Origin: Acidobacteriaceae bacterium
Lineage (GTDB): Bacteria > Acidobacteriota > Terriglobia > Terriglobales > Acidobacteriaceae
Length of the DNA: 64,000 nucleotides
Reading direction: 5' to 3'
Assembly (NCBI GenBank): GCA_025356095.1
Contig: JANXUR010000068.1
Location: forward strand, 1 to 64,000
The notes beneath the pieces are model-generated. The model was not told the DNA's origin, did no database searches, and was given only the letters and a program-made list of their open reading frames with translations. A program made the position numbers and the translations under genes. Positions 1 to 64,000 of this stretch are shown here, piece after piece (within the stretch, counting starts at the first letter, position 1; each line of letters starts with the position of its first letter).

Positions 1-3000
1 GTTCAGCAGTGGGCCGATGCTTCCAGCCTGACTAAAGGCGAGCTTCGCAATAGGTCCGACCGCCAAGTCGGGATACGAGCCGATACCGGCACCGTTGGCG
101 ACGCCCGCGTTATCCAGTACGCCTACTCCCGTGAAGCTCGCTCCGTTAATCACGCTGAAAGGCGTACCTTTTTGATAGACGGTTACTCCGGATAGTTCCC
201 AATGGCTGAGTAGCCGTTCGTCCCAGCGCGGGCCTTGAGTTTGCCACTCGCTCGGAACTGGTGAATCCGGTTCAGACTCGCCTTCCCACCCTCGGTAGAT
301 GTGTGCCCAATCCTTATGCGCGTAAGGGATTTGGTAGATGTAGCTGACGCTGAGTAAGTGGCGCTGGTCGAAATTTGAGCTCGCGCGATTCGTACGGATG
401 TCTGCAGAATTGACGAATGTGGCATCGGAGCGATCGGACGAGTCATCAATTGAGTGGCTGTAGCTGTAAGAAACACCCAACGTAAGTGGGGCAGAGGTAC
501 GCCTTAAGGTGGCTTGAAATGCGTTGTAGGATGAATTCGCGATATTTTCTAGAGAGTAGATGCGGCTAATGCCGTGGAAAGGCCGCAACTGGTCAGGATT
601 CGCCGGAATTGAACGCTCCGCCCCATAGCAGGAGGCCAAGAGGTTGGCGTAAGCAGGATCTCCTGCGCCTACACGCGCACCGCTGGTTATCAAGAAGAAG
701 CCTTGCTGGAGGGCGCAATCACCATTGGCCTGCTGCGTGGAAGCAATAATGGGCTCGTTAGGCGCAAATGGATTCAGCGCCCCTGTAAGTGGGGTCAACT
801 GATTAATTTGTCGTTGCGCTGTTAGGTGGGTACCTTTGCTGCCGACGTAGGCAAGTCCTGCAGTTACTGAGCGTACTAATTCGCGCTGCACGCCCAGGCT
901 CCACTGTTGAGAGTAAGGCCACACCGTCTTTTGCGGAATAGCTGTAAAGCTTGGAGCGTAGGCACCCGGACGGCCACAGTCCTGCGCAGCTTGGGTGAGC
1001 GGAGAGCCTCCACCGATGCAAGCCCAACTGGAAGGGAAGTTCTGGGTCAGGTTAAGTACTACTGGGGAGCTCGCTTCCAGCGACCCGGTATTGGCTTCGC
1101 TCCCTGTTCCGTGCTCATAGAACAAACCGTAACCTGCACGTATAGAAGTCTTGCCATCTCCAAAGGGATCCCATGCAAAGCCCAGTCGTGGCGCCCAGTT
1201 AACCAGATGCCCCTGCATACAGCTATCGGGCGTACCATTCAAGCCGCAGCGTACCAGTCCGTTCAGCAACCGGGGGTCAAGATTGTTTGTATCGAGTGGG
1301 ACGGGAGAACCGGAGTTAGCGTCGAGCAGTTGGCCGGTTATTGGGGTGAAAGTAACCTGACTCGCTAGCGACTGGCTGAAAGCGCTAGGGACAAAGTTAT
1401 AGGCATTGTTCCCCTGCTCGTGATAGGTTCCGAACAAACTCACGCGGAGACCTAAATTCACGGTTAACCTGCGAGTTACCTTCCAGTCATCTTGTATGTA
1501 GGGCTCCGCAATATGGTAGCGCTGGCGATAGCGAGATTGCGCACTATCCTGTTGAAAGCTGCGAACGCCGGTGGTGCTGCTCAAGAAGTCAGCGAAAGCA
1601 TTGCCCGTAGTATTCAGGTTATTCTGGTTTGTGAAGGTAATAATACCTTGAACATCGCCAGTGGCCGCGCCGATCGCAGAATTGTCTTGATTGCGCTGAT
1701 AGAAGATGAATTGTGTGCCCAGTTGAATGGTGTGCTTGCGAGCCGCCCAGCTAATGCTGTCGCCGAAGCTGTAAGTGGGGTTGGTATGATCCCACGGCGC
1801 ATAGGCTGAATCTGCGGCAAACCCGCTTCCGCCATAGGCTGCGTTGGTGCCGCCGATTACGATTCCGGGCAGCTTTCCGCCGAATCCGTTTTGGAATAGC
1901 GCTCCAATTGGGCAGTCAAGCGGCGCGTTTGGATTGGAGTTTCCTGCACAGGGCGCGTCGAGGAGCGCGGGACGGCCGTACTGCGCGCCGGGGCCACTTT
2001 GGCCGAAAAAGCGAATGTGGGCGTTCACATAGCTGAATGTTGCTTCATTCAACAGTTGGGGAGTGATGCTATACGAGAGTTTTGCAACGGCACTCGTGCC
2101 CGGTCCGTACGCGCGCTGCTGAATGGTAGGGAAACTGTTCTGAAGATAGCCATAGAGCGGAGCGTTTAAGGTCGCATTCCATTCGTCATGGATATAACGG
2201 ACGGTAGCCCGCAGTTGGTTACTGAAGCTATGGTCAATCCGGAAGAGTTCTTCGCGCCAATAAGTAGAAGGAGAGATGCTGGCGACGTAGCAATGTGGTA
2301 TTAGTTCGGAGATGCTGGAGTTACAGCCGGTGGTGGAAGTAGGCAGGGGAGTGACCCCGGTGGATAGAACGGCCAACGCGTTACGGTCCAATGAGCCGTT
2401 GACGTTTAAAAGATTGTTGCCGTCCAGGGCACGGAATACGCCGCCGCCCACCGCAGTACCTGGGCAATCCGGGAACTGGGAGCGGGTAAATGTTGCGCCT
2501 CCAGGCTGTATTTCTGGGCAAACGTCACTAAAGTCACCAGCGCGCTCAGCCTCCGTAGGGACAGCCTGATTGTATTGCGTCGGCGTTGTTTCCAGACGAA
2601 GTTCTTCAGAAAAGAAGAAGAAGGTCTTATCTTTCTTTTGATTGTAGTGTCCGGGAATGTAGAGCGGGCCACCAATTGTGCCGCCGAGATCATGACGGCG
2701 GTACAGCGGAGCACTGCTGGTCTCGTCAAAGTAGTTGCGGGCGTTAAAGTTCTCGTTGCGAAGAAATTCGTAGGCGTTGCCGTGGAAGCGGTCGCCGCCT
2801 GATTTTGTGGTGACGAGTACGGTGCCAGAGGCGGTGCGGCCGTATTGTGCGCCATAGTTCGAGGTTAGTACCTTGACCTCTTGAATGGCATCCAAACTAG
2901 GATAGACAATCAGGGTGCTTTCCGCACCGTTGAGCCCGGCATTCAGTACATCGGAGCCGTCAACGTCGAAGGTGTTGTATTCCACTCGGCCGCCGTTGAC

Positions 3001-3621
3001 GCTGTATTTAACGCTGCCGACCACGCCGACCTTCGCTTCATCTTGGCCAGTCTGGTTACTGACGCCGGGCGCGAGCGCAATCAATTGCGTAAAATTGCGG
3101 CCATTCAGGCCAAAACCAACGATTTCCTTCTGCGTAATGGTGCCAGAGACATCTGATTTCTCGGTATCTACCTTATCTACGTTATCCGCCTGCACGGTTT
3201 CTTGCTGAATGTCACCCTTGGGCTCCAGAGCTGCTTCAAGAGGTATCTCTTGTCCTGCTTCGAGTGCAAGGTCTTGTGCTACGAAGGGTTTAAAGCCAGC
3301 TGCTTCTATAGTAAGAGTGTACTTTCCGGCCGGGAGGTGAAAGCTATAGAGACCTGCACTGTCGCTAGAGGCTTGCTGCGTGCCTTGGCCAGTTAGTGTG
3401 AGCGTCGCGCCAGGAATCACGGCTCCGGTCTGGTCTGTCACCTTCACGGACAACGTAGCAGCGGATGCAGCTGGAACCGGCGGGGCCTGCTGGGCGAAAC
3501 CGGTGCTTAGTGTAAGTAGCGAAAGCGCGGTGATGGCCACAGCAGTGGCAAGCAAATAGTTGCGAATGAACCTACGGATACCCCACCCCCGAGTGCAATT
3601 GCAAAATTTCAGCGTAGGCAC
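1..3621 (-). CDS. TonB-dependent receptor, Oar-like, with N-terminal carboxypeptidase-regulatory-like domain (3' end beyond window)
   Basis: The reverse strand is open from a GTG at 3621 through position 1 (1207 codons) and runs off the left edge. I checked the frame at three distant landmarks (2799, 1770 and 180). The N-terminus has a signal peptide (RRFIRNYLLATAVAITAL, ending FAQQ), then a beta-sandwich carboxypeptidase-regulatory domain (VKVTDQTGAVIPGATLTL), then a plug region with GFGLNGRNFTQLIALAPGV and YGAQYGRTASGTVLVTTKSGG. A long outer-membrane barrel follows, with repeated aromatic strands such as SWAARKHTIQLGTQF. Such receptors import large substrates, often glycans or peptides, across the outer membrane using TonB energy; the substrate cannot be told here. 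The start is uncertain: the frame is closed by a TAG at 3655-3657, and GTG 3621 with AGGCGAGG upstream is the best candidate. The family is greatly expanded in Acidobacteria. Confidence 0.93.
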   Translation of the reverse strand, partial: MPTLKFCNCTRGWGIRRFIRNYLLATAVAITALSLLTLSTGFAQQAPPVPAASAATLSVKVTDQTGAVIPGATLTLTGQGTQQASSDSAGLYSFHLPAGKYTLTIEAAGFKPFVAQDLALEAGQEIPLEAALEPKGDIQQETVQADNVDKVDTEKSDVSGTITQKEIVGFGLNGRNFTQLIALAPGVSNQTGQDEAKVGVVGSVKYSVNGGRVEYNTFDVDGSDVLNAGLNGAESTLIVYPSLDAIQEVKVLTSNYGAQYGRTASGTVLVTTKSGGDRFHGNAYEFLRNENFNARNYFDETSSAPLYRRHDLGGTIGGPLYIPGHYNQKKDKTFFFFSEELRLETTPTQYNQAVPTEAERAGDFSDVCPEIQPGGATFTRSQFPDCPGTAVGGGVFRALDGNNLLNVNGSLDRNALAVLSTGVTPLPTSTTGCNSSISELIPHCYVASISPSTYWREELFRIDHSFSNQLRATVRYIHDEWNATLNAPLYGYLQNSFPTIQQRAYGPGTSAVAKLSYSITPQLLNEATFSYVNAHIRFFGQSGPGAQYGRPALLDAPCAGNSNPNAPLDCPIGALFQNGFGGKLPGIVIGGTNAAYGGSGFAADSAYAPWDHTNPTYSFGDSISWAARKHTIQLGTQFIFYQRNQDNSAIGAATGDVQGIITFTNQNNLNTTGNAFADFLSSTTGVRSFQQDSAQSRYRQRYHIAEPYIQDDWKVTRRLTVNLGLRVSLFGTYHEQGNNAYNFVPSAFSQSLASQVTFTPITGQLLDANSGSPVPLDTNNLDPRLLNGLVRCGLNGTPDSCMQGHLVNWAPRLGFAWDPFGDGKTSIRAGYGLFYEHGTGSEANTGSLEASSPVVLNLTQNFPSSWACIGGGSPLTQAAQDCGRPGAYAPSFTAIPQKTVWPYSQQWSLGVQRELVRSVTAGLAYVGSKGTHLTAQRQINQLTPLTGALNPFAPNEPIIASTQQANGDCALQQGFFLITSGARVGAGDPAYANLLASCYGAERSIPANPDQLRPFHGISRIYSLENIANSSYNAFQATLRRTSAPLTLGVSYSYSHSIDDSSDRSDATFVNSADIRTNRASSNFDQRHLLSVSYIYQIPYAHKDWAHIYRGWEGESEPDSPVPSEWQTQGPRWDERLLSHWELSGVTVYQKGTPFSVINGASFTGVGVLDNAGVANGAGIGSYPDLAVGPIAKLAFSQAGSIGPLLN

Positions 3622-4054
3622 CAGTAAACCGGAGCCTCGCCTGAAAGAGTAAGGCTACAGAAGGGTTCAAACGAATTCCGTTAATGGACGATGAATAGTG
3701 TGTGAAAGGACATGTAGTTGTTATTCACGAGAGGACTTCGTGCTGAATTGATGAGATATCTTGCGAAAAACCTGAGGAAATGCAGCATGGTTCCAGTGCC
3801 ACACATGGATAAAGTAGGACATATTCTCGTGATTGTCACGCTCCTGTCACGCGCAGTTCATAAGGGTGGCAGAGGATTCGTGATGGTACCTCCCATCCAA
3901 GAGACGTGCGCGATGCAGCGTTTGCTGGACGCGCGTCTTGTTGCGGGGAACCGATTTGCAAACTGGGACGACAGCGTGGCATGGGCCGCGTACCGTTCCT
4001 TGGGGCGCCGTGCTGCGCTGTGCTTTCTAACTCGAAGTTTAGGAGACTTTACAA
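3622..4054. promoter_or_regulatory. Divergent intergenic region, TonB receptor / PstS-like gene
   Basis: This 433-base spacer carries the upstream regions of two divergent genes. The only strong motif I see is the Pho-box-like repeat at 3833-3861. A Shine-Dalgarno sequence (AGGAG) lies just ahead of the ATG at 4055. The open frame crossing 3718-4140 runs into the next gene in another frame and shows no protein character. Confidence 0.5.
3833..3861 (+). promoter_or_regulatory. Pho-box-like triple heptamer repeat
   Basis: Three heptamers, TTGTCAC (3833-3839), CTGTCAC (3844-3850) and AGTTCAT (3855-3861), are each separated by exactly 4 bases, giving the 11-base period of PhoB sites (consensus CTGTCAT-N4-CTGTCAT). 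The first two match the consensus at six and six of seven positions if C is allowed at the last; the third is weaker. The site lies about 194 bases upstream of a gene whose product resembles phosphate-binding protein PstS, which makes PhoB control plausible. The long leader implied is unusual. Confidence 0.55.
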
Positions 4055-5695
4055 ATGATTCGTTCCAAAGCGATTTTCGTAGCGCTCGTGGTCTGCCTCG
4101 CCCTCTCGGCGGTGCCAGCGGCGAATGCCACCACTGTTAAGTTTATCGGTGCCGGCTCCTCTGCTATGTGGCAGTCTTTCGCCGTGGCAACCTTTAACAA
4201 CGTTGCCGGCGCGGGCGCGCATCACTACACCATCAAGGGTAACTGCGCTTCCGGCCCTTGCGCCCAGATGAACGACCTGCTCCGCAGCACGTCCATTCCC
4301 TTGGAAGCCGGTCAGGTGTGGATCGTTTGGGATTCGACGCAGACCAATGTTTGGGCTTATATCCAGTTGGATTCGGTCGTTGGCAACCGCGCTTTCTTTG
4401 CGGTGCCCCGCGCCCGTTTGCAGCTTGATTCCTCCACGGAAACGACTGCTGGTTCCAACCTCATCTCCAGCGCACTGTTCACGGGCGCGGTTGCCGACGA
4501 TACGTCGCTGCCGGTTGCCATTTACAACGCTTTGAACCTTGCCAACGTCACGGCGGGCATGACGGACATCCGTTCGGAAGATGCAGCGTTCGCGCAGCGC
4601 CGCGCTGTTACTCCGCTGAACAACGCTACGCTGGCTGGTTTGGGCTACGGCACCTCGGCCACGCAGCAGATTGGCACCCAGATTGCCAGCAGCTTCTCAT
4701 CCACGCTGGTGACCCCGGTTGCCTTCAACACCACCGGCTCCGACCCCTTTACGGGCAGAGCGGTTCCCAAGTTCACCACCATCAGCGTAGGCGCGACTCC
4801 TGTTTTGGTTCTCGCCAACCGTACCAACGTGAATGGCCTCGGCCAGGGCATCAACAACATCACAGTTGCTCAGGCCAAGACGCTTTGGACTGGCGCGAAC
4901 TGCAACACCAGCGCATTGGGTGCGGCCAAGTCTGCCCCGATCACCGTTCTGGAACGCGAACCTCTCTCCGGCACCTATAACACCTTCGAATTCACCAACA
5001 TCCGCCTGACCAGCGACGTGCCTTCCTTTAGCGCTTCGCAGGAAACTGGTGTGAACCCGGCCAACGTCAACAACAACCCCCTGAACCTGACCTGCACGGC
5101 GGGCGCTGGTTCGCGTCGTCGCGCCATCGGCACTGGCGAAATGGTGAAGACTGCCATTCTGCCCACGTCTGATTCGATCGGCTACGCCTTCTTCAGCTAC
5201 GGTAACGTTTCGGCCATTGCTAACTCGGCCAACTACGGCTACCTCACTCTGAACGGTGTGGATCCGATCAGCTCGACCTACACCACGGGCCAGTTGCCGA
5301 CCTGCACCGCGCCTTGCTCGGTTGCTGCTGGCACCTCCTTCCCGAACCTGCGCAACGGCACCTACCGCTCCTGGTCGGTTCTGCGTCTGGTAACGGACAC
5401 CACTGGCAGTAACTTCAGCAACGCTTCGGCGATTGTTGCGGCGGCACAAGCCAACATCAACACCACCGTGCCGGACTTCGTTCCTGCCAAGTCCACGCAG
5501 GTGGGCGAGCCCGGTCTGACGAAGTATCGTTCACACTTCCTGCAAAATGGCGCAGCCGGCAACAACGGCCTGAGCGGCCAGATTGAAGCGGGCGGCGATA
5601 TGGGCGGTTGCATCGAGGCAGTTGGCCCGGCACCGGGTGTGCTCAACCAGCACATGAAGACGGACCTGACCTGCGCCGTGGGCACCATCCGCTAG
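4055..5695 (+). CDS. Secreted PstS-like substrate-binding protein (546 aa)
   Basis: The product begins with a clear signal peptide (MIRSKAIFVALVVCLALSAVPAANA). The mature start IGAGSSAMWQ resembles the phosphate-loop start of PstS (GAGxxFP). Further on, NNITVAQAKTLWTGANC resembles the PstS segment around the conserved GxIxxW, and ITVLEREPLSGTYNTFEF matches the R-x-x-x-SGT phosphate-contact loop. At 546 residues it is much longer than PstS (about 320-350) and has extra loops with paired cysteines. No PstCAB transporter genes lie beside it. The start is supported by AGGAG nine bases upstream. I infer a periplasmic or outer-surface phosphate or phosphoester scavenging role; binding specificity is not proven. 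The Pho-box-like site upstream supports this reading. Confidence 0.75.
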   Translation: MIRSKAIFVALVVCLALSAVPAANATTVKFIGAGSSAMWQSFAVATFNNVAGAGAHHYTIKGNCASGPCAQMNDLLRSTSIPLEAGQVWIVWDSTQTNVWAYIQLDSVVGNRAFFAVPRARLQLDSSTETTAGSNLISSALFTGAVADDTSLPVAIYNALNLANVTAGMTDIRSEDAAFAQRRAVTPLNNATLAGLGYGTSATQQIGTQIASSFSSTLVTPVAFNTTGSDPFTGRAVPKFTTISVGATPVLVLANRTNVNGLGQGINNITVAQAKTLWTGANCNTSALGAAKSAPITVLEREPLSGTYNTFEFTNIRLTSDVPSFSASQETGVNPANVNNNPLNLTCTAGAGSRRRAIGTGEMVKTAILPTSDSIGYAFFSYGNVSAIANSANYGYLTLNGVDPISSTYTTGQLPTCTAPCSVAAGTSFPNLRNGTYRSWSVLRLVTDTTGSNFSNASAIVAAAQANINTTVPDFVPAKSTQVGEPGLTKYRSHFLQNGAAGNNGLSGQIEAGGDMGGCIEAVGPAPGVLNQHMKTDLTCAVGTIR

Positions 5696-5826
5696 TCGCA
5701 TCGCTGCATTGTGTTTGACCCTTGACCCTTGTACCCTTAAACCTTGCGGCGGGAACCAGTTACTGGTTTCCGCCGCATTTTGTATCGGCTGCACCACTTA
5801 AACTTTGCGCTGGTTCGCCAAGGGAT

Positions 5827-6840
5827 ATGACTTTGCTTCGCAATTTCCGCCTTTTCACCCTAATGCCTGCGGCGGTCTGTCTCTTCGCTCTGCTTTGTTT
5901 CGCGCCTGCAGTTGCGCAAGTGAACTCCGCAGCAACCGCTCCCGCCCCTGCGCAAACGAATCCCGCAACGGTTGCGCCACGGCCAGAGAATCTGGAAAGT
6001 TGGAGCGATATATCGGTAGCTTCCAGCCACCTGCGTTCTGGCGCTGCCTTTGTTGCCCAAAAAGATGACTTTCCCACCTTCACCCGCGAATGGATTCAGA
6101 TCCAGTGGCGCGAAGATGACCCAATCTATCTTGTGGTGATGGTACCCAAAGGTGTGATTAATCCACCTTCGGTGCTCTATCTGTACAGTTTCCCCTCGGA
6201 AGCCGACCGCTTTTTCGACGAGAGTTTTGGCAAGTTGGCTACCAGCCATGGGGCGGCGGCAGTGGGGTTCGTCTCCGCGCTTACCGGTCACCGCTTTCAT
6301 CCGCCACGTGCGTTGAGTGAATGGTTTGTGAGCGAGTTGCAGGAGTCACTCGCGACCTCGACCCATGACGTACAGATGGTCTTGAACTACTTGGCCTCTC
6401 GCGGCGATTTCGATATGCAGCATGTGGGTATGTTCGGTGAAGGCTCGGGTGCAACCATTGCCATATTGGCAGCCGCTGCAGATCCCCGCATCAAGGCCTT
6501 GGATTTGTTGGCACCATGGGGAGACTGGCCGGGCTGGATCGCAGGTTCCTCTGTGATCCCAGAGGATGAGCGCGCGCTTTACGCGACGCCCGCATTCTTG
6601 AAGCGCCTAGAGGGCCTCGACCCCGTGCGGCATCTGGCAGGTCTCTATGACCGCTCCATCTGGCTCCAATTCAGCGCCAGCAGCCCCATGGTGCCCAAGG
6701 CCTCGCGCGACGCGCTGTGGGATGCCGCACCGAAGGGTGCTAAAGTCACTCTCTACCAACCGCTGCTCACCCTGCGTTCCGTGCGGCCGGATGAGCATTT
6801 TTTCGATTGGATTCAGAATCAAGTAACCCGGTTGCCGTGA
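5827..6840 (+). CDS. Secreted alpha/beta-hydrolase-fold protein, apparently lacking the nucleophile serine
   Basis: A 337-residue product with a signal peptide (LMPAAVCLFALLCFAPAVAQ). The segment HVGMFGEGSGATIAILAA aligns with the nucleophile-elbow strand-turn-helix of dienelactone hydrolase-like proteins (VGxxGHSxGG). Here the expected serine position is glycine (GEGSG) and a serine sits one residue later. The following text, DPRIKALDLLAPWGDW, fits the next strand of the fold, and DEHFFDWI near the end fits the final helix. The ATG at 5827 gives a normal signal peptide but has only 2 bases from an AGGG motif; an in-frame TTG at 5833 has better spacing. The gene follows the PstS-like gene by 131 bases and may be cotranscribed. 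It is either a degenerate hydrolase or one with a displaced nucleophile. Confidence 0.7.
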   Translation: MTLLRNFRLFTLMPAAVCLFALLCFAPAVAQVNSAATAPAPAQTNPATVAPRPENLESWSDISVASSHLRSGAAFVAQKDDFPTFTREWIQIQWREDDPIYLVVMVPKGVINPPSVLYLYSFPSEADRFFDESFGKLATSHGAAAVGFVSALTGHRFHPPRALSEWFVSELQESLATSTHDVQMVLNYLASRGDFDMQHVGMFGEGSGATIAILAAAADPRIKALDLLAPWGDWPGWIAGSSVIPEDERALYATPAFLKRLEGLDPVRHLAGLYDRSIWLQFSASSPMVPKASRDALWDAAPKGAKVTLYQPLLTLRSVRPDEHFFDWIQNQVTRLP

Positions 6841-7007
6841 CGCGCAACTGGATCGTCGCACGGGGCGATGGCGGTGGGACTGCGGCAGTGGGGTGCGTAA
6901 ACCCGTGCTGTTTGGCGGCGGATTGGGGAGTTCTCGCACCTCGCAGCATAGACCTGCGGTAAACTGAAGGTGCCATACGGTTTCTCCAATCTCGTGGTGT
7001 GGCCAGC

Positions 7008-7084
7008 GGCCCTGTAGCTCAGATGGATAGAGCAGCGGTTTCCTAAACCGAAGGTCGGCAGTTCGACTCTGCCCGGGGCCACCA
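7008..7084 (+). tRNA. tRNA-Arg (anticodon CCT)
   Basis: A full cloverleaf is readable. The acceptor GGCCCTG pairs with CGGGGCC, the D arm is TAGCTCAGATGGATAGAGC, the anticodon loop is TTCCTAA with CCT at positions 34-36, the T arm contains GTTCGACTC, and the terminal CCA is encoded (7082-7084). It reads AGG arginine codons. Confidence 0.97.
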
Positions 7085-7226
7085 TCCTCTTTTCATGTCG
7101 GTCAAGGGGCGTGGGTACAACGCAGCGGACGCGTCGGCCATCGCTCGGTTTGGGGCAGAATGTTGCCAGCGCAACGGATTGAACTGCGTCGAGGTACGAC
7201 CTTATTCAGCATAGAGGAGGCTCCGC

Positions 7227-7733
7227 ATTCCAGAACCTTGGCTCAGTGGCACCCGCAGCGATGTTCCTGCGATTCCGCGGGCGGTGTTGCACGCGCTTGA
7301 CCTTGCGCGCGCGGATTTGTGGAATTGGTGCGCGGCGCTTTCTTTGGGGCAGATTCATGCTTGGCCTGTGGGCGTAGCTTCCGTTGCCTTCCATCTGCGC
7401 CACATTGCGCGCAGCCTCGACCGCCTGCTGACTTACGCGGAAGGCGCGCCGCTCTCCGCACAGCAGATTGCCGCACAGAAGTCCGAGATGGATGCTAGCG
7501 AAACGCCAGCCGAGATTTTCGCCGAGCTGGAGGCTGCGCTAAAGCGAAGCGAAGCCCGCATCCTCGACCACGCCATGGCATCCTTGCAAAATTCCGCTTA
7601 TTGGGAGCAGGCGCGCAGTGTCGGTTCCCGCCAGTTGCCTACCACCCTAGGAGGGCTGCTGGTTCATGTGGCCGACCACACCCAGCGCCACGTGGGGCAG
7701 GCCATTACCACCGCCAAGCAAGTGGCGGACTAG
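7227..7733 (+). CDS. DinB-like four-helix protein, probable ATT start
   Basis: A 168-residue DinB/YfiT-superfamily protein. Histidines that normally bind the metal are seen in FHLRHIARSLDRL and HVADHTQRHVGQ. The family holds metal-dependent thiol transferases and stress-linked proteins; the exact reaction is unknown. The frame opens after a TAG at 7212-7214. No ATG, GTG or TTG occurs before GTG 7284, yet the sequence from ATT 7227 (PEPWLSGTRSDVPAIPRAVLHALDL) reads like the conserved N-terminus of these proteins, and a perfect AGGAGG lies six bases ahead of that ATT. I therefore place the start at ATT 7227. The shorter GTG start would remove the first part of helix 1 and has no ribosome site. 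Confidence 0.8.
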   Translation: MPEPWLSGTRSDVPAIPRAVLHALDLARADLWNWCAALSLGQIHAWPVGVASVAFHLRHIARSLDRLLTYAEGAPLSAQQIAAQKSEMDASETPAEIFAELEAALKRSEARILDHAMASLQNSAYWEQARSVGSRQLPTTLGGLLVHVADHTQRHVGQAITTAKQVAD

Positions 7734-7795
7734 CCTCTGTGCGGGCCAGCTCTTCGCTGCACCCATCCAAATCGTTATTCGCAACCGTATATCCA

Positions 7796-7847
7796 ATGGA
7801 GCAGTCTAATGAAGCAGTCAAATGAAGCTGTCTGATGAAGCAAGCTG
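7796..7847. repeat. Four 13-base imperfect tandem repeats
   Basis: Units ATGGAGCAGTCTA, ATGAAGCAGTCAA, ATGAAGCTGTCTG and ATGAAGCAAGCTG follow head to tail. The period of 13 is not a multiple of three, so it is not a coding repeat. It lies between the DinB-like gene and the TPR gene. Confidence 0.85.
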
Positions 7848-7887
7848 ACTAAGCACTCCGACCGCGCCGGCAACTCGGGCGTCCGGC

Positions 7888-9273
7888 ATGGAAACGGCGA
7901 TGAATTCAATGATGGCGATCCGCAATGCAACTTTCGGTGTGAGGGTCGGGGTAAGGGTTGGTCTGGCGCTGTGCGTCATGCTCACCTTGGCGACCCATGC
8001 TGCAACCGCCGAGCCGATGCCCGGCACCGATGGCTGGATCGCGACAGCCCAGAAGAAGGCCGCGGCGGCACCAAAAAATTCTGCGGCCTATGACGATTTG
8101 GGGCAGGCCTACTTCCAAAAAGCCCGCGAAACCGGCGACGCAGCTTTTTACCAACTCGCCGAAACCACGCTACAAAAAGCGCTTGCCCTTGCGGCGGACG
8201 ATCCCAATGAGCAAGCGGCATCGAAACCCTGCGTCCATCTGGCGCTTGTGTATATGGGCGAGCATCGTTTTCGTGACGCTCTTACCTACGCCGACCAATC
8301 GCTGTCCGGGGGTGTGGCGTCGCCCGAGGCGTTTGCACTGATGGGCGATGCCCACGCCGATCTCGGCCAATACGAAGAGGCAGAGGCGGATTACCGCAGC
8401 CTGGCGCAGATGGGGGCATTCTCGCGTTCGCCCCTGCAAATTGCCTACGTACACGATAGTCGTTTGTCGTACCTCAAATACATTCACGGAGATTCAGACG
8501 CAGCGATCGCTTTGATGAAGAGTGCGGTCTGGGCGGGGCTGCAGAGCCGTATTCCAGCGGAAAACATGGCATGGCTTTACTACGAACTGGGCGAGCGATA
8601 TTTTTCTACAGGGGATTTGAAGAATGCGGAACTGGCCTATGCCAGTGGGGTGCAAACGGACCCGAATCACTTTCGCGCACTGGCGGGGTTGGCGAAAGTC
8701 CGCGCCGCGCAAGGCCGCATGGATGAGGCGATTCAGCTTTATCAGCGCTCCCTCAATGTAGTGCCGATGCCTGCGTATCTCGCCGAACTTGGTGACGTGT
8801 ATCGCAAGGTGGGCAGGATGAAAGAAGCGCAGCAGCAATATGATCTTGTCGAATACATTGGCTACCTTAACAACATCAACAAGGTGCTGAATGGCAGAGA
8901 GTTGGCCGAGTTCTACGCCGACCACGATAGCAAGCTTGGCGAAGCGTTGACGTTGGCTCGCGAAGAGTTGGCTTTGCGGCAGGATGTGGTTACGTGGGAT
9001 GTGCTGGCATGGGTGCTGTACAAGAATCACAAGCTGCCCGAGGCAGCCGACGCCATGCAGCACGCCTTGGCCTACAAGACGAAAAACGCGTTGTTCTACT
9101 TCCATGCCGGCATGATCTACCGCAGCATGGGTGAGGAAGCCAAGGCGAGCCAGAGCTTCGCAGATGCGCTGAAGTTCAACCCGGCATTTCATGTGGTATT
9201 TGCGGAGGCGGCCGCGAATGCTGTCCGCGATTTGCACCAGAAGAACAATTCCCGCGAAAGTGTGAGCCGTTGA
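7888..9273 (+). CDS. Secreted TPR-repeat protein (461 aa)
   Basis: A signal sequence (VGLALCVMLTLATHAATA) is followed by at least seven tetratricopeptide helices pairs, for example AYDDLGQAYFQKARETGD, ALMGDAHADLGQYEEAEADY, ALAGLAKVRAAQGRMDEAIQLYQRSL and FYFHAGMIYRSMGEEAKASQSF. TPR arrays are protein-protein scaffolds; no catalytic domain is visible. In-frame starts at 7888, 7900 and 7909 are all possible and only change the n-region of the signal peptide. Acts in the periplasm or cell envelope by inference. It is followed by the nickel/cobalt transporter gene on the same strand, but no functional link is evident. Confidence 0.85.
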   Translation: METAMNSMMAIRNATFGVRVGVRVGLALCVMLTLATHAATAEPMPGTDGWIATAQKKAAAAPKNSAAYDDLGQAYFQKARETGDAAFYQLAETTLQKALALAADDPNEQAASKPCVHLALVYMGEHRFRDALTYADQSLSGGVASPEAFALMGDAHADLGQYEEAEADYRSLAQMGAFSRSPLQIAYVHDSRLSYLKYIHGDSDAAIALMKSAVWAGLQSRIPAENMAWLYYELGERYFSTGDLKNAELAYASGVQTDPNHFRALAGLAKVRAAQGRMDEAIQLYQRSLNVVPMPAYLAELGDVYRKVGRMKEAQQQYDLVEYIGYLNNINKVLNGRELAEFYADHDSKLGEALTLAREELALRQDVVTWDVLAWVLYKNHKLPEAADAMQHALAYKTKNALFYFHAGMIYRSMGEEAKASQSFADALKFNPAFHVVFAEAAANAVRDLHQKNNSRESVSR

Positions 9274-9364
9274 GGCCGATGCTGAGGGCGGCATTGCCCC
9301 CATGCGAAAATTGCACAATCAAGTGCAGACTCTGCCCCCTGACGGCTGTTACCCTAGGAGTTCC

Positions 9365-11827
9365 GTGCCTACGATTCTGACAAGACGGTTACGCGTTTTC
9401 GCCCTGGGGTTTTTGCTGGTGATTGCCGCCACCCTGCCCAAGTTGGCTTTGGCGCATCCCATGGGAAACTTCAGCGTGAACCATTATTCTCGGGTTGAGG
9501 TGAAGCCCGACCGCGTGGACGTGATCTACCTGCTCGATATCGCGGAGATTCCAACCTATCAGGAGATGCGTGCGGATGGCATCGAGGCCAATCCTGATGA
9601 CCCCAAGGTGAAGGATTACGGCGAGCGCCGCGCCCAGATTTTTAAGGATGGGCTAAGCTTGCAGATAGATGGCAAAGCCATTCCGCTGCGTCTGCTTTCG
9701 CACAGCATACTGTTTCCAGCAGGTGCTGGCGGATTGCCTACCATGAAGTTTGGCTTATTCCTAAGTGCGAAGCTGCCCCCTGGAAAACCGGGCGGGGCCG
9801 CGCATCTGCATTTTGAAGACACCAACTTTGCAGGTCGCGCGGGTTGGAAGGAAGTAATTGCAGCAGGAAAGGGAATTACCTTCACCAGTAGCAGTGTTCC
9901 CGCACAAGACCGCAGTGCCGAATTGAGTAACTACCCTACGGATATGCTCAACAGCCCGCCGCAGGTGGTGGAGGCGACTGTGGAGTTCCCGTTTGCGGCG
10001 CCTGAAACTATTATCTCCAAAACAGTTCCCAAAGTTGCGACAGAGGCTGGTGTGCAGGCTGCATCAGTGCCCCCCGCATCAGCGGCTGCCGTGGCAGTTG
10101 CATCGAGTGCGCAAGCGGCTGCATCCGCTGCCAGCACTGCGGCCGCGCCGCCCGCTATTGTGTTGAAGGCCAATCAGCAGGCCACGCCGCGCGATGCGTT
10201 CACGCAACTTATTCAGTCGAATAACCTTAGCTGGTGGTTTCTGCTGACTGCAGCTCTACTCGCGGCGGGCTTGGGCGCACTGCATGCGCTGGAACCCGGC
10301 CACGGCAAGACGATTGTTGCATCGTACCTTGTAGGTACCAGCGGCAAACCTCGCCATGCAGTGTTCCTGGGACTCATCGTCACCGCCGCCCACACGGCTG
10401 GGGTGTATCTGCTGGGGGCGGTTACGCTCTACGCATCCCGCTATATTGTGCCAGAGCAACTCTATCCGTGGCTTGGCGCTATCTCTGGACTTACCATTAC
10501 TGTGCTGGCAGTAACTCTACTACTCCGCCGCTGGACGGGCGAGTCTCTGGATCACTCGCATGTGCCGGGCGAGGCGCACAGTCATTTCAGTGTTTCCAGT
10601 TTCTTCAAGCGCAAGCAGAGTGCCAGTGACGCAGGCGTGGCGGCTTCTGGTTCGTCGTGTACACCATCCGCAGCGCAACCCGACGCGCGGATTGACGCGC
10701 CAAGCCCCAGCGTTTCCCTGCGCCAGTTACTCATTCTTGGCGTGACTGGCGGGATGGTCCCATGTCCGGCAGCGCTGGTGGTGCTGCTGAGTGCGGTCTC
10801 GCTGCACCGCACCGGCTTCGGACTGTTTTTAATCGTCTCATTTAGTCTGGGGTTGGCGGCGGTGCTGATCGGTATTGGCTTAATGATGGTCTCGGCGGGC
10901 AAAGCCATGGCGCGATTCGGGCCGCGGTTTAGCGCGGAGAGTCCGCTGATTACGCGCTGGCTGCCATTGGCTTCGGCCATCATCATGGGACTGATCGGGC
11001 TGGGCATTGCCGGGCAGGCGATTGCCTCCACGCCGCTGGCTGCTGACTTTATCGCTGCGATTCGCTCTACGTCATTTGCGGTGGTCGCGTTGCTCGGGCT
11101 GTTTCTGGGGATGCGCCACTCCACCGACCCCGATCACGTTGTCGCCGTCACCACGATTGTCTCTAAACAGCGCCGCATCTCTAGCGCGGTCATGGTCGGC
11201 TGCCTCTGGGGTATCGGACATACCTTCACCATAGTGGTGGTCGGATCGGCCATCATTTTATTTGGCTTGGTCATTCCGCCGCGGGTTGGACTTTCCATGG
11301 AGTTTAGCGTCGCGCTGATGCTGATTTTGCTAGGCCTGCTAAATCTTACCGGGCTGATGCAGAAGATTACGGCAGCATTTACCCCGGGTGCGAAGTCTGC
11401 CGAGGCTGTGCCTGAGATGAATGCTGGCGTTCAGTCGCCTGCGACCAGTAAGTCAGACTCTCTGCTTGACCGCCTGCTGGGCCGCTTTGGTTTGTATCAG
11501 ATGGTGCGGCCGCTACTGATTGGCACGGTGCACGGTCTGGCCGGTTCCGCAGCGGTGGCGTTGCTGGTACTCTCTACCATCAAGTCCACCACCTGGGCCG
11601 TAGCCTATCTGCTTATCTTTGGTCTTGGCACCGTCTTCGGCATGATGCTGATTACGCTGATTATTGCGCTGCCCTTCGTCTACACCGAAGGCCGCTTTTT
11701 GTCGCTCAATCGGCATTTAGCCACCGCTTCGGGCTTGGTCAGTTTTGCGTTTGGGCTCTTCCTTGTCTATCAAATTGGCTTTTCCGACGGTTTATTCACC
11801 GCTCACCCCACTTGGACACCCCAGTAA
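9365..11827 (+). CDS. Fused nickel/cobalt transporter: extracytoplasmic domain + NicO/RcnA-like + NiCoT-like module
   Basis: Starting at GTG 9365 (CTAGGAG upstream) the product has 820 residues. Residues about 1-30 are a signal/anchor; 30-200 form an extracytoplasmic beta domain beginning HPMGNFSVNHYS, common in front of NicO proteins. From about 288 comes a NicO/RcnA-type membrane unit with HALEPGHGKT, a His-rich loop (DHSHVPGEAHSH) and GGMVPCPAALVVLL. From about 568 comes a second membrane unit with RHSTDPDHVVAV, the H-x4-DH metal motif of the NiCoT/HoxN type, and WGIGHTFTIVVVG. Each module is normally a separate protein of about 250-350 residues. I infer Ni2+ or Co2+ movement across the inner membrane; direction is unknown. 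No urease or hydrogenase genes are nearby. Confidence 0.85.
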   Translation: MPTILTRRLRVFALGFLLVIAATLPKLALAHPMGNFSVNHYSRVEVKPDRVDVIYLLDIAEIPTYQEMRADGIEANPDDPKVKDYGERRAQIFKDGLSLQIDGKAIPLRLLSHSILFPAGAGGLPTMKFGLFLSAKLPPGKPGGAAHLHFEDTNFAGRAGWKEVIAAGKGITFTSSSVPAQDRSAELSNYPTDMLNSPPQVVEATVEFPFAAPETIISKTVPKVATEAGVQAASVPPASAAAVAVASSAQAAASAASTAAAPPAIVLKANQQATPRDAFTQLIQSNNLSWWFLLTAALLAAGLGALHALEPGHGKTIVASYLVGTSGKPRHAVFLGLIVTAAHTAGVYLLGAVTLYASRYIVPEQLYPWLGAISGLTITVLAVTLLLRRWTGESLDHSHVPGEAHSHFSVSSFFKRKQSASDAGVAASGSSCTPSAAQPDARIDAPSPSVSLRQLLILGVTGGMVPCPAALVVLLSAVSLHRTGFGLFLIVSFSLGLAAVLIGIGLMMVSAGKAMARFGPRFSAESPLITRWLPLASAIIMGLIGLGIAGQAIASTPLAADFIAAIRSTSFAVVALLGLFLGMRHSTDPDHVVAVTTIVSKQRRISSAVMVGCLWGIGHTFTIVVVGSAIILFGLVIPPRVGLSMEFSVALMLILLGLLNLTGLMQKITAAFTPGAKSAEAVPEMNAGVQSPATSKSDSLLDRLLGRFGLYQMVRPLLIGTVHGLAGSAAVALLVLSTIKSTTWAVAYLLIFGLGTVFGMMLITLIIALPFVYTEGRFLSLNRHLATASGLVSFAFGLFLVYQIGFSDGLFTAHPTWTPQ

Positions 11828-11925
11828 GCAAATCGGCACCGTTGCCTGCAAATTGCTGATTTCTGCTAGAGGCAACTCCAGTCGCTTGATACAATAAAGG
11901 CTTAGCCCAAGAGGAGCTTTTTCCC

Positions 11926-12933
11926 ATGCACCCTGCCGACCCTCAGGAAATTCTGATTCGCTACTCCATTGTGGTGCCGTTGCACAATGAGTGCGAGAAC
12001 GTGCCCGACCTCTACTCGCGCCTGAAGACGGTGATGGAGGCGCTGGGCGAGCCCTTTGAGTTGGTGCTGGTGGATGATGGGAGCTCGGACCAGACCTTCG
12101 GTCTGCTGGAGGAGATTGCCTCGATTGACAGCCGGGTTACGGTAGTGAAGTTACGGCGCAACTTTGGCCAGACCTCGGCCTTAGCCGCTGGCTTTGACCA
12201 TTCCCGCGGAGAGTTTGTCATCGCCATGGATGGCGACCTGCAGCATGATCCCGCCGATATTCCAATCTTCATTGAGAAAATTGACGAAGGTTATGACATT
12301 GTCAGCGGCTGGCGCAAGGTTCGTATTGATAACTACTGGATTCGCCGCTTTCCCTCGCGCATCGCCAACTGGCTGATGGCCAGGCTGAGCGGAGTGGACA
12401 TTCACGACTTTGGCACGACGTTCAAGGCCTATCGCCGCGAAATTTTGCAGCAGATTCCGCTGTATGGCGAGCTGCATCGCTTTATCCCGGCGCTGGCCTC
12501 GTGGCACGGTGCCAGGATCTGCGAAGTGCCCATCCGCAACGTGATGCGCGAACGCGGCGTCTCGCACTACGGCATCTCACGCACTTTCCGCGTGTTTTTT
12601 GACCTGTTGACGATTCGCTTCTTGCTCAAATACCGCTCCCGTCCCCTGCATTTTTTCGGCACCTGGGGCATGGTGAGCATGATCATTGGTCTCGGCACTG
12701 GCACCTTCCTGATTATCGAAAAACTCATCCACAAGCATGCGCAGATTATGGTCTCGCACGGACCGCTGATTATTTTTGCCGCCGTCGCCATTCAAGCCGG
12801 ACTGATGATGCTTGGCATCGGCCTGCTTGGTGAGATGCAGGTGCGACATTACCACGAGCCTGCGCAGCGCGCTCCCTATAGCGTGGATAAGGTGTTACGT
12901 GCGGAAAGCGAAGAATCCGCGATACAGGAGTAG
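11926..12933 (+). CDS. Family 2 glycosyltransferase, DPM1/GtrB-like polyprenol-phosphate sugar transferase
   Basis: A 335-residue protein. The GT-A domain starts YSIVVPLHNECENVPDLY, carries VLVDDGSSDQT and the metal-binding AMDGDLQHDP, and has the family-typical LRRNFGQTSALAAGFDHS. Two C-terminal membrane segments (MVSMIIGLGTGTFLII and LIIFAAVAIQAGLMMLGIGLLGE) anchor it, as in GtrB/ArnC-like enzymes. It probably transfers a sugar from a nucleotide donor to polyprenyl phosphate at the inner membrane for later use in the envelope. The ATG has AGGAG nine bases upstream. A rho-independent terminator follows at 12954. Confidence 0.88.
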   Translation: MHPADPQEILIRYSIVVPLHNECENVPDLYSRLKTVMEALGEPFELVLVDDGSSDQTFGLLEEIASIDSRVTVVKLRRNFGQTSALAAGFDHSRGEFVIAMDGDLQHDPADIPIFIEKIDEGYDIVSGWRKVRIDNYWIRRFPSRIANWLMARLSGVDIHDFGTTFKAYRREILQQIPLYGELHRFIPALASWHGARICEVPIRNVMRERGVSHYGISRTFRVFFDLLTIRFLLKYRSRPLHFFGTWGMVSMIIGLGTGTFLIIEKLIHKHAQIMVSHGPLIIFAAVAIQAGLMMLGIGLLGEMQVRHYHEPAQRAPYSVDKVLRAESEESAIQE

Positions 12934-12953
12934 GGCGTTAAGGCTGTTTGCCC

Positions 12954-12987
12954 AAGGCACGGCTTCTGGCTGTGCCTTTTATTTTTG
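12954..12987 (+). terminator. Rho-independent terminator after the glycosyltransferase
   Basis: AAGGCAC and GTGCCTT form a stem over a short loop, followed by TTATTTTT. It lies 20 bases after the glycosyltransferase stop codon. Confidence 0.8.
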
Positions 12988-13123
12988 AGCCTGCCTCCGC
13001 CATCCCTCTTCCCACTCCGCCCTCTGCTGGCATACCATAGAATCCGTTTGGCTCGCAGCGTCGCCGGACTCTGGCGCATGGCTGTAGGCAAACATACGAC
13101 ATCCAAAGTTTTACGGGACTTCT

Positions 13124-14317
13124 ATGCCACATTCATCGCACTCGCACGAACTACGCCTCGCCCGCCGCGTTACGCGGCTAGGTACTGAAACTGCCTTCGA
13201 AGTGCTGGTCCGCGCCCGGGCTCTGGAAGCTACCGGCCGCGACATTGTTCATCTCGAAATCGGTGAACCGGACTTTGATACGCCAAGCAATGTGGTAGAA
13301 GCTGGAATCGCCGCCTTGCGCGCTGGCTTCACGCACTATGGCCCCTCCAACGGCATGCTGGAGTTACGCCAGACCATTGCCGAGTATGTGAGTTCTACCC
13401 GACACATTTCCGTCTCGCCCGACGAAGTAGTAGTCGTCCCCGGCGGCAAACCCATCATCTTCTTTATTATGCTGGCTTTGGTTGAAGAAGGAGACGAGGT
13501 GATTTATCCCAACCCCGGCTTTCCGATTTATGAATCCATGATCCACTACACCATGGGTAAAGCGGTGCCGATTCATTTGCGCGAACATCTGGACTTTGGT
13601 CTCGACGTGAACGAACTTGCAGCATTGATTACCGACCGGACCCGGCTGATTATCCTTAACTCTCCGCACAACCCCACCGGCGGCGTGATGCCGCGCCAGC
13701 AGATTGAAGCGATTGCTGCCGCGATTGGTGATCGCAACATTATGGTGCTATCCGACGAAATCTATTCGCGACTGGTCTTTGAAGGCGAGCACTACTCCAT
13801 TGCATCGGTGCCGGGGATGAAGGATCGAACGATTATACTGGACGGCTTTAGTAAGACTTACGCTATGACGGGATGGCGCATGGGCTATAGCATTTGCCGC
13901 CCTGACTTAGCTCAGCAACTCTCGCGGCTCATGACTAACTCGAACTCCTGCACCGCCAGCTTTACCCAGATGGCTGGCATCGAAGCCTTACGCGGCGACC
14001 AGTCTTCTGTAGAACATATGCGGCAGGCATTTATGCACCGTCGCGACTTATTCGTCGCCGGACTCAATAAGATTAAAGGTTTCAGTTGCCGTAACCCTCA
14101 CGGCGCCTTCTACGTCTTTCCCAACATCCAAGGCACAGGATGGTCCTCTAAGCCGCTCGCAGACGCCCTGCTGGAAGAAGCCGGAGTAGCTTGCCTAAGT
14201 GGCACTGCCTTCGGCGCTTACGGCGAAGGGTATCTACGGTTTAGTACGGCTAACTCAGAAGAAGCGATACAAAAAGCGCTGGATCGGATCGCCGAATGGG
14301 TGGGAAAGCGGCTGTAG
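13124..14317 (+). CDS. Class I/II pyridoxal-phosphate aminotransferase
   Basis: A 397-residue fold-type I enzyme of the AspC/Aat family. Visible motifs are HLEIGEPDFDTP, YGPSNGMLELRQTIAEY, VVPGGKPIIFF, the NPHNPTGG-like SPHNPTGGVM, LSDEIYSRLVF (PLP-contact Asp and Tyr), FSKTYAMTGWRMGY with the Schiff-base lysine near residue 242, and YLRFSTANS with the carboxylate-binding arginine. All active-site residues look intact. Substrate choice (aspartate, alanine or aromatic) cannot be fixed from sequence alone. The ATG at 13124 has only a weak ribosome site. The small TPR gene begins 21 bases downstream and is probably cotranscribed. Confidence 0.93.
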   Translation: MPHSSHSHELRLARRVTRLGTETAFEVLVRARALEATGRDIVHLEIGEPDFDTPSNVVEAGIAALRAGFTHYGPSNGMLELRQTIAEYVSSTRHISVSPDEVVVVPGGKPIIFFIMLALVEEGDEVIYPNPGFPIYESMIHYTMGKAVPIHLREHLDFGLDVNELAALITDRTRLIILNSPHNPTGGVMPRQQIEAIAAAIGDRNIMVLSDEIYSRLVFEGEHYSIASVPGMKDRTIILDGFSKTYAMTGWRMGYSICRPDLAQQLSRLMTNSNSCTASFTQMAGIEALRGDQSSVEHMRQAFMHRRDLFVAGLNKIKGFSCRNPHGAFYVFPNIQGTGWSSKPLADALLEEAGVACLSGTAFGAYGEGYLRFSTANSEEAIQKALDRIAEWVGKRL

Positions 14318-14338
14318 GTTGCACGTTCTGGAGTTTCT

Positions 14339-14755
14339 ATGGAAGTTACTGAAATACTTAATCGCGCGAAGCAACTCCGGCGGCAAGGCCAGTTGACTGA
14401 GGCGGCCCGGTGCTACTCCGACGCTGCTAAAGTCTATCGTCAAGCAAACGACGAGCCGCGTCTGGCCCACGCTCTCCGTCATGTTGGCGACATCGAGCTT
14501 GAGCAGGGAAGGCTCGCTGAGGCTGAGCCTAATTATCGCGTAGCACTCGCGATTTACCGGAGCCTCCCTCAGGCTGTGCCGCTCGATTTGGCAAACTGCC
14601 TCCGCGGATGCGCGCTGCTGCAGGAAGCTTTGGCTTGCCCGGAGGCGGCCGCGAAGTTGTGGCGCGAAGCTGGAGCGCTGTACCAGTCGGTTGGAGTGGA
14701 AGCGGGGGTTGCCGAAAGTAAAGTGCGGATATTGAATCTAGAGGGCAACTGCTAG
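14339..14755 (+). CDS. Small cytoplasmic TPR protein (138 aa)
   Basis: The product is all helical with TPR pairs: AKQLRRQGQLTEAARCYSDAAKVY, LAHALRHVGDIELEQGRLAEAEPNYRVALAIY and ANCLRGCALLQEALACPEAAAKLWREAGALY. There is no signal peptide. It follows the aminotransferase gene by 21 bases, so an operon is likely. The function is unknown; such proteins usually bind partner proteins. A strong hairpin terminator follows directly. Confidence 0.8.
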   Translation: MEVTEILNRAKQLRRQGQLTEAARCYSDAAKVYRQANDEPRLAHALRHVGDIELEQGRLAEAEPNYRVALAIYRSLPQAVPLDLANCLRGCALLQEALACPEAAAKLWREAGALYQSVGVEAGVAESKVRILNLEGNC

Positions 14756-14764
14756 CCAAGAGAA

Positions 14765-14795
14765 AAGGCCGCACCGCCCGGTGCGGCCCTCTTCC
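14765..14795. terminator. Bidirectional terminator between convergent genes
   Basis: GGCCGCACC (14767-14775) and GGTGCGGCC (14780-14788) form a perfect 9-pair stem over GCCC. The plus side is followed by CTCTTCC; the minus side reads into TTTTCTCTT. It serves both the TPR gene and the convergent secreted-protein gene. Confidence 0.85.
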
Positions 14796-14816
14796 GTGGC
14801 AGAATCATCAACTAAC

Positions 14817-16487
14817 TTACTTCGCCGTCCCACAACCGCTCACTGGCGGCAATTTGGCGATTTGCGTGTACCAGTAGGGCGTCGTAGTACGGTTACTGGG
14901 CAGATACTCGCCGACTGTCCATACTGTACAGCCGTCGCTCGGGTCTACCGTTGCACTATACCAATCGCCCCAACGATAGTTTGCAGCGTCTGTGCCTTTG
15001 GCATCCCCTGCCGTTGCCGGACTAATCACATACCCATAAGTGCCCAAGGATTGCGTGGCGGCCGGAACAAAGAAGCTTTGCATACCCGGATGTTCGCTGG
15101 CACCCGGACCACTCACTCCGAATATCCCTTGCAGATTTCCCGCCTTGTCCTGAACCGCCGTGGCTAGAAATGCCCAATTGCCCGCATCTAGAGGGTCGGT
15201 CAGCGGATACTCAACCGCAATTTGGACGGCTCCCCCAGCATTCCGCTGTAACTTGCGAAGAATCACTTCCGTCCGGGAGAGACTTACCGGGTTCGGCGAG
15301 ATCTGAATTGTGTGTGACGTAATCCAACTGCTGGTGGTGCCTCCGTTGGATGTGTACTGAAAGGGAGGCTGTACGCGGTCTGCCACCGGATCTATTACTA
15401 CGCGAGTGCCGCCAGTAGAAGGCTGCGGCACACAAGCTGTGTTGTAGTAGTTGGCGCGATTAAAGCAGCCTAGCTGGTCTCCGCCCAGTTGAGTCGAGGG
15501 TAGGTCCCAACCGGCTAACTGCGAAGGTGCTGGTTGTGGCGCGCTCCAGTTGATCGTCCACTGTTCTACGCCTTCCGTGTGATTCGGATCCGTCAAATAG
15601 CTCACGTTGTCCTGCGGCGGCTCGATCATGTAAGTGAACATCTCACCATCTGCCGCGAGCGGAGGAGCCGAGTCAGTATTGTGCGCAGGCGCATAGCTTC
15701 GCCGCTGTATATATTGGGTACGCGGATGGGCAACCACACAGGCGGGCGTCCGGGATCGGTTCGTCCAAGGGCTCGCCATACTCGCACGCAATCCCGCAAT
15801 GTCTACAGCGCAGAGCAGCGGTGCTTGAATAATGTTGTGATTGTCACTATCCAGTAAGTCATAGCTGATCCATAGTGCCTGGTCGGTTGCCGCCGTGTAG
15901 GGCGGAATGGTGCTGGTGGAACTCTGCCACAGTCCGGCCTGCGGATAGTCGGGATAAAGAAAATGTCCTAAAGTATTCTGCGGAATCACTAGGTCAAGGT
16001 CATACTCGTATCCGAACCACTGGAACGCGGGCCGCGCGGCTTGTGTAAAGTCTTCTACGTTGGTTATCGCTACACACAGATAGTTGTGGCTATTTAGCGT
16101 CGAACTGATGCGCTTTTCCAGAATCCAGACGTTATATACGCTGTCATGCAGTAACTGCGAGTTCGGCGAATACGAGGTGCCGCAGTTGGCGGTGTTGCCG
16201 CTGTTGTTGGCGTTCTGTGTCCAGGGTTGCGAGTCGAGCTTGGCGTTAGTGTTGCCCAAAAACTTTACTGGCAGGTTTGTGGTTTTATCCCAGCATTGGT
16301 AGCCACTGTTTACGTGCTCGCAATACTGCTTCAGTCCCACCGCAATCGTAGGGTCGGGCGTGGCGGTGGACTTCACCTTATATTGCACTGTGTTCAGCCC
16401 GGCGTAGGTATTGAGCGTCCCTGATTGAGCCAGGGCAGGGAGAGCGAGCCCTACCAAAACGGCGATACGTGCAATGCTCGGGATCAT
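14817..16487 (-). CDS. Secreted protein of unknown function (556 aa)
   Basis: I place the start at ATG 16487, which gives a typical signal peptide (MIPSIARIAVLVGLALPALAQ) with GAGGGA upstream; a longer reading from 16604 would add an Arg-rich, non-signal stretch. The mature protein is rich in Trp, Tyr, Asn and Thr with scattered cysteine pairs (ANCGTSY, GYQCWDK, DGCTVWTVGEYLP). Segments such as SYDLLDSDNHNIIQAPLLCAVD and GDWYSATVDPSDGCTVWTVGEY recall beta-propeller-like exported proteins common in Acidobacteria, with the final DWSATAVDPxDxxTFWT-like blade. I do not recognise a catalytic motif. It is monocistronic, ended by a shared terminator. Confidence 0.8.
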   Translation of the reverse strand: MIPSIARIAVLVGLALPALAQSGTLNTYAGLNTVQYKVKSTATPDPTIAVGLKQYCEHVNSGYQCWDKTTNLPVKFLGNTNAKLDSQPWTQNANNSGNTANCGTSYSPNSQLLHDSVYNVWILEKRISSTLNSHNYLCVAITNVEDFTQAARPAFQWFGYEYDLDLVIPQNTLGHFLYPDYPQAGLWQSSTSTIPPYTAATDQALWISYDLLDSDNHNIIQAPLLCAVDIAGLRASMASPWTNRSRTPACVVAHPRTQYIQRRSYAPAHNTDSAPPLAADGEMFTYMIEPPQDNVSYLTDPNHTEGVEQWTINWSAPQPAPSQLAGWDLPSTQLGGDQLGCFNRANYYNTACVPQPSTGGTRVVIDPVADRVQPPFQYTSNGGTTSSWITSHTIQISPNPVSLSRTEVILRKLQRNAGGAVQIAVEYPLTDPLDAGNWAFLATAVQDKAGNLQGIFGVSGPGASEHPGMQSFFVPAATQSLGTYGYVISPATAGDAKGTDAANYRWGDWYSATVDPSDGCTVWTVGEYLPSNRTTTPYWYTQIAKLPPVSGCGTAK

Positions 16488-16863
16488 CAATGTAGTCCCT
16501 CTGGCTGCGTTTGAGGCGGCAACCGCTGTAGGTCGAGTGCTTGAAATTGTGAAGGAGAAGGCCGCCCTGAGGGGCCGTCTTCTTGCCGTATGACTAAAGT
16601 ACATGCTGTTGCACAGGTTTGCTATGGCCTATCCGGGTGCCCCACCGTATTACTACCGGGCTACCCAAATGGGTAGGTCGCTCAAATGCTCTTCTGCGTG
16701 GCTCCCCTCGTCGTTGCCCATGCAGCGGCAAGCTTCTGGTTGACGTATTGCTCCGTAGCGCGTCCTATACAATCAGTAGCCGGTGCCCAAAACCGCGTCG
16801 CCGGAACTGAGGGTGTCCAGATTGCGTATCCATCTTAGCCTCACCACGTTGAAGGGATTCCTC
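16488..16863. other. Divergent intergenic region, secreted protein / DUF885 peptidase
   Basis: The 376-base spacer holds the leaders of two divergent genes. Around 16740-16771 there is TTGACG and TATACA, but their spacing is 20 bases, longer than a normal sigma-70 promoter. A GC-rich partial hairpin (16547-16572) lies in the minus-strand leader. I see no gene here. Confidence 0.4.
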
Positions 16864-18633
16864 ATGCGCTTTTTCATCGCCCTGACCTTGCTGGCCTGCT
16901 TCTTGGTACCAACCGCTCGTGCGGTGGACTCCCCCGCGCTCGACGCTCGCCGCAAGGCGCTGAACGATTTGTTGGCCGAGCAGTGGGAGTACACGCTGCG
17001 CACCAGCCCAACGTTTGCCTCGATCCTCGGCGACAAGCGCTGGAACGACAAGCTGGACGACGGCTCACAAAAGGCGATTGACGAAAACATCGCTGCTACC
17101 CGTGACTTCTTGAAGCGATTCGAGGCCATCAACACCACCGGCTTTCCGGACCAAGAAAAGCTCAACAAGGCCTTGATGGTTCGCGACCTGAAGAACGGTG
17201 TGGATGGCGTGAAGTTCCGCGATTGGGAGATGCCGGTTTCGCAGATCAGCGGCCCTCATCTCGACCTGCCGCAGTTCGTCAGCTTGATTTCTTTCACCAG
17301 TCTGAAGGATTACGAGGACTACCTTTCGCGCTTGCGTCAGATTCCACGCGTGTTCGACGAAACCGAAATCCAGATGCGCAAGGGCATGGCGGAAGGCCTG
17401 ATGCCTTGGCGCACACTGGTGGAAAAAGTCCCCGGCCAATGCGACAAAATCACCGGCGGAAAGCTAGAAGAGTCGCCCTTCGCGTTACCCTTTGCCAAGA
17501 TGCCAGATAGCATTTCCGCTGCCGACCAGAAGCGTCTACGTGAGGAAGGTTTAGCCTTAGTCAAGGATAAGGTGAACCCAGCGTATGTAAAATTCACCAA
17601 GTTCGTGAAGAATGAATATGCTCCTAAGGGCCGTAGTGAACCCGGCATCTGGGCTTTGCCCGATGGCCAGGAGCGCTATGCCTTCCGAGTAAAGCAGAGT
17701 ACGACCACGAACCTTACGCCGGGAGAGATTCATCAAATTGGATTGGCGCAGGTGCAGGAGATTGAAGCGAAGATGCTTGGCGTGGCTAAGCAGCTTGGCT
17801 ATAACGACCTGAAGAGTTTTGGGAAGGCAACCAACGACAATCCGAAGGTGCATCCCAAGTCGCGCGAGGAGATACTGGACTTATACCGCAAGTATCTCGG
17901 CCAGATGGAGGCCAAGCTGCCCGACCTATTTGGTCGCCTGCCCAAAGCTAAGCTTGAAGTAAAACCCATAGAAGAGTTCAACGAGAAGGATGCCTCGACC
18001 CATTACAACCAACCGGCGCAAGACGGTTCGCGCCCCGGCTATGTGATGGTGAATACGGGCGATTTCACGCATCGCACCACGCTCGACGTGGAAACTACGG
18101 CTTATCATGAAGGTTTGCCGGGTCACCATATGCAGATTGCCATCGCGCAAGAAGTTACTGACCTTCCGCCGTTCCGCCAAAACGAGTATTACACGGCCTA
18201 TACCGAAGGCTGGGCGCTTTACTCTGAGCGCTTAGGCAAGGAGCTTGGCTTTTTTCAAGACCCTTACAGTTACTACGGCCACTTACAGGATGATATGCTG
18301 CGAGCCATTCGCCTAGTAGTAGATACTGGCTTCCACTACAAGCATTGGAGCCGCGAGCAAGTCGTTAACTTCTTCCATGACCACTCGACGATTGACGAAG
18401 TGGAAGTGCAAAGCGAAACCGACCGCTATGCCTCATGGCCAGCGCAGGCGTTGGGTTACAAGATCGGTCAGCTGGAAATCCTCAAGCTGCGGGCTTATGC
18501 CAAGGCTGAACTCGGCGACAAGTTCGACATCCGCGGCTTCCACGATCAAGTATTGGGCGGCGGGGCGCTGCCGATGGACGTTCTCGGCGACCGCATCCAC
18601 GAATGGGTGGCCACCCAGAAGGCCGCCAGGTAG
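16864..18633 (+). CDS. Exported DUF885 zinc-peptidase-like protein
   Basis: A 589-residue protein from ATG 16864, with signal peptide MRFFIALTLLACFLVPTARA. It belongs to the DUF885 family. The hallmark YHEGLPGHHMQ lies near residue 413-423 and is the presumed metal site (HExxxGHH). It is followed by the second conserved block YTAYTEGWALYSERLGKELG, and ETDRYASWPAQALGYKIG closes the domain. Family members are thought to be metallocarboxypeptidase-like enzymes, but a substrate is not established. It probably works in the periplasm. A hairpin with a T tract ends the transcript at 18713. Confidence 0.88.
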   Translation: MRFFIALTLLACFLVPTARAVDSPALDARRKALNDLLAEQWEYTLRTSPTFASILGDKRWNDKLDDGSQKAIDENIAATRDFLKRFEAINTTGFPDQEKLNKALMVRDLKNGVDGVKFRDWEMPVSQISGPHLDLPQFVSLISFTSLKDYEDYLSRLRQIPRVFDETEIQMRKGMAEGLMPWRTLVEKVPGQCDKITGGKLEESPFALPFAKMPDSISAADQKRLREEGLALVKDKVNPAYVKFTKFVKNEYAPKGRSEPGIWALPDGQERYAFRVKQSTTTNLTPGEIHQIGLAQVQEIEAKMLGVAKQLGYNDLKSFGKATNDNPKVHPKSREEILDLYRKYLGQMEAKLPDLFGRLPKAKLEVKPIEEFNEKDASTHYNQPAQDGSRPGYVMVNTGDFTHRTTLDVETTAYHEGLPGHHMQIAIAQEVTDLPPFRQNEYYTAYTEGWALYSERLGKELGFFQDPYSYYGHLQDDMLRAIRLVVDTGFHYKHWSREQVVNFFHDHSTIDEVEVQSETDRYASWPAQALGYKIGQLEILKLRAYAKAELGDKFDIRGFHDQVLGGGALPMDVLGDRIHEWVATQKAAR

Positions 18634-18678
18634 CAAGTAGATAACAAGCAAGTAGCAAGAGAACGCAAGCCATCGCGT

Positions 18679-18713
18679 GCCCCATTCAGGCGTTGCCCTG
18701 GGTGGGGCTTTTT
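18679..18713 (+). terminator. Rho-independent terminator after the DUF885 gene
   Basis: GCCCCA (18679-18684) and TGGGGC (18703-18708) form a stem with an 18-base loop, followed by TTTTT. It sits 46 bases after the stop. Confidence 0.65.
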
Positions 18714-18749
18714 ATGAGCCGCTGCCTCCCCTGTGGTTAAATCATCTTC

Positions 18750-19868
18750 ATGCCCCTACGCATCTTTGCTACCTGCGACATCGGTCCCGCCCTCAACCGT
18801 TTACGCGACGCGGGCTACGAACTCGAAGTCTACCCGGAACCCGCGGCGCCGCCGAAAGCTGTCATCCTCGAGAAGATACGTTCCGGCATAAACGGCCTTA
18901 TCTGCACCCTGCGCGATCGGCTCGACGAAGAAGTCTTCGCCGCCGCTGAGGCTACTGGCAAGCTCAAGGTGGTGGCACAAATGGCCGTTGGTGTAGACAA
19001 CATTGACCGCGCAGCCGCCACCCGTCATGGCATCCCGTTCACCAATACGCCCGACGTGCTGACCGAAGCAACGGCCGAGTATGCGTTCTTTATTCTGGGT
19101 ATGCTCGCCCGGCGCATGTGGAGTGCGGAGCACTTGACCCGCGACCTGCAGTGGGGCTACTGGCACCCTTCGCTGCCTTTTTTGGGCGACGAGGTGACGG
19201 GCAAGACCGTCGCCATCATCGGCACCGGCCGCATCGGCCTTGCCATGGCGCGCAAGTGTTCCGGCTTCGACATGAACATCCTATGCTTCAGCCCGAAGTC
19301 GCAGAACCAGAGGTTTGTGGCGGCGATTCAGCAGGAGATGGACCTGCGGCTCACCAACGGCATAGTCAGCCAGCCCCACTGGATCAGATACGCCAGCCTC
19401 GAGGAGTGTCTGGCGCAGGCTGACTTCGTCAGCCTCCACGTGCCGTTGCTGCGCGAAGGCGAAAGCGCCACGCCCACCTTCCATATGTTCAACCACAGGA
19501 CGCTGCGCCAGATGAAGCCCACTGCTTACCTGATTAATACCGCGCGTGGCCCGGTGGTGGATGAAGACGCGTTGGCTCAGGCGCTGCGCGAACGTTGGAT
19601 CGCCGGGGCTGGTCTCGATGTTTACGCCACGGAGCCTTTGCCGGCAGACTCGCCGCTGCGTGACCCTGCCATCGCCGACCGCTGTCGTCTGCTGCCGCAT
19701 CATGGCAGTCAGGCCCAGCTTACCCGCCTAAGCCCGGATCCAGATCTTGGCATGGCTGGCCGCTGCGTGCAAGGCTTGCTCAACGTGCTGGAAGGGAACT
19801 ACAGTGGCGATGTGACGCAGATGCCCTGGGTAGTGAATAAAGAAGTGGGTACCCACCGCGATTCTTAG
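18750..19868 (+). CDS. D-2-hydroxyacid dehydrogenase (glyoxylate/hydroxypyruvate reductase-like)
   Basis: A 372-residue NAD(P)H-dependent oxidoreductase. The substrate-binding half contains MAVGVDNID and FTNTPDVLTEATAEYAFFILG. The Rossmann half has VAIIGTGRIGLAMARK. Catalytic Arg lies in NTARGPVVDEDAL, Glu in DVYATEPLP and His in LLPHHGSQ, so all three residues are present. The chain is longer than the usual 310-330 residues because of an insertion after the nucleotide motif (about AIQQEMDLRLTNGIVSQPHW). It likely reduces a 2-ketoacid such as glyoxylate. The Xre-RES pair follows 66 bases downstream with its own probable promoter. Confidence 0.9.
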   Translation: MPLRIFATCDIGPALNRLRDAGYELEVYPEPAAPPKAVILEKIRSGINGLICTLRDRLDEEVFAAAEATGKLKVVAQMAVGVDNIDRAAATRHGIPFTNTPDVLTEATAEYAFFILGMLARRMWSAEHLTRDLQWGYWHPSLPFLGDEVTGKTVAIIGTGRIGLAMARKCSGFDMNILCFSPKSQNQRFVAAIQQEMDLRLTNGIVSQPHWIRYASLEECLAQADFVSLHVPLLREGESATPTFHMFNHRTLRQMKPTAYLINTARGPVVDEDALAQALRERWIAGAGLDVYATEPLPADSPLRDPAIADRCRLLPHHGSQAQLTRLSPDPDLGMAGRCVQGLLNVLEGNYSGDVTQMPWVVNKEVGTHRDS

Positions 19869-19890
19869 GGTGCAATTAGCTTATTGATTG

Positions 19891-19923
19891 CTATTGTGTA
19901 GCCAATATGCGACTATTACGTAG
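19891..19923 (+). promoter_or_regulatory. Direct-repeat candidate operator of the Xre-RES pair
   Basis: CTATTGTGTAG (19891-19901) and CTATTACGTAG (19913-19923) match at nine of eleven positions with a 22-base period, about two helical turns, immediately upstream of the antitoxin start. Autoregulation by the antitoxin is typical of this family; binding here is inference. Confidence 0.4.
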
Positions 19924-19934
19924 GTGTTTAAGAT

Positions 19935-20357
19935 ATGTCCACCTTTGTTCCGCCATTTGTTGCTCTAGTCGCGGCTGCTCCCGGTGCAAAACCGGACCTT
20001 TTGGCGCACCGCGAATCCACTGCGCTGGGGTTTCCCGCGCTGGTGGAGGCGTTGACCGGCATTTTGGGCAAAAAGCTCACCGCGTACATCGGCTCGGCCA
20101 AGGACACGCGGGCTGTGGACCGCTGGATGGCCGGGTCGGGGCCGTATCGCGCACCGGAGCCGCGTTTGCGCTTTGCCTATCGCGTAGCCAAAACTCTGGC
20201 CGACCATGATGGCGCGCATGTGGCGCAGTCGTGGCTCACGGGACTGAATCCGGAACTGGACGACCGCACGCCGTTGCGCTTACTGCGCGAAGGCGACCTT
20301 GAGGCGGTCGGCCCGGAGATTCTTGGCGCGCTGCGTGCCTTTCTCGCGGGCGGATAG
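19935..20357 (+). CDS. Xre/MbcA/ParS-type antitoxin (DUF2384-like)
   Basis: A 140-residue protein preceding a RES-domain toxin. The C-terminal half (AKTLADHDGAHVAQSWLTGLNPELDDRTPLRLLREGDLEAVGPEILGALRAF) has the typical antitoxin pattern of this family: a helix bundle with WL-x-G-x-NP-x-L and P-x-x-LLR-x-G, which inserts into the toxin. The middle part (GKKLTAYIGSAKDTRAVDRWMAG) fits its helix-turn-helix section. It neutralises the toxin by direct binding and represses its own promoter. The toxin gene starts 18 bases downstream. Confidence 0.85.
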   Translation: MSTFVPPFVALVAAAPGAKPDLLAHRESTALGFPALVEALTGILGKKLTAYIGSAKDTRAVDRWMAGSGPYRAPEPRLRFAYRVAKTLADHDGAHVAQSWLTGLNPELDDRTPLRLLREGDLEAVGPEILGALRAFLAGG

Positions 20358-20375
20358 CCGCCAAGACATCGCGCT

Positions 20376-21029
20376 ATGCAGCCTAAATCCCCACTCCATC
20401 GCATCGCTCGCGCGCCTGACCCCTGGGCTCCGCCGGATTGGGCCTTCGTCGGCGACGACGGCACCTTTGGCAACCGCTTTGACGATCCCGACTCCACTTA
20501 CCGCGTGCTGTATGCGTCGTCGCAACGGCTGGGCTGCTTTCTGGAGACGCTGGCGCGATTTCGTCCTGACCCCAAGCTGGCCGCGGAACTTGCCGCCATC
20601 GCAGGCGACGATGACTTTCGCCCTTTGGGGAGCATCCCTGCAAGCTGGCTGACCAAGCGGCGCATCGGCACGGCAGTAGTGTCGGGCGACTTTGCGGATA
20701 TCTGCTCAGCCCGCTGGCTTGGGAAGCTCCGTACACAATTGGCGCGCTACCTGCCGCAGCTCGGCCTAAGTGGTGCCGAAGTAGATGCGTCGTTGCTGCA
20801 ACGCAGCGCACCGCGACGCCTTACTCAGTTAGTCTCTAGAATCGCTTTTGCGGCGGAGTTTCAGGGAGTTTTTTATCGCTCCAAATACGGCCACGACGTG
20901 GAAAATTGGGCGCTGTTTGAGCCGTTTGATCTGGCCCCGGGCAAGGCTCAAACCATTGTCAAAAACGACACCGACTTAGCCGAGGCAATGCGGATTCACG
21001 GACTAGAGCTGGCAGAGCGGCCCTGCTAA
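20376..21029 (+). CDS. RES-domain toxin (NAD+-degrading)
   Basis: A 217-residue RES-family protein. The conserved Arg is in FGNRFDDP, with Tyr in TYRVLYAS. The Glu is in CFLETLARF and the Ser is in FYRSKYGHDVENWALFEPF. These give the Arg-Glu-Ser set that names the family. Characterised relatives (MbcT, RES toxins of Xre-RES pairs) break down NAD+, by phosphorolysis or hydrolysis, and arrest growth. The active residues appear intact, so the pair may be functional. It is translated with the upstream antitoxin gene as a two-gene operon. Confidence 0.85.
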   Translation: MQPKSPLHRIARAPDPWAPPDWAFVGDDGTFGNRFDDPDSTYRVLYASSQRLGCFLETLARFRPDPKLAAELAAIAGDDDFRPLGSIPASWLTKRRIGTAVVSGDFADICSARWLGKLRTQLARYLPQLGLSGAEVDASLLQRSAPRRLTQLVSRIAFAAEFQGVFYRSKYGHDVENWALFEPFDLAPGKAQTIVKNDTDLAEAMRIHGLELAERPC

Positions 21030-21097
21030 ACAACAAACCGGCATTTCTGAGGCTGCCGGTTCTATCTGCTGAAACGATTATGTGAGGCAGTTAGGCA

Positions 21098-21140
21098 CTG
21101 TTGCGCACCTGTTCCGCACCTGTTACGAACTGTTACGCAC
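21098..21140. repeat. Four 11-base tandem repeats
   Basis: CTGTTGCGCAC, CTGTTCCGCAC, CTGTTACGAA and CTGTTACGCAC follow without gaps, between the RES toxin gene and the convergent M48 gene. Confidence 0.85.
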
Positions 21141-21154
21141 AATCCCAAGCCTGT

Positions 21155-22471
21155 CTAGTTGCCGTCTTTTCTCCGGCTCAGGGTCGGGCGATCATCGTCG
21201 GTATTGGTGTCGGTACCGCCGTTGGTCTTGTCAGCCGTAGAGGTGCGGCGCAGACTCGGCTTGTTCTTGTCCTTCGAGTCGGTCACCTTGCGGCGATTTT
21301 CCAATTGGGCCAAGCGCGACTTGATATCTTCAAACTCGCTGGTGGTCACCACATATTGGTCGCGCGCTGGCAGAATCTTCGCAATCTCTTCTTGCGAATG
21401 TTCAATGCGATCGGGCGTTTGCGGATGCGTGGAGAAAGCCTTGGCCAGCGAGCCTGGTTTCTTCTTTTCCTTGGCCTGCACCTTTTCAAAGAAGGTGATA
21501 AAGGCGTTGGGGTCGTAGCCAGACTTGTACATATACTGCAACCCTAGATAATCGGCTTCAGCCTCAAACTCGCGAGAGAAATGCAAAAAAGTGAGTGGCA
21601 GGCCGATGCTGGCAGCTTCGTAAAGGCCGTAGCCCAAACCGCCGCCCACAAAGATCAGCGGAATCGTGGCAAAGTTCGCCCACTGTGCCCGCGTCATTTG
21701 GCGGGTGCCATGGCGAGCAGCCACATGAGCAATTTCGTGCGCCATCACGCCAGCCAGTTCGGCTTCTTCGTCGGCAGCCAGAATCAGGCCGCTGTTTACG
21801 TAGAAATAGCCGCCCGGCAGCGCAAAGGCGTTGATTTCGTCTGAATCCACCACCTTGATGGTGAAGGGAACCTTTGCGTCAGAATTGCGCACCAGATTCT
21901 GCCCTATGCGGTTCACGTATTCGGTGACGACTGGATCCTGCACCAGTTTTAGCGTGGCTTCCACTTCTTGCGCATAGCCTTTGCCCATGCGAATTTCAGA
22001 GTCCAGCGAGTACCAGTTGCCCAGTCCGCGCTTACCCATGTTGCGGTTGCCAATGGCATCCACATCGTCGCGGCTACCCTGCTTCACGTTCGGGGTTGCC
22101 TGCGTCGGCTCGACTGGATCGTGCGTCGGAAGCGCAGGCGGGGGAGGCTGTGCCGCCGTATCCTGAGCCTTGTCGGCGTCGCCTGTTTTGTCACTTGTCT
22201 TGTCGCTTGTCTTGTCGTGCAGCGTCGGCATCTTGGCGGCGGGTGGCGCGGGCGCTTCGCTAGTGACGGTCGTCTTACCAATCGTCGGCACATCGGCGGA
22301 CTGATCTGTCGCAGCAGGAGTCGCAGCAGGAGTTGCAGCAGGAGTCGCAGCCGGTGCCTGCTTCGTCGCCGGGGCGTTCGAGGAGCTGTTCGACGGCGCA
22401 TTCTGTGCGATTGCCGCAAAGCTCACCGTCAGGACAAACGCTGCCGCCAGCATCAGCTTAGAAAGTTGCAT
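21155..22471 (-). CDS. Exported M48-family zinc metalloprotease
   Basis: A 438-residue product from ATG 22471; an in-frame GTG at 22501 is also possible and would add KLSQVELSK to the n-region. The signal peptide MLAAAFVLTVSFAAIAQ is followed by a low-complexity linker with Ala-Pro-Thr repeats (PAATPAAT) and DKTSDKTSDKTG. The protease domain has VMAHEIAHVAARHG (zinc HExxH near residue 245) and the third-ligand helix EFEAEADYLG. Domain order resembles the BepA/YfgC group that handles outer-membrane proteins, but the usual C-terminal TPR is replaced by a short charged tail. It probably performs periplasmic protein quality control. Confidence 0.87.
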   Translation of the reverse strand: MQLSKLMLAAAFVLTVSFAAIAQNAPSNSSSNAPATKQAPAATPAATPAATPAATDQSADVPTIGKTTVTSEAPAPPAAKMPTLHDKTSDKTSDKTGDADKAQDTAAQPPPPALPTHDPVEPTQATPNVKQGSRDDVDAIGNRNMGKRGLGNWYSLDSEIRMGKGYAQEVEATLKLVQDPVVTEYVNRIGQNLVRNSDAKVPFTIKVVDSDEINAFALPGGYFYVNSGLILAADEEAELAGVMAHEIAHVAARHGTRQMTRAQWANFATIPLIFVGGGLGYGLYEAASIGLPLTFLHFSREFEAEADYLGLQYMYKSGYDPNAFITFFEKVQAKEKKKPGSLAKAFSTHPQTPDRIEHSQEEIAKILPARDQYVVTTSEFEDIKSRLAQLENRRKVTDSKDKNKPSLRRTSTADKTNGGTDTNTDDDRPTLSRRKDGN

Positions 22472-22497
22472 TTTAGAAAGTTCAACTTGAGAAAGTT
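22460..22497. repeat. 15-base tandem repeat across the M48 start codon
   Basis: AGAAAGTT recurs at 22460, 22475 and 22490, an exact 15-base period. Being a multiple of three, on the minus strand it codes a pentapeptide-like repeat (LSQVE, LSKMQ, LSKLM) around the start, so it creates several alternative start codons in one frame. Confidence 0.7.
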
Positions 22498-22771
22498 TCA
22501 CTGGCCACCTCAATCTCGTCCCGATTATACGCCCGCCCGCAACACACAAATGCCACGCCTTGCGAAAGACACCCCGCCTTTTGTTGGACGCAAGCAGCCC
22601 CCCAAGGGTTGCAGGGAATTGTTGGGGACAGAGCACTTTGTGTTTGGCGCGCCTGGTCGGGGAGTCCACGCGATCCGCAAACCGCCTAAGCCCATGCTGC
22701 CCTTGAACTCGCTCACCCGCGCGGCGTACCATTGCCGCGATTCCTTTCAATTCGATCTTCCGGAGCTTCTG

Positions 22772-24094
22772 ATGCTCAACCGCCGTCATTTTTTTTATTC
22801 TTCTGCCGCTGCCGCCGCCGGACTTTCATTCAGTGCGCTCACTACGCTCACGCCGGAGTCGGTTCATGCCGCAAGTGAAGAGCTGGCTTGCCACCTGCCC
22901 ACCGCGCTGCCCGACCCGGCGCTTTACACTACAGACGAAAGCGCCTACTGGGCCGCCATGCGCACGCTGTTTGTGATTCCGGCAGACACTGCGTACCTCA
23001 ACAACGGGACTGTCGGCTCCAGTCCCACGCCCGTGCTGCAGGCCGTTTTCGACTCATACTTCGAGTGCGAACGGCTCAGCCAGACGGATCCCGAGGACTA
23101 TCCCATCTGGGGCTACGGCCCCTTCAACAAGTATCGCGACCCGCTCGCTGCCTTTATCGGTTGTACCCGCGACGAGCTTGCCATCACCCGCAACGCCACC
23201 GAATCCAATAGCTACATTGCCAATGGCCTTGACTTCAAGTCCGGTGACGAAGTCCTCATGACCGATCAGGAACATCCCGGCGGAGAGCATCCGTTTAACG
23301 TCCGCGCCAAGCGCGCGGGCATCGTCGTCAAGAAGATCAAACTCAACCTGCCAGTGAAAAACGCCGCCGAAGTGCTTAACGCCTTCAACGACGCGGTGAC
23401 GCCGCGCACCAAGCTAATTTTCTTCAGCCACATCACTACCGTAACCGGCGTGGTGCTACCAGCGAAAGAGATTTGTGCGCTCGCCCGCAGCAAGGGCATT
23501 CTCTCGGCTGTGGATGGAGCGCATGTCACTGGTATGTTGAAGCTCAATGTCCACGACATTGGCTGCGACTTTTATACCTCCAGTCCGCATAAGTGGCTGC
23601 AAGCGCCAAAGGGTTCGGGCTACCTGTATATTCGCGACGAAGTGATTGACCGGCTTTGGAACACCATCGTTACTGAAGGTTGGGACGAGCCCCAGCGCCG
23701 CGCTGGCCGCTTCCAGCAAATTGGCAGCTCCAATGTGCCGGTGATTGCGGGGATGAAGGCCGCCGTGGAAATGGCGACGGCGATAGGTATGGATCGCATT
23801 GAAAAGCGCCATCGCACGATGGCGGACTACTTACTTACGCAGCTACAAAATCGCGGTGTGGAAAGCTGGACTTCGCCTGACCCCGCGCTGCGCGGCGGCA
23901 TCATCACCGTGAATGCCACGCCCATTATTCGCACCGAGATCGAAGCCTGGCTGTGGAAGGAAAAGAAGATACGTATCCGCGGCGGCATCCCGCCCAGCAA
24001 GTTGCGGCTGTCAACCCCCTACTACGTGCAGAAGGCAGACCTAGATCGCTTTCTAGCCGCGTTTGACGAATACCGGAAGCTCAAGCATTTGTAG
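22772..24094 (+). CDS. Tat-exported class V aminotransferase (isopenicillin-N epimerase-like)
   Basis: From ATG 22772 the protein has 440 residues. It starts with a twin-arginine signal (LNRRHFFYSSAAAAAGLSFSAL). The class V fold shows YLNNGTVGSSP, TRNATESNSYIANGL, FSHITTVTGVVLP, SAVDGAHVTGM (PLP Asp) and SSPHKWLQAPKGSGYLY with the PLP lysine. The pattern is closest to isopenicillin-N epimerase or cysteine desulfurase-like enzymes, though no penicillin genes are present. Export of a folded, cofactor-loaded enzyme explains the Tat signal. A longer in-frame reading upstream to 21968 lies antisense to the M48 gene and is not credible. An IS remnant begins about 100 bases after the stop. Confidence 0.88.
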   Translation: MLNRRHFFYSSAAAAAGLSFSALTTLTPESVHAASEELACHLPTALPDPALYTTDESAYWAAMRTLFVIPADTAYLNNGTVGSSPTPVLQAVFDSYFECERLSQTDPEDYPIWGYGPFNKYRDPLAAFIGCTRDELAITRNATESNSYIANGLDFKSGDEVLMTDQEHPGGEHPFNVRAKRAGIVVKKIKLNLPVKNAAEVLNAFNDAVTPRTKLIFFSHITTVTGVVLPAKEICALARSKGILSAVDGAHVTGMLKLNVHDIGCDFYTSSPHKWLQAPKGSGYLYIRDEVIDRLWNTIVTEGWDEPQRRAGRFQQIGSSNVPVIAGMKAAVEMATAIGMDRIEKRHRTMADYLLTQLQNRGVESWTSPDPALRGGIITVNATPIIRTEIEAWLWKEKKIRIRGGIPPSKLRLSTPYYVQKADLDRFLAAFDEYRKLKHL

Positions 24095-24202
24095 GTCAAG
24101 CGGGCGGGCGGCGCCGGCCAGACTCTGGCTCGCCGCGTCCTCAGGAACTTGCGGCGGCGGGCCACCCGGTTGCGGCCGGGCCGGCGTCCCGGCTTGCGGA
24201 CT

Positions 24203-24572
24203 CGATGCCCCCGCCCGCGCGTTCTTCGCCACCCACGGCTTCGCGGTGCGCGCCTTGCGTACCGATAACGGATCAAGTTATCGATCAAAGCAGTTCGCCG
24301 CTGCCTGCCAGAAACTCGACATCGGCCACCGGTGCACCCGGCCCTACACTCCCCGAACTAACGGGAAAGCAGAACGTTTCATCCAGACTGCGTTGCGCGA
24401 GTGGGCTTACGCAAGACACTGGCAGGACTCCGCAGAAAGAAATGCTTGCCAGAAGCCTTGGAACGATTACTACAACTATAAGCGCCCTCATGGTAGCCTC
24501 AGCTATAAGCCGCCCATCAGCCGCTCCTGCAGTGGAACAACCTCTTGACCATCTACAGCCACTCGCCGTCTT
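24203..24572 (+). pseudogene. IS481-type transposase C-terminal remnant
   Basis: Residues such as FFATHGFAVRALRTDNGSSY, CTRPYTPRTNGKAERFIQT and ALREWAYARHWQDSAER match the second half of an IS481-family DDE integrase core, including the second Asp (TDNGS) and the Glu in KAERF. The N-terminal helix-turn-helix and first Asp are missing. Near 24535 the reading frame shifts: the usual C-terminal WNNLLTIYSHS continues in another frame up to about 24572. I cannot find terminal inverted repeats, so the element boundaries are unknown. This is a decayed insertion. Confidence 0.85.
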
Positions 24573-24700
24573 AAAGCCATGACTTCCGCAGGAAAGGTAC
24601 AGTCATTGATATTCCGCGCCTTAATCATGATAATATCTGTCATTGCGTCAGGTACGTAAGCAGTCTTGGTTGCGCTGTCTAGCGCTGGAAGGTGGTTTGG

Positions 24701-25090
24701 ATGATGGGTCATAGGTATGTGGCTGCTTTGCTCCGCAGATTTGCTTTGGCGATGATTGCGCTACTCATTGTCCTAGTGCCTGCGTACGCCCAGCGCAGTG
24801 ACGATGGTGCTGCCGCTGCCGGTTGTCTCGGCTGTGGTTCTTTCTTTGTTTTCTTGATCGTCGCAGTCATCGCGCTAAACATCGCCTTGCTCGTGTGGGT
24901 GGCTCGTGACGCAAAAGCTCGAGGCATGGATAGTGCCGTGCTATGGATGATCCTTGTGATGTGCACAGGCCTGATCGGCCTGCTGATCTATATGTTTTCA
25001 CGACCGCAGGGCAATGTAGTGCAGTGCGCCAATTGTGGCAACAAACGTCTCCAGGCTGGCGTCAAGTGTCCGCATTGCGGAGCCGCCTAG
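24701..25090 (+). CDS. Membrane protein with C-terminal zinc ribbon (129 aa)
   Basis: The start at ATG 24701 is supported by GGAAGGTGG. A signal/anchor (FALAMIALLIVLVPAYA) is followed by two membrane segments (FFVFLIVAVIALNIALLVWVA and SAVLWMILVMCTGLIGLLIYMF) with the ARDAKARGMDSA loop seen in PLDc_N-like small membrane proteins. The C-terminus VQCANCGNKRLQAGVKCPHCG is a four-cysteine zinc ribbon on the cytoplasmic side. The function is unknown. The following yidD-like gene overlaps its end, so translation is probably coupled. Confidence 0.8.
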   Translation: MMGHRYVAALLRRFALAMIALLIVLVPAYAQRSDDGAAAAGCLGCGSFFVFLIVAVIALNIALLVWVARDAKARGMDSAVLWMILVMCTGLIGLLIYMFSRPQGNVVQCANCGNKRLQAGVKCPHCGAA

Positions 25091-25407
25091 GTTTTTGGCT
25101 CACACTCGGGGTCACGGGGTTGGTGTTCGTCGCAGTGATATTGACTGCGACGGATCTAGCCCAACCACCTGACCATCAGGTTGCGGTGCGCCTGTACGTC
25201 GCTGCCATCGACTGCTACCAGTCGTATGGACGGCCCCTGACCCGTCGATTCGTGCGCTGCCGCTTCCAGCCAACTTGTTCCGAATATTCTAAGATGGTGG
25301 TTTCGCGCTTCGGCATTATTCGCGGCCTCTCGCTCACAAGCCGTCGAGTGCTTTCCTGTACGCGCGCTGTTCCGCTTGGTACCGTTGACCCACCTCCGGC
25401 ACAGTAA
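25066..25407 (+). CDS. yidD: YidD-like membrane protein insertion efficiency factor with N-terminal membrane segment
   Basis: Residues VRLYVAAIDCYQSYGRPLTRRFVRCRFQPTCSEYSKMVV and the C-terminal RAVPLGTVDPPP match the YidD family (RFxPTCSxYxxxA and G-x-DPVP). YidD assists the YidC insertase at the inner membrane. Normal YidD is 70-85 residues and sits between rnpA and yidC; here it is away from that cluster and has an extra N-terminal membrane helix (FWLTLGVTGLVFVAVILTA). The frame overlaps the previous stop: possible starts are GTG 25066 or TTG 25075, neither with a strong ribosome site, so the exact start is uncertain. It may be a second, specialised copy. Confidence 0.75.
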   Translation: MSALRSRLGFWLTLGVTGLVFVAVILTATDLAQPPDHQVAVRLYVAAIDCYQSYGRPLTRRFVRCRFQPTCSEYSKMVVSRFGIIRGLSLTSRRVLSCTRAVPLGTVDPPPAQ

Positions 25408-25652
25408 ACTGGACTGGGCGTCACGTCTTCTCTGGGGCCAAGCAATCCAAGACTCGCTTCGAACGTATTGCCAGATGCATGCCGCGTATCTTTGCTGGCA
25501 AGGGTTTGCTGGAGTAATTCCGCCCGCCTGCAATATTTCTTCTCGTGTTCCGTCTTCACCTGTGGATGCCTGAACGTGTGCAACTCGCGATACACGGCGT
25601 GGCGGATGCGCCAATCGTGCTGCGCCCGGCTCCTGTGCAAGGCGCACCGACT

Positions 25653-26228
25653 ATGCCCGACAACGACCGCCAACTCGCCGAGATTGTCGCTAGAGAGGGT
25701 TCCCGCCTGCGCAACTTCATCCGCGCACGTGTGCCTGACCCCGCCGATGCCGAGGACATCGTGCAGGACGTGTTTTACAAACTGGTGGAAGCCAACCGTA
25801 TGCTGGTGCCGATTGACCACATTACCGGATGGCTCTTTCAGGTTGCCCGCAACCGCATTACCGACCTCTTTCGCAAAAAGAAGCCGGAGAACTTTAGCGA
25901 TGTTGCCTTCGAGGACGATGAAGGTGAGATGTCGCACTTCGAAGACTTTCTGCCCTCGCCCGATGCCGGACCCGAGGCACTCTACCTGCGCAGTCTGCTG
26001 CTGGATGAACTGGACGCCGCGTTGGGGGAGTTGCCCGCCGAGCAGCGCGACATATTTCTTGCGCACGAGATCGAGGGCCGCAGCTTCAAAGCTCTCGCCG
26101 CCGAAAGCGGCGTGAACCTTAACACTCTTTTGGCTCGCAAGCGCTACGCAGTGCTCCACCTGCGCCATCGCCTGCGCGCCACTTACAACGCTCTCTACGC
26201 TATTGACGACCAAAAAAGTGAGGAATAG
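25653..26228 (+). CDS. ECF-family RNA polymerase sigma factor
   Basis: A 191-residue sigma-70 factor with region 2 (RARVPDPADAEDIVQDVFYKLVEAN and GWLFQVARNRITDLFRKKK) and region 4 (ALGELPAEQRDIFLAHEIEGRSFKALAAESGVNLNTLLARKRYAVLHLR). Regions 1 and 3 are absent as usual for ECF factors. The chosen ATG 25653 starts just before region 2; longer in-frame readings add non-conserved residues. The stop overlaps the start region of the next gene, which codes a small membrane protein probably serving as its regulator or partner. No zinc-finger anti-sigma gene lies beside it. Confidence 0.92.
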   Translation: MPDNDRQLAEIVAREGSRLRNFIRARVPDPADAEDIVQDVFYKLVEANRMLVPIDHITGWLFQVARNRITDLFRKKKPENFSDVAFEDDEGEMSHFEDFLPSPDAGPEALYLRSLLLDELDAALGELPAEQRDIFLAHEIEGRSFKALAAESGVNLNTLLARKRYAVLHLRHRLRATYNALYAIDDQKSEE

Positions 26229-26230
26229 TG

Positions 26231-26614
26231 ATGCAGAAGAAATGGATCTGGTTTGTGCCCGCCGCAATCTTGGGCGGCATCGTCTTCATGGCCTTCGGCG
26301 GATTTGCCGTGCAGTGGCTGTGGAACTGGCTGCTGCCGCCCCTGTTCGGGTGGCATCTTGTTACTTTCTGGCAGGCACTGGGAATGCTCTTGCTCTGCCG
26401 GATTTTATTCGGTGGACTGGGCCGCCACGGGGGAGGTAAGCACCGCTGGGGCGGGGAGCGTCGCGATCGCAAAGGCGACTGCGACTCGCGGACGCCTGAA
26501 GAGCGCCAGCAAATGCGCGAGCAATTTCGCGAGCGTTTGCGCAAGCGCTGGGGTGGCCACCAACCCGGCCACCAGCCCGGCCCCCCGCCCAGTACAGAAC
26601 CCAAGACGCCGTAA
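26231..26614 (+). CDS. Small two-helix membrane protein paired with the ECF sigma factor (127 aa)
   Basis: ATG 26231 follows the sigma stop codon by two bases and is preceded by GAGGAAT. Two membrane helices (FVPAAILGGIVFMAFGGFAVQ and HLVTFWQALGMLLLCRILFGGL) flank WNWLLPPLFGW. The cytoplasmic or periplasmic tail is charged (PEERQQMREQFRERLRKRWGG) and ends in a Pro/His-rich stretch. There is no zinc-finger or known anti-sigma domain. Because it is translationally coupled to the sigma gene I infer a role in membrane sequestration or sensing, but this is untested. I recognise the WNWL-x-P-LFG / FWQALG pattern as a recurring partner of such sigma factors. Confidence 0.8.
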   Translation: MQKKWIWFVPAAILGGIVFMAFGGFAVQWLWNWLLPPLFGWHLVTFWQALGMLLLCRILFGGLGRHGGGKHRWGGERRDRKGDCDSRTPEERQQMREQFRERLRKRWGGHQPGHQPGPPPSTEPKTP

Positions 26615-26634
26615 TTCTCACAACCCCGCAAACT

Positions 26635-26689
26635 GTGCCCCCCGCCCCGGCCCGCCCCACTGAAGATCGTGCGGCGGGGGGCGGGGCAC
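26635..26689 (+). terminator. GC-rich hairpin after the sigma/membrane-partner operon
   Basis: GTGCCCCCCGCC and GGGGCGGGGCAC face each other over a loop containing CACTGAAGATCGTG. The stem is long but imperfect and has no T tract, so it may be a weak terminator or a stability element. Confidence 0.45.
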
Positions 26690-26766
26690 TGCCAGCGTCA
26701 AAACCTCCATTCCCGCACCAGCGTGAGCGCCGAATTCCGGAAAACGCACTCAGTAGTACTACGTCA

Positions 26767-26796
26767 ATGACAGATGCTCGCTTCTGAGCTTATACT
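26767..26796 (+). promoter_or_regulatory. Candidate sigma-70 promoter of the BNR protein gene
   Basis: ATGACA (26767-26772) and TATACT (26791-26796) with an 18-base spacer lie about 70 bases ahead of the ATG at 26866. Confidence 0.4.
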
Positions 26797-26865
26797 CTCC
26801 GCTGACGGGCTTCTCCCCCCTGCCTTTGTAGCCAAATTCTTCTGTCGGGAAAGAAAGTGTTTATC

Positions 26866-28230
26866 ATGAAAACAAGCAGATTCGCTCTTCTAGGCATCGT
26901 CGCGGCTTCGCTTCTGCTCGCGATCACCGCCACTGCGCAGCAGACCCAACCCAAGTCGTTCAACACAGTGCCCGTTCCTATGGCCAGTCGCAGCTTGCTG
27001 CGCTACGTGCCACCCGCAGTGGGTATCGGCCCCAACATCAACGTCACTAACAAAACTGGCGCCCAAAGCGAAACCAGCAATGCTGTGGATCCACTCAACC
27101 CCGCGCATCTGCTCTATAGCGTGAATGACCTCGGTGCTTCCACCGGAGCCGGGGCGGTGGTATACGAGTCTTTCGACAGTGGTGCTACCTTTACCGCCAC
27201 CAACGTCAACCCCAGCGGCTTCTGTTACGACACTTGGCTTTCCTTCAACAACAATGGCGACGCATTCATGTCGTACGAATGCTCTGACCAGCGCATTGCC
27301 TATAAAAAGGCGGGCACTTCCACCTGGACTTCCACCACTCTGAGCATCGCGGGCAGCTTCCCCGACCGCGACATGGTCGCCGTGGATCGTACCGCGACCA
27401 GCTCTTTTGCTGGCAGCGTGTACATCGGCTATGACGACAATGGATCGGGCAATACACCCTATGTGCTGTATTCCCGCGACGGTTTCACCAATTGGAAGCG
27501 CAGTGCCGCCATCCCGCACGTCAACGCCACCATCGGCGTCAACGTCACCGTGGGCACCGACGGCACGGTCTTTGCGTGCTGGGAAGATTACAGTGGCAAG
27601 AAGATCTACTGCTCCACTTCCCATGACGGTGGTGCCACGTTTGGTGCAGCCGTTGCCGTCACCACCTATCGCCTGAACACAACAGGGTTCTTCGTTTCCA
27701 TTCCGCCGCAGAGCTCGCGCGGGATTCTGCCTTTCCCCATGACAGCTACGGCGCCCACAGGCACCAGCCACGCCGGCCGCGTCTATGTCTCGTACCTCGA
27801 CAAGGACCCGGTAGGGGCCAACACCAACGTGTACGTTCGCTCTACCGATGACGGGGGCGCCACTTTCTCCGCCGAAACCAAAGTCAACGACGACACCACC
27901 AGCTCTTACCACTTCCACCAGCAGGTTCAGGTGGATAAGCTCGGCAATGTCGGCGTCAGTTTCTATGACACCCGCCGCGATGCCACCAACAAAAAGACCG
28001 ACCGCTACTTCAGCATGTCGGCCGACGGAGGCACCACCTACCGCCGCAACCTGCGCGTCACCACCGCCCAGTCCGACGAAACCACCACCGGCTTCGACGC
28101 CAACCAGTACGGCGACTATGCTGGCATGGGCGTGGACACCACCGGCAAGTTCTGGCTCTCTTGGACCGACTCCCGCAAAGTGGGAGCGATTAAGGAAGAC
28201 ATGTTCGGTGACTACGTAGCGATTAAGTAG
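26866..28230 (+). CDS. Secreted BNR/sialidase-like beta-propeller protein (454 aa)
   Basis: Signal peptide [25 protein letters not shown]. Repeated Asp-box motifs (S-x-D-x-G-x-T-F/Y) are visible: [25 protein letters not shown] and SADGGTTYR. Such boxes mark the turns of six- or seven-bladed propellers in sialidases and related exo-enzymes. I do not see the arginine triad of true sialidases, so it may be a binding protein or another glycoside-active enzyme. It is probably released or surface-held. ATG 26866 has GGGAAAG upstream. A perfect hairpin terminator follows. Confidence 0.82.
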
Positions 28231-28259
28231 GAAGGCACCAAACCAGCAGTTCAAACCAG

Positions 28260-28288
28260 AAAGCCCACAGGCCATGCCTGTGGGCTTT
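28260..28288. terminator. Perfect hairpin terminator after the BNR gene
   Basis: AAAGCCCACAGGC and GCCTGTGGGCTTT form a 13-pair stem over the loop CAT. Confidence 0.85.
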
Positions 28289-28343
28289 CGACTGTTACCG
28301 CCCCAGAGCGCTCAGGGGGCGGGTCATAAGCGCTCAGAGCGAT

Positions 28344-28378
28344 AAAAATAGAGGTCTAACCTTTCGGATAGACCCTCT
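28344..28378 (-). terminator. Terminator of the small CxxC gene (minus strand)
   Basis: On the minus strand GGTCTA and TAGACC close a small loop and are followed by TCTATTTTTATC. It lies about 90 bases after the stop of the 28466-28744 gene and supports that gene being real. Confidence 0.7.
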
Positions 28379-28465
28379 GCAAATTGGATAGCGTAGAGTG
28401 GACGCTACCCGATCCGTTGCCAAGGGCCGTGGCGTCGCAGGCCACAATCAAAGGCCGGGCACACG

Positions 28466-28744
28466 CTACTTGAGTGCGATGCGGTCACCCGCCGTGGCGT
28501 TTACATATTGGGAGCGTTGCGCATGCTGGGTTTGGTGCACGCGCTGCTGTTGCCGCATCTGGCGCGGCGAAAGCACCTTCATCGCACTCCAGTCATAGGG
28601 CAGTTCGCGGCTGCAATCGAGACACACCACGTAAGTGCCTGTAAATACAGCAGCTTCGGAATGCATTATGCCGGGGCGAACCGTCCTCGGAAAACTGTAG
28701 TGGTGATGCGCGCAACCAAAAACCTCAGAGAAAAAATGGGTCAT
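28466..28744 (-). CDS. Small conserved CxxC protein (92 aa), function unknown
   Basis: The product contains FGCAHHHYSFPRT, TGTYVVCLDCSRELPYDWSAMKV. I recognise this layout (a Cys/His-rich start, then TGTYVVCLDCGKEFPYDW-like) from small proteins common in Acidobacteria. The cysteine and histidine groups could bind a metal. A matching terminator on the same strand supports it. There is no signal peptide and no catalytic motif. The C-terminus (QQQRVHQTQHAQRSQY) is Gln-rich and poorly conserved-looking. The overlapping plus-strand reading of 28508-28813 is a shadow. Confidence 0.75.
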   Translation of the reverse strand: MTHFFSEVFGCAHHHYSFPRTVRPGIMHSEAAVFTGTYVVCLDCSRELPYDWSAMKVLSPRQMRQQQRVHQTQHAQRSQYVNATAGDRIALK

Positions 28745-29121
28745 ATTCGTACATCCCTCTGGACTCGACTTCCGGTGGAACCGGAGCGAATCCCGTTGTG
28801 GATCCCTTTGTGAATCTGTTGGTGAATCCGTTTCGCGGGTAAATTCCCGCTTGCATACTGATCTGCTTAGGCCTACTTCTTAGATTCGGTAGCAGAAGGA
28901 ACGGTTCCCGCCACGGGGTTCGAATCACTGCACTCTGTGTTAGCAAGTCTGGCTCCAAAACGGGAATCGCGAAGCCCTGTGCTAATCCGTTTTTCCACAA
29001 AATCTAGCTAAGTGATTGAAATAAATAGAGTTCTAGGCGGCAAGGCGCGAGGTTTAGACCGGAGCGGTACGGCAGGTGGAGCGCTGGGTGCAAAGCAGGT
29101 GGAAAGATGATCCTGTAAACG
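28745..29121. other. Intergenic region with 12-base repeats, no gene seen
   Basis: The only structure I see in this 377-base spacer is the tandem repeat at 28788-28837. A GGTTCGAAT string at 28917 looks like a tRNA T-loop but has no pairing stem around it. Confidence 0.5.
28788..28837. repeat. Four 12/13-base tandem repeats
   Basis: GAATCCCGTTGTG, GATCCCTTTGTG, AATCTGTTGGTG and AATCCGTTTCGCG follow head to tail in the spacer upstream of the small CxxC gene. Confidence 0.7.
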
Positions 29122-29451
29122 CTAGTGCGAGTGTTGGGGAGGAGCGTCACCCTCGGGCAGTTCATCCTCCGCCTCCGAAGTTACCGACGCCGACGCCGCT
29201 CCCGAGCAAGGCGACTTTTTGGAGCCTCTGCATTTATCCATGATAGCGGCGCGGAGCTTGCTAGCTAGTTCCACTGGCAACTCGTAGAGCTTGGAGTCGC
29301 GATAAATCTCGATGGTCTTTTTGGTGGTGTCATGAACCACATGGCAGTCGTGACACCAGGTGAGGTGCTCCTCCAGCTCGGATTGTGTACGGGCGTCGAG
29401 GGCGCCGTCGAGATAGTTAGTGAGTTCCTGGAGGAATTGCTTGCACTTCAC
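29122..29451 (-). CDS. Zinc-finger anti-sigma factor (zf-HC2 type), 109 aa
   Basis: The N-terminal domain MKCKQFLQELTNYLDGALDARTQSELEEHLTWCHDCHVVHD has the anti-sigma zinc motif (H-x3-C-x2-C) of ZAS proteins. No membrane helix follows, so it is likely a soluble, cytoplasmic anti-sigma factor; such forms often sense oxidants through the zinc cysteines. Its start overlaps the sigma gene stop by four bases (ATGA-type), giving translational coupling and one-to-one production. Confidence 0.88.
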   Translation of the reverse strand: MKCKQFLQELTNYLDGALDARTQSELEEHLTWCHDCHVVHDTTKKTIEIYRDSKLYELPVELASKLRAAIMDKCRGSKKSPCSGAASASVTSEAEDELPEGDAPPQHSH

Positions 29452-30077
29452 GAGGTGGCTTCTCCTAACGTTCGCTTCTTAAAATAGCGGCTCAGGCGTT
29501 CCCGCAGTTGCAGGCGCGCGCGGAGCAACCTTGACTTGACTGCCGGGATGCTCAGTTCGAGCGCATCAGCAGTTTCCTCGGTCGAAAGTCCTTCCACATC
29601 GCGCAATACAAACACGGTGCGGAACCCGGGGGGCAAACCTTGAATCGTTTTAGTCAGAATTTCTTTGAGCTCTGCCTGACCGTACTGCTGTTCCGGGTTC
29701 GGACTCCAGTCCGCAACTTCGCGGGGTACCGATTCTTCACCCAATTGAATATCTTCATCGAGCGAGACAAAGCGCTCCGGCTTGCGCTTGCGCAGCTTCA
29801 TTAGCGCTTCGTTCACGGCGATGCGCACCAGCCACGTGTAAAACTTCGAGTTGCCTTGAAACCGGTCGAGATTCCGGTAAGCCTTCAAAAAGGCTTCCTG
29901 AACCACATCCTCGGCATCCTCGCGGTTCTGCGTAATGTGATTGGCGATCCGGAATACGTTCCGGTCATAACGCCGGACTAGCTCTTCAAACGCAGCGTCG
30001 TCCCCACCTTTTGCGGCGTGTACGAGCGCCAGTTCCTCACTGGCAGGTCCGGTCACAATCGGTTGGATGGCACCCAT
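29448..30077 (-). CDS. ECF-family RNA polymerase sigma factor, RpoE-like
   Basis: A 209-residue sigma factor. Region 2 reads EELVRRYDRNVFRIANHITQNREDAEDVVQEAFLKAYRNLDRF and FYTWLVRIAVNEALMKLRKRK. Region 4 reads IQGLPPGFRTVFVLRDVEGLSTEETADALELSIPAVKSRLLRARLQLRERL. This is the classic SigE/RpoE layout. It is controlled by the coupled zinc-finger anti-sigma factor downstream. Divergent from the lytic transglycosylase gene, which is a plausible but unproven target. Confidence 0.94.
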   Translation of the reverse strand: MGAIQPIVTGPASEELALVHAAKGGDDAAFEELVRRYDRNVFRIANHITQNREDAEDVVQEAFLKAYRNLDRFQGNSKFYTWLVRIAVNEALMKLRKRKPERFVSLDEDIQLGEESVPREVADWSPNPEQQYGQAELKEILTKTIQGLPPGFRTVFVLRDVEGLSTEETADALELSIPAVKSRLLRARLQLRERLSRYFKKRTLGEATS

Positions 30078-30272
30078 AAGGCTTTCGATTCAGGAATTTA
30101 AAAGTGCAAACCTCTATTGTACAGCGCGTAGTGTTAACGATTGCGGCACCTCGCCGTGCGCCGCTCATGGGGAAACCATTGCAGCTCGCCCGCGCGACTC
30201 TACAATCAATCTTTACCATGAAATTTGCACGGCGAATTTGCGTAGTGAAGATGCTGCGCTGGAGAAGTCTGG

Positions 30273-32729
30273 ATGTTTGATGCTAGGGCAATTCGATTTT
30301 CGCAATGGGACAAACGTGGCGGCTTGCCTCGCTTGCCACTTTGGCCACTTTGCCGACGGCAAGTTGTGCGGGCGAAGATAGCCAGCCTCGCCGCACTGAT
30401 GCTGGCAAGTGGACTCCTATCGCTTGCCGCGGCAGGGCAAGGCAGTGGCGCGGTCCCCCCGATCCCCACGAACCCCACGAACCCCACAAAGACCGGGGCT
30501 CCCAGTCCAAGTGCGGCCAACCGGCCTGCTGGCACGTCCAGGAAATCCACGGCAACGAAAGGGAAGATCTCAGCCGGGCGCAAGCCGACGCACGCCAAGC
30601 ATAGCCACAAGCGGGCATCCGCAATGCGGATGAAGAAGATTGCCCGCGCATTTGTCGCTTCTAACGAGCTAAAACCCATGGCGCGGCAGTTGCTGGAAAC
30701 CCGCAGCAAGGCAGCGTACGCAGGCGTGGAAGCATTTGCGGCTCGGCATCCCCAAGATGATGCGGGTGCCATGGCCAATCTGGTGCTAGGCTACGCGCAC
30801 TTGCAAGATAAGCAATATGACGCAGCGAGCGTTGCGTTGGCAAGGGCGCACCAGCGTGACGCTGAACTCGCCGATTACTCAGCTTACTTTCTGGCGCAGA
30901 CTTATTCGGAGTCGCAAGACTACGCGAAGGCTCAAGCGACGGTAAAGGATTTTGCTGCGAAGTATCCGGATTCACTGTTCCATCGCGAAGCCAATGTACT
31001 AAATGCCCGTGCCGCGCTGGAGCTTGGTAAGCCGCAGTTTGCGATCGCTCTGCTCGCTAAGTATCCGGCGGAAGAACGTGCGGGCGAGAGCTTACTCCTA
31101 GGGCGAGCGTATCTAGCGGCAGGGCTAAATGACAAAGCGAATGCGGTGTTGCGGCGGGTGTATTACACCATGCCAACTTCTGCCGAGGCAGACCAGGCGG
31201 GAAGCCTGTTGACCAAGTCAGGTGACGTGGCCGCAACCGTTGCCGAGCGCAAGGCGCGTGCCGATGGGTTACTGCACGGTAAACGCTACGACCAGGCTGC
31301 CCGTGAGTATCGCTTCGTGGTGACCGAATCAGCAGACGCAGCGCGGCCCGCAGCGGAGTTGGCACTGGGCGAAGCTTTGCGCAAGGCTGGTAAGTACAAA
31401 GAAGCACGGGACGCGCTCGAGCAGATTCCAGATGCGGCGAGTGCGGGGCTTCGGGCGCAGAAGCTATATCAGCAAATGGAGATAGCCCGGTCGCTCGATG
31501 AAGGGCCAACCGTGCTGGCAAAGGATACCGACCTGCGTGTGAATGCACCGGGGACAACGTCGCTAGAAGAAGCTCTATTCTCCACAGCGAATTACTACTT
31601 ACTCAAAGACGACCGTGCGGCTGCCGCCCGTTACTATCGGGAAGTGTACGAGCTGTTTCCGCATGGCAGCCACGGATCATACGCTCATTGGAAGGCAGCG
31701 TGGCTGGCGTACCGCGAGGGTAAGCAGTCCGAGGCCAGTGCCCAAATGGAAGAGCATATCCAAGTGTACGGCGCTTCGCCCGAGACTCCGGCTGCCCTTT
31801 ATTGGCGCGCGCGGCTGGCAGAAGACGAAAGCGATTTGTTGAAAGCGCACGCCTTCCTGCGCAAGCTAGCCGATCGGTACCAGAATTACTATTACGGCGA
31901 ACAAGCCCGGCGGGAGTTAGACCGCTTGCAGATACAAGGAACTCCGCAGCCTTACGCGGTGCTACAGAAGGTTCCCCCGGCCCCGACGCCCCCGGATTTG
32001 AGTATTGGCGAGCCGCCACCGACGGACAGTTTGCGCTTGCAGCGAGCCCATCTGCTAGAAAATGCTGGTTTGGTGGAGTTTGCAGTGAAGGAATTGAACA
32101 GCGAGGCGGAGTCGTTCGCGGGTAACTGGTTCACACTGGAAAGCGCACGGCTCTTCGCCGATAGCGGCCGATATGACCGATCTATTGAGACTATGAAGCG
32201 CGCATTGCCGGGCTACTTTACCTATGAGGCGGATGCCATTGACCGTAAGTATTGGGAGTTACTGTTTCCACGTCCCTATTGGGACGCCTTGCAGAAGAGT
32301 GCTGGTGACAATGGCTTGGATGCCTACCTAGTTGCCTCGCTAATTCGGCAGGAGAGCGAATTTTATGCGGCAGCGGTCTCTAAGGCAAATGCTATCGGTT
32401 TGATGCAGATGCTCCCCGGCACGGGTAAGCAGACCGCGCACACTCTGGGATTGAAGAACTACACTCCAGACCAGTTATATCAACCGGCTACCAATCTGCA
32501 GTTAGGTACTCACTACTTCAAGAGTATTCTAGAACATTTTAATGGGAATGTGGAGTTCTCTCTGGCAGCCTATAACGCTGGACCGGAGCGGGTAGAGCAG
32601 TGGAAAACGAGCCTGAAGTTCAAGGATGCGCAGGAGTTTGTGGAGTCTATTCCATTCACGGAAACGCGGGAGTATGTGCAGGCGATTCTGCGGAATGTGG
32701 GTGTGTATCGAAGGCTCTACGGTAAGTAA
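30273..32729 (+). CDS. Soluble lytic murein transglycosylase (Slt-like), 818 aa
   Basis: The ATG 30273 has GGAGAAG upstream. A long n-region leads to the signal peptide VVRAKIASLAALMLASGLLSLAAAG, then a Pro/Thr linker (PTNPTNPTKT). Residues about 110-650 form a helical superhelix of TPR-like repeats (AFAARHPQDDAGAMANLVLGYAHLQ, SAYFLAQTYSESQDYAKAQ). The C-terminal SLT domain has the catalytic Glu in LIRQESEFYAAAVSKANAIGLMQMLPGTG and the typical SLAAYNAGPERVEQW. It cleaves the beta-1,4 link in peptidoglycan and makes 1,6-anhydro ends in the periplasm. Longer than E. coli Slt70 (645) because of extra repeats. Confidence 0.92.
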   Translation: MFDARAIRFSQWDKRGGLPRLPLWPLCRRQVVRAKIASLAALMLASGLLSLAAAGQGSGAVPPIPTNPTNPTKTGAPSPSAANRPAGTSRKSTATKGKISAGRKPTHAKHSHKRASAMRMKKIARAFVASNELKPMARQLLETRSKAAYAGVEAFAARHPQDDAGAMANLVLGYAHLQDKQYDAASVALARAHQRDAELADYSAYFLAQTYSESQDYAKAQATVKDFAAKYPDSLFHREANVLNARAALELGKPQFAIALLAKYPAEERAGESLLLGRAYLAAGLNDKANAVLRRVYYTMPTSAEADQAGSLLTKSGDVAATVAERKARADGLLHGKRYDQAAREYRFVVTESADAARPAAELALGEALRKAGKYKEARDALEQIPDAASAGLRAQKLYQQMEIARSLDEGPTVLAKDTDLRVNAPGTTSLEEALFSTANYYLLKDDRAAAARYYREVYELFPHGSHGSYAHWKAAWLAYREGKQSEASAQMEEHIQVYGASPETPAALYWRARLAEDESDLLKAHAFLRKLADRYQNYYYGEQARRELDRLQIQGTPQPYAVLQKVPPAPTPPDLSIGEPPPTDSLRLQRAHLLENAGLVEFAVKELNSEAESFAGNWFTLESARLFADSGRYDRSIETMKRALPGYFTYEADAIDRKYWELLFPRPYWDALQKSAGDNGLDAYLVASLIRQESEFYAAAVSKANAIGLMQMLPGTGKQTAHTLGLKNYTPDQLYQPATNLQLGTHYFKSILEHFNGNVEFSLAAYNAGPERVEQWKTSLKFKDAQEFVESIPFTETREYVQAILRNVGVYRRLYGK

Positions 32730-32839
32730 TGCTAGCTTCCGGCAGCGACACCGGACTCAGAACGCAAACTTTTTGTTTCTTATTTCTTCCCGTGCGCGAC
32801 CGCCCTGACAATTACTGGCACGGAGTCGCGCTGCCCCGC

Positions 32840-33358
32840 CTAGCTGACGCCTTCCGCATGCGGGTGAGGCTTAACGAAGAGTAATTCGTACATGAGTAAA
32901 CCCGCGCCAACCACAATCGCACTATCGGCCAAATTGAAGGCCCAATAGTCGTAGCGTCGGCCGCTGATGCGAATGTAGAAGTCGAGAAAATCCACAACAG
33001 AGCCGTTGAGAATGCGATCCCACAGGTTGCCAACAGCACCGCCGACAATAAGTGCCAGTCCTAAGCCCGCAATGGAGCTAAACTGCGCGCGCACGAAGAT
33101 ATAGCATACCACAGCGAGAGCAATCAGCGAGACGCTAATCAGAAGCCATAACTTAACTGGCGAGGGCTCTTGCGTAAAGATGCCAAACGCCGCGCCTCGA
33201 TTTTCGAGATGGACTAAGTGGAAGAAGCCAGGGACGACAACCCGTTCCTGCCAGGGAGCTATGGTGTGCACGATCCAAAGCTTGCTGATGCGGTCTGCCA
33301 CCACGACGCCGAGCGAAAGTAAGAGGAGCGAGAGGCGGAATGTTAGGCTGCGGATCAT
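32840..33358 (-). CDS. lspA: Lipoprotein signal peptidase (signal peptidase II)
   Basis: A 172-residue inner-membrane aspartyl protease that removes signal peptides from prolipoproteins. It has four membrane helices. Catalytic Asp residues are in GGAVGNLWDRI and YWAFNLADSAI, and the conserved ENRGAAFGIF is present. I chose ATG 33358 since the longer TTG start at 33379 only adds RGHTNS. It lies 91 bases downstream of ileS on the same strand; the ileS-lspA order is common in many bacteria. Confidence 0.95.
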   Translation of the reverse strand: MIRSLTFRLSLLLLSLGVVVADRISKLWIVHTIAPWQERVVVPGFFHLVHLENRGAAFGIFTQEPSPVKLWLLISVSLIALAVVCYIFVRAQFSSIAGLGLALIVGGAVGNLWDRILNGSVVDFLDFYIRISGRRYDYWAFNLADSAIVVGAGLLMYELLFVKPHPHAEGVS

Positions 33359-33470
33359 GGAGTTAGTGTGGCCTCTCAACTTGCTTACTCGTAAAAACTA
33401 TTCATCTTACCTGCATCAACAAAATACGCAGATTAAAGTAGGTCACCATTTTATTGTGTGCGCACCGGAG

Positions 33471-36365
33471 CTAGGCTCCGGCGACGGCCTCCAGTTCGTG
33501 AAGAACTGGAATACAGCGCTCGCAGGCAGTTGGGTAAACGGCATCGTCTCCAACGTGCGTAGAGTAATTCCAGCAGCGCTCGCACTTTGAGCCTTCCGCC
33601 TTGGTTACGCCCACATTCTGCAATGCCGATCCGGCAGGCGCAGCGTCGGCCCTTGTTAGTTGTACTCCTGACACGATAAAGAGATAGCGCAACTCTGGTT
33701 GGTAACGTGCGAGCAGCGAATACGCCGGCTCGGGCGCAGCGATGGTGATATGGGCTTCCAAACTACCACCAATCTCCTTCGCTGCGCGGGCGGTTTCTAG
33801 CGACTTCATCACTTCATCGCGTACCTTTAGCAAGCCCTCCCAGTCGGCTAAGAAGGAGGGAGAAACCGGTGACGACGCGAAGCCCATCACGTCGGCGGGA
33901 AAACCGCGTCGTGGAAACTCGCACAAGTGAACACTGCCCGGAGCACCGGAGGCTTTCGGCAGATAGTCCCATACTTCTTCGCAAGTAAAACTAAGGACTG
34001 GTGCAAGTAACTTAACAAGGGTTTGACCAATCCGCCAGATCGCGGTTTGCGCACTACGCCTGCCGGCGGAGCCGGGAGCTTGCGTGTAGAGGCGATCCTT
34101 CAGCACGTCGAAGTACATGGCGCTAAGATCAACTACGCAGAAGGTTGCCATGCGCTGATAGATCTTATGGAAAGCAAACTCGGAATACCATTGCTGCACT
34201 TTCTCCGACAGTTGGTAGGTCTGGTGGAGCATGAACTGGTCAATGCTCTCCATCTCGTCAAAGGGCACAAGGTGACGGGCCGGGTCGAAGCTGGCGGCGT
34301 CAGGATGGCTCGGGTTGCCTAAGTTGCCAAGAATGTAGCGAAAGGTATTGCGAATCTTGCGGTAGTTATCCGAAACACGCTGCATCAGGTGTTCTGAGCA
34401 GGTCACGTCTTCGCGGAAGTCTACTGAACAAACCCAGAGGCGGACGATTTCCGCACCGAGGCGCTCGGCAATATCTACCGGATCAACTACATTGCCGAGT
34501 GATTTCGATTGCGCGCGGCCCTGCTCGTCGAGCGTCCAGCCATTCGTGGCGACACTACGATAAGGGGAGGCGTGGCGGTCGCCGACCGCGCATAGCAACG
34601 ACGAGTGGAACCAGCCGCGATACTGGTCTCCGCCTTCAAGGTATAAGTCGGCGGGCCATGGAATGCGACTACTGTGGCCCAATACTGCCGCCTGGCTGCT
34701 GCCGGATTCGAACCACACATCAATAATATCCATCTCGCGGCGGAAGCTAGTTTCTTGGCACTTAGGACACTTAGCTCCGGCGGCGAGAGCGGCGTTGGCG
34801 GCGTCGGTGTACCAGACGTCCACGCCATGCTGGCTGACTAACTCAAGTACTCGCGCATTGGTGGCAGCGTCATGTAGCGGCGCATTGCAGCCTTCGCACA
34901 AAAAAACGGCAATGGGCACGCCCCACAGGCGCTGGCGACTAATGCACCAGTCAGGACGATTCGCCACCATGTTCGCGATCCGCTCTTCGCCCCAAGCGGG
35001 GTCCCACTTGACGTGGTTCTTGATCGCACTGAGCGCAACCGAACGCAGAGTACCACCCGATTCCGTTTCAGCACCATCGAGCTTGGCATCCATGGCGATA
35101 AACCACTGCTCGGTGGCGCGGAAGATGACGGGCTTATGGCAGCGCCAGCAATGGGGATAGGAGTGTTGAATCTTATCCGTTTGCAACAGCGCCCCATGCT
35201 GGCGCAGTAACTCGATGATGATGGGGTTCGCTTCAAATACTTTCTTGCCATCGTACTGCGGCAAGCCGTTCAGTAAGCGGCCCGCGGCGTCCACATTGCA
35301 TGTTAGGTCTAGACAGTACTTGACGCCGGTAAAGAAGTCGTCTGCACCATGGGCGGGAGCGGTGTGCACCACGCCCGTTCCGGTATCCATGGTGACATAG
35401 TTACCAAGCACGCCGAGTATCTTACGCTCAGCCAGAAACGGATGCTGGAAGTTAAGATTCTCAAGCTGAGCACCAAAGAAACCATCTACGCGCGAAGTAC
35501 GCGGGCCACCAAGAACACCAAGCCCTTCCACGGCATCCGCCAGCTCGGCAGCAACAATGTAATATAAGCCGTCACGTTCAAGAGCAACATACTCAGCTTT
35601 GGCGTTGAAGGCAACGGCCATGGACGCGGGCAGGGTCCACGGCGTAGTAGTCCAGATGATGGTGTAGACTTCCTTGCCAGCCAATGCTGGGTGTACTTTG
35701 GCACCATCGTCGAGTAGCTTATAGCGAACATACACCGTGGGGCTGGTGTGGTTTTCATACTCAATTTCAGCCTCAGCCAGCGCGGTACGATCGTGGATGC
35801 ACCAATAAGTCGAGCGCAGACCCTTGTAACATGCTTCCTGCTCAAAAAAGCGGTACAGCACTTTTAACACGGCCGCTTCGTACTGCGGCGTCATGGTCGA
35901 GTATGGATTCTGCCAGTCGCCGAAGATGCCGAGGCGTTTGAACTGAGCGCGTTGCATTTCCAGAAACTTCTGTGCGTTGTCGGTGCACGCTTTGCGAAAT
36001 TCAAGTGCGCTCATGTGTTGCTTTTTGCCGCCGAGCGCTTTCTCTACATTTAGCTCAATGGGCAGGCCGTGGCAGTCCCACCCGGGGACGTACGGTGCGT
36101 CGTAGCCAAGCATGGTGCGCGACTTGACGATGAAGTCTTTGAGCGACTTGTTGAGCGCGTGGCCCAGATGGATGGGGCCGTTGGCATAGGGTGGACCATC
36201 ATGCAGCACGTAGAGCGGACGCCCGGCTCGGGCTTCGCGGATGAGGCCGTAGATGTCCATTTCCTCCCAGCGAGCCAGCGTTTTAGGCTCGTTGGCAGGC
36301 AGGTTTGCCTTCATGGGGAAGTCGGTTTTGGGCAGGTTGATGGTGCTCTTCAGGTCCAGCGACAC
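33471..36365 (-). CDS. ileS: Isoleucine-tRNA ligase
   Basis: A 964-residue class I synthetase that charges tRNA-Ile. The HIGH-type motif is GPPYANGPIHLGHALN. The editing (CP1) domain holds VYTIIWTTTPWTLPASMA and GTGVVHTAPAHGADD. WYEFSG-type and zinc sites follow, and the C-terminal zinc ribbon CERCWN...CERC is intact. The KMSKS-like loop reads AQSKSLGN, so the first lysine is Ala while the second is kept. The start is GTG 36365 with GGAG eight bases upstream. Probably cotranscribed with the TonB-C-domain gene upstream and lspA downstream. Confidence 0.96.
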   Translation of the reverse strand: MSLDLKSTINLPKTDFPMKANLPANEPKTLARWEEMDIYGLIREARAGRPLYVLHDGPPYANGPIHLGHALNKSLKDFIVKSRTMLGYDAPYVPGWDCHGLPIELNVEKALGGKKQHMSALEFRKACTDNAQKFLEMQRAQFKRLGIFGDWQNPYSTMTPQYEAAVLKVLYRFFEQEACYKGLRSTYWCIHDRTALAEAEIEYENHTSPTVYVRYKLLDDGAKVHPALAGKEVYTIIWTTTPWTLPASMAVAFNAKAEYVALERDGLYYIVAAELADAVEGLGVLGGPRTSRVDGFFGAQLENLNFQHPFLAERKILGVLGNYVTMDTGTGVVHTAPAHGADDFFTGVKYCLDLTCNVDAAGRLLNGLPQYDGKKVFEANPIIIELLRQHGALLQTDKIQHSYPHCWRCHKPVIFRATEQWFIAMDAKLDGAETESGGTLRSVALSAIKNHVKWDPAWGEERIANMVANRPDWCISRQRLWGVPIAVFLCEGCNAPLHDAATNARVLELVSQHGVDVWYTDAANAALAAGAKCPKCQETSFRREMDIIDVWFESGSSQAAVLGHSSRIPWPADLYLEGGDQYRGWFHSSLLCAVGDRHASPYRSVATNGWTLDEQGRAQSKSLGNVVDPVDIAERLGAEIVRLWVCSVDFREDVTCSEHLMQRVSDNYRKIRNTFRYILGNLGNPSHPDAASFDPARHLVPFDEMESIDQFMLHQTYQLSEKVQQWYSEFAFHKIYQRMATFCVVDLSAMYFDVLKDRLYTQAPGSAGRRSAQTAIWRIGQTLVKLLAPVLSFTCEEVWDYLPKASGAPGSVHLCEFPRRGFPADVMGFASSPVSPSFLADWEGLLKVRDEVMKSLETARAAKEIGGSLEAHITIAAPEPAYSLLARYQPELRYLFIVSGVQLTRADAAPAGSALQNVGVTKAEGSKCERCWNYSTHVGDDAVYPTACERCIPVLHELEAVAGA

Positions 36366-36472
36366 GAAAGGCGGCTCCAGTGTTGGGAATCTTCTTATTA
36401 TAGCGAGGCGGGGGGAAAACCCTATTCACCACGGAGGCACGGAGGCACAGCGAGAAGCAGGGTTGGAGATTG

Positions 36473-37453
36473 CTATTTTGCGGGCGCGATGCAGTTCAGT
36501 TTGAATTCGAGGGTGATGGGAAGGGTTTGGCCAGCGGCAGATGTGGGGAGGCGCCATTGGGCAACTTGGGCCTCGGTGGTCTTTGCGAGGATGGGATGGC
36601 CGTTGACCAGTTTGAAGGCTATGACTTTGCCGGAGGAATCAGGAGTCACAGTAAAAGAGACGTGGCCTTCAATACGGGCTGCACGGGCGATTGGCGGATA
36701 CTTCATGGCCGCTATCACATCCGGTGGAACGTTGCCCGAGACGAGCTTGATGCTTGGGGTTGGAGTGACTTGCTGCGCAGCGCGATACAAAGCAGACAGC
36801 CTGAAGGATGGATCCACGTTGGGAAATAGATCATCGTACTTGCCAGCCGCGACAGCGGCGGCATCCGGCGAGGTTGGAGGTGGCGCGGCTTGTGGCTCGG
36901 AGAAGTCGAACATCGGTTTATCCAGAACACCTTTCCCCAAGTGGCTGTCTATTCGAGTGAGGGTGCGCATCACCCAGCTCGTATTTTCCGGTGTGTTCGC
37001 GCTGGGATCGAACAGGTCACGGTCAAGGATGTCGGCCTGAAGAGTGCGGGTCTGAGCACCACACTGAATGCGTAGGGACACCTCGATGGAGCTAAACACG
37101 AGTCCATGCTTTCGGCGCTGCAATTCGTGGTTAAGCTGCTTCTCGGGGATGGCGCAAGGATTCTTGTTTTCGAGCAAACCGGCGAGTGACTCTGTCGTCT
37201 GCGCGGTAGCGACCTCCGCCTTCGCCGGATCGTAGCACACGCTATGGCCGGGTTGAAGAGTAATCCGTTCTATCGAGGTTCCATCAGGCGCGGAACGCAC
37301 GAACAGCACTTCATAAACGATTAGGGGGCCGTTGTCGAAAAAGGTGTGGCGGGCGATGATCAGTTGATCGGGCAGCGGGGTCGGCGCGTGGTCTTTGGCG
37401 AACATGGTTGCCGCCAGTGCCAGTGGGAGCACGAGAGCTAGTGCGCGGCGCAT
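36473..37453 (-). CDS. Exported protein with C-terminal TonB-like domain (326 aa)
   Basis: From ATG 37453 it has a signal peptide (MRRALALVLPLALAATMFA). The C-terminal part (PPIARAARIEGHVSFTVTPDSSGKVIAFKLVNGHPILAKTTEAQVAQWRLP) is a TonB C-terminal-like domain. The middle has two Cys pairs but no known catalytic motif. It lacks the usual membrane anchor and Pro-rich spacer of energy-transducing TonB, so it may instead be a periplasmic partner. It is divergent from a larger TonB-family gene 413 bases away and upstream of ileS. Confidence 0.78.
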   Translation of the reverse strand: MRRALALVLPLALAATMFAKDHAPTPLPDQLIIARHTFFDNGPLIVYEVLFVRSAPDGTSIERITLQPGHSVCYDPAKAEVATAQTTESLAGLLENKNPCAIPEKQLNHELQRRKHGLVFSSIEVSLRIQCGAQTRTLQADILDRDLFDPSANTPENTSWVMRTLTRIDSHLGKGVLDKPMFDFSEPQAAPPPTSPDAAAVAAGKYDDLFPNVDPSFRLSALYRAAQQVTPTPSIKLVSGNVPPDVIAAMKYPPIARAARIEGHVSFTVTPDSSGKVIAFKLVNGHPILAKTTEAQVAQWRLPTSAAGQTLPITLEFKLNCIAPAK

Positions 37454-37866
37454 GGGGGCATGATACCACCGCCCAGGGGAAACAAGGCCCCCCGCTACGG
37501 TCGAGAAGGCGCGGGAAATTACGTCGGGGGCTGAGGCCCAATATTTCGGGGCTTGTGACGCGGGCTCGCTCGTTCTACCTACCGCGTGGTGGCTCCGCGC
37601 GCGGTATCGGAGCGCTTCGGAGCTTCGATCCGACTGGATGGACTGGACGGGCGGTGAGGCCCGTCCCCAAACGAGCCCGCCGCTGGCGCCTTGTCGGGCC
37701 ATCTGCTTACATGGCAGCAGCGGCGGACTTTGCCTTGAGGGTGGTGGTGTTCGGTTTCCACAATGGATACACTGCTTTAAGCAACTTGGGGCGGGGTTTT
37801 GTCATCCGATGATGTAAGGCTCAGTGTGGCGTTTTGCACACAGGGGGTTATTCGGGGGATTTGCAG
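37454..37866. other. Divergent intergenic region between two TonB-like genes
   Basis: A 413-base spacer. A short palindromic hairpin, GGACGGGC over GGTGAG with GCCCGTCC, lies at 37645-37666. I see no further gene; open readings crossing it have no protein-like features. Confidence 0.5.
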
Positions 37867-39651
37867 ATGGCGGCTGGGCAAGAGGGTGACAAGAAGGAGA
37901 TTCGCGGCGCCGCGACGCTGGCCGCGCAGGGCGGCTCCGGTGCGGGAGATGTTGCCAGCGAAACAGCGGCGGCAACAGCGGCGGCAAGTGTGACGTCAAG
38001 TGTTGCGTCGGAAGCAACCTCAGATGGCGCGCTGAATACAGGCATCTGGAGCGCCTTGGCGGCGGATACCAAAGTTGATCTCCAGCAAGCTGCGCCGAAT
38101 AAGCCAAAAGACGAGATAGGTGCCGGAGTGTGGGGCGCGCTGGCAGCAAGTGCTGCGTCTACGGTGGCAGAAGTAGCTGTGCCGTCAGACCCCGCGCCAC
38201 CAGTTCCATTGCCAGTTGCGGCAAAGGTACAGACTGTGCCGTCCAATAGGGTTCCCGTCGCTCCCGCCCCGGCTGCAGTCGCTCGGGTGGCGGTGGCAAA
38301 GGTAGCCACAGCAGCAAGTGCTACTCCGGCGGCAACCGACTCCAAAGCTGCCGGCCCGCAGTTCCTAGTCGCGGAAAGCTTGAACCGTCCGCTGTGGAAG
38401 TCGCTGTTTTTCAACGTAAAAGATGCACTGTTTCCACCGAAGCAAGCGCCGCTGATTTTGACTTCGCGACCGCTCGACCCTAGCGAGCAGCGGTTCACGC
38501 TGGAAGAAAAATCCACGATTGCGTCGCTGCTGTCGGGCATCAAGGGCGTAATGAACCCCGAAAAGCAAGCGCCGCTGGTGCTGACCTCTAAGCCGGTCGG
38601 CGCGGGCGAACAGCGCTTTACGGTGGAGCAGCCATCGCTGATCGCCTCTCTGGTGGCGGGTGTCAAGGGGTTGTTCGCGCCTCCTCCTCCGCCGCTGGTA
38701 CTGACTTCGCGTCCAGTGGCAGCAGGAGAAGAGCACTTTACTGTCGAGCAGCCGGGATTGATCGCGTCGCTCGTGGCTGGGGTGAAGGGCATTTTTGCGC
38801 CAGCACCGCCGCCGCTGGTGTTGACGTCGAAGCCGGTGGAAGTGAAGAAGCTATGGGGCTTTTACGACCATAGCTGGCAAGGCGCGATGGTGTCTGTGGG
38901 CGTGCACGTACTGGCGATTGCCGCCGTGCTCGCATTCTTCTTGTGGCCGCGTTCCCTCAAGATCAAGCCGGCGTTGCAGGATTCGGAGAATTTGGGCAAT
39001 GTGACGCTTACGCTGCCCCCATCCATGGGTCCGGCGCCGCATGGGGGCGGCGGCGGTGGCGAATCGGCGCTCACCAAGGCTCCCAAGGGCGCGCTGCCGC
39101 AGACGGCGAAGTTGCAGTTGACGCCGCCGCGCGTCAAGCCGCTCGATAATCCAAAGCTGCCAGCCGCGCCCACGATTTTGGCGGACTTGAAGACGCAGAA
39201 GCTGCCAGATCTAGGCGATCCGTTTACCAAAGTTGCGCTGGCACCACCCACCAACGGCACGGGTAACGGTGGTGGTATTGGCGACGGCAAGGGTACGGGC
39301 GTGGGTCCCGGTACCGGGCCGGGATTTGGCCCGGGCAACGGCGGCAACTATGGTGGTGGCAACTACCAAGCTGGCAAGGGTGGTGTGGGCGAGCCTCGCG
39401 TCATTTATAAAACTGACCCGGAGTATTCCGAAGAAGCACGCAAGGCGAAGTATCAAGGCACCGTGGTGTTGTGGCTGGTGGTTGGCCCAGATGGCCGGGC
39501 GCACGACATCCGGGTGCAGCGTAGTTTGGGCCTGGGGCTCGACGAAAAAGCGCTGGAAGCGGTGAAGCAGTGGAAGTTTGAGCCAGCCAAGCTCAATGGC
39601 AACCCTGTTGCTGTGGCGGTGAACGTTGAGGTGGACTTTCGGCTGTATTAG
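37867..39651 (+). CDS. TonB-family protein with internal 40-residue repeats (594 aa)
   Basis: From ATG 37867 (GGGGGA upstream) the product is cytoplasmic for about 340 residues, Ala-rich at first. Residues about 194-322 carry three full 40-residue repeats and a partial fourth, each reading roughly PLVLTSRPV-x-GEQ-x-FTVEQ then LIASLVAGVKGIFAP. A membrane helix follows (AMVSVGVHVLAIAAVLAFFLWP, about 341-366), then a Pro/Gly-rich periplasmic spacer (GNGGGIGDGKGTGVGPG) and a TonB C-terminal domain (DPEYSEEARKAKYQGTVVLWLVVGPDG ... VKQWKFEPAKLNG). The C-terminal half is typical of TonB energy transducers; the large cytoplasmic repeat region is unusual. Predicted partner of receptors like the one at the left edge. 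Confidence 0.88.
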   Translation: MAAGQEGDKKEIRGAATLAAQGGSGAGDVASETAAATAAASVTSSVASEATSDGALNTGIWSALAADTKVDLQQAAPNKPKDEIGAGVWGALAASAASTVAEVAVPSDPAPPVPLPVAAKVQTVPSNRVPVAPAPAAVARVAVAKVATAASATPAATDSKAAGPQFLVAESLNRPLWKSLFFNVKDALFPPKQAPLILTSRPLDPSEQRFTLEEKSTIASLLSGIKGVMNPEKQAPLVLTSKPVGAGEQRFTVEQPSLIASLVAGVKGLFAPPPPPLVLTSRPVAAGEEHFTVEQPGLIASLVAGVKGIFAPAPPPLVLTSKPVEVKKLWGFYDHSWQGAMVSVGVHVLAIAAVLAFFLWPRSLKIKPALQDSENLGNVTLTLPPSMGPAPHGGGGGGESALTKAPKGALPQTAKLQLTPPRVKPLDNPKLPAAPTILADLKTQKLPDLGDPFTKVALAPPTNGTGNGGGIGDGKGTGVGPGTGPGFGPGNGGNYGGGNYQAGKGGVGEPRVIYKTDPEYSEEARKAKYQGTVVLWLVVGPDGRAHDIRVQRSLGLGLDEKALEAVKQWKFEPAKLNGNPVAVAVNVEVDFRLY

Positions 39652-39718
39652 GCTGCTGCGCAGAATGCAACAGCGCGCACAGAAGCACGAACGGGCAGAG
39701 GATTGCCTTGGTTTCACC

Positions 39719-39749
39719 AAGGGGAGGGCAGACGCTCTCCCCTTCTTGC
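39719..39749 (+). terminator. Hairpin terminator after the TonB-family gene
   Basis: AAGGGGAG and CTCCCCTT form an 8-pair stem over a 10-base loop, followed by CTTGCGTT. Confidence 0.6.
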
Positions 39750-39752
39750 GTT

Positions 39753-39824
39753 AAGTCTTCGCTGGATTGCAAGTCTTCGTTGGATTGCAATACTTCGTTG
39801 GAGTGCCATTCTTCGTTCACCGAA
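39753..39824. repeat. Four 18-base tandem repeats
   Basis: AAGTCTTCGCTGGATTGC, AAGTCTTCGTTGGATTGC, AATACTTCGTTGGAGTGC and a decayed CATTCTTCGTTCACCGAA follow without gaps, 83 bases before the MBL-rhodanese gene. Confidence 0.9.
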
Positions 39825-39906
39825 CCATGCTGCCACCAGCATTTTTCGCACTGCAACGCGGCGCGTTCCGTGGTAGTCTCTAGCTGATTCTGGAGGACTT
39901 CCTGCC

Positions 39907-41295
39907 ATGTTTTTTGAACGGTTCTATCTCGCATGTCTAGCCCATGCTTCTTACCTGCTCGCCTCCAAGGGCGAGGCGGTGGTGATTGATCCGCAGCGCG
40001 ATGTGGAAATCTATCTGGAAGTGGCGAAGGAGCAAGGGCTGAGGATTGTGGCGATCTTTGAGACCCACCTTCACGCCGATTTTGTCAGTGGACATTTGGA
40101 ACTGGCAGAGCGCACCGGCGCCAAGGTGTATCTGTCGGGTGAGGCGGGCGCGACCTTTCCGCACGTGGATGTGGCCGACGGCTTTGCATTAGGCTTGGGC
40201 GATTGTAAGTTACGGGTGCGGGCTACGCCCGGCCATACTCCCGAAGGCATTTGCATCGAAGTGTATGATCCGGAGCAAGCGGTGGCGCCGTGGGCAGTGT
40301 TTACCGGAGACACCTTGTTTATTGGTGATGTGGGACGTCCTGACCTATCGCCTACACACTCGCCGCAACAATTGGCGGGGATGATGTATGACAGTTTGCA
40401 CCAGAAGTTAATGACGCTGCCGGATGACACTCTAGTGTATCCGGCGCATGGGGCGGGGAGTTTGTGCGGACGGGCCATGCGCGATGCTAATTCTTCTACC
40501 ATTGGTACCGAACGGCTGACTAACTATGCATTATTGATACCGTCGCGCGAGGAGTTTAGTCTTCAACTTACGTCGAATCTGCCAGTGCGTCCACAGTATT
40601 TTGCGCAAGATGCGCAATTGAATCGCGAGGGGGCGAGCGCTTTGGGTGAGCTAGCTGCGTTACCCGCGCTGGCTCCGGCAGAAGTTGCACGGCTGCAAGC
40701 CCAGGGCGTTACCGTGTTAGACGTGCGGACAGCGGAGGAATTTGCGGCGGGTCATGTGCCGGGGGCAGTGCAGATCGGCTTGGGCGGCCAGTTTGCTTCG
40801 TGGGCAGGCACGTTGTTCGGTGTGCGATCCGTGCTGATTTTGGTGGGTGACGACGATCTCGTGCACGAGGCACGGATTCGGCTGGCTCGGGTTGGCATCG
40901 AAGAAGTGGTTGGATATCTGGGCGGCAGCGTTGCCGCATGGCAGGCAGAAGGACATCCAGTCGCCAGTGTGGCACAGGTTATGGCGTCGGAATTACAGGA
41001 ACGGCTTAAGACGAGCGCGCTGAAGTTATTCGACGTACGGCGTGAGGGCGAATGGAAGTCCGGACATGTAGATGGCGCTGCGTGGCATGCACTCGACGCG
41101 TTTCCGCAGCAACTGCCGGAGCTGCCGAAGGACGCGGCGGTGGCCGTACACTGTAAGAGCGGATATCGCAGCATGATTGCGGCGAGCCTGTTGCAAAAGG
41201 CTGGCTTTACCAACGTCGTAAACCTGGTGGGCGGGATGGATGCTTGGACGTCAACTGGCTTACCGGTGGTGGGCGAGACGGTGTGCAAAGGGTAA
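39907..41295 (+). CDS. Persulfide dioxygenase-like MBL-fold / double rhodanese fusion (462 aa)
   Basis: The N-terminal half is a metallo-beta-lactamase fold of the ETHE1/BlhA group: ETHLHADFVSGHLELAERTG, GHTPEGICIEVYDP, FTGDTLFIGDVGRPDL and YPAHGAGSLCGRA give the iron ligands. Two rhodanese domains follow. The first (VTVLDVRTAEEFAAGHVPGAVQIGL) has ILVGDDD where the active-site Cys loop should be, so it is probably inactive. The second (LFDVRREGEWKSGHVDGAAW) has VHCKSGYRS with the active Cys near residue 415. It should oxidise glutathione persulfide to sulfite and move sulfane sulfur. ATG 39907 has GGAGG upstream. Confidence 0.9.
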   Translation: MFFERFYLACLAHASYLLASKGEAVVIDPQRDVEIYLEVAKEQGLRIVAIFETHLHADFVSGHLELAERTGAKVYLSGEAGATFPHVDVADGFALGLGDCKLRVRATPGHTPEGICIEVYDPEQAVAPWAVFTGDTLFIGDVGRPDLSPTHSPQQLAGMMYDSLHQKLMTLPDDTLVYPAHGAGSLCGRAMRDANSSTIGTERLTNYALLIPSREEFSLQLTSNLPVRPQYFAQDAQLNREGASALGELAALPALAPAEVARLQAQGVTVLDVRTAEEFAAGHVPGAVQIGLGGQFASWAGTLFGVRSVLILVGDDDLVHEARIRLARVGIEEVVGYLGGSVAAWQAEGHPVASVAQVMASELQERLKTSALKLFDVRREGEWKSGHVDGAAWHALDAFPQQLPELPKDAAVAVHCKSGYRSMIAASLLQKAGFTNVVNLVGGMDAWTSTGLPVVGETVCKG

Positions 41296-41302
41296 GGTTT
41301 GG

Positions 41303-41515
41303 CTAGCGGAGAATGCCTTCGCCGCGGTCGAGTTCGGCGATGCCTTCCTCAATGGATGCCTCGATGGCGGCACGATGGTCCAGCAGCCAGCGGTTCTGCT
41401 CCTCCTGAGTCTCAACTAGACGGGCGAGCACGTCCTCAAGGGAGGACGATCCGAGCGTTTTCGCCTGACACTGAAGGCGAGCCTCGAGACCGAGGTTTTC
41501 GATGTGTATGGGCAT
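41303..41515 (-). CDS. ParD/CopG-like antitoxin, apparently orphan (70 aa)
   Basis: The 70-residue product reads EARLQCQAKTLGSSSLEDVLARLVETQEEQNRWLLDHRAAIEASIEEGIAELDRGEGI. The C-terminal I-x-EGIAELDRGEGI pattern is typical of ParD-like antitoxins that wrap their toxin. No RelE/ParE-type toxin frame is found on either side: the MBL gene stop is only 7 bases away and the other side has no toxin-like reading. It may regulate a toxin elsewhere or be a relic. Confidence 0.65.
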   Translation of the reverse strand: MPIHIENLGLEARLQCQAKTLGSSSLEDVLARLVETQEEQNRWLLDHRAAIEASIEEGIAELDRGEGILR

Positions 41516-41805
41516 GGCGCGTTCCTCAGACTAATCGTAATGCCAGAGATGGCGTTGGGCAAGGGGTTTGTGTCGTTCGAAGGCGTTGGCGAGACCCTAT
41601 TGAAGTCAACACAAGGCTTGGGTGGGCCGCCAGTGGCTTCAAGGGGGGCTGTACTTCGGGCCTCAGGCGGTTGGCTGAGGCTCCCACCCTAACGCCGCGA
41701 AAGGCGCGCGCGGTTAGGATGGGGCACCCGGCGAGACGGTTTGCAAAGGGTAGCTTTGCCCCGAAGCACGGTGCGCCCCAAACAAATCGCGGTCAGGCAG
41801 AGTAG
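41516..41805. other. Intergenic region with imperfect GC-rich inverted repeat
   Basis: Between the orphan antitoxin and rdgB, CTCCCACCCTAACGCCGCG and CGCGCGCGGTTAGGATGGGG face each other over AAAGG with a bulge (about 41677-41725). I see no gene; it resembles a mobile intergenic hairpin of the REP type. Confidence 0.4.
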
Positions 41806-42498
41806 CTACCTTGCCGCCCAGTCGAGAAAGAGGCGAAACGCGGCACCGCGGTGGCTATGTTGAGCTTTTTCCTCGGCCGACATTTCGGCGAAGGTTTCGC
41901 CGAGCAGCGCCAGCCCCGGCGCGGGGTTGTGCGACCCGGCCAGTACAAACAAAGAATCGTAGCCAAAGCCGTGATGCCCCCTTGGCTCGCGCAGAATGAT
42001 GCCTTCCACCTCTCCTCGAAACACCGCCAGCGTGACTCCATCGCGCGCCACAGCTAGTGCACAGACAAAGCGCGCACCGCGCTTGTCATCGGGAACATGG
42101 GCTAACTCACGCAATAGCTTTGCGTTGTTGGCCGTATCTTCCGCATTGGCATGCGTAGCATACACGTGTGAGCCGTCTTTGGTGGCCACTTCAGGGCGAT
42201 CCCCTAAATGCGCGTAGCGCGCGGAATGCACCCCCGGAGCGCCAGCCAGCACATCTACCTCTAGGCCGGAGTCGTCTGCCAATACCATTTCCCCCGGCAC
42301 TGCTAAGCTGTAAGCCTCGGCTTTTTTGCGGGCATTGGCCTCAAATGTCGCGCCGTCTTCCACTACGGGGGGCAGCGCAGCAAAGTCTGGCACTCCGGCA
42401 ATGGTGATGCCATAGGGCAACGCTGCGCCTTCAAAGTCGCGCAACTTGCCCTCGTTGGAAGTTGCCACTAAGACCCGCTTCAGGCTGACTAAGTCCAA
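41806..42498 (-). CDS. rdgB: RdgB/HAM1 non-canonical purine NTP pyrophosphatase
   Basis: A 230-residue house-cleaning enzyme that hydrolyses dITP, ITP and XTP to the monophosphates. Motifs: LVATSNEGKLRDFE at the N-terminus, FEANARKKAEAYS, LADDSGLEVDVLAGAPGVHSARYAH and HHGFGYDSLFV, with the closing FAEMSAEEKAQHSHRGAAFRL. The start is TTG 42498; an AGGAGG lies about ten bases upstream inside the spacer after the preceding gene. It is coupled to the small secreted-protein gene 14 bases upstream. Confidence 0.94.
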   Translation of the reverse strand: MDLVSLKRVLVATSNEGKLRDFEGAALPYGITIAGVPDFAALPPVVEDGATFEANARKKAEAYSLAVPGEMVLADDSGLEVDVLAGAPGVHSARYAHLGDRPEVATKDGSHVYATHANAEDTANNAKLLRELAHVPDDKRGARFVCALAVARDGVTLAVFRGEVEGIILREPRGHHGFGYDSLFVLAGSHNPAPGLALLGETFAEMSAEEKAQHSHRGAAFRLFLDWAAR

Positions 42499-42512
42499 GT
42501 AAGTATTGCCTC

Positions 42513-42974
42513 CTAGTTCTTGTCGCCGAACTCACGTTGCATGTCGCACTGCACCTGGGGGTAGCCGGCTTCAGGATGCTTCGCATTTGCTTTCGCCATT
42601 TCTACTTGCATGTGCTGCTGGGCCCGGGCCCGCGCAGCCTTCCTCTCGGCAAATGCCATAGACGAGTATGTTTTCTTGGTGTTGTCAATGCTAATGAAGC
42701 GCTTGGCATTCAGGTCAATCATCTCGATGCGCCCATCGCTGTGCCCATCGCAGTGCTTGACGCGCAGACGGTTTCCTTTGAGCGAAGTCGTGGTGGTTTG
42801 CGGGTCGGTGAGGCTGCGGGCATTCTTGCTGAATGCGCCCAGTGTGCGGGTCATGCTCACGATACTGCGGCCGGTGACTTTGGAGGTTTCGGAGTACCGG
42901 AAGTCAGCACGAACCGAGCCAGCGGTAAGCAGGATAGCGAAAAGGGTGGAGCGAGTGGCGAGAGTGAATTTCAT
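42513..42974 (-). CDS. Small secreted protein of unknown function (153 aa)
   Basis: From ATG 42974 the signal peptide is MKFTLATRSTLFAILLTAGSVRA. The mature part starts DFRYSETSKVTGRSIVSMTRTLGAFSKNAR, which I recognise as a recurrent pattern in acidobacterial exported proteins of unknown role. Other parts (LNAKRFISIDNTKKTYSSMAF) are beta-rich and the C-terminus is helical. It precedes rdgB by 14 bases. Confidence 0.72.
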   Translation of the reverse strand: MKFTLATRSTLFAILLTAGSVRADFRYSETSKVTGRSIVSMTRTLGAFSKNARSLTDPQTTTTSLKGNRLRVKHCDGHSDGRIEMIDLNAKRFISIDNTKKTYSSMAFAERKAARARAQQHMQVEMAKANAKHPEAGYPQVQCDMQREFGDKN

Positions 42975-43142
42975 CAGGAGCCTCGCATTCCGCGCCAACC
43001 TGCGCGGGAGAATTAAACCGTCGTTACTTGCCGTGTGGGGAGAACGCCTACCTCTAGGATAGTACGGGATTCGCTGGTGCCGCTATACTCGAAAGTAGGA
43101 GCTTGCATTCCGGGCACTTTTATCGTCTTGGGAGATTTTGCA

Positions 43143-44099
43143 TTGCAGTTTCCACGGTTTCCACTGTTTTCATGGTTTTCACGGATTGCACTATCTGGCA
43201 TCGTCGCTGCGCTATTGGCCATCGGCGGCGTCGCGTACTGGGCAACTCCAGCAAGCGGCACCACGCCTGAGGGTGCCCATCCCGCCGCCTCTCCGGTGGG
43301 CGCGTCTCATTTGTTTGCACCCATGGAGCAGTGGCTGCTAGCCGTTTCCGCTGGCAATGTCGCCAGCCTCTCGTCGCTCTACAGCAATGCGCCAGCGCCG
43401 GATATTCAGGCGCAGGATGGCTCACACGGGTTCGCCTCCGAAAGTGCCTACTGGGCAGGCATGCGTAGGTCGGCAGCCTTTCATCTTCGGGTTGATCAAT
43501 CGGAGCGTTCGCAGATTCAGCCGGGAGTAGAGCAAGTGGTACTCCGGCTGGAAGTGCCCGGTATTGCCGGGTCGAAAGCTCGCTACGTGAATGAAGCTTT
43601 TGTTTGGCAGCAGCAGGGTAGCGCTGGCAGCCCAATGTGGCGAATCGTGCAGTCGCGGCGCTTCGATCCCACCCGGCTGCGCCATCCCTTTAGCACCAGT
43701 AAGGACATCTATTCCGCTGGCCACGATGCCCATACCGACCTGCAAAATGCGATTGCAAGGGCGGCGCGTTCAGGCAAGAACTTACTCGTCGTCTTTGGAG
43801 CCAATTGGTGCTACGACTGTCATGTGCTCGACCTAGCGTTTGAAAAGGGTGAAGTTGCAGAAATGGTGCGGCAGAATTTTGAAGTGGTGCATGTGGATAT
43901 TGGGCAAGGCGAGAAAAATCAAGACTTGATGCGCCAATATGGCGTGCCGATGGAGCGCGGCATTCCTGCCGTCGCAGTACTGGATGGAAAGGGGACACTG
44001 CTGACCAGCCAGCGCTCGGGCGAGTTTGCTCCCGCACGGCGGTTAGGCCCGGAAGACCTTGAAGCATTTCTTGGCAAATGGAAGCCAAAGCGGTCTTAG
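43143..44099 (+). CDS. Membrane-anchored thioredoxin-like protein (318 aa), probable TTG start
   Basis: I place the start at TTG 43143, with GGGAGA eight bases upstream and a TATACT -10-like box at 43084-43089; a longer GTG start at 43035 would lie before that box. An unusual N-terminus (FPRFPLFSWFSR) comes from a 9-base DNA repeat and is followed by a membrane helix (IALSGIVAALLAIGGVAYW). A SnoaL-like middle domain is suggested by MEQWLLAVSAGNVASLSSLYS. The C-terminal thioredoxin fold has VVFGANWCYDCHVLDLAF (CxxC) and cis-Pro in GIPAVAVLDG. It is likely a periplasmic disulfide reductase. Confidence 0.8.
   Translation: MQFPRFPLFSWFSRIALSGIVAALLAIGGVAYWATPASGTTPEGAHPAASPVGASHLFAPMEQWLLAVSAGNVASLSSLYSNAPAPDIQAQDGSHGFASESAYWAGMRRSAAFHLRVDQSERSQIQPGVEQVVLRLEVPGIAGSKARYVNEAFVWQQQGSAGSPMWRIVQSRRFDPTRLRHPFSTSKDIYSAGHDAHTDLQNAIARAARSGKNLLVVFGANWCYDCHVLDLAFEKGEVAEMVRQNFEVVHVDIGQGEKNQDLMRQYGVPMERGIPAVAVLDGKGTLLTSQRSGEFAPARRLGPEDLEAFLGKWKPKRS
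43149..43184 (+). repeat. Four 9-base in-frame tandem repeats
   Basis: TTTCCACGG, TTTCCACTG, TTTTCATGG and TTTTCACGG encode FPR-FPL-FSW-FSR at the extreme N-terminus of the thioredoxin-like protein. Confidence 0.85.
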
Positions 44100-44104
44100 G
44101 TAAT

Positions 44105-44170
44105 AAGCCAACGCCTACAATCCAACTACTAACAAGCCAACGCCTACAATCCACGACTACAAGCCAACTA
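44105..44170. repeat. Duplicated 20-base unit with partial third copy
   Basis: AAGCCAACGCCTACAATCCA occurs at 44105-44124 and exactly again at 44134-44153; a third copy starting 44161 keeps only AAGCCAACTA. Periods are 29 and 27 bases. Confidence 0.9.
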
Positions 44171-44186
44171 CCCTATGCCATGCGAG

Positions 44187-44215
44187 AAGCCGGAGGCAGG
44201 AACTGCCTCCGGCTT
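44187..44215. terminator. Perfect 13-pair hairpin between convergent genes
   Basis: AAGCCGGAGGCAG and CTGCCTCCGGCTT enclose GAA. It sits between the thioredoxin-like gene and the UspA gene and probably stops both transcripts, although T tracts are weak. Confidence 0.75.
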
Positions 44216-44293
44216 CCGAAGGGTGCCGCGCGGCCGAGAGGGGGTGGCCGTTGCACCCGAATGCACTGACTGCATCGCGCCTTAGCGACCGAT

Positions 44294-45175
44294 TCAGTTG
44301 TGGCGGACCGTCAGCACCGGGCAGTGTGCCCGGCAGACCACGTCATGCGCCGTGTGCCACGGCAGGTGGGCGTCCAACTTGGCGACACTGGAACCCTTCA
44401 CACCCATCACAATCAAATCCGCTTCGCGATTGGTCGCGGTGCGCACAATGCCCTCTCCGGGGAAGTCAAAACTCACCACAGCTTCCGCCTTGCAGCAGAG
44501 GTTGGCATCAGGGGGAACCATGTCCAGCAGACGCTTGCGCGCTTCGGCGGCTGTTTCCACCTGATACTCCACTGGAACCAGTGGAATGGTGTGCAAGAGG
44601 GTAAGCCGCGCCTGATGCTCCTCGGCCACGCTCAGGGCATAGGCAAGAGCGCTTTCATTGCCTTCGGCGAAGTCGGTGGTAAACAGGATGTTCTTAAAGC
44701 CTTTTTTGAAGACCGGCTCTGGTGCCTGTGGGCCGACGGTCAGCACCGGGCACTTGGCGAGGCGAAAGACCTCTTCAGCAGCCGAACCCAACACCAGCTT
44801 TGCGACTCCACGGCGACCGTGCGTCCCCATCACCACCAGGTCAATGTCATTCCTGGCGATCATATCGTCCATCACGTCCCACAGCGGGCCGCGTCCAATC
44901 AACGCCTCAGGCTTCGCGTCTTGCGCATCGGCCAAAAATGCGGTCATCTTCTCCTGCGCCACCTGCCAAGCCAAATCCAGCGTCTCTGGCACCGCCTCGA
45001 ATGTCGCCATCACGGGCGGATCCATCGGCACCACGTGAGCAACAAACATCTTCGACCCATAGGTCTTGGCGACCTCACGGGCGTATGCAAATGCAATTTC
45101 AGAAGGCACTGAGAAGTCGGTTGCGACCAGAATGTTCTTCAGGGCTATGCGGCGATTAACGATGGTTTCCGGCAT
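44294..45175 (-). CDS. Universal stress protein with two UspA domains (293 aa)
   Basis: ATG 45175 is preceded by GGAGGTG. The first UspA domain starts ALKNILVATDFSVPSEIAFAYAREVAK and ends MGTHGRRGVAKLVLGSAAEEVFRLAKCPVLTV, a full ATP-binding G-x2-G-x9-GS signature. The second (FKNILFTTDFAEGNESALAYALSVAEE) ends MGVKGSSVAKLDAHLPWHTAHDVVCRAHCPVLTV, where the GS is replaced by HLPWHT, so nucleotide binding may be weaker. Such tandem proteins respond to starvation, redox or metal stress in the cytoplasm. Confidence 0.92.
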   Translation of the reverse strand: MPETIVNRRIALKNILVATDFSVPSEIAFAYAREVAKTYGSKMFVAHVVPMDPPVMATFEAVPETLDLAWQVAQEKMTAFLADAQDAKPEALIGRGPLWDVMDDMIARNDIDLVVMGTHGRRGVAKLVLGSAAEEVFRLAKCPVLTVGPQAPEPVFKKGFKNILFTTDFAEGNESALAYALSVAEEHQARLTLLHTIPLVPVEYQVETAAEARKRLLDMVPPDANLCCKAEAVVSFDFPGEGIVRTATNREADLIVMGVKGSSVAKLDAHLPWHTAHDVVCRAHCPVLTVRHN

Positions 45176-45410
45176 GGGGCACCTCCAACTGAATCTAACG
45201 ATAGCCTGAAAGGGCACTCCCTGCCGTGATCGGGGTCACTCCCAGCGGTGAGAGGCCGCTATGCGCCATCTCTTCTGCGCTCTGGAAATACCGCCCGCGT
45301 GCTGCAAGTCTGTGGCGGTTTTTACCCGCCTTTCACACGCTGGACACATCCCCGCAACAATCACCCATTATGTTCGAGAGAACTGAGGTGCAACGGCCTG
45401 AATCGGCCCG

Positions 45411-45456
45411 AATCGCTCGCACTACAGACGGGGTGCGAGCGATTTGTTTCTTCGCC
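45411..45456 (+). terminator. Orphan terminator-like hairpin
   Basis: AATCGCTCGCAC (45411-45422) and GTGCGAGCGATT (45433-45444) form a perfect 12-pair stem followed by TGTTTCTTC on the plus strand. No plus-strand gene is annotated upstream, so it may end a small RNA or short peptide transcript. Confidence 0.5.
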
Positions 45457-45501
45457 ACAGGATAGGCTCAGCTCACAGAAGAACATTTAAGAGCAGTTAA
45501 A

Positions 45502-45532
45502 AAAGGTGCGACGGGAAGCCCGTCGCACCTTT
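45502..45532. terminator. Perfect 14-pair hairpin terminator of the M56 protease gene
   Basis: AAAGGTGCGACGGG and CCCGTCGCACCTTT enclose AAG; the minus side continues into TTTTTTAACTGC, a proper T tract. Confidence 0.88.
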
Positions 45533-45584
45533 GTGGCACCTTGTTGCACTTTTGTCGCAGTAACGTTGTGAAACATTCCTGCCA

Positions 45585-46544
45585 CTACATTTCCAGAAAT
45601 TCCACGGCCTTGTAGGTCCATGCCATCAGATGCGGATAGCTGAGCGCAAACACCACCAAGCCGCCCAGCATTGCCACCCGAACCCACAGCAAAGTCGTCA
45701 CCGCACGGCGCTCGCTGCCATTACTCATAAGTCGTTCCACCCGCACCCGCAGGTCAGAAAATGCGTCTGAGGTGAGGAAGGCTGCCACTGCGGGTTGCGG
45801 GGTTTTGGGACGCCCCAAAGCCGCGACCGTGGTCAGCGCCTCGGCGATTAGCAGGGAATCGCCCGAGGCCACTGCGGCGTGGTCATCGGCAATCAGTTCG
45901 GCGCGCAGCGCCCACGCCTTGCGGGCACTCTTGGCGGTGGCTGTAGTTTCTCCCGCCACTCGCAGCAGCCACATGGCCGCCAAGTCATGCCGCTGATGGT
46001 GCGCCATTTCGTGGTCAATTACCGCACGCAACTGTGAATCGCTAAGTCGTGACACCACATCCCGCGATACATACACCGCCGGATGGATGCTACCCAGAAG
46101 CACCACAATGGGATCGTTGCTATCCAGTACAAATACCGGCAAGCCTTGCACCACGCCAAAAGGCTTGGCAGACTTCCGGTAGGTGCGGGTGACACGCCAG
46201 TTGCCATGAGCCGCCAGCAGCAAGCGAATGGCACGGCTGGCCCCGACAACTACCGCCATCGCGGCGAAACCGATCAGCACCACGCTGGGGCTTTCGCCCG
46301 ACTCGACCGGCTCATAGCGCAGCACGGCTGGAATTACGAGCAAACCCACCAGCATTGCTGAAAGAAGCAGGGGTCCAGCAGCCACGGCCAGCAACATCGG
46401 CTGCGCCGCAGCGGGTTGCAGCGCCAGAATCCGCCGCCGCCACGTCCGCCACGCCAGCTTTGCCAAGCCGCAGAACGCCAAGTGCAGCGCCCCCAGAGAG
46501 GCCAGCGTCAACGCCCCGACCATCACAGCAAAGTGCCAGCTCAT
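45585..46544 (-). CDS. M56 BlaR1-like membrane metalloprotease (319 aa)
   Basis: Membrane helices at both ends and in the middle (VMVGALTLASLGALHLAFCGLA, MLLAVAAGPLLLSAMLVGLLVI) frame a protease domain with VIDHEMAHHQRHDLAAMWLLR, a zinc HExxH near residue 177, and ELIADDHAAVAS as third-ligand helix. The penicillin-sensor domain of true BlaR1 is missing, so the inducer is not a bound beta-lactam in the classic way. It is coupled by a 4-base overlap to a BlaI/MecI-type repressor, which it probably cleaves or controls. Confidence 0.9.
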   Translation of the reverse strand: MSWHFAVMVGALTLASLGALHLAFCGLAKLAWRTWRRRILALQPAAAQPMLLAVAAGPLLLSAMLVGLLVIPAVLRYEPVESGESPSVVLIGFAAMAVVVGASRAIRLLLAAHGNWRVTRTYRKSAKPFGVVQGLPVFVLDSNDPIVVLLGSIHPAVYVSRDVVSRLSDSQLRAVIDHEMAHHQRHDLAAMWLLRVAGETTATAKSARKAWALRAELIADDHAAVASGDSLLIAEALTTVAALGRPKTPQPAVAAFLTSDAFSDLRVRVERLMSNGSERRAVTTLLWVRVAMLGGLVVFALSYPHLMAWTYKAVEFLEM

Positions 46545-46963
46545 GCCCGATCCTTAAGGTCTGCCTTTTCTACACCAGATGCACCCGCTTGCAGCGTTTT
46601 ACGCCGCTCGCGAATCATGGTCTCAAGCTCATCCAAACTCAACAGGTCGTGCTCGTTTACCGCATCCAGCAGGCACGCCATTACCGGACGAGCCTCATTG
46701 CGGAAGCTGTCAGCCACCCGGGCCAAGGCACGTTGCAGTCCGTTCAACGCAATCTGCTCGCGGCTGATGCGGGTGCGATAAATAAAGGCTCGCCCCTCCT
46801 GTTGCCGCGTCAGCACACCCTTGCGGTGCAGTCGGTCCAGCGTCGTCATGATGGTTGTGTAGGCCAGACGCCGATCAATTTTCTCGTACACGTCCCGGAC
46901 GCTGACCTCGTCCCGGCCCCACACCACTTCCATTACTTCTCGTTCTAGCGATCCCAGTTCCAT
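46541..46963 (-). CDS. BlaI/MecI-family transcriptional repressor (140 aa)
   Basis: ATG 46963 has AAGGAG five bases upstream. A winged helix domain reads LGSLEREVMEVVWGRDEVSVRDVYEKIDRRLAYTTIMTTLDRLHRKGVLTRQQEGRAFIYRTRISREQ, followed by the dimerisation helices (LLSLDELETMIRERRK). This is the standard Penicillinase_R family. It should repress its own operon with the downstream M56 protease. I could not identify a confident TACA-N-TGTA operator upstream. Confidence 0.93.
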   Translation of the reverse strand: MELGSLEREVMEVVWGRDEVSVRDVYEKIDRRLAYTTIMTTLDRLHRKGVLTRQQEGRAFIYRTRISREQIALNGLQRALARVADSFRNEARPVMACLLDAVNEHDLLSLDELETMIRERRKTLQAGASGVEKADLKDRA

Positions 46964-47062
46964 AACGTCTCCTTCCATCTCGCTTGTCGTCGGGGAGACA
47001 ACACTGCAGTCCTGAACAGGCTGATTTCGTTTGGCAGCACTCGTGAATTGTGCCATCAGCGT

Positions 47063-47398
47063 TTATGCCGTTAAATCAGTCAGCACCGCTTCGGGTGAGT
47101 TCTTCTTCACCGACGCGATGCCATTTTCCATAGAAGTTTTGGACTTGTACATTTCGCTCTTGCCGATCACTTCCTTGTTGGCGGCCAGCAGTACAAAGTA
47201 GGGCGAACCATCCTTCGCGGTTCGGCGGTCGAAGCGCCCGTCCATTACACCATTCTTGCGCACCGAGGCGATGCCTGCCAGCGCGCTGCGCTTTTCTTTG
47301 TAGGTCTCGCTACTCAAAATCACCTGACCGTTGGTGGCCTTCAGGTTGAACGAAAACTGACCGCTCTTGCCCTTCTTTACTTCGAACTTTGCCGCCAT
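47063..47398 (-). CDS. YegP-like DUF1508 tandem protein (111 aa)
   Basis: From ATG 47398 (AGGAGAGAG upstream). Two DUF1508 repeats of about 50 residues are clear: FEVKKGKSGQFSFNLKATNGQVILSSETYKEKRSALAGIASVRKN and FDRRTAKDGSPYFVLLAANKEVIGKSEMYKSKTSMENGIASVKKN. Each repeat is a small alpha/beta fold with G-x-F-x-F-x-L and S-E-x-Y. The role is unknown; a cytoplasmic stress-related protein is a common guess. Confidence 0.92.
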   Translation of the reverse strand: MAAKFEVKKGKSGQFSFNLKATNGQVILSSETYKEKRSALAGIASVRKNGVMDGRFDRRTAKDGSPYFVLLAANKEVIGKSEMYKSKTSMENGIASVKKNSPEAVLTDLTA

Positions 47399-47848
47399 AG
47401 AAAACTCTCTCCTGATCCCTTGAAGGATATGCCCGATCCGGTGCCGGATTGCAAGTGACTCCCGAAAGTTTACTCCGGTTGCGGGCAAACCGAAAGGCAA
47501 AACGACTTACAGCACCGAACTTCCTGCGGGTGGGTGCCGGGAGCAATCCGTGGGGCAAAACGGGGGCGACTGCCGCAAACTCCGGCAAGGCATGGCTTTC
47601 CGTTTTTTCGGTAGAAGCACTTCCGCGTTTGTGGGCTTCGATTCGGTTCGTTTTGCTACCTGCAAATGTGTTGTAATACTGTCAAAGAGCCTCCACGAAT
47701 CAGAAGCATCCCCACTCTGAATTTCCGGCTCGGTGCGCATCGTTGCACCACCCATGGCTTTCCGATATGGCTTTCCGACATGGCTTTCCGATATGGCCTT
47801 CTGGCATTTGCTGTCTGGTGTAAAAAACTACTTGGAGCGTGAGACCTC
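47399..47848. other. Divergent intergenic region with 13-base repeats
   Basis: A 450-base spacer between the YegP-like gene and the FG-GAP gene. Besides the repeat at 47754-47805 I see no gene or RNA. Several rare-codon-like open readings cross it in both directions but none look coding. Confidence 0.5.
47754..47805. repeat. Four 13-base tandem repeats
   Basis: ATGGCTTTCCGAT, ATGGCTTTCCGAC, ATGGCTTTCCGAT and a decayed ATGGCCTTCTGGC follow without gaps, ending 43 bases ahead of the FG-GAP gene start. Confidence 0.9.
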
Positions 47849-50800
47849 ATGACTCGATCCGTTGCTCGTTGTCTCGCCTGTGTCCCGGGCCACGCTACAC
47901 TCTGCACAATGTTGTTGCTCGGCGCATTGCTTCTAGGGGGATCAGACCCCGGCGCCTTCGCGCAGGGATACACCTTCGGACGGGCGGCACTCGCGACTCC
48001 TGCCGCCGCCACTGCGTTGGCTAAAGGCGATTTTAATGGCGACGGTGTGGCAGACTTCGCCATTTCCAGCTCCACCAACGGCACGGTCTCAATCTTCCTC
48101 TCCAGGCCGGACGGCAGCTATGCCCCCCGTACCGACTTCAGTGTCACTGGCGCGACGCAGATGGTTGCTGGCGACTTTAATAATGACGGTAAGACGGACC
48201 TCGCCATCGCCACTGGCAGCAGCCTTGTTGTGATGCCGGGCAACGGCGACGGAACCTTTCAAGGGCCCTTCACCTACGGCATTGCAACCACTGCGTTAGC
48301 GGCCGCCGACTTCAACGCAGATGGCAAGCTCGACCTGGTGATTGCGGGAACGGCGAGCGGGATTTATTTGGGCAACGGTGACGGTACTTTCACGCTGCTT
48401 GGCAGCTCACTAGGAAGCGCCGCGTATGTCTTTACCGCCGACTTTAACAATGACGGTAAGCTCGACGCCTTCCTGGGGAACCAAATCTTCCTCGGCGATG
48501 GCAAGGGCGGCCTGACCCTTGCTGCTTCCACCACCTACAGCGGTACCACTCCCGCAGTGGCGGCTGATGTGGACGGCGATGGCATCTTGGACCTTATCTA
48601 CCAGCTCACCAGTTGCCAGCGCTTTTCCTGCGGCTACAACTTCTATCTGTACAAGGGCGTGGGCAACGGCACATTCACCTTCTCTCGCACCTTCTCGTCG
48701 GGGGGCACGCAATCACAAATCATCACCGCAGACTTTAACCAAGACGGCAAGATGGACTTTATTTCACTGCCCGGCGGCTTGTACCTGGGGAACGGCGACG
48801 GAACATTCACTGGTCCGCAGCAGGGAGCCACGGGCCTTTCCGGCACCACGCTCCTGGCTGGTGACTTTAACAACGATGGTCAACTCGACGTCGCCGAACT
48901 GGATAAAAACAACTTTCTCAGCCTCTCGCTGGGCAACCACGGCGTCTTTCCGCAGCCTGCGCTCACCACGGTCGGTGCCGCTCTGGGCGCGACCACTGTG
49001 TTCGCCGATCTAAATAACGACGGCAAGCCAGATGAAATCAGCGTTACTTTTTCGCAAGTGGTCGTGCAACTCGGCAACGGCGATGGCACCTTCCAAGCAC
49101 CCCAGGTTTCCAGCGCCAACGGCGGCGGTGCGCAGTTCGCTGTTGCCGATTTTAATCATGACAGTAAGCCAGACCTCGCCATTATTGGTCCGGGTTCCAC
49201 CATCCAGACCTTCGCGGTGCTGCTTGGCAATGGCGACGGCACTTTTCAAAGTCCGATTGCCACCAACGGTAGCCGGTATGCCCTCTACATGGCTGCGGCA
49301 GACCTGAATGGCGACGGCAACCTTGATCTCCTAGTGCCTTCGCAGAACGGTCCGTACGGTGTGGATGTGTATCTCGGCCGCGGGGATGGCACCTTTGGGT
49401 CTCTCACCACCTTCAACACCTGCTTTCCCGGAGGGATTGTAGTCGCAGATTTTAATCATGACGGCTTTGCTGACGCAGCGGTCGCCTGCAATGATTCCGG
49501 AACCTACGGCATGCAGGTGTTGCTCGGCAAGGGCGATGGCACCTTCCAGCCTGAGGTCTTCTACTCTACTGGCAATGACTTCAGCACCAGCATCGTCGCG
49601 GGTGATTTCGACGCGGATGGCCGCACCGACCTGGCAGAAGGCGGCTTTCAGGGCATCTCGGTTCTGCTTGGCAATGGCGACGGCACCTTCCACGCGTCCA
49701 CGCCCGCGACCATCGGTGGCTCTCAGCCTTTGTTCCTGACCGCAGCAGACTTCAACCTGGACGGCAAGACGGATCTCGCTGCCATCGTGTACCCCTCTTC
49801 GCTTTCGCTCACGCATCTCTACTTCAGCAACGGCGATGGCACTTTTACCGACTCATTTCTCTCGGGCAGTCCGTCGGGCGGCTTGGTGGCAACTGACCTG
49901 AACAACGACGGCGCACCGGACTTGCTAGCCACGCTGCCCGGTGCCTCTAGCTCCACAGTTTACAGCCACATCAATGCGCCGGTCGCGTCGTTTTCACCCG
50001 GCGCACTTAGCTTTGCCAATCAGATTGTGAACACCACAAGCAGTTCGCGGACGCTGACTGTCTCCAACCCAAGCTCTGCGCCGCTTGCCCTCGGGGCCAC
50101 CAGCGTTACCGGAGACTTCGCCATCACCAGCAACGCCTGCACTGGTACGCTGCCGCCAGCGGGCTCGTGCACCATTCAAGCAACCTTTACGCCCACCGCC
50201 ACCGGACTCCGAACTGGCACCCTCACGGTTGCCTCCAGCAACATCGGTGGCACGGCTGTGCTTACTCTCTCTGGCACGGGCACGGCCGCAGGGGCGGTCG
50301 TTACTCTCACGCCCACTACTCTCACCTTTGCGGGGCAAGTGGTGGGTACCAGCAGCACGGCTCAAGTCATCACGGTCAGCAGCACCGGATCCGGTGCAGC
50401 AACGTTTGCCAGCTTCAGCAGCACCGGAGACTTCTCTCAAACCAACACGTGTCCTGCGGTGTTGAGCTCGGGTGCGACCTGTACGGTTTCCGTCACCTTT
50501 AAGCCCACGGCGACGGGCACCCGCAGTGGCAGTTTAGTCGTCTCTGACAATGGCGTTGGGGGTGGCCAGACGGCAACGCTTTCTGGCACGGGAACCGCCC
50601 CGGTCGTCACGCTCTCGCCCACCAGCCTCACGTTCGCCAATCAGTTGCTCAATACGACAAGCCAAGGCCAGAAGGTGACCCTTACCAACACCGGCAACGG
50701 TGCGCTCACCGTAACCAGCCTGAGCATTAGCGGCACTAACTCCACCGAGTTCACCCAGACCAACACTTGTGGGATCACGGTGAATGTGGGCGCGAGTTGC

Positions 50801-51229
50801 ACCATTACTGTTGCCTTCCGGCCTACGGCTATCAACGCCCGTACTGCGACCCTCAACATCAACGACAATGCATTTGGTGCCCCGCAAACCATCGCGCTGA
50901 CCGGCACTGGCACCAACATCAAGCTCTCGGCGACCACCGTCAACTTCGGCACGGTCACTGTAGGCCAAAAAAGCCCGGTGAAAAACGTGACGGTTACCAA
51001 CAGCGGATCGGTCACAGTGAACATCAGCGGAATTTCGCTCAGCGGAGCCAACTCAAGCGACTACACCGAAACCACCACGTGCGGTGCGACCTTGCTGACC
51101 CGCAAGACTTGCACCATCTCCCTGACCTTTGCCCCAACAGTAAAGGGAACTCGCACCGCAACGCTCAACGTCAACGACGATGGCGGTGGCAGTCCGCAAA
51201 CCGCAGCATTGACCGGAAGTGGAAGATAA
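47849..51229 (+). CDS. Secreted FG-GAP/VCBS repeat protein with C-terminal choice-of-anchor domains (1126 aa)
   Basis: A signal peptide (MLLLGALLLGGSDPGAFAQG) is followed by about a dozen FG-GAP/VCBS repeats up to residue 700, each with a calcium loop such as GDFNGDGVADFAI, GDFNNDGKTDLAI or ADFNADGKLDLVI and GNGDGTF. They fold as one or two integrin-like propellers. From about 715 come four HYDIN/ASPM-like beta domains (SFANQIVNTTSSSRTLTVSN, FAGQVVGTSSTAQVITVSS, FANQLLNTTSQGQKVTLTN, FGTVTVGQKSPVKNVTVTN). Probably a large surface adhesin or scaffold. The repeats resemble the C-terminus of the 56397-59762 gene, suggesting a shared anchoring module. Confidence 0.92.
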   Translation: MTRSVARCLACVPGHATLCTMLLLGALLLGGSDPGAFAQGYTFGRAALATPAAATALAKGDFNGDGVADFAISSSTNGTVSIFLSRPDGSYAPRTDFSVTGATQMVAGDFNNDGKTDLAIATGSSLVVMPGNGDGTFQGPFTYGIATTALAAADFNADGKLDLVIAGTASGIYLGNGDGTFTLLGSSLGSAAYVFTADFNNDGKLDAFLGNQIFLGDGKGGLTLAASTTYSGTTPAVAADVDGDGILDLIYQLTSCQRFSCGYNFYLYKGVGNGTFTFSRTFSSGGTQSQIITADFNQDGKMDFISLPGGLYLGNGDGTFTGPQQGATGLSGTTLLAGDFNNDGQLDVAELDKNNFLSLSLGNHGVFPQPALTTVGAALGATTVFADLNNDGKPDEISVTFSQVVVQLGNGDGTFQAPQVSSANGGGAQFAVADFNHDSKPDLAIIGPGSTIQTFAVLLGNGDGTFQSPIATNGSRYALYMAAADLNGDGNLDLLVPSQNGPYGVDVYLGRGDGTFGSLTTFNTCFPGGIVVADFNHDGFADAAVACNDSGTYGMQVLLGKGDGTFQPEVFYSTGNDFSTSIVAGDFDADGRTDLAEGGFQGISVLLGNGDGTFHASTPATIGGSQPLFLTAADFNLDGKTDLAAIVYPSSLSLTHLYFSNGDGTFTDSFLSGSPSGGLVATDLNNDGAPDLLATLPGASSSTVYSHINAPVASFSPGALSFANQIVNTTSSSRTLTVSNPSSAPLALGATSVTGDFAITSNACTGTLPPAGSCTIQATFTPTATGLRTGTLTVASSNIGGTAVLTLSGTGTAAGAVVTLTPTTLTFAGQVVGTSSTAQVITVSSTGSGAATFASFSSTGDFSQTNTCPAVLSSGATCTVSVTFKPTATGTRSGSLVVSDNGVGGGQTATLSGTGTAPVVTLSPTSLTFANQLLNTTSQGQKVTLTNTGNGALTVTSLSISGTNSTEFTQTNTCGITVNVGASCTITVAFRPTAINARTATLNINDNAFGAPQTIALTGTGTNIKLSATTVNFGTVTVGQKSPVKNVTVTNSGSVTVNISGISLSGANSSDYTETTTCGATLLTRKTCTISLTFAPTVKGTRTATLNVNDDGGGSPQTAALTGSGR

Positions 51230-51276
51230 GTGGAAGCTAAGTGAACGCTTAAGTGAATGCTGGGTGAACGTCAGGT
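51221..51276. repeat. Five 11/12-base tandem repeats across the FG-GAP stop codon
   Basis: GGAAGATAAGT, GGAAGCTAAGT, GAACGCTTAAGT, GAATGCTGGGT and GAACGTCAGGT begin in the last codons of the gene and continue downstream. Confidence 0.8.
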
Positions 51277-51311
51277 ACAACATAAGATGTTGTAAATAAA
51301 CAGGTTAATGT

Positions 51312-51342
51312 AATGGCCGGGTGCTGATTTCGCCCGGCCATT
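51312..51342 (+). terminator. Hairpin after the FG-GAP gene
   Basis: AATGGCCGGG and CCCGGCCATT form a 10-pair stem over an 11-base loop; the T tract is weak (GCTTCGG). Confidence 0.55.
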
Positions 51343-51382
51343 GCTTCGGCCAGTCCCTCCCGCTCAACAATCTTAAGAAAAA

Positions 51383-51448
51383 TGTAAATAACACTTGACA
51401 TCGCAAACGTGTAAAGGCATATTTACATATGACAAGGGTGCTTTACAC
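51383..51448 (+). promoter_or_regulatory. Promoter with TGTAAA/TTTACA operator array
   Basis: A sigma-70-like promoter (TTGACA 51395-51400, 17-base spacer, CATATT 51418-51423) is embedded in four half-sites: TGTAAA at 51383, TGTAAA at 51410, TTTACA at 51422 and TTTACA at 51442. The inner pair makes a perfect TGTAAA-N6-TTTACA palindrome overlapping the -10. It stands upstream of an operon that encodes an XRE regulator, so autorepression is likely. Confidence 0.7.
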
Positions 51449-51487
51449 ATCGTGAATCCCTGCGCTGCCCTTTCCTAGGAGAAGTCC

Positions 51488-51892
51488 ATGACCGACTGCC
51501 TTATCAACGACCCCGCCGCAAAACGGCGCTACTATCGCGACATCTTCTTGAGCACTGGCATCTACATGGTGCTGCTGCTTATCTCGGTACACCTGCTCCG
51601 GCGCGATATGGTGAGCGGGCCTTGGAAGTACATTGTGGCGGTGATGCCAGCGCTGCCCATGTTCATGGTGCCGCGCGCCGTCATCCGTTCATTCGTCTTC
51701 ATGGACGAGTTGCAGCGCCGCATTCAGTTGGAGTCCCTGGCGTTTGCGTTCACCCTCACCGCGCTGCTGACCCTGACCTACGGGTTTTTGGAAAACGCTG
51801 GTCTGCCCCAACTAAGCTGGATCTGGGTCTGGCCCTTGATGGGCTTTCTGTGGGCGGTCGGAATCGCGGTGGCCAAGCGGAGGTACCAGTGA
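51488..51892 (+). CDS. Four-helix membrane protein (134 aa), partner of the HTH regulator
   Basis: ATG 51488 has AGGAGA five bases upstream. Four membrane segments are visible (IFLSTGIYMVLLLISVHLL, YIVAVMPALPMFMVPRAV, AFAFTLTALLTLTYGFLE, IWVWPLMGFLWAVGIAVA). The conserved RSFVFMDELQRRIQLES loop between the second and third is a pattern seen in small membrane proteins encoded next to XRE-type regulators. Function unknown; possibly a sensor for the downstream regulator. The regulator gene starts 2 bases after the stop. Confidence 0.82.
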   Translation: MTDCLINDPAAKRRYYRDIFLSTGIYMVLLLISVHLLRRDMVSGPWKYIVAVMPALPMFMVPRAVIRSFVFMDELQRRIQLESLAFAFTLTALLTLTYGFLENAGLPQLSWIWVWPLMGFLWAVGIAVAKRRYQ

Positions 51893-51894
51893 TT

Positions 51895-52089
51895 ATGAAA
51901 AGCCGCCTACGGGATCTCCGCACCCAGCAAGGCTGGTCTCAGGGTGATATGGCAGATAAGCTCGCCGTTTCTCGCCAAACCGTCAACGCCATTGAAACCG
52001 AGAAGTATGACCCCAGCTTGCCCTTGGCCTTCAAAATCGCCAAGTTGTTCGGTTGCACGATTGAGGATGTATTTGCACCCGAAGCATAG
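51895..52089 (+). CDS. Small XRE-family HTH regulator (64 aa)
   Basis: A minimal HTH_3 domain: MKSRLRDLRTQQGWSQGDMADKLAVSRQTVNAIETEKYDPSLPLAFKIAKLFGCTIEDVFAPE. The recognition helix is VSRQTVNAIE. GGAGGT lies upstream within the preceding gene's end. It should bind as a dimer; the TGTAAA-N6-TTTACA palindrome at the promoter is the natural candidate site. Confidence 0.92.
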   Translation: MKSRLRDLRTQQGWSQGDMADKLAVSRQTVNAIETEKYDPSLPLAFKIAKLFGCTIEDVFAPEA

Positions 52090-52144
52090 AAGTCGCCCAA
52101 GAACAGAGCCGCGCCAATTGGCGCACTTCAAGGAGAGAACTACC

Positions 52145-52228
52145 ATGAAACACTTCTGCACCCGCACCAGAGACGATGACTTTATCATCATCCTGATCGC
52201 CATTGTTGTAACGCTGATGATGAAGTAA
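52145..52228 (+). CDS. Candidate 27-residue membrane microprotein
   Basis: An ATG with GGAGAG upstream opens a 27-codon frame: MKHFCTRTRDDDFIIILIAI then VVTLMMK. It is one charged N-terminus plus one membrane helix. Its sequence closely resembles the signal peptide of the next gene (MKLCQHRHRHFIPILIAIVV), which points to a duplication. The 55-base gap from the HTH gene suggests the same transcript. Too short for family recognition; translation is inferred from the ribosome site only. Confidence 0.55.
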   Translation: MKHFCTRTRDDDFIIILIAIVVTLMMK

Positions 52229-52366
52229 AGTTCAGCTATTAGAGGCTCCGCTTTCTCATAATGATCTGAGACAGCGGTCGGCGGATTACTATCGCCCATC
52301 TTGCACCCTGACGTCAGTTTTTGGGACTACTCAACGAACGACTATCTCCACTTAGGGAGTACTTGT

Positions 52367-54214
52367 ATGAAACTTTGCCAACACCGCCACCGCCATTTCA
52401 TTCCCATCCTCATAGCGATTGTTGTCGCCTGCATATCAGCAAGGTCGCAAAGCGCACCGGGTTCAGAAGTGACGGTGATCCGGAACGTTCGCGTTTTTGA
52501 CGGACACAAACTTAGCAAACCCCAAGAGGTACTGATCGAGAACGGCCACATTGCTAAGCTGGGGACAAAAATTGCCGCCAGTGGTGCTAAAGAAATAGAC
52601 GGCACGGGTAACACTTTGCTACCGGGCCTGATTGATTCCCATGTTCACGTCTGGGGCGACGCCCTTACTGAAGCCCTCATCTTCGGAGTTACAACCGAAC
52701 TGGATATGTTCACCGACCCAAAGTTTGTGGCAGCGGCCAAACAAGCCGAGGCAGCGGGTAAGTCGCCAGACAAAGCTGATATGCGTTCTGCCGGCACACT
52801 GGTGACCGCCCCTGGCGGACACGGCACCGAGTATGGGTTTCCTATTCCGACTATCTCGGCGCCCGCGGAAGCACAGGCTTTCGTGGACGCGCGTATCGCC
52901 GAAGGCAGCGACTACATCAAACTAGTGTACGACGACTCACTGGAATACGGTGGCAAAGGCCGTCCCACGCTAAGTAAAGAGACGATGGCAGCGGTCATCG
53001 CCGCTGCCCACAAGCGCGGTAGGCTGGCGGTCGTCCACATCGGCACGCAACAGCAGGCTATGGACGCACTCAACGCCGGCGCGGACGCGCTGGTTCACTT
53101 ATTCGTAGATGCGGAACCGACGGCGGAATTTGTCGCGCTTGCAAGGTCACGCCATGTCTTTATTGTTCCTACACTTACTGTGCTGGATAGTATCGGCGGC
53201 CATGCCAGTGGGGAATCGCTTACAGCCGACCCGCGCCTGGCGCCGTATCTTTCTGCCACGGATGCGGCGGGCCTGAAGCGAGGGTTCGGAAAGATGCCGG
53301 AGGCTCTGCAGTTAAGTCATGCGGAACACGCGGTTGTGTTACTTCGCAATGCAGGTGTGCCATTACTTGCGGGTACTGATGCACCGAATCCCGGTACGGG
53401 GCATGGTGTTAGCCTACATCGTGAACTGGAGTTACTGGTAGCTTCGGGCCTAACCGCTGCGGAGGCATTGACGGCCGCTACAGCAACTCCAGCGGAGAAA
53501 TTCGGGCTGACTGATCGTGGCACGATCGCGGTGGGCAAGCGTGCCGACTTGGTGTTAGTGAAAGGTGATCCAACGGCAGACATTACCGCAACCCGCGATA
53601 TCGTTGCCATCTGGAAGCAGGGAACCCGCGTGGATCGTGAAAGCTACCGCGCCGCGCGAGACAAAGAGCGTCTCGAGACAGCGACCGCCTTCAAGAGCCT
53701 CGCGCCCCAGGGCTCGGAATCTGGCTTGATTAGCGACTTTGAATCGGGGAAAGATGTTACTAACTTCGGCTCAGGCTGGGACAACACAACCGACACCATC
53801 GCGGGTGGCAAGAGTACTGCAACAAAGCAAGTGGTTGCTGTCGGAGCTAACGGTAGTAAGTTCGCCTTGCAAGTTACAGGGGAGATTGCACCCGACTTGC
53901 CGTATGCGTGGGGCGGCGTCATGTTTTATCCCGGAGCTCAGCCTTTCGCCCCGGCCAACCTTGCCAGTAAGAAGTTGTTAAGCTTTTGGGCTAAGGGTGA
54001 CGCTCAAACCTATCGCGTGATGTTGTTTGCCCAAAGCCGCGGCCAGTTCCCGTCGCAGAAGACCTTTACGGTCACCGGCGAGTGGCAAAAGTATGAGTTT
54101 CCTGTGAACGCCTTCGACGGCCTCGATGGCCACGACCTAATTGGGATCGCCTTCGTCGGCGGGCCAAAGGCAGGGAAGTACGAACTTACCCTCGACGAGG
54201 TGAAGTTGCAGTAA
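52367..54214 (+). CDS. Exported amidohydrolase with C-terminal CIA30-like domain (615 aa)
   Basis: From ATG 52367 (AGGGAG upstream) a signal peptide (IPILIAIVVACISARS) leads into a metal-dependent hydrolase. Metal ligands: DSHVHVWGDA near residue 90, VVHIGTQQQ near 221, ALVHLF near 243 and LLAGTDAPNPGTGHG near 336; ADLVLVKGDPTADI closes the beta sandwich typical of imidazolonepropionase/prolidase-like enzymes. From about 451 a CIA30/carbohydrate-binding-like jelly roll follows (LISDFESGKDVTNFGSGW ... TFTVTGEWQKYEFPVNAFDGLDG). It may hydrolyse cyclic amides or dipeptides outside the cytoplasm; the added domain suggests binding to a polymer. Confidence 0.9.
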   Translation: MKLCQHRHRHFIPILIAIVVACISARSQSAPGSEVTVIRNVRVFDGHKLSKPQEVLIENGHIAKLGTKIAASGAKEIDGTGNTLLPGLIDSHVHVWGDALTEALIFGVTTELDMFTDPKFVAAAKQAEAAGKSPDKADMRSAGTLVTAPGGHGTEYGFPIPTISAPAEAQAFVDARIAEGSDYIKLVYDDSLEYGGKGRPTLSKETMAAVIAAAHKRGRLAVVHIGTQQQAMDALNAGADALVHLFVDAEPTAEFVALARSRHVFIVPTLTVLDSIGGHASGESLTADPRLAPYLSATDAAGLKRGFGKMPEALQLSHAEHAVVLLRNAGVPLLAGTDAPNPGTGHGVSLHRELELLVASGLTAAEALTAATATPAEKFGLTDRGTIAVGKRADLVLVKGDPTADITATRDIVAIWKQGTRVDRESYRAARDKERLETATAFKSLAPQGSESGLISDFESGKDVTNFGSGWDNTTDTIAGGKSTATKQVVAVGANGSKFALQVTGEIAPDLPYAWGGVMFYPGAQPFAPANLASKKLLSFWAKGDAQTYRVMLFAQSRGQFPSQKTFTVTGEWQKYEFPVNAFDGLDGHDLIGIAFVGGPKAGKYELTLDEVKLQ

Positions 54215-54256
54215 TGCACTGAGCGTGGCTAGTGTGGGACGGGCGCTCGCCCGTCC

Positions 54257-55639
54257 CTACAGTTCCGGGAAGTTCGGCTCGAGTTCCACTGTGTCCGGCA
54301 CGATTTTGAAGCTCAGCTTCTTGCCAAACTCGCGGTAAAGCAGCCACAGATTTATCCCCGCCTGTAGCAACACGCTGGCTACCGAAATCTGCCACACGTG
54401 GATAATGGCAAAGTCCGGACGCGATGCCATCCACAGAATCGCCCCCATGAACAGCGTGAGCCGGAAGGCCGAGGAAAACAGCGGCGGCCACGAGTTGCCC
54501 ATAGACTGGAACATCGCCGAAATGACAAAGATAAGCCCCGACGCCGCGAAGTTCCACGACACCATGCGGAAGTACTCTGACCCGAACGCAATAGCAACCT
54601 GATCCGTCAAAAAGATCGCCACCAGCTTTTCGGGCACCAAATGGGCCAGTGCGGTCATTACTAGCATAATGCCAACTGTCATCAGTGCCGCCGAGCGGAA
54701 GGTTTGCTTCACCCGTTCCGCAGATCGCGCACCGAAGTTTTGTGCCGCCACGGGAGACGCCGCGAAGGCCACCGCCATCACTGGCACAAACAGCATCTGC
54801 ATGATGCGCACGCCAGTGCCAAAGCCCGCCTGCGCCGCTGAGCCAAAGCGGTTGATCACACTGTAGATTAGGAAGGAGTAGACGCCAATCAGCAGAAACT
54901 CGCCACCGGCTGGCACCCCAATTTTCAACATCTCCCACCAGATTTTCGGTTGTGGCCGCCACTGCGAGCGGTCAAACGAGACATAAGTTTCCAGCTTCAA
55001 GAAGTAGGCAGTCATCGCGACCACGCCAACCGCAATGGCGATAAACGTTGCCATTCCCGCGCCTTCCACGCCAAAGGCATGGCCGGTAAGCCAACCAGCA
55101 ATCAAAATTGGTGCCAGAAGAATGTTCAGCAGCACGGTCAGCATCTGCACAATCATCGTGGGCTTCACAATGCCGGTGCCGCGCAGGGCCGCGCCCATCG
55201 AGATCAGGGCGAACTGCAAACCGAGTCCGGGCAAAAACCACTTCATATATTCCAGCGCACGTTGCCGCGTCAGCGCGTCGGCTGCCGTGCCCGCATAGGC
55301 GTCCCGGAAGAGCAGCACGCCCACCAAAAACAGTGCGCCCACCAGTAACGAGAAAATAAACGACTGGTTGAAGACTTTTTCCGCGCGGGGCTGGCTTTTT
55401 GCCCCAACGGCGTGCGCGATGAGTGTGGTGGTGCCTACGCCGAGCATTTGCGTCGCCGCCAACACCACCATCATCAGGTTGCCGGCCAGGCCGACGCCTG
55501 CGTTCGCCTCTTTGCCCAGCTTCGAAATAAACCAGAGGTCCACAAAAAAGTAAAGGCTTTGGAAGACCATGCCCGCCGCCATCGCACCCGACAGGGACAC
55601 GATGTGTTTGGTTACCGAACCTTTAGTCAAATCATTCAT
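54257..55639 (-). CDS. MATE-family efflux transporter (460 aa)
   Basis: Twelve membrane helices in two MatE halves. The start MNDLTKGSVTKHIVSLSGAMAAGMVFQSLYFFVDLWFISKLG and the internal QMLGVGTTTLIAHAVGAK are typical. The second half repeats with EFLLIGVYSFLIYSVINRFG and VMAVAFAASPVAAQNFGAR. Such proteins export cationic drugs or toxic metabolites with Na+ or H+. The substrate is unknown. The promoter faces an SDR gene remnant. Confidence 0.94.
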   Translation of the reverse strand: MNDLTKGSVTKHIVSLSGAMAAGMVFQSLYFFVDLWFISKLGKEANAGVGLAGNLMMVVLAATQMLGVGTTTLIAHAVGAKSQPRAEKVFNQSFIFSLLVGALFLVGVLLFRDAYAGTAADALTRQRALEYMKWFLPGLGLQFALISMGAALRGTGIVKPTMIVQMLTVLLNILLAPILIAGWLTGHAFGVEGAGMATFIAIAVGVVAMTAYFLKLETYVSFDRSQWRPQPKIWWEMLKIGVPAGGEFLLIGVYSFLIYSVINRFGSAAQAGFGTGVRIMQMLFVPVMAVAFAASPVAAQNFGARSAERVKQTFRSAALMTVGIMLVMTALAHLVPEKLVAIFLTDQVAIAFGSEYFRMVSWNFAASGLIFVISAMFQSMGNSWPPLFSSAFRLTLFMGAILWMASRPDFAIIHVWQISVASVLLQAGINLWLLYREFGKKLSFKIVPDTVELEPNFPEL

Positions 55640-55684
55640 CGGGCGTCTCTGCAGAAGTGTTTGGCTATTTTAGCTGGTTCGCGG

Positions 55685-55978
55685 CAGCACAGCGTGAAAA
55701 TCTCCTTCGGACGCACTTTGGCGACCGATCTGTCACCCCGCGGCATTCGGGTCAACACCGTGAGTCCGGGACCGATCGAAACGCCCATCTACACCACGCT
55801 CGGCATCCCCGCAGCTGCTGTGGATGCTCTGGCTGAAAACATGCGCAGCACCGTAGCGCTCAAGCGCTTCGGCAAGGCGGAGGAAGTCGCCAAAACAGTA
55901 GCCTTCTTGGCTTCGAGCGAGGCATCGTACATTACCGGGGAAGAGATTGCTGTGGACGGCGGACTGATGCGGCTCTAA
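55685..55978 (+). pseudogene. SDR-family dehydrogenase remnant (C-terminal third)
   Basis: The reading SVKISFGRTLATDLSPRGIRVNTVSPGPIETP and AEEVAKTVAFLASSEASYITGEEIAVDGGL is the C-terminal third of a classical short-chain dehydrogenase. The Rossmann motif and the catalytic Tyr-x3-Lys are missing; upstream sequence is the MATE promoter and gene. It is a truncated leftover of an insertion or deletion event. Confidence 0.88.
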
Positions 55979-56065
55979 TCGTCCGCAGCATCGCTAGCCA
56001 ACCCGCCTGAACGCCGCCCCAGAGTACCCTTAAAGAACCTCCCCGGGGCGGCTGTTGGCATGGGA

Positions 56066-56142
56066 TGGTGCGCCCTGAGAGATTCGAACTCCCGACCTTC
56101 TGATTCGAAGTCAGACGCTCTATCCAGCTAAGCTAAGGGCGC
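56066..56142 (-). tRNA. tRNA-Arg (anticodon TCG)
   Basis: Reading the minus strand: acceptor GCGCCCT pairs with AGGGCGC, the anticodon loop CTTCGAA carries TCG, the T arm is GAGTTCGAATC, and CCA is encoded. It differs at only three sites from the tRNA-Arg(ACG) at 60214-60290. Confidence 0.97.
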
Positions 56143-56396
56143 GCGAAAAGCGCAACGAGCCGAAGACGGCCGTCGCCGAGTCACGCTCTATTCTGCCACA
56201 TGTGGACAAATGATGGGGCAAGGGCCTTGGCACGCGGAGCTCTTCAGAAAGGCCCCGGGGGAAAGAGTGCACAAAAAGGGTCACCTAACGCGCGCCGCGG
56301 GCCCGAGCCGCAGTTCTACAACCAAGTTGGCGAGCGGGCTGGAAAAGGGGCCTGCGGAGCGGCACCCTGAGGGCACGCGCTCCGGGGGCGGTTTCG

Positions 56397-59300
56397 CTAT
56401 TTTCCTGATCCGGTTACCGTCAGCGTCGTTTTGCCTGCGGTCACATTGTCGGTGATTGGCAGGGTTGAGTTGCGCGACGTTTTCGCGGAAGGCGTAAACG
56501 TCACACTGAATGTGCACGAGGCACCCGCAGCAAGCGTGCTCGGGCAATTGTTCGTCTGCGACCAATCGGGCGCTGTCGCTCCGGTAAAGGTAAATGGCGA
56601 GGTAAGGTTCAGGTTGGCGTACGCGCTGATGCTGGTGTTAGTCAGTGTGGCTGTGAGCGTCGAGCTCGTCCCCACTGTAATCGTCCCGAAGCTTAGCTTC
56701 GTCGGAGTAAAGCTCGCGGTAGGAACCACTTTGCCGCCGGTTCCGGTCATCGTCAGGGTTTGCGTGGTGGGGGTTGCGTCATCCGTTATCACCAGCGTCA
56801 CCGTAGTGACATCCAAATTGGTGGGGCTGAATACGGCCGTGAACAGGCACGATGCGTTGGCTGCCAGCGTGGCACCGCAGTTGTTGGTGACCCTGTATTC
56901 CGCAGCATCGGTGCCCGTCGGCGACCCAATCACAGAGAACGTCAACTTACCGAGAGCGTTAGTTTGCGTGTTAGTGAAGGTGGAAGTAATCGTCTTCGAG
57001 GTTCCTTCGGTAACCGTTCCAAAGACCAGCGTTGTCGGAGAAAATTTAGGCGTGGGATAGATAACCTTGCTTGTCCCATTCAGCGTCAAGGTTTGCGTGG
57101 TTTGGGAGGCGTTATCAGTCACCAGTACGGTCGAATTTTGCGTCGTGCCCGGCAGCGATGGGGTGTAAGTCGCGGTCACTGTGCAGGTTTGTCGCGTATC
57201 AAGAATGCTCGGCGTAACCGGGCAATCGTGAGTGAAGTTCCAGTTGTTGTAAGTGTCAGTGCCTTCCGAAATTGTGTTGATCGTCAAGGGTGAGCTGTAA
57301 CTGGTGTTTTGGAAAGTAGCGAAAAGGTTGCAAGGCACACCACCGTTGCCGTATTGGTCAATGTTTACTGTGCCACAGTTAAGGCTGGTGGGGGTGAAAG
57401 CCGCCGTCGGCTTGCCGATTACGCGGCCATTCAAAGTGATAGTTTGCGGGCTGGCAGGGTCGGAGTCCCGAACCGTCAAAGTCTTCTTGTTGAACAGACC
57501 CGCAGTTCCATAAAACATTTCTACAGTAATCACGCAGCTTGCACCGCCTGCCAGAGTCTGCGTCGTGCCCGCCGCCGGGCATGTATTGCCTATAATCTGG
57601 AAGTGAGCGTCAGGCGTGTAGGAGGTGAACGTCAGCGGGTTGGAGCCCGCGTTGGTCAGCGTTACATATTCTGGAGGGCTGAAGGTGGACTGCACCGAGT
57701 TAGGAAATGATAGTGACGAAGGCGTAATCCGCAGGTTACCATCCGGCACAGTTAGATTAATACTACTGCTGTGGACCACAACCCCTGTAGTTGCAGTGAC
57801 TGGCAGTGTATAAGTGCCAGCCACCGTGCCCAAAGCTGTCACGAAACTAACGGTAGCTGTTCCGCCAGTCGTTAGATTCGTTGGACTCATCGTATAACTT
57901 ACACCAGGAATCGCGGAGGTATCCACGGTAAGTGCAACGGATTGCGGAACTATGCCCACTTGTGGCAGAGAAATAGTCGCGGTCGCATTCCCGTTTGTGT
58001 CATTCATGACATTCTGCGCGCCGACAACGGTATAGAAGTCAGGGAAGTCCGAAGGTACGTTGGTGCAAACCGATATATCTGCCGCTGGCAACGCAAACTG
58101 CGATGCCGCATCCTGTCCGGTTGCTCCCTGATACCCCCCTAAATCGGTGGCAAAATTGTTGAGCGGGGTTGGAATCAGAAACGCGCTCGTGTTGGCCGCG
58201 TCATACCATGTGTTGTTGTTGGAAAGAAAACCTGCGGTGCCATCGGTTGCGTTGCCACTTAGAAAGGATGTCCAGTCTGCGCCGCCAAGGTATCCATCCG
58301 AAAACACTGCTTGCCCCGGTGCGCTGTCCCAGAAGGTGTTGTTCGAGAAGGTGATGCCACTGGTAATCAGAGTGTAGTTCGCCCCCGAGGCGAAGTTCGT
58401 GATGGGTATTCCACCTGTATCACCTTGTATATTGAACTGCGCAATGCCATTCCCGTATAAAACTGTGTTGGAGACGCTAAGTTGCTCGGAGTTACGCAGC
58501 ACCAAGCCCCCGCCGTAAGCAGAGTTGTCATGCACGGTCTGATTGTTGCCGCAATAAGTGTTGTTAGTGATCGCGATCGGCCCCTCATTTTTTTCGTAGA
58601 AGTCGCCATTCATCACGTTGTTCACTGAGGTCATGTTGTTTACAACAATGTTCTGGTGATCTGTATCCCAGTGCGCGCCATACGTCTGGTTCCAGAAGAC
58701 GCTCATGCCATTCACAGTCATGGAATGGTTCTGGAAGGGATGGAATCCGCCGCTATTCCAGCTGTAGACCGCGCCTTGTGCGCCACGCCAGTTGTTATAG
58801 CTCGCGGTGTTATTGGTGAGCAGACCCTGCACCGTCTGGAACAACCCGATCCCATCTTGTCCGTTATGGTTAAAGGTCGAGTTCGATATGGTGAAGTTGG
58901 CAGCCGGATTGTTAATCTGGAGGCCCTTCGAGTTATTCCATTGGAATGTGTCGTTGTCGAAGATGATATTGCTCGCGCTGCCGCTGACCACCACGGAGGG
59001 CGTAGCACCGGTACCTTGGCCACTGCGGCAGGCATTGCCATACTGGAAGGTGATGCCGCGAATGACCAAATTGCTTTTGCCTACGACGCTCAGCACTGAG
59101 GGATTGACCGCTACTTCAACATCTGCTGTGCTCAGGTTCGTTCCGGCGGGCGGAAAAATGTAGATCTTCCCACCGACTTCGTCCACGGTGAAGGTTCCTG
59201 CAATCAACCCTGTGGTGGATAGTACTTCGGTCAGTGGAGAACCGTTGATAAATACCATCTCTCGCCGCAGCATAATATCGGGTTGCGTCGGTGCTCCTGC

Positions 59301-59762
59301 CGAGGTGTCCGGCGCACAGGTGCCCCACTGGTAGAGCCACGTGTTAGAGAAAGCGCCCGGAATTGCCGTGTAAGCTGCCCACCCTGTGTATTGCTGAGCC
59401 CCAGAGACAGTCGCGGTGCTCGGGGTCACTGCCTGCAGCGTGATCGGATAGTTCGTATCTTTGCTGGCGGCATTGAGCGAAATGCTCTCTCGGTAGGTCC
59501 CGGGATTCGCCCAGATGAGAGTGCCAATGCTGTTCCTGTTGTTGGTTACCGCCTGAGCAAAGGCGGTGGCTAGACTCTTTAGCGGTTGCGTCTGTGTACC
59601 GGGGTTGGAATCGCTTCCGGCGACCGGATCCACCCACAGGGTGGCTGATTCTCTTGTTTCATCCACACTGGCCCCAACTCCTTGCGCCAGCGCGGCACGT
59701 GATGACATCAGCAAACTGCACCCCAGCATAAGCCAAACACACAAGACGTTCAGTGCTTTCAT
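56397..59762 (-). CDS. Secreted right-handed beta-helix protein with choice-of-anchor domains (1121 aa)
   Basis: ATG 59762 has GGAGA upstream and gives the signal peptide MKALNVLCVWLMLGCSLLMS. The mature part begins LWVDPVAGSDSNPGTQTQPLKSLATAFAQA, the usual entry to a parallel beta-helix, with coils such as NIIFDNDTFQWNNSKGLQI, NFTISNSTFNHNGQDGIGL and NIVVNNMTSVNNVMNG. From about residue 690 to the end come four to five HYDIN/ASPM-like domains (SLSFPNSVQSTFSPPEYVTLTN, LVFGTVTEGTSKTITSTF, LSFGTITVGTSSTLTATL). The helix could be a polysaccharide lyase or adhesin; no catalytic residues stand out. It lies between two near-identical tRNA-Arg genes. Confidence 0.9.
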   Translation of the reverse strand: MKALNVLCVWLMLGCSLLMSSRAALAQGVGASVDETRESATLWVDPVAGSDSNPGTQTQPLKSLATAFAQAVTNNRNSIGTLIWANPGTYRESISLNAASKDTNYPITLQAVTPSTATVSGAQQYTGWAAYTAIPGAFSNTWLYQWGTCAPDTSAGAPTQPDIMLRREMVFINGSPLTEVLSTTGLIAGTFTVDEVGGKIYIFPPAGTNLSTADVEVAVNPSVLSVVGKSNLVIRGITFQYGNACRSGQGTGATPSVVVSGSASNIIFDNDTFQWNNSKGLQINNPAANFTISNSTFNHNGQDGIGLFQTVQGLLTNNTASYNNWRGAQGAVYSWNSGGFHPFQNHSMTVNGMSVFWNQTYGAHWDTDHQNIVVNNMTSVNNVMNGDFYEKNEGPIAITNNTYCGNNQTVHDNSAYGGGLVLRNSEQLSVSNTVLYGNGIAQFNIQGDTGGIPITNFASGANYTLITSGITFSNNTFWDSAPGQAVFSDGYLGGADWTSFLSGNATDGTAGFLSNNNTWYDAANTSAFLIPTPLNNFATDLGGYQGATGQDAASQFALPAADISVCTNVPSDFPDFYTVVGAQNVMNDTNGNATATISLPQVGIVPQSVALTVDTSAIPGVSYTMSPTNLTTGGTATVSFVTALGTVAGTYTLPVTATTGVVVHSSSINLTVPDGNLRITPSSLSFPNSVQSTFSPPEYVTLTNAGSNPLTFTSYTPDAHFQIIGNTCPAAGTTQTLAGGASCVITVEMFYGTAGLFNKKTLTVRDSDPASPQTITLNGRVIGKPTAAFTPTSLNCGTVNIDQYGNGGVPCNLFATFQNTSYSSPLTINTISEGTDTYNNWNFTHDCPVTPSILDTRQTCTVTATYTPSLPGTTQNSTVLVTDNASQTTQTLTLNGTSKVIYPTPKFSPTTLVFGTVTEGTSKTITSTFTNTQTNALGKLTFSVIGSPTGTDAAEYRVTNNCGATLAANASCLFTAVFSPTNLDVTTVTLVITDDATPTTQTLTMTGTGGKVVPTASFTPTKLSFGTITVGTSSTLTATLTNTSISAYANLNLTSPFTFTGATAPDWSQTNNCPSTLAAGASCTFSVTFTPSAKTSRNSTLPITDNVTAGKTTLTVTGSGK

Positions 59763-60213
59763 CAGCTTTTCTCCGTTTTTCCGCGGATGCGTCAGGCTTG
59801 CCGGGGTGCGAGCTCGAACGCATTTCCGAGGTATGTCCAATACAACATGTATTAATGTGTATGGAGAGAAGTCATATTGCAACAGAGAAGAACAGCCCTA
59901 TGATTACCAAAGTCATGCCAATAGTAATAGGGCCTACAATCACAAGTTACGGAGCACCAGTCCATTTGCCCGCTTGCCGAGCGAGGCGTAACCGGTGGCG
60001 ATGCCAAGATGAGATGACTTGGGGGAGGGCAACTTCCACGCCATAGGGGCCTGTCGGTGGCGCAGAACCTCGATCGGCACCTTGGTTAGGTGCGGTCCTG
60101 TGGATTCCCCCGCGAAAGCGCAGCAAGGCCGGATGTCGCTGCAGATCAGGTGTCGCAGCAGGCCAGGTGTCAACGCACCTAAAATTTGCGCCAAGAATTT
60201 TTGTGGGGGAGTA
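59763..60213. other. Upstream region of the beta-helix gene
   Basis: This 451-base spacer between the beta-helix gene and tRNA-Arg(ACG) contains a short inverted repeat GCCCTAT / ATAGGGC (about 59897-59933) but no gene, known riboswitch or other RNA that I recognise. AT content is higher near 59830-59950 than around it. Confidence 0.45.
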
Positions 60214-60290
60214 TGGTGCGCCCTGAGAGATTCGAACTCCCGGCCTTCTGATTCGTAGTCAGACGCTCTATCCAGCTGAGCTAAGGGCGC
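60214..60290 (-). tRNA. tRNA-Arg (anticodon ACG)
   Basis: Minus strand: acceptor GCGCCCT/AGGGCGC, anticodon loop CTACGAA with ACG (A34 expected to become inosine), T arm GAGTTCGAATC and encoded CCA. Reads CGU, CGC and CGA arginine codons. Confidence 0.97.
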
Positions 60291-60400
60291 GCAAGAAACG
60301 CGATCGAGCAGAACTTAATTATAGCCGAATCAGCTTCGATTTTGCCATATCAGAATCCAAAAGCAAACCCAACGGGCCTCATATCTGCTGCAAACAATCG

Positions 60401-60454
60401 AAGCCAATCTGAGCCAATCTGAGGGAATCTGAGGGAAGATGAGGGAAGATGAAG
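60401..60454. repeat. Five 10-base tandem repeats
   Basis: AAGCCAATCT, GAGCCAATCT, GAGGGAATCT, GAGGGAAGAT and GAGGGAAGAT form a graded series: each unit differs from its neighbour by at most two or three bases. Confidence 0.85.
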
Positions 60455-60660
60455 GATTTCTTACCTGTTGGCCTGCAAAAAGTACCGCCTGTTCTAGAAA
60501 CCGAACAAGTGAAATCAATTGCTTAGCGTTGGCCTCTGGAATGCTACTGTCAATGCAAGACGAAGTGGCACGCAACGGGCGCAATCGGGAAGACTTCGGC
60601 CAGAGGTTCCGGTAGCGCCCTTGCATTTTTCACGATGTCGCACGATGTCGCTGGGATACC

Positions 60661-60751
60661 GCGCAACGACCCGGCACAACGACCCAGCACAACGACCCGG
60701 CGCAACGACCCGGCGCAAATACCGGGCACAAATACCGGGCACCGACCGAAC
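60661..60751. repeat. Seven 13-base tandem repeats
   Basis: GCGCAACGACCCG, GCACAACGACCCA, GCACAACGACCCG, GCGCAACGACCCG, GCGCAAATACCGG, GCACAAATACCGG and GCACCGACCGAAC follow without gaps. Two sub-types (ACGACCC and AATACCG) each occur more than once, so amplification happened at least twice. Confidence 0.93.
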
Positions 60752-60773
60752 GTTTCTCAGGCACCCACAGCCG

Positions 60774-61001
60774 CTACGCTAATACCAACTTTTCCGCGAT
60801 GTCCAGCCCAGCCTGCCGCAGCAGCCGAGTGATAGTAGGCTCGTTCAGACGCGTGGCATCGTACTCCACACGCACCGTACGGGCGCTTTCGTCGAACACC
60901 AGATTGCGCACTCCATAGACCTCGCGAAAGGCACCGATGCCCCGTAAATCCGCCTCAGCGGGCGATCTGCCATAGCGATATGCAACTTCCACTGCTGTCA
61001 T
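60774..61001 (-). CDS. HMA-like small protein without cysteines (75 aa)
   Basis: From ATG 61001 (CAGGAG upstream) the product MTAVEVAYRYGRSPAEADLRG ... VYGVRNLVFDESARTVRVEYDATRLNEPTITRLLRQAGLDI has the strand-helix-strand-strand-helix-strand pattern of heavy-metal-associated domains. The metal-binding CxxC is absent and the protein has no cysteine at all. It may bind a partner rather than copper. Its closeness to sodC and copA suggests a copper-related role; longer readings to 61157 cross a DNA repeat and are unlikely. Confidence 0.7.
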   Translation of the reverse strand: MTAVEVAYRYGRSPAEADLRGIGAFREVYGVRNLVFDESARTVRVEYDATRLNEPTITRLLRQAGLDIAEKLVLA

Positions 61002-61150
61002 AAACACCACGCTCCTGAAGATCAGTCTGCGGAGACCGCACTCCCGCTCGCCGTGCGCTCTCCGCTCACCACCGTAACGAAATCGTATTGAGATCGTAAC
61101 GAAATCGTCGCGAACCCGCAGCTTGCAGGCTCTTGCGCGACCCCATTTAC

Positions 61151-61190
61151 TGCCCAATCCTTACCCAATCCTTACCCAATCCTTACCAAA
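61151..61190. repeat. Three and a half 11-base tandem repeats
   Basis: TGCCCAATCCT, TACCCAATCCT, TACCCAATCCT and TACCAAA fill the spacer between sodC and the HMA-like gene. Confidence 0.88.
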
Positions 61191-61196
61191 CGACGA

Positions 61197-61718
61197 TTAC
61201 TGCACAATCACGCCGCAAGCAATGCGGTCGCCCGCGCTGCCAGAAGGATCAGTCTTACCATCGTCTGGCTTGGCGTGAATAATTAACGCGGTGCCACCGT
61301 TGCTGAACACCGAATGATTCGTAATGCCAAAGGCTACGTCGTCATTCGTCCAAGTGAACTTGGCCGTGCCGTTGGCCTTGACAATAAAGTTGGGCATATC
61401 GCCAGCATGGTGGCCTTCCGGCGTCTCCCGGCCATGCTTGCGGCCTTCTGGATTAAAGTGCGGGCCCGCGCTCTTGAAGTCGGGTGCATCGCACTTGGCA
61501 TTCTGGTGAATGTGAAAGGCATGCTCTCCTTGCGGCAGATTCTTGAACTTGGCTTCAATTTTGATGGCGGTGCCAGAAGGCTTTAGCTCGGCTATGCCGA
61601 CGCTCTCGCCCTTGGCGTTCTTCAATTCCACCTTCACGGGCTTCTGCTTGGCAGCCGCAGCGGGCAGCACGCACAGTCCCAATACCAGCGATGCGATGAA
61701 AAGTTGTTTGGTCGGCAT
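61197..61718 (-). CDS. sodC: Periplasmic Cu/Zn superoxide dismutase
   Basis: A 173-residue exported enzyme that dismutates superoxide. Signal peptide [23 protein letters not shown]. Metal ligands are present: HAFHIHQ (copper), [12 protein letters not shown] and HHAGDMPN (bridging and zinc His, zinc Asp), and IIHAKPDD. The disulfide cysteines lie in NAKCDAP and RIACGVI, and the active-site Arg is in GDRIACG. All key residues look intact. ATG 61718 was chosen over the upstream MLAM. Transcription is divergent from copA. Confidence 0.96.
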
Positions 61719-61855
61719 AGCAAGCATTATAGAGCGAATCGAGCCTCGGAATCAGCCCCAAAAGTCGGCCCAAGAGCTTGCCTGAGTCTGGCGTCACCTT
61801 CAGCCTGTCGTTAGAAATTAGAAAATGCAACAATAGAGCCATCGAAAAACCTTGC

Positions 61856-64000
61856 GTGAACCCTGCCGAGCCCAACTCGCCCGCTGTGCCCGCTGCCCAA
61901 GTAGCGATTGACCCGGTGTGCGGCATGAAGGTGAACCCCGGGACCGCGAAGTTCCGCACGGAACATGCGGGTGAGCCCTACTACTTCTGCTGCGCTGGCT
62001 GCCAAAATAAGTTCACTGCCGATCCAGCGCACTATCTGGCAAAGCCGCCTTCGTTGGCCGCCATGGGGCATGGTTCCGGGTTGATAGGCATCGGTGGCAC
62101 AACTGCGATGGCGGGCGTTCAGTCTGCGCCTCCGGTTGGCGCTCCGCCCAAGCCCGGCAAAGCCATTGTGTGGGTTTGCCCCATGGACCCCGAAGTCCGG
62201 GAGAGCCAACCGGTTCCATGCCCCATCTGTGGCATGGCGCTGGAGCCCGAGACCATTGACATGGAAGCGCCGGAGGCTGGCAATCCTGAGCTTGCCAGCA
62301 TGACGCGCCGGTTATGGATTGCGCTGGCCTTTACGGTTCCTTTGTTTGCACTGGCCATGCTGCCCATGGTCATCCCCAGGGTCAACCCCATGAGCTTCAA
62401 CATTGGGCATGCGTTGTCAATGCCGCGGCTTTCGCTGGTGTGGCTACAACTCGTCCTTGCCACCCCGGTGGTCCTCGGCTGCGGATGGCCTTTTTTCGAG
62501 CGTGCCTGGCTTTCGCTGCGCAACCGCAGCGCTAATATGTTTACGCTCATCGGTATAGGGACGGGAGCGGCGTACTTGTACAGTTTGGCGGCGACCCTCG
62601 CCCCGTCGTTGTTTCCGGCTGCAACCCAGACCATGAGCGGCCATCCTGACGTTTACTTTGAGGCATCGGCCGCCATCATCACGCTCGTACTACTAGGGCA
62701 GGTGATGGAGCTACGCGCACGTTCGCAAACCAGCGGAGCTTTGCGCGCGCTGCTCAACCTGAGTCCGCCGGTGGCACGCAAGGTGTTTGCGGTGGGTGGG
62801 CAGTCCCCAGAAGTTGAAATTGCGCTGGCGCAAGTTGCCGTCGGCGACCTGCTGCGGGTTCGCCCGGGGGAGAAGATCCCGGTGGATGGCATTCTCACCG
62901 AAGGCACCAGCAGTGTGGATGAATCCATGCTGACGGGCGAATCGGTGCCAGTAGAAAAGGAGGCGGGTGACCGGGTGATTGGGGCTACGCTGAACGGCCG
63001 CGGCTCGTTTTTGATGCGCGCCGAGCGCGTGGGAAGCGCCACCGTGCTGGCGCAAATTGTGCAGATGGTGAGCCAGGCCCAACGCAGCCGCGCTCCCATT
63101 CAGCGCCTCGCCGATCGGGTTTCCGCCTACTTTGTGCCAGCGGTAATCGCAGTCTCTGCCATTACCTTCCTGTTCTGGCGCATCCTCGGCCCCGAGCCGC
63201 GATTGAGCCACGCCATCGTCAATGCGGTCGCTGTCCTGATCATAGCTTGCCCTTGTGCGCTGGGCCTTGCCACGCCGATGGCGATTATGGTCGGCACGGG
63301 GCGGGGGGCATCGGCGGGAGTTTTGGTGAAGAATGCCGAAGCGCTGGAGACGCTGGAACAAGTTGAAGTGCTGATTGTGGATAAGACCGGCACACTGACC
63401 GAAGGCAGGCCGAGCGTGGTGGCCATGCATTCCTTTGGCGCGCTTGCGGAAGCAGATTGGCTTCGCCTTGCCGCCAGTGCTGAGCAGGGAAGCGAACACC
63501 CGCTGGCGGGCGCAGTGCTAGCCGCTGCCAAAGCTCGCACGCTAGCGCTTGCGCCGGTGGCGGACTTCCATGCGACCGCCGGGCAGGGGATTGCCGCTAA
63601 CGTGAGGAGCGTACGCGTGCTGCTTGGTTCCGCGGCGTGGCTGGAAGCGAATGGCGTGGCTATGCCCTCTGCCGACGCTGACCCCCAAGTGGAGTCATCG
63701 CGCACTCCGCTAACGCGCGTTTTTGTAGCGATTGACGGCCAGTGCGCTGGCTCGCTCGACATTGCCGACGCGCTACGTCCTCACGCCCAGGCGCTGGTGC
63801 ATGAACTGACGACTGCGGGGCTGCGGGTGGTTATGCTGACGGGTGACCAGCCCGCTGTGGCGCGAGCGGTTGCCGCCGAAGCTGGGATTGGTGAGTGGCA
63901 AGCGGCGATGCGTCCCGAAGATAAGGCTGCCTACATTCGTCGTTTGCAATCGCAAGGCTGGAAGGTGGCCATGGCCGGAGACGGCATCAATGACGCGCCT
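61856..64000 (+). CDS. copA: Copper/silver P1B-type ATPase with N-terminal YHS and HMBD metal domains (3' end beyond window)
   Basis: 715 codons are visible from GTG 61856. Instead of CxxC HMA domains, the N-terminus has a YHS/TRASH domain ([15 protein letters not shown] ... [20 protein letters not shown]) and a heavy-metal-binding domain ([10 protein letters not shown] ... [11 protein letters not shown]). Eight membrane helices follow. The ion motif [11 protein letters not shown] lies near residue 464, the phosphorylated Asp in DKTGTLTEG near 508, SEHPLAG in the nucleotide domain and GDGINDAP at the cut end. TGES is present in the actuator ([15 protein letters not shown]). It exports Cu+ or Ag+ from the cytoplasm. 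The start lacks a good ribosome site and the frame is open further upstream, so the first residues are uncertain. Confidence 0.95.

Follow-up and report, generated by a model that had tools for sequence, protein, structure and literature searches.

Described metal permeases and the protein studied here

Structure 9GCE, described in 2025, is the copper-bound Ang-1 'anglerase' domain, which is attached to a HupE/UreJ-2 permease (PMC12537917). As set out in the main text of that report, anglerases have a signal peptide followed by a fully conserved histidine (His1), share a chain with their permease and bind copper or nickel, and the authors propose that the domains feed metal to this permease. 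RbAng-1a is described there as a beta-sandwich with three helices between strands 2 and 3. Ang-1 is found mainly in Pseudomonadota and Ang-2 in Actinomycetota, and the main text contains no mention of NicO, RcnA or DUF4331 (PMC12537917). E. coli RcnA is described as an exporter (PMC11719643). UreH is treated as a separate family of putative secondary nickel transporters (PMC2667541) and as distantly related to the NiCoTs (PMC8487243).

The gene analysed here lies in a stretch of 64,000 nucleotides from an Acidobacteriaceae genome (contig JANXUR010000068.1), referred to as the window. With Ang-1 and Ang-2 its product shares a signal peptide extending up to a conserved histidine, a C-terminal metal-type permease in the same chain and, as predicted here, a periplasmic beta-sandwich in which helices separate strands 2 and 3. 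However, the permease consists of two NicO units (PF03824) rather than a HupE/UreJ-2 permease (PF13795), the putative partners are DUF4331 and TPR proteins, and the outer domain does not clearly resemble the Ang domains in sequence. Relatives of the outer domain, among the best 80 of 212, are spread across many phyla, unlike Ang-1 and Ang-2. The first unit aligns with RcnA (PRK10019) and has a His-bearing loop in common with it, whereas the periplasmic domain and the second unit are additions. The second unit is NicO-like, as are the UreH-type putative nickel permeases, and some of its relatives are found beside hyp genes; unlike those permeases, it is fused to or paired with a NicO unit. It shares a His-x4-Asp-His motif with HoxN, HupN and NixA, yet it scores far under the NiCoT cut-off, and true NiCoTs are separate genes. 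The same outer domain with a NicO unit is present in a Streptomyces 'nickel transporter' (L172) and a Nostoc 'TauE/SafE' protein (L171). In these Nostoc and Streptomyces plasmid records the gene follows a DUF4331 gene and then a hypothetical or TPR gene, but the chain lacks the second unit of the window protein.

The combination of an anglerase-like capture domain, a paired NicO permease and a DUF4331/TPR cluster was not found in print by our searches, and a literature search for NiCoT/RcnA fusions, with most subscription journals outside its coverage, showed none on such a fusion among the titles listed. The locus appears to be a genuine metal-handling system that has hardly been described, located beside genes of unknown function.

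One reading frame encodes an outer domain and two transporter units

An uninterrupted frame (9302-11827, + strand) encodes 841 amino acids from its first ATG. A GTG at position 9365 is the likelier start, giving 820 amino acids; the AGGAG at 9356-9360 (+) is its likely ribosome-binding site. The first-pass annotation had described one frame joining an extracytoplasmic domain to two transporter units, and this description is borne out. The product begins with a putative signal peptide of 30 residues (9365-9454, +), which has KLALA at its end and is followed by a histidine, an Ala/Gly-His junction common to the relatives. After the ALA end, the mature N-terminus of the 820-residue product reads HPMGNFSVNH. 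This histidine is residue 1 of the extracytoplasmic, anglerase-like domain (9455-9994, +). An Ala/Pro-rich linker follows (9995-10189, +), for most of which model confidence is low.

Transporter unit 1 (10190-11029, +), the helices of which were read as six transmembrane segments, contains the motif HALEPGH (10283-10303, +) and a loop with DHSHVPGEAHSH (10535-10717, +), predicted to be cytoplasmic from the sequence, the model and the loop charges. Its GGxxPCPAAL motif (10748-10777) is kept in 8 of 8 aligned fused proteins. Transporter unit 2 (11054-11824, +) contains HSTDPDH (11117-11137, +; RHSTDPDH in context), which is the H-x4-DH motif noted in the first-pass annotation. A TPR protein with a signal peptide is encoded 91 bases upstream of the permease gene (7888-9273, +), and the window has a tRNA gene (7008-7081, +) some 0.8 kb further upstream of this TPR gene.

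Both transporter units belong to the NicO family

Both units exceeded the gathering cut-off of PF03824 (NicO; 27.7 bits), unit 1 with 52.7 bits and unit 2 with 33.0 bits. Among named models RcnA (PRK10019) was the best fit of unit 1, which covers model positions 4-272 of 283; the scores (133.8 bits for the whole protein, 136.1 bits for unit 1 alone) are below the curated cut-off of 195 bits. The earlier reading of unit 1 as an RcnA-like NicO transporter stands. The loop that had been called His-rich is present, but with 4 histidines in 67 residues the term is generous for the window copy. Unit 1 also weakly matched the DsbD_2 family (E 0.012), as did the Nostoc and Streptomyces relatives.

Unit 2 had been regarded as NiCoT-like. 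TIGR00802 (NiCoT; curated cut-off 333.05 bits) gave 20.6 bits for unit 2, a weak resemblance across 190 residues. As a positive control, genuine NiCoTs encoded by separate genes were found in 12 of 100 family genomes (own genome included) with 349.7-425.6 bits. Consequently, unit 2 as a NiCoT was ruled out. Instead, it is predicted to be a UreH-like NicO paralogue of unit 1. The libraries used hold no UreH model; by tblastn unit 2 is about 30% identical (E 3e-9) to a Bradyrhizobium protein annotated as 'urease accessory protein', which with 24.3 bits itself stays below the NicO cut-off and is located after hypB. When the units were compared as profiles (probability 92%, E 6e-7), their histidine motifs were superposed. 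The units are thus homologous by this comparison, and the fusion is predicted to join two diverged paralogues, not members of two different transporter families as first proposed. No further NicO or HupE/UreJ-2 (PF13795) matches were found in the own genome.

If the outer domain is placed outside, six helices per unit give both units the same predicted orientation. Lysine and arginine residues in the predicted inner versus outer loops number 12 versus 3 for unit 1 and 9 versus 3 for unit 2. Opposite insertion of the units was considered and is disfavoured by these charges, counted on the model helices. The first-pass annotation had raised the question of a two-way or regulated metal valve, in which unit 1 would export and unit 2 would import. 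Such an arrangement could account for two units that diverged yet were kept together across many lineages; however, no positive support for it emerged, and opposite transport directions find no backing because the units are homologous, fall into one Pfam family and are predicted to be parallel. As unit 2 is not a NiCoT either, we consider a valve very improbable.

The outer domain is predicted to be anglerase-like

The outer domain is the most informative part of the protein. Nothing in Pfam or NCBIfam matched it above cut-off (best Myc_N, 12.1 bits versus 24.4), sequence searches of solved structures with the window protein or its outer domain gave nothing useful, and profile searches against the PDB gave no match of the outer domain to 9GCE. 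When the mature protein was modelled with AlphaFold2 (97 rows; pLDDT 82.2, pTM 0.69), the outer domain was confidently predicted to be an Ig-like beta-sandwich, with two helices, compared with three in RbAng-1a, between strands 2 and 3. The best VIA-align match of the predicted model was 9GCE (Z 8.6, rmsd 5.6, 146 residues), a score barely higher than the Z of 7 to 8 that is typical of a best match without a clear relative. Among the next rows were the zinc-binding ZrgA (Z 7.3 and 7.2) and PA4063 (Z 6.8), interspersed with unrelated transporters. Foldseek placed 9GCE at rank 2 (prob 1.00, E 9e-3), with an E of at least 0.001 for every row. Comparison of the outer domain with six HupE/UreJ-2 outer domains by hhalign gave a probability of 0.1%, and three of those six gave a weak collinear match (E 0.015, probability 3%). 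Judged by its modelled fold, the domain is best termed anglerase-like; we do not call it an anglerase.

The junction of signal peptide and HP[M/L]GN was present in 77 of 77 readable relatives among the best 80 of 212, preceded by Ala in 75 and by Gly in 2. The N-termini of three (L083, L089 and L101) were unreadable, hence 77 of 80, and the cleavage site was read from the sequence rather than by SignalP. His1 is contained in one of the scan patterns; 24 of the 77 relatives entered via the other pattern, AEIPT[YF]QE. Mature Asp28, Glu31 and Glu133 are invariant in 61 of 61 aligned outer domains (the window protein and 60 chosen from the best 80 of 212, with rows cut at His1). Of these residues, Glu31 is part of a scan pattern; Asp28 and Glu133 are outside the patterns. 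By analogy with the anglerases, the outer domain is probably metal-grabbing.

DUF4331 and TPR genes accompany the permease gene

In most relatives with enough flanking sequence a DUF4331 and a TPR gene lie beside the permease gene. Of the scanned loci, 69 had 1.4 kb or more of upstream sequence, and in 52 of these a related TPR gene was found directly upstream on the same strand. Among 35 loci with 5 kb on each side, a TPR gene was present in 30, DUF4331 in 26, both in 26 and neither in 5; on the same strand within 5 kb, the counts were 28 for TPR and 24 for DUF4331. Fourteen of these 35 loci are fused, and they carry TPR in 14/14 and DUF4331 in 13/14 cases. From gene order, the locus appears to belong to a conserved cluster that encodes a secreted DUF4331 protein, a periplasmic TPR protein, an Ang-like/NicO permease and a UreH-like permease. 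Across the 100 family genomes, DUF4331 occurred in 9 of 9 module genomes, fused or split, versus 12 of 91 others (Fisher p 1.5e-7, a value that ignores kinship). In the own genome the DUF4331 gene (G000:C119:7344-8693) is located on another contig than the permease gene, with a secreted TPR gene of its own downstream. Its contig also carries an outer-membrane beta-barrel gene (C119:102-2642), and the window has one at 1-3621. Around standalone unit 2 genes (12 loci, L039-L050) no neighbour grouped with the TPR or DUF4331 genes of the module. A TonB-receptor-like outer-membrane protein was considered as a fifth part, similar proteins being present at 12 of 80 loci with the module and at none of 12 control loci; it was not counted as a part because the own genome has 33 matching stretches of that family.

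A free N-terminal X-X-His is a chelator of Cu(II) and Ni(II). In 44 of 51 DUF4331 frames [S/A][S/D]H stands right after an Ala/Gly junction, and the other 7 frames are without an N-terminus; in the DUF4331 alignment H3 is invariant by construction, because the rows were cut at that point. The DUF4331 structure model (pLDDT 82.8) found no convincing match among the PDB rows listed (Foldseek first row E 0.046, prob 0.06; best Z 5.5), although its fold may be a known one. To our knowledge, no activity or fold of DUF4331 is known, and a literature search on DUF4331/PF14224, with most subscription journals outside its coverage, returned nothing. The gene order DUF4331-TPR-permease, together with the X-X-His terminus, could be read as a route for metal loading, in which the permease supplies the periplasm so that DUF4331 is metallated with the help of the TPR protein. 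However, the searches provided no activity or fold for DUF4331, and it occurs without the module in the 12 of 91 genomes given above. Metal loading is, in our judgement, an unlikely purpose of the cluster.

Proposed metal capture and direction of transport

A capture-and-transport system for nickel, cobalt or copper is the best explanation of the locus; both the metal and the direction are what we infer, as are metal binding itself and the partnership of the proteins. In the form that we favour, tentatively and at a little less than an even chance, the gene product would be an envelope metal-capture permease with a pseudo-dimer of transporter units, DUF4331 and TPR partners and net uptake. Removal of the signal peptide would expose a histidine at the N-terminus of a small beta-sandwich domain in the periplasm; this histidine may bind a divalent ion of Ni, Cu or Co and pass it on to the two-unit NicO-type permease. 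The RcnA-like unit 1 and the UreH-like unit 2, in the same orientation, would act jointly as a pseudo-dimer. As the units are two adjacent genes in many relatives, the fusion would only fix a 1:1 pair. The secreted X-X-His DUF4331 protein and the periplasmic TPR protein may capture or relay the metal, or receive it.

We judge uptake more probable than export, mainly on account of the outer capture domain and of the paralogues linked to hyp genes. In G071 (L039:3-4813), which has the fusion as well, a hypABCDE-type cluster closes with a standalone unit-2 paralogue; in G031 a paralogue adjoins hypA and a hypB/ureG-type gene, and in G041, G052 and G056 one lies within 6 kb of hypD. Most standalone unit 2 copies examined have no hyp neighbours. 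HypD was present in 18 of 31 genomes with standalone unit 2 versus 33 of the other 69 (p 0.39), and in 4 of 9 module genomes, and so showed no association with either.

Alternatively, both units might form an efflux pump that exports surplus nickel or cobalt to the periplasm, where the outer domain, TPR protein and DUF4331 bind the expelled metal. Consistent with efflux, the named model closest to unit 1 is RcnA, an exporter in E. coli, and the His-bearing loop is predicted to be cytoplasmic; in the split pair of G088 (L037:3355-5883) the loops of both units are very His-rich, far above the window protein. The own genome gave no [NiFe]-hydrogenase match over the cut-off and no urease alpha or HypD match, therefore an obvious nickel consumer is missing, which speaks against simple nickel supply as the role of the system. 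However, the RcnA score stays under its cut-off, no metal-sensing regulator gene was found among the seven window neighbours scanned, and some unit-2 paralogues occur within or close to hyp clusters, a setting in which one expects uptake. We regard efflux as unlikely. The Ni/Co riboswitch that the first-pass annotation had suggested looking for was absent from the window at gathering level and from positions 7000-12000 at E <= 1.

A fuller version of net uptake is conceivable, though unlikely as a whole. It would be a widespread, previously undescribed four-part system, in which DUF4331 is a high-affinity scavenger with an ATCUN-like X-X-His, the TPR protein is a dock, the outer domain is a third anglerase class with an N-terminal His, and a heteromeric NicO pair, separate or fused and with more than one fusion or fission, works as one asymmetric transporter. 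If capture and transport by this protein are true, the anglerase principle of an N-terminal histidine fishing metal before a permease would apply to another permease family as well, and across many phyla. DUF4331 would gain its first functional handle, and a natural fused pair would be at hand for asking whether transporters of the NicO type function as heterodimers and which way the metal moves.

The fusion recurs in other bacteria

Among 100 family genomes, own included, the full architecture was found in the own genome and in G006, G035, G039, G042, G053, G064 and G071. In G088 it is split into a pair of adjacent frames with 42 bases between them. Seven other fused proteins aligned with the window protein keep the architecture at 51-56% identity. 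A standalone unit 2 gene, as an additional or the sole form, occurred in 31 of the 100 genomes (matches at E < 1e-18, partial ones included, counted by hand). The scan of named genomes for the outer domain with unit 1 kept the best 80 of 212 relatives, comprising 24 fused proteins, 23 with a separate downstream unit 2 and 30 without one just downstream; two further rows were ended by a contig end and one (L101) was dropped as broken. Together with 15 more proteins (the window protein and 14 loci of other genomes), the scan rows form a set of 94, with 37 fused, 24 adjacent, 31 without unit 2 and 2 undecidable because of a contig end. One adjacent pair in this set (L064, L138) is identical.

The fused form is present in Acidobacteriaceae KBS 83 and Granulicella aggregans M8UP14, the adjacent form in Edaphobacter aggregans DSM 19364, and fused relatives occur in six other Acidobacteriota families (f33, f57, f61, f70, f71 and f78). 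Their sources are isolate genomes, a 7.1 Mb contig and MAGs. With the second unit an adjacent separate gene in 24 of 94 proteins, a sequencing error might join two neighbours into one frame. However, the frame has no stop, and its codon-position GC is coding-like across the junction. The stop-codon error that the first-pass annotation had named as a refutation is excluded by the 36 further fused proteins, isolate genomes included, and the chance of an artefact is practically negligible. The whole fused architecture is not a product of chance but a real fusion, and the recurrence of the same arrangement in other bacteria points to a genuine system and not to a slip in sequencing.

On a quick tree of the outer domain and unit 1, the fused state required 6 changes, 5 of them forced by starred branches, and a single clade of all fused rows was rejected (AU p 1.9e-17; 37 versus 55 rows). 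These results indicate that fusion and/or fission occurred more than once, with gain and loss not separable on this quick tree. The L064/L138 sequence (genome G478) has a 9-base split within a fused clade, perhaps a recent fission or an assembly error. Two records, L073 (Nevskia soli) and L075 (Rhodanobacteraceae), are fusions located within an Acidobacteriota clade, and perhaps represent misnamed bins or transfer.
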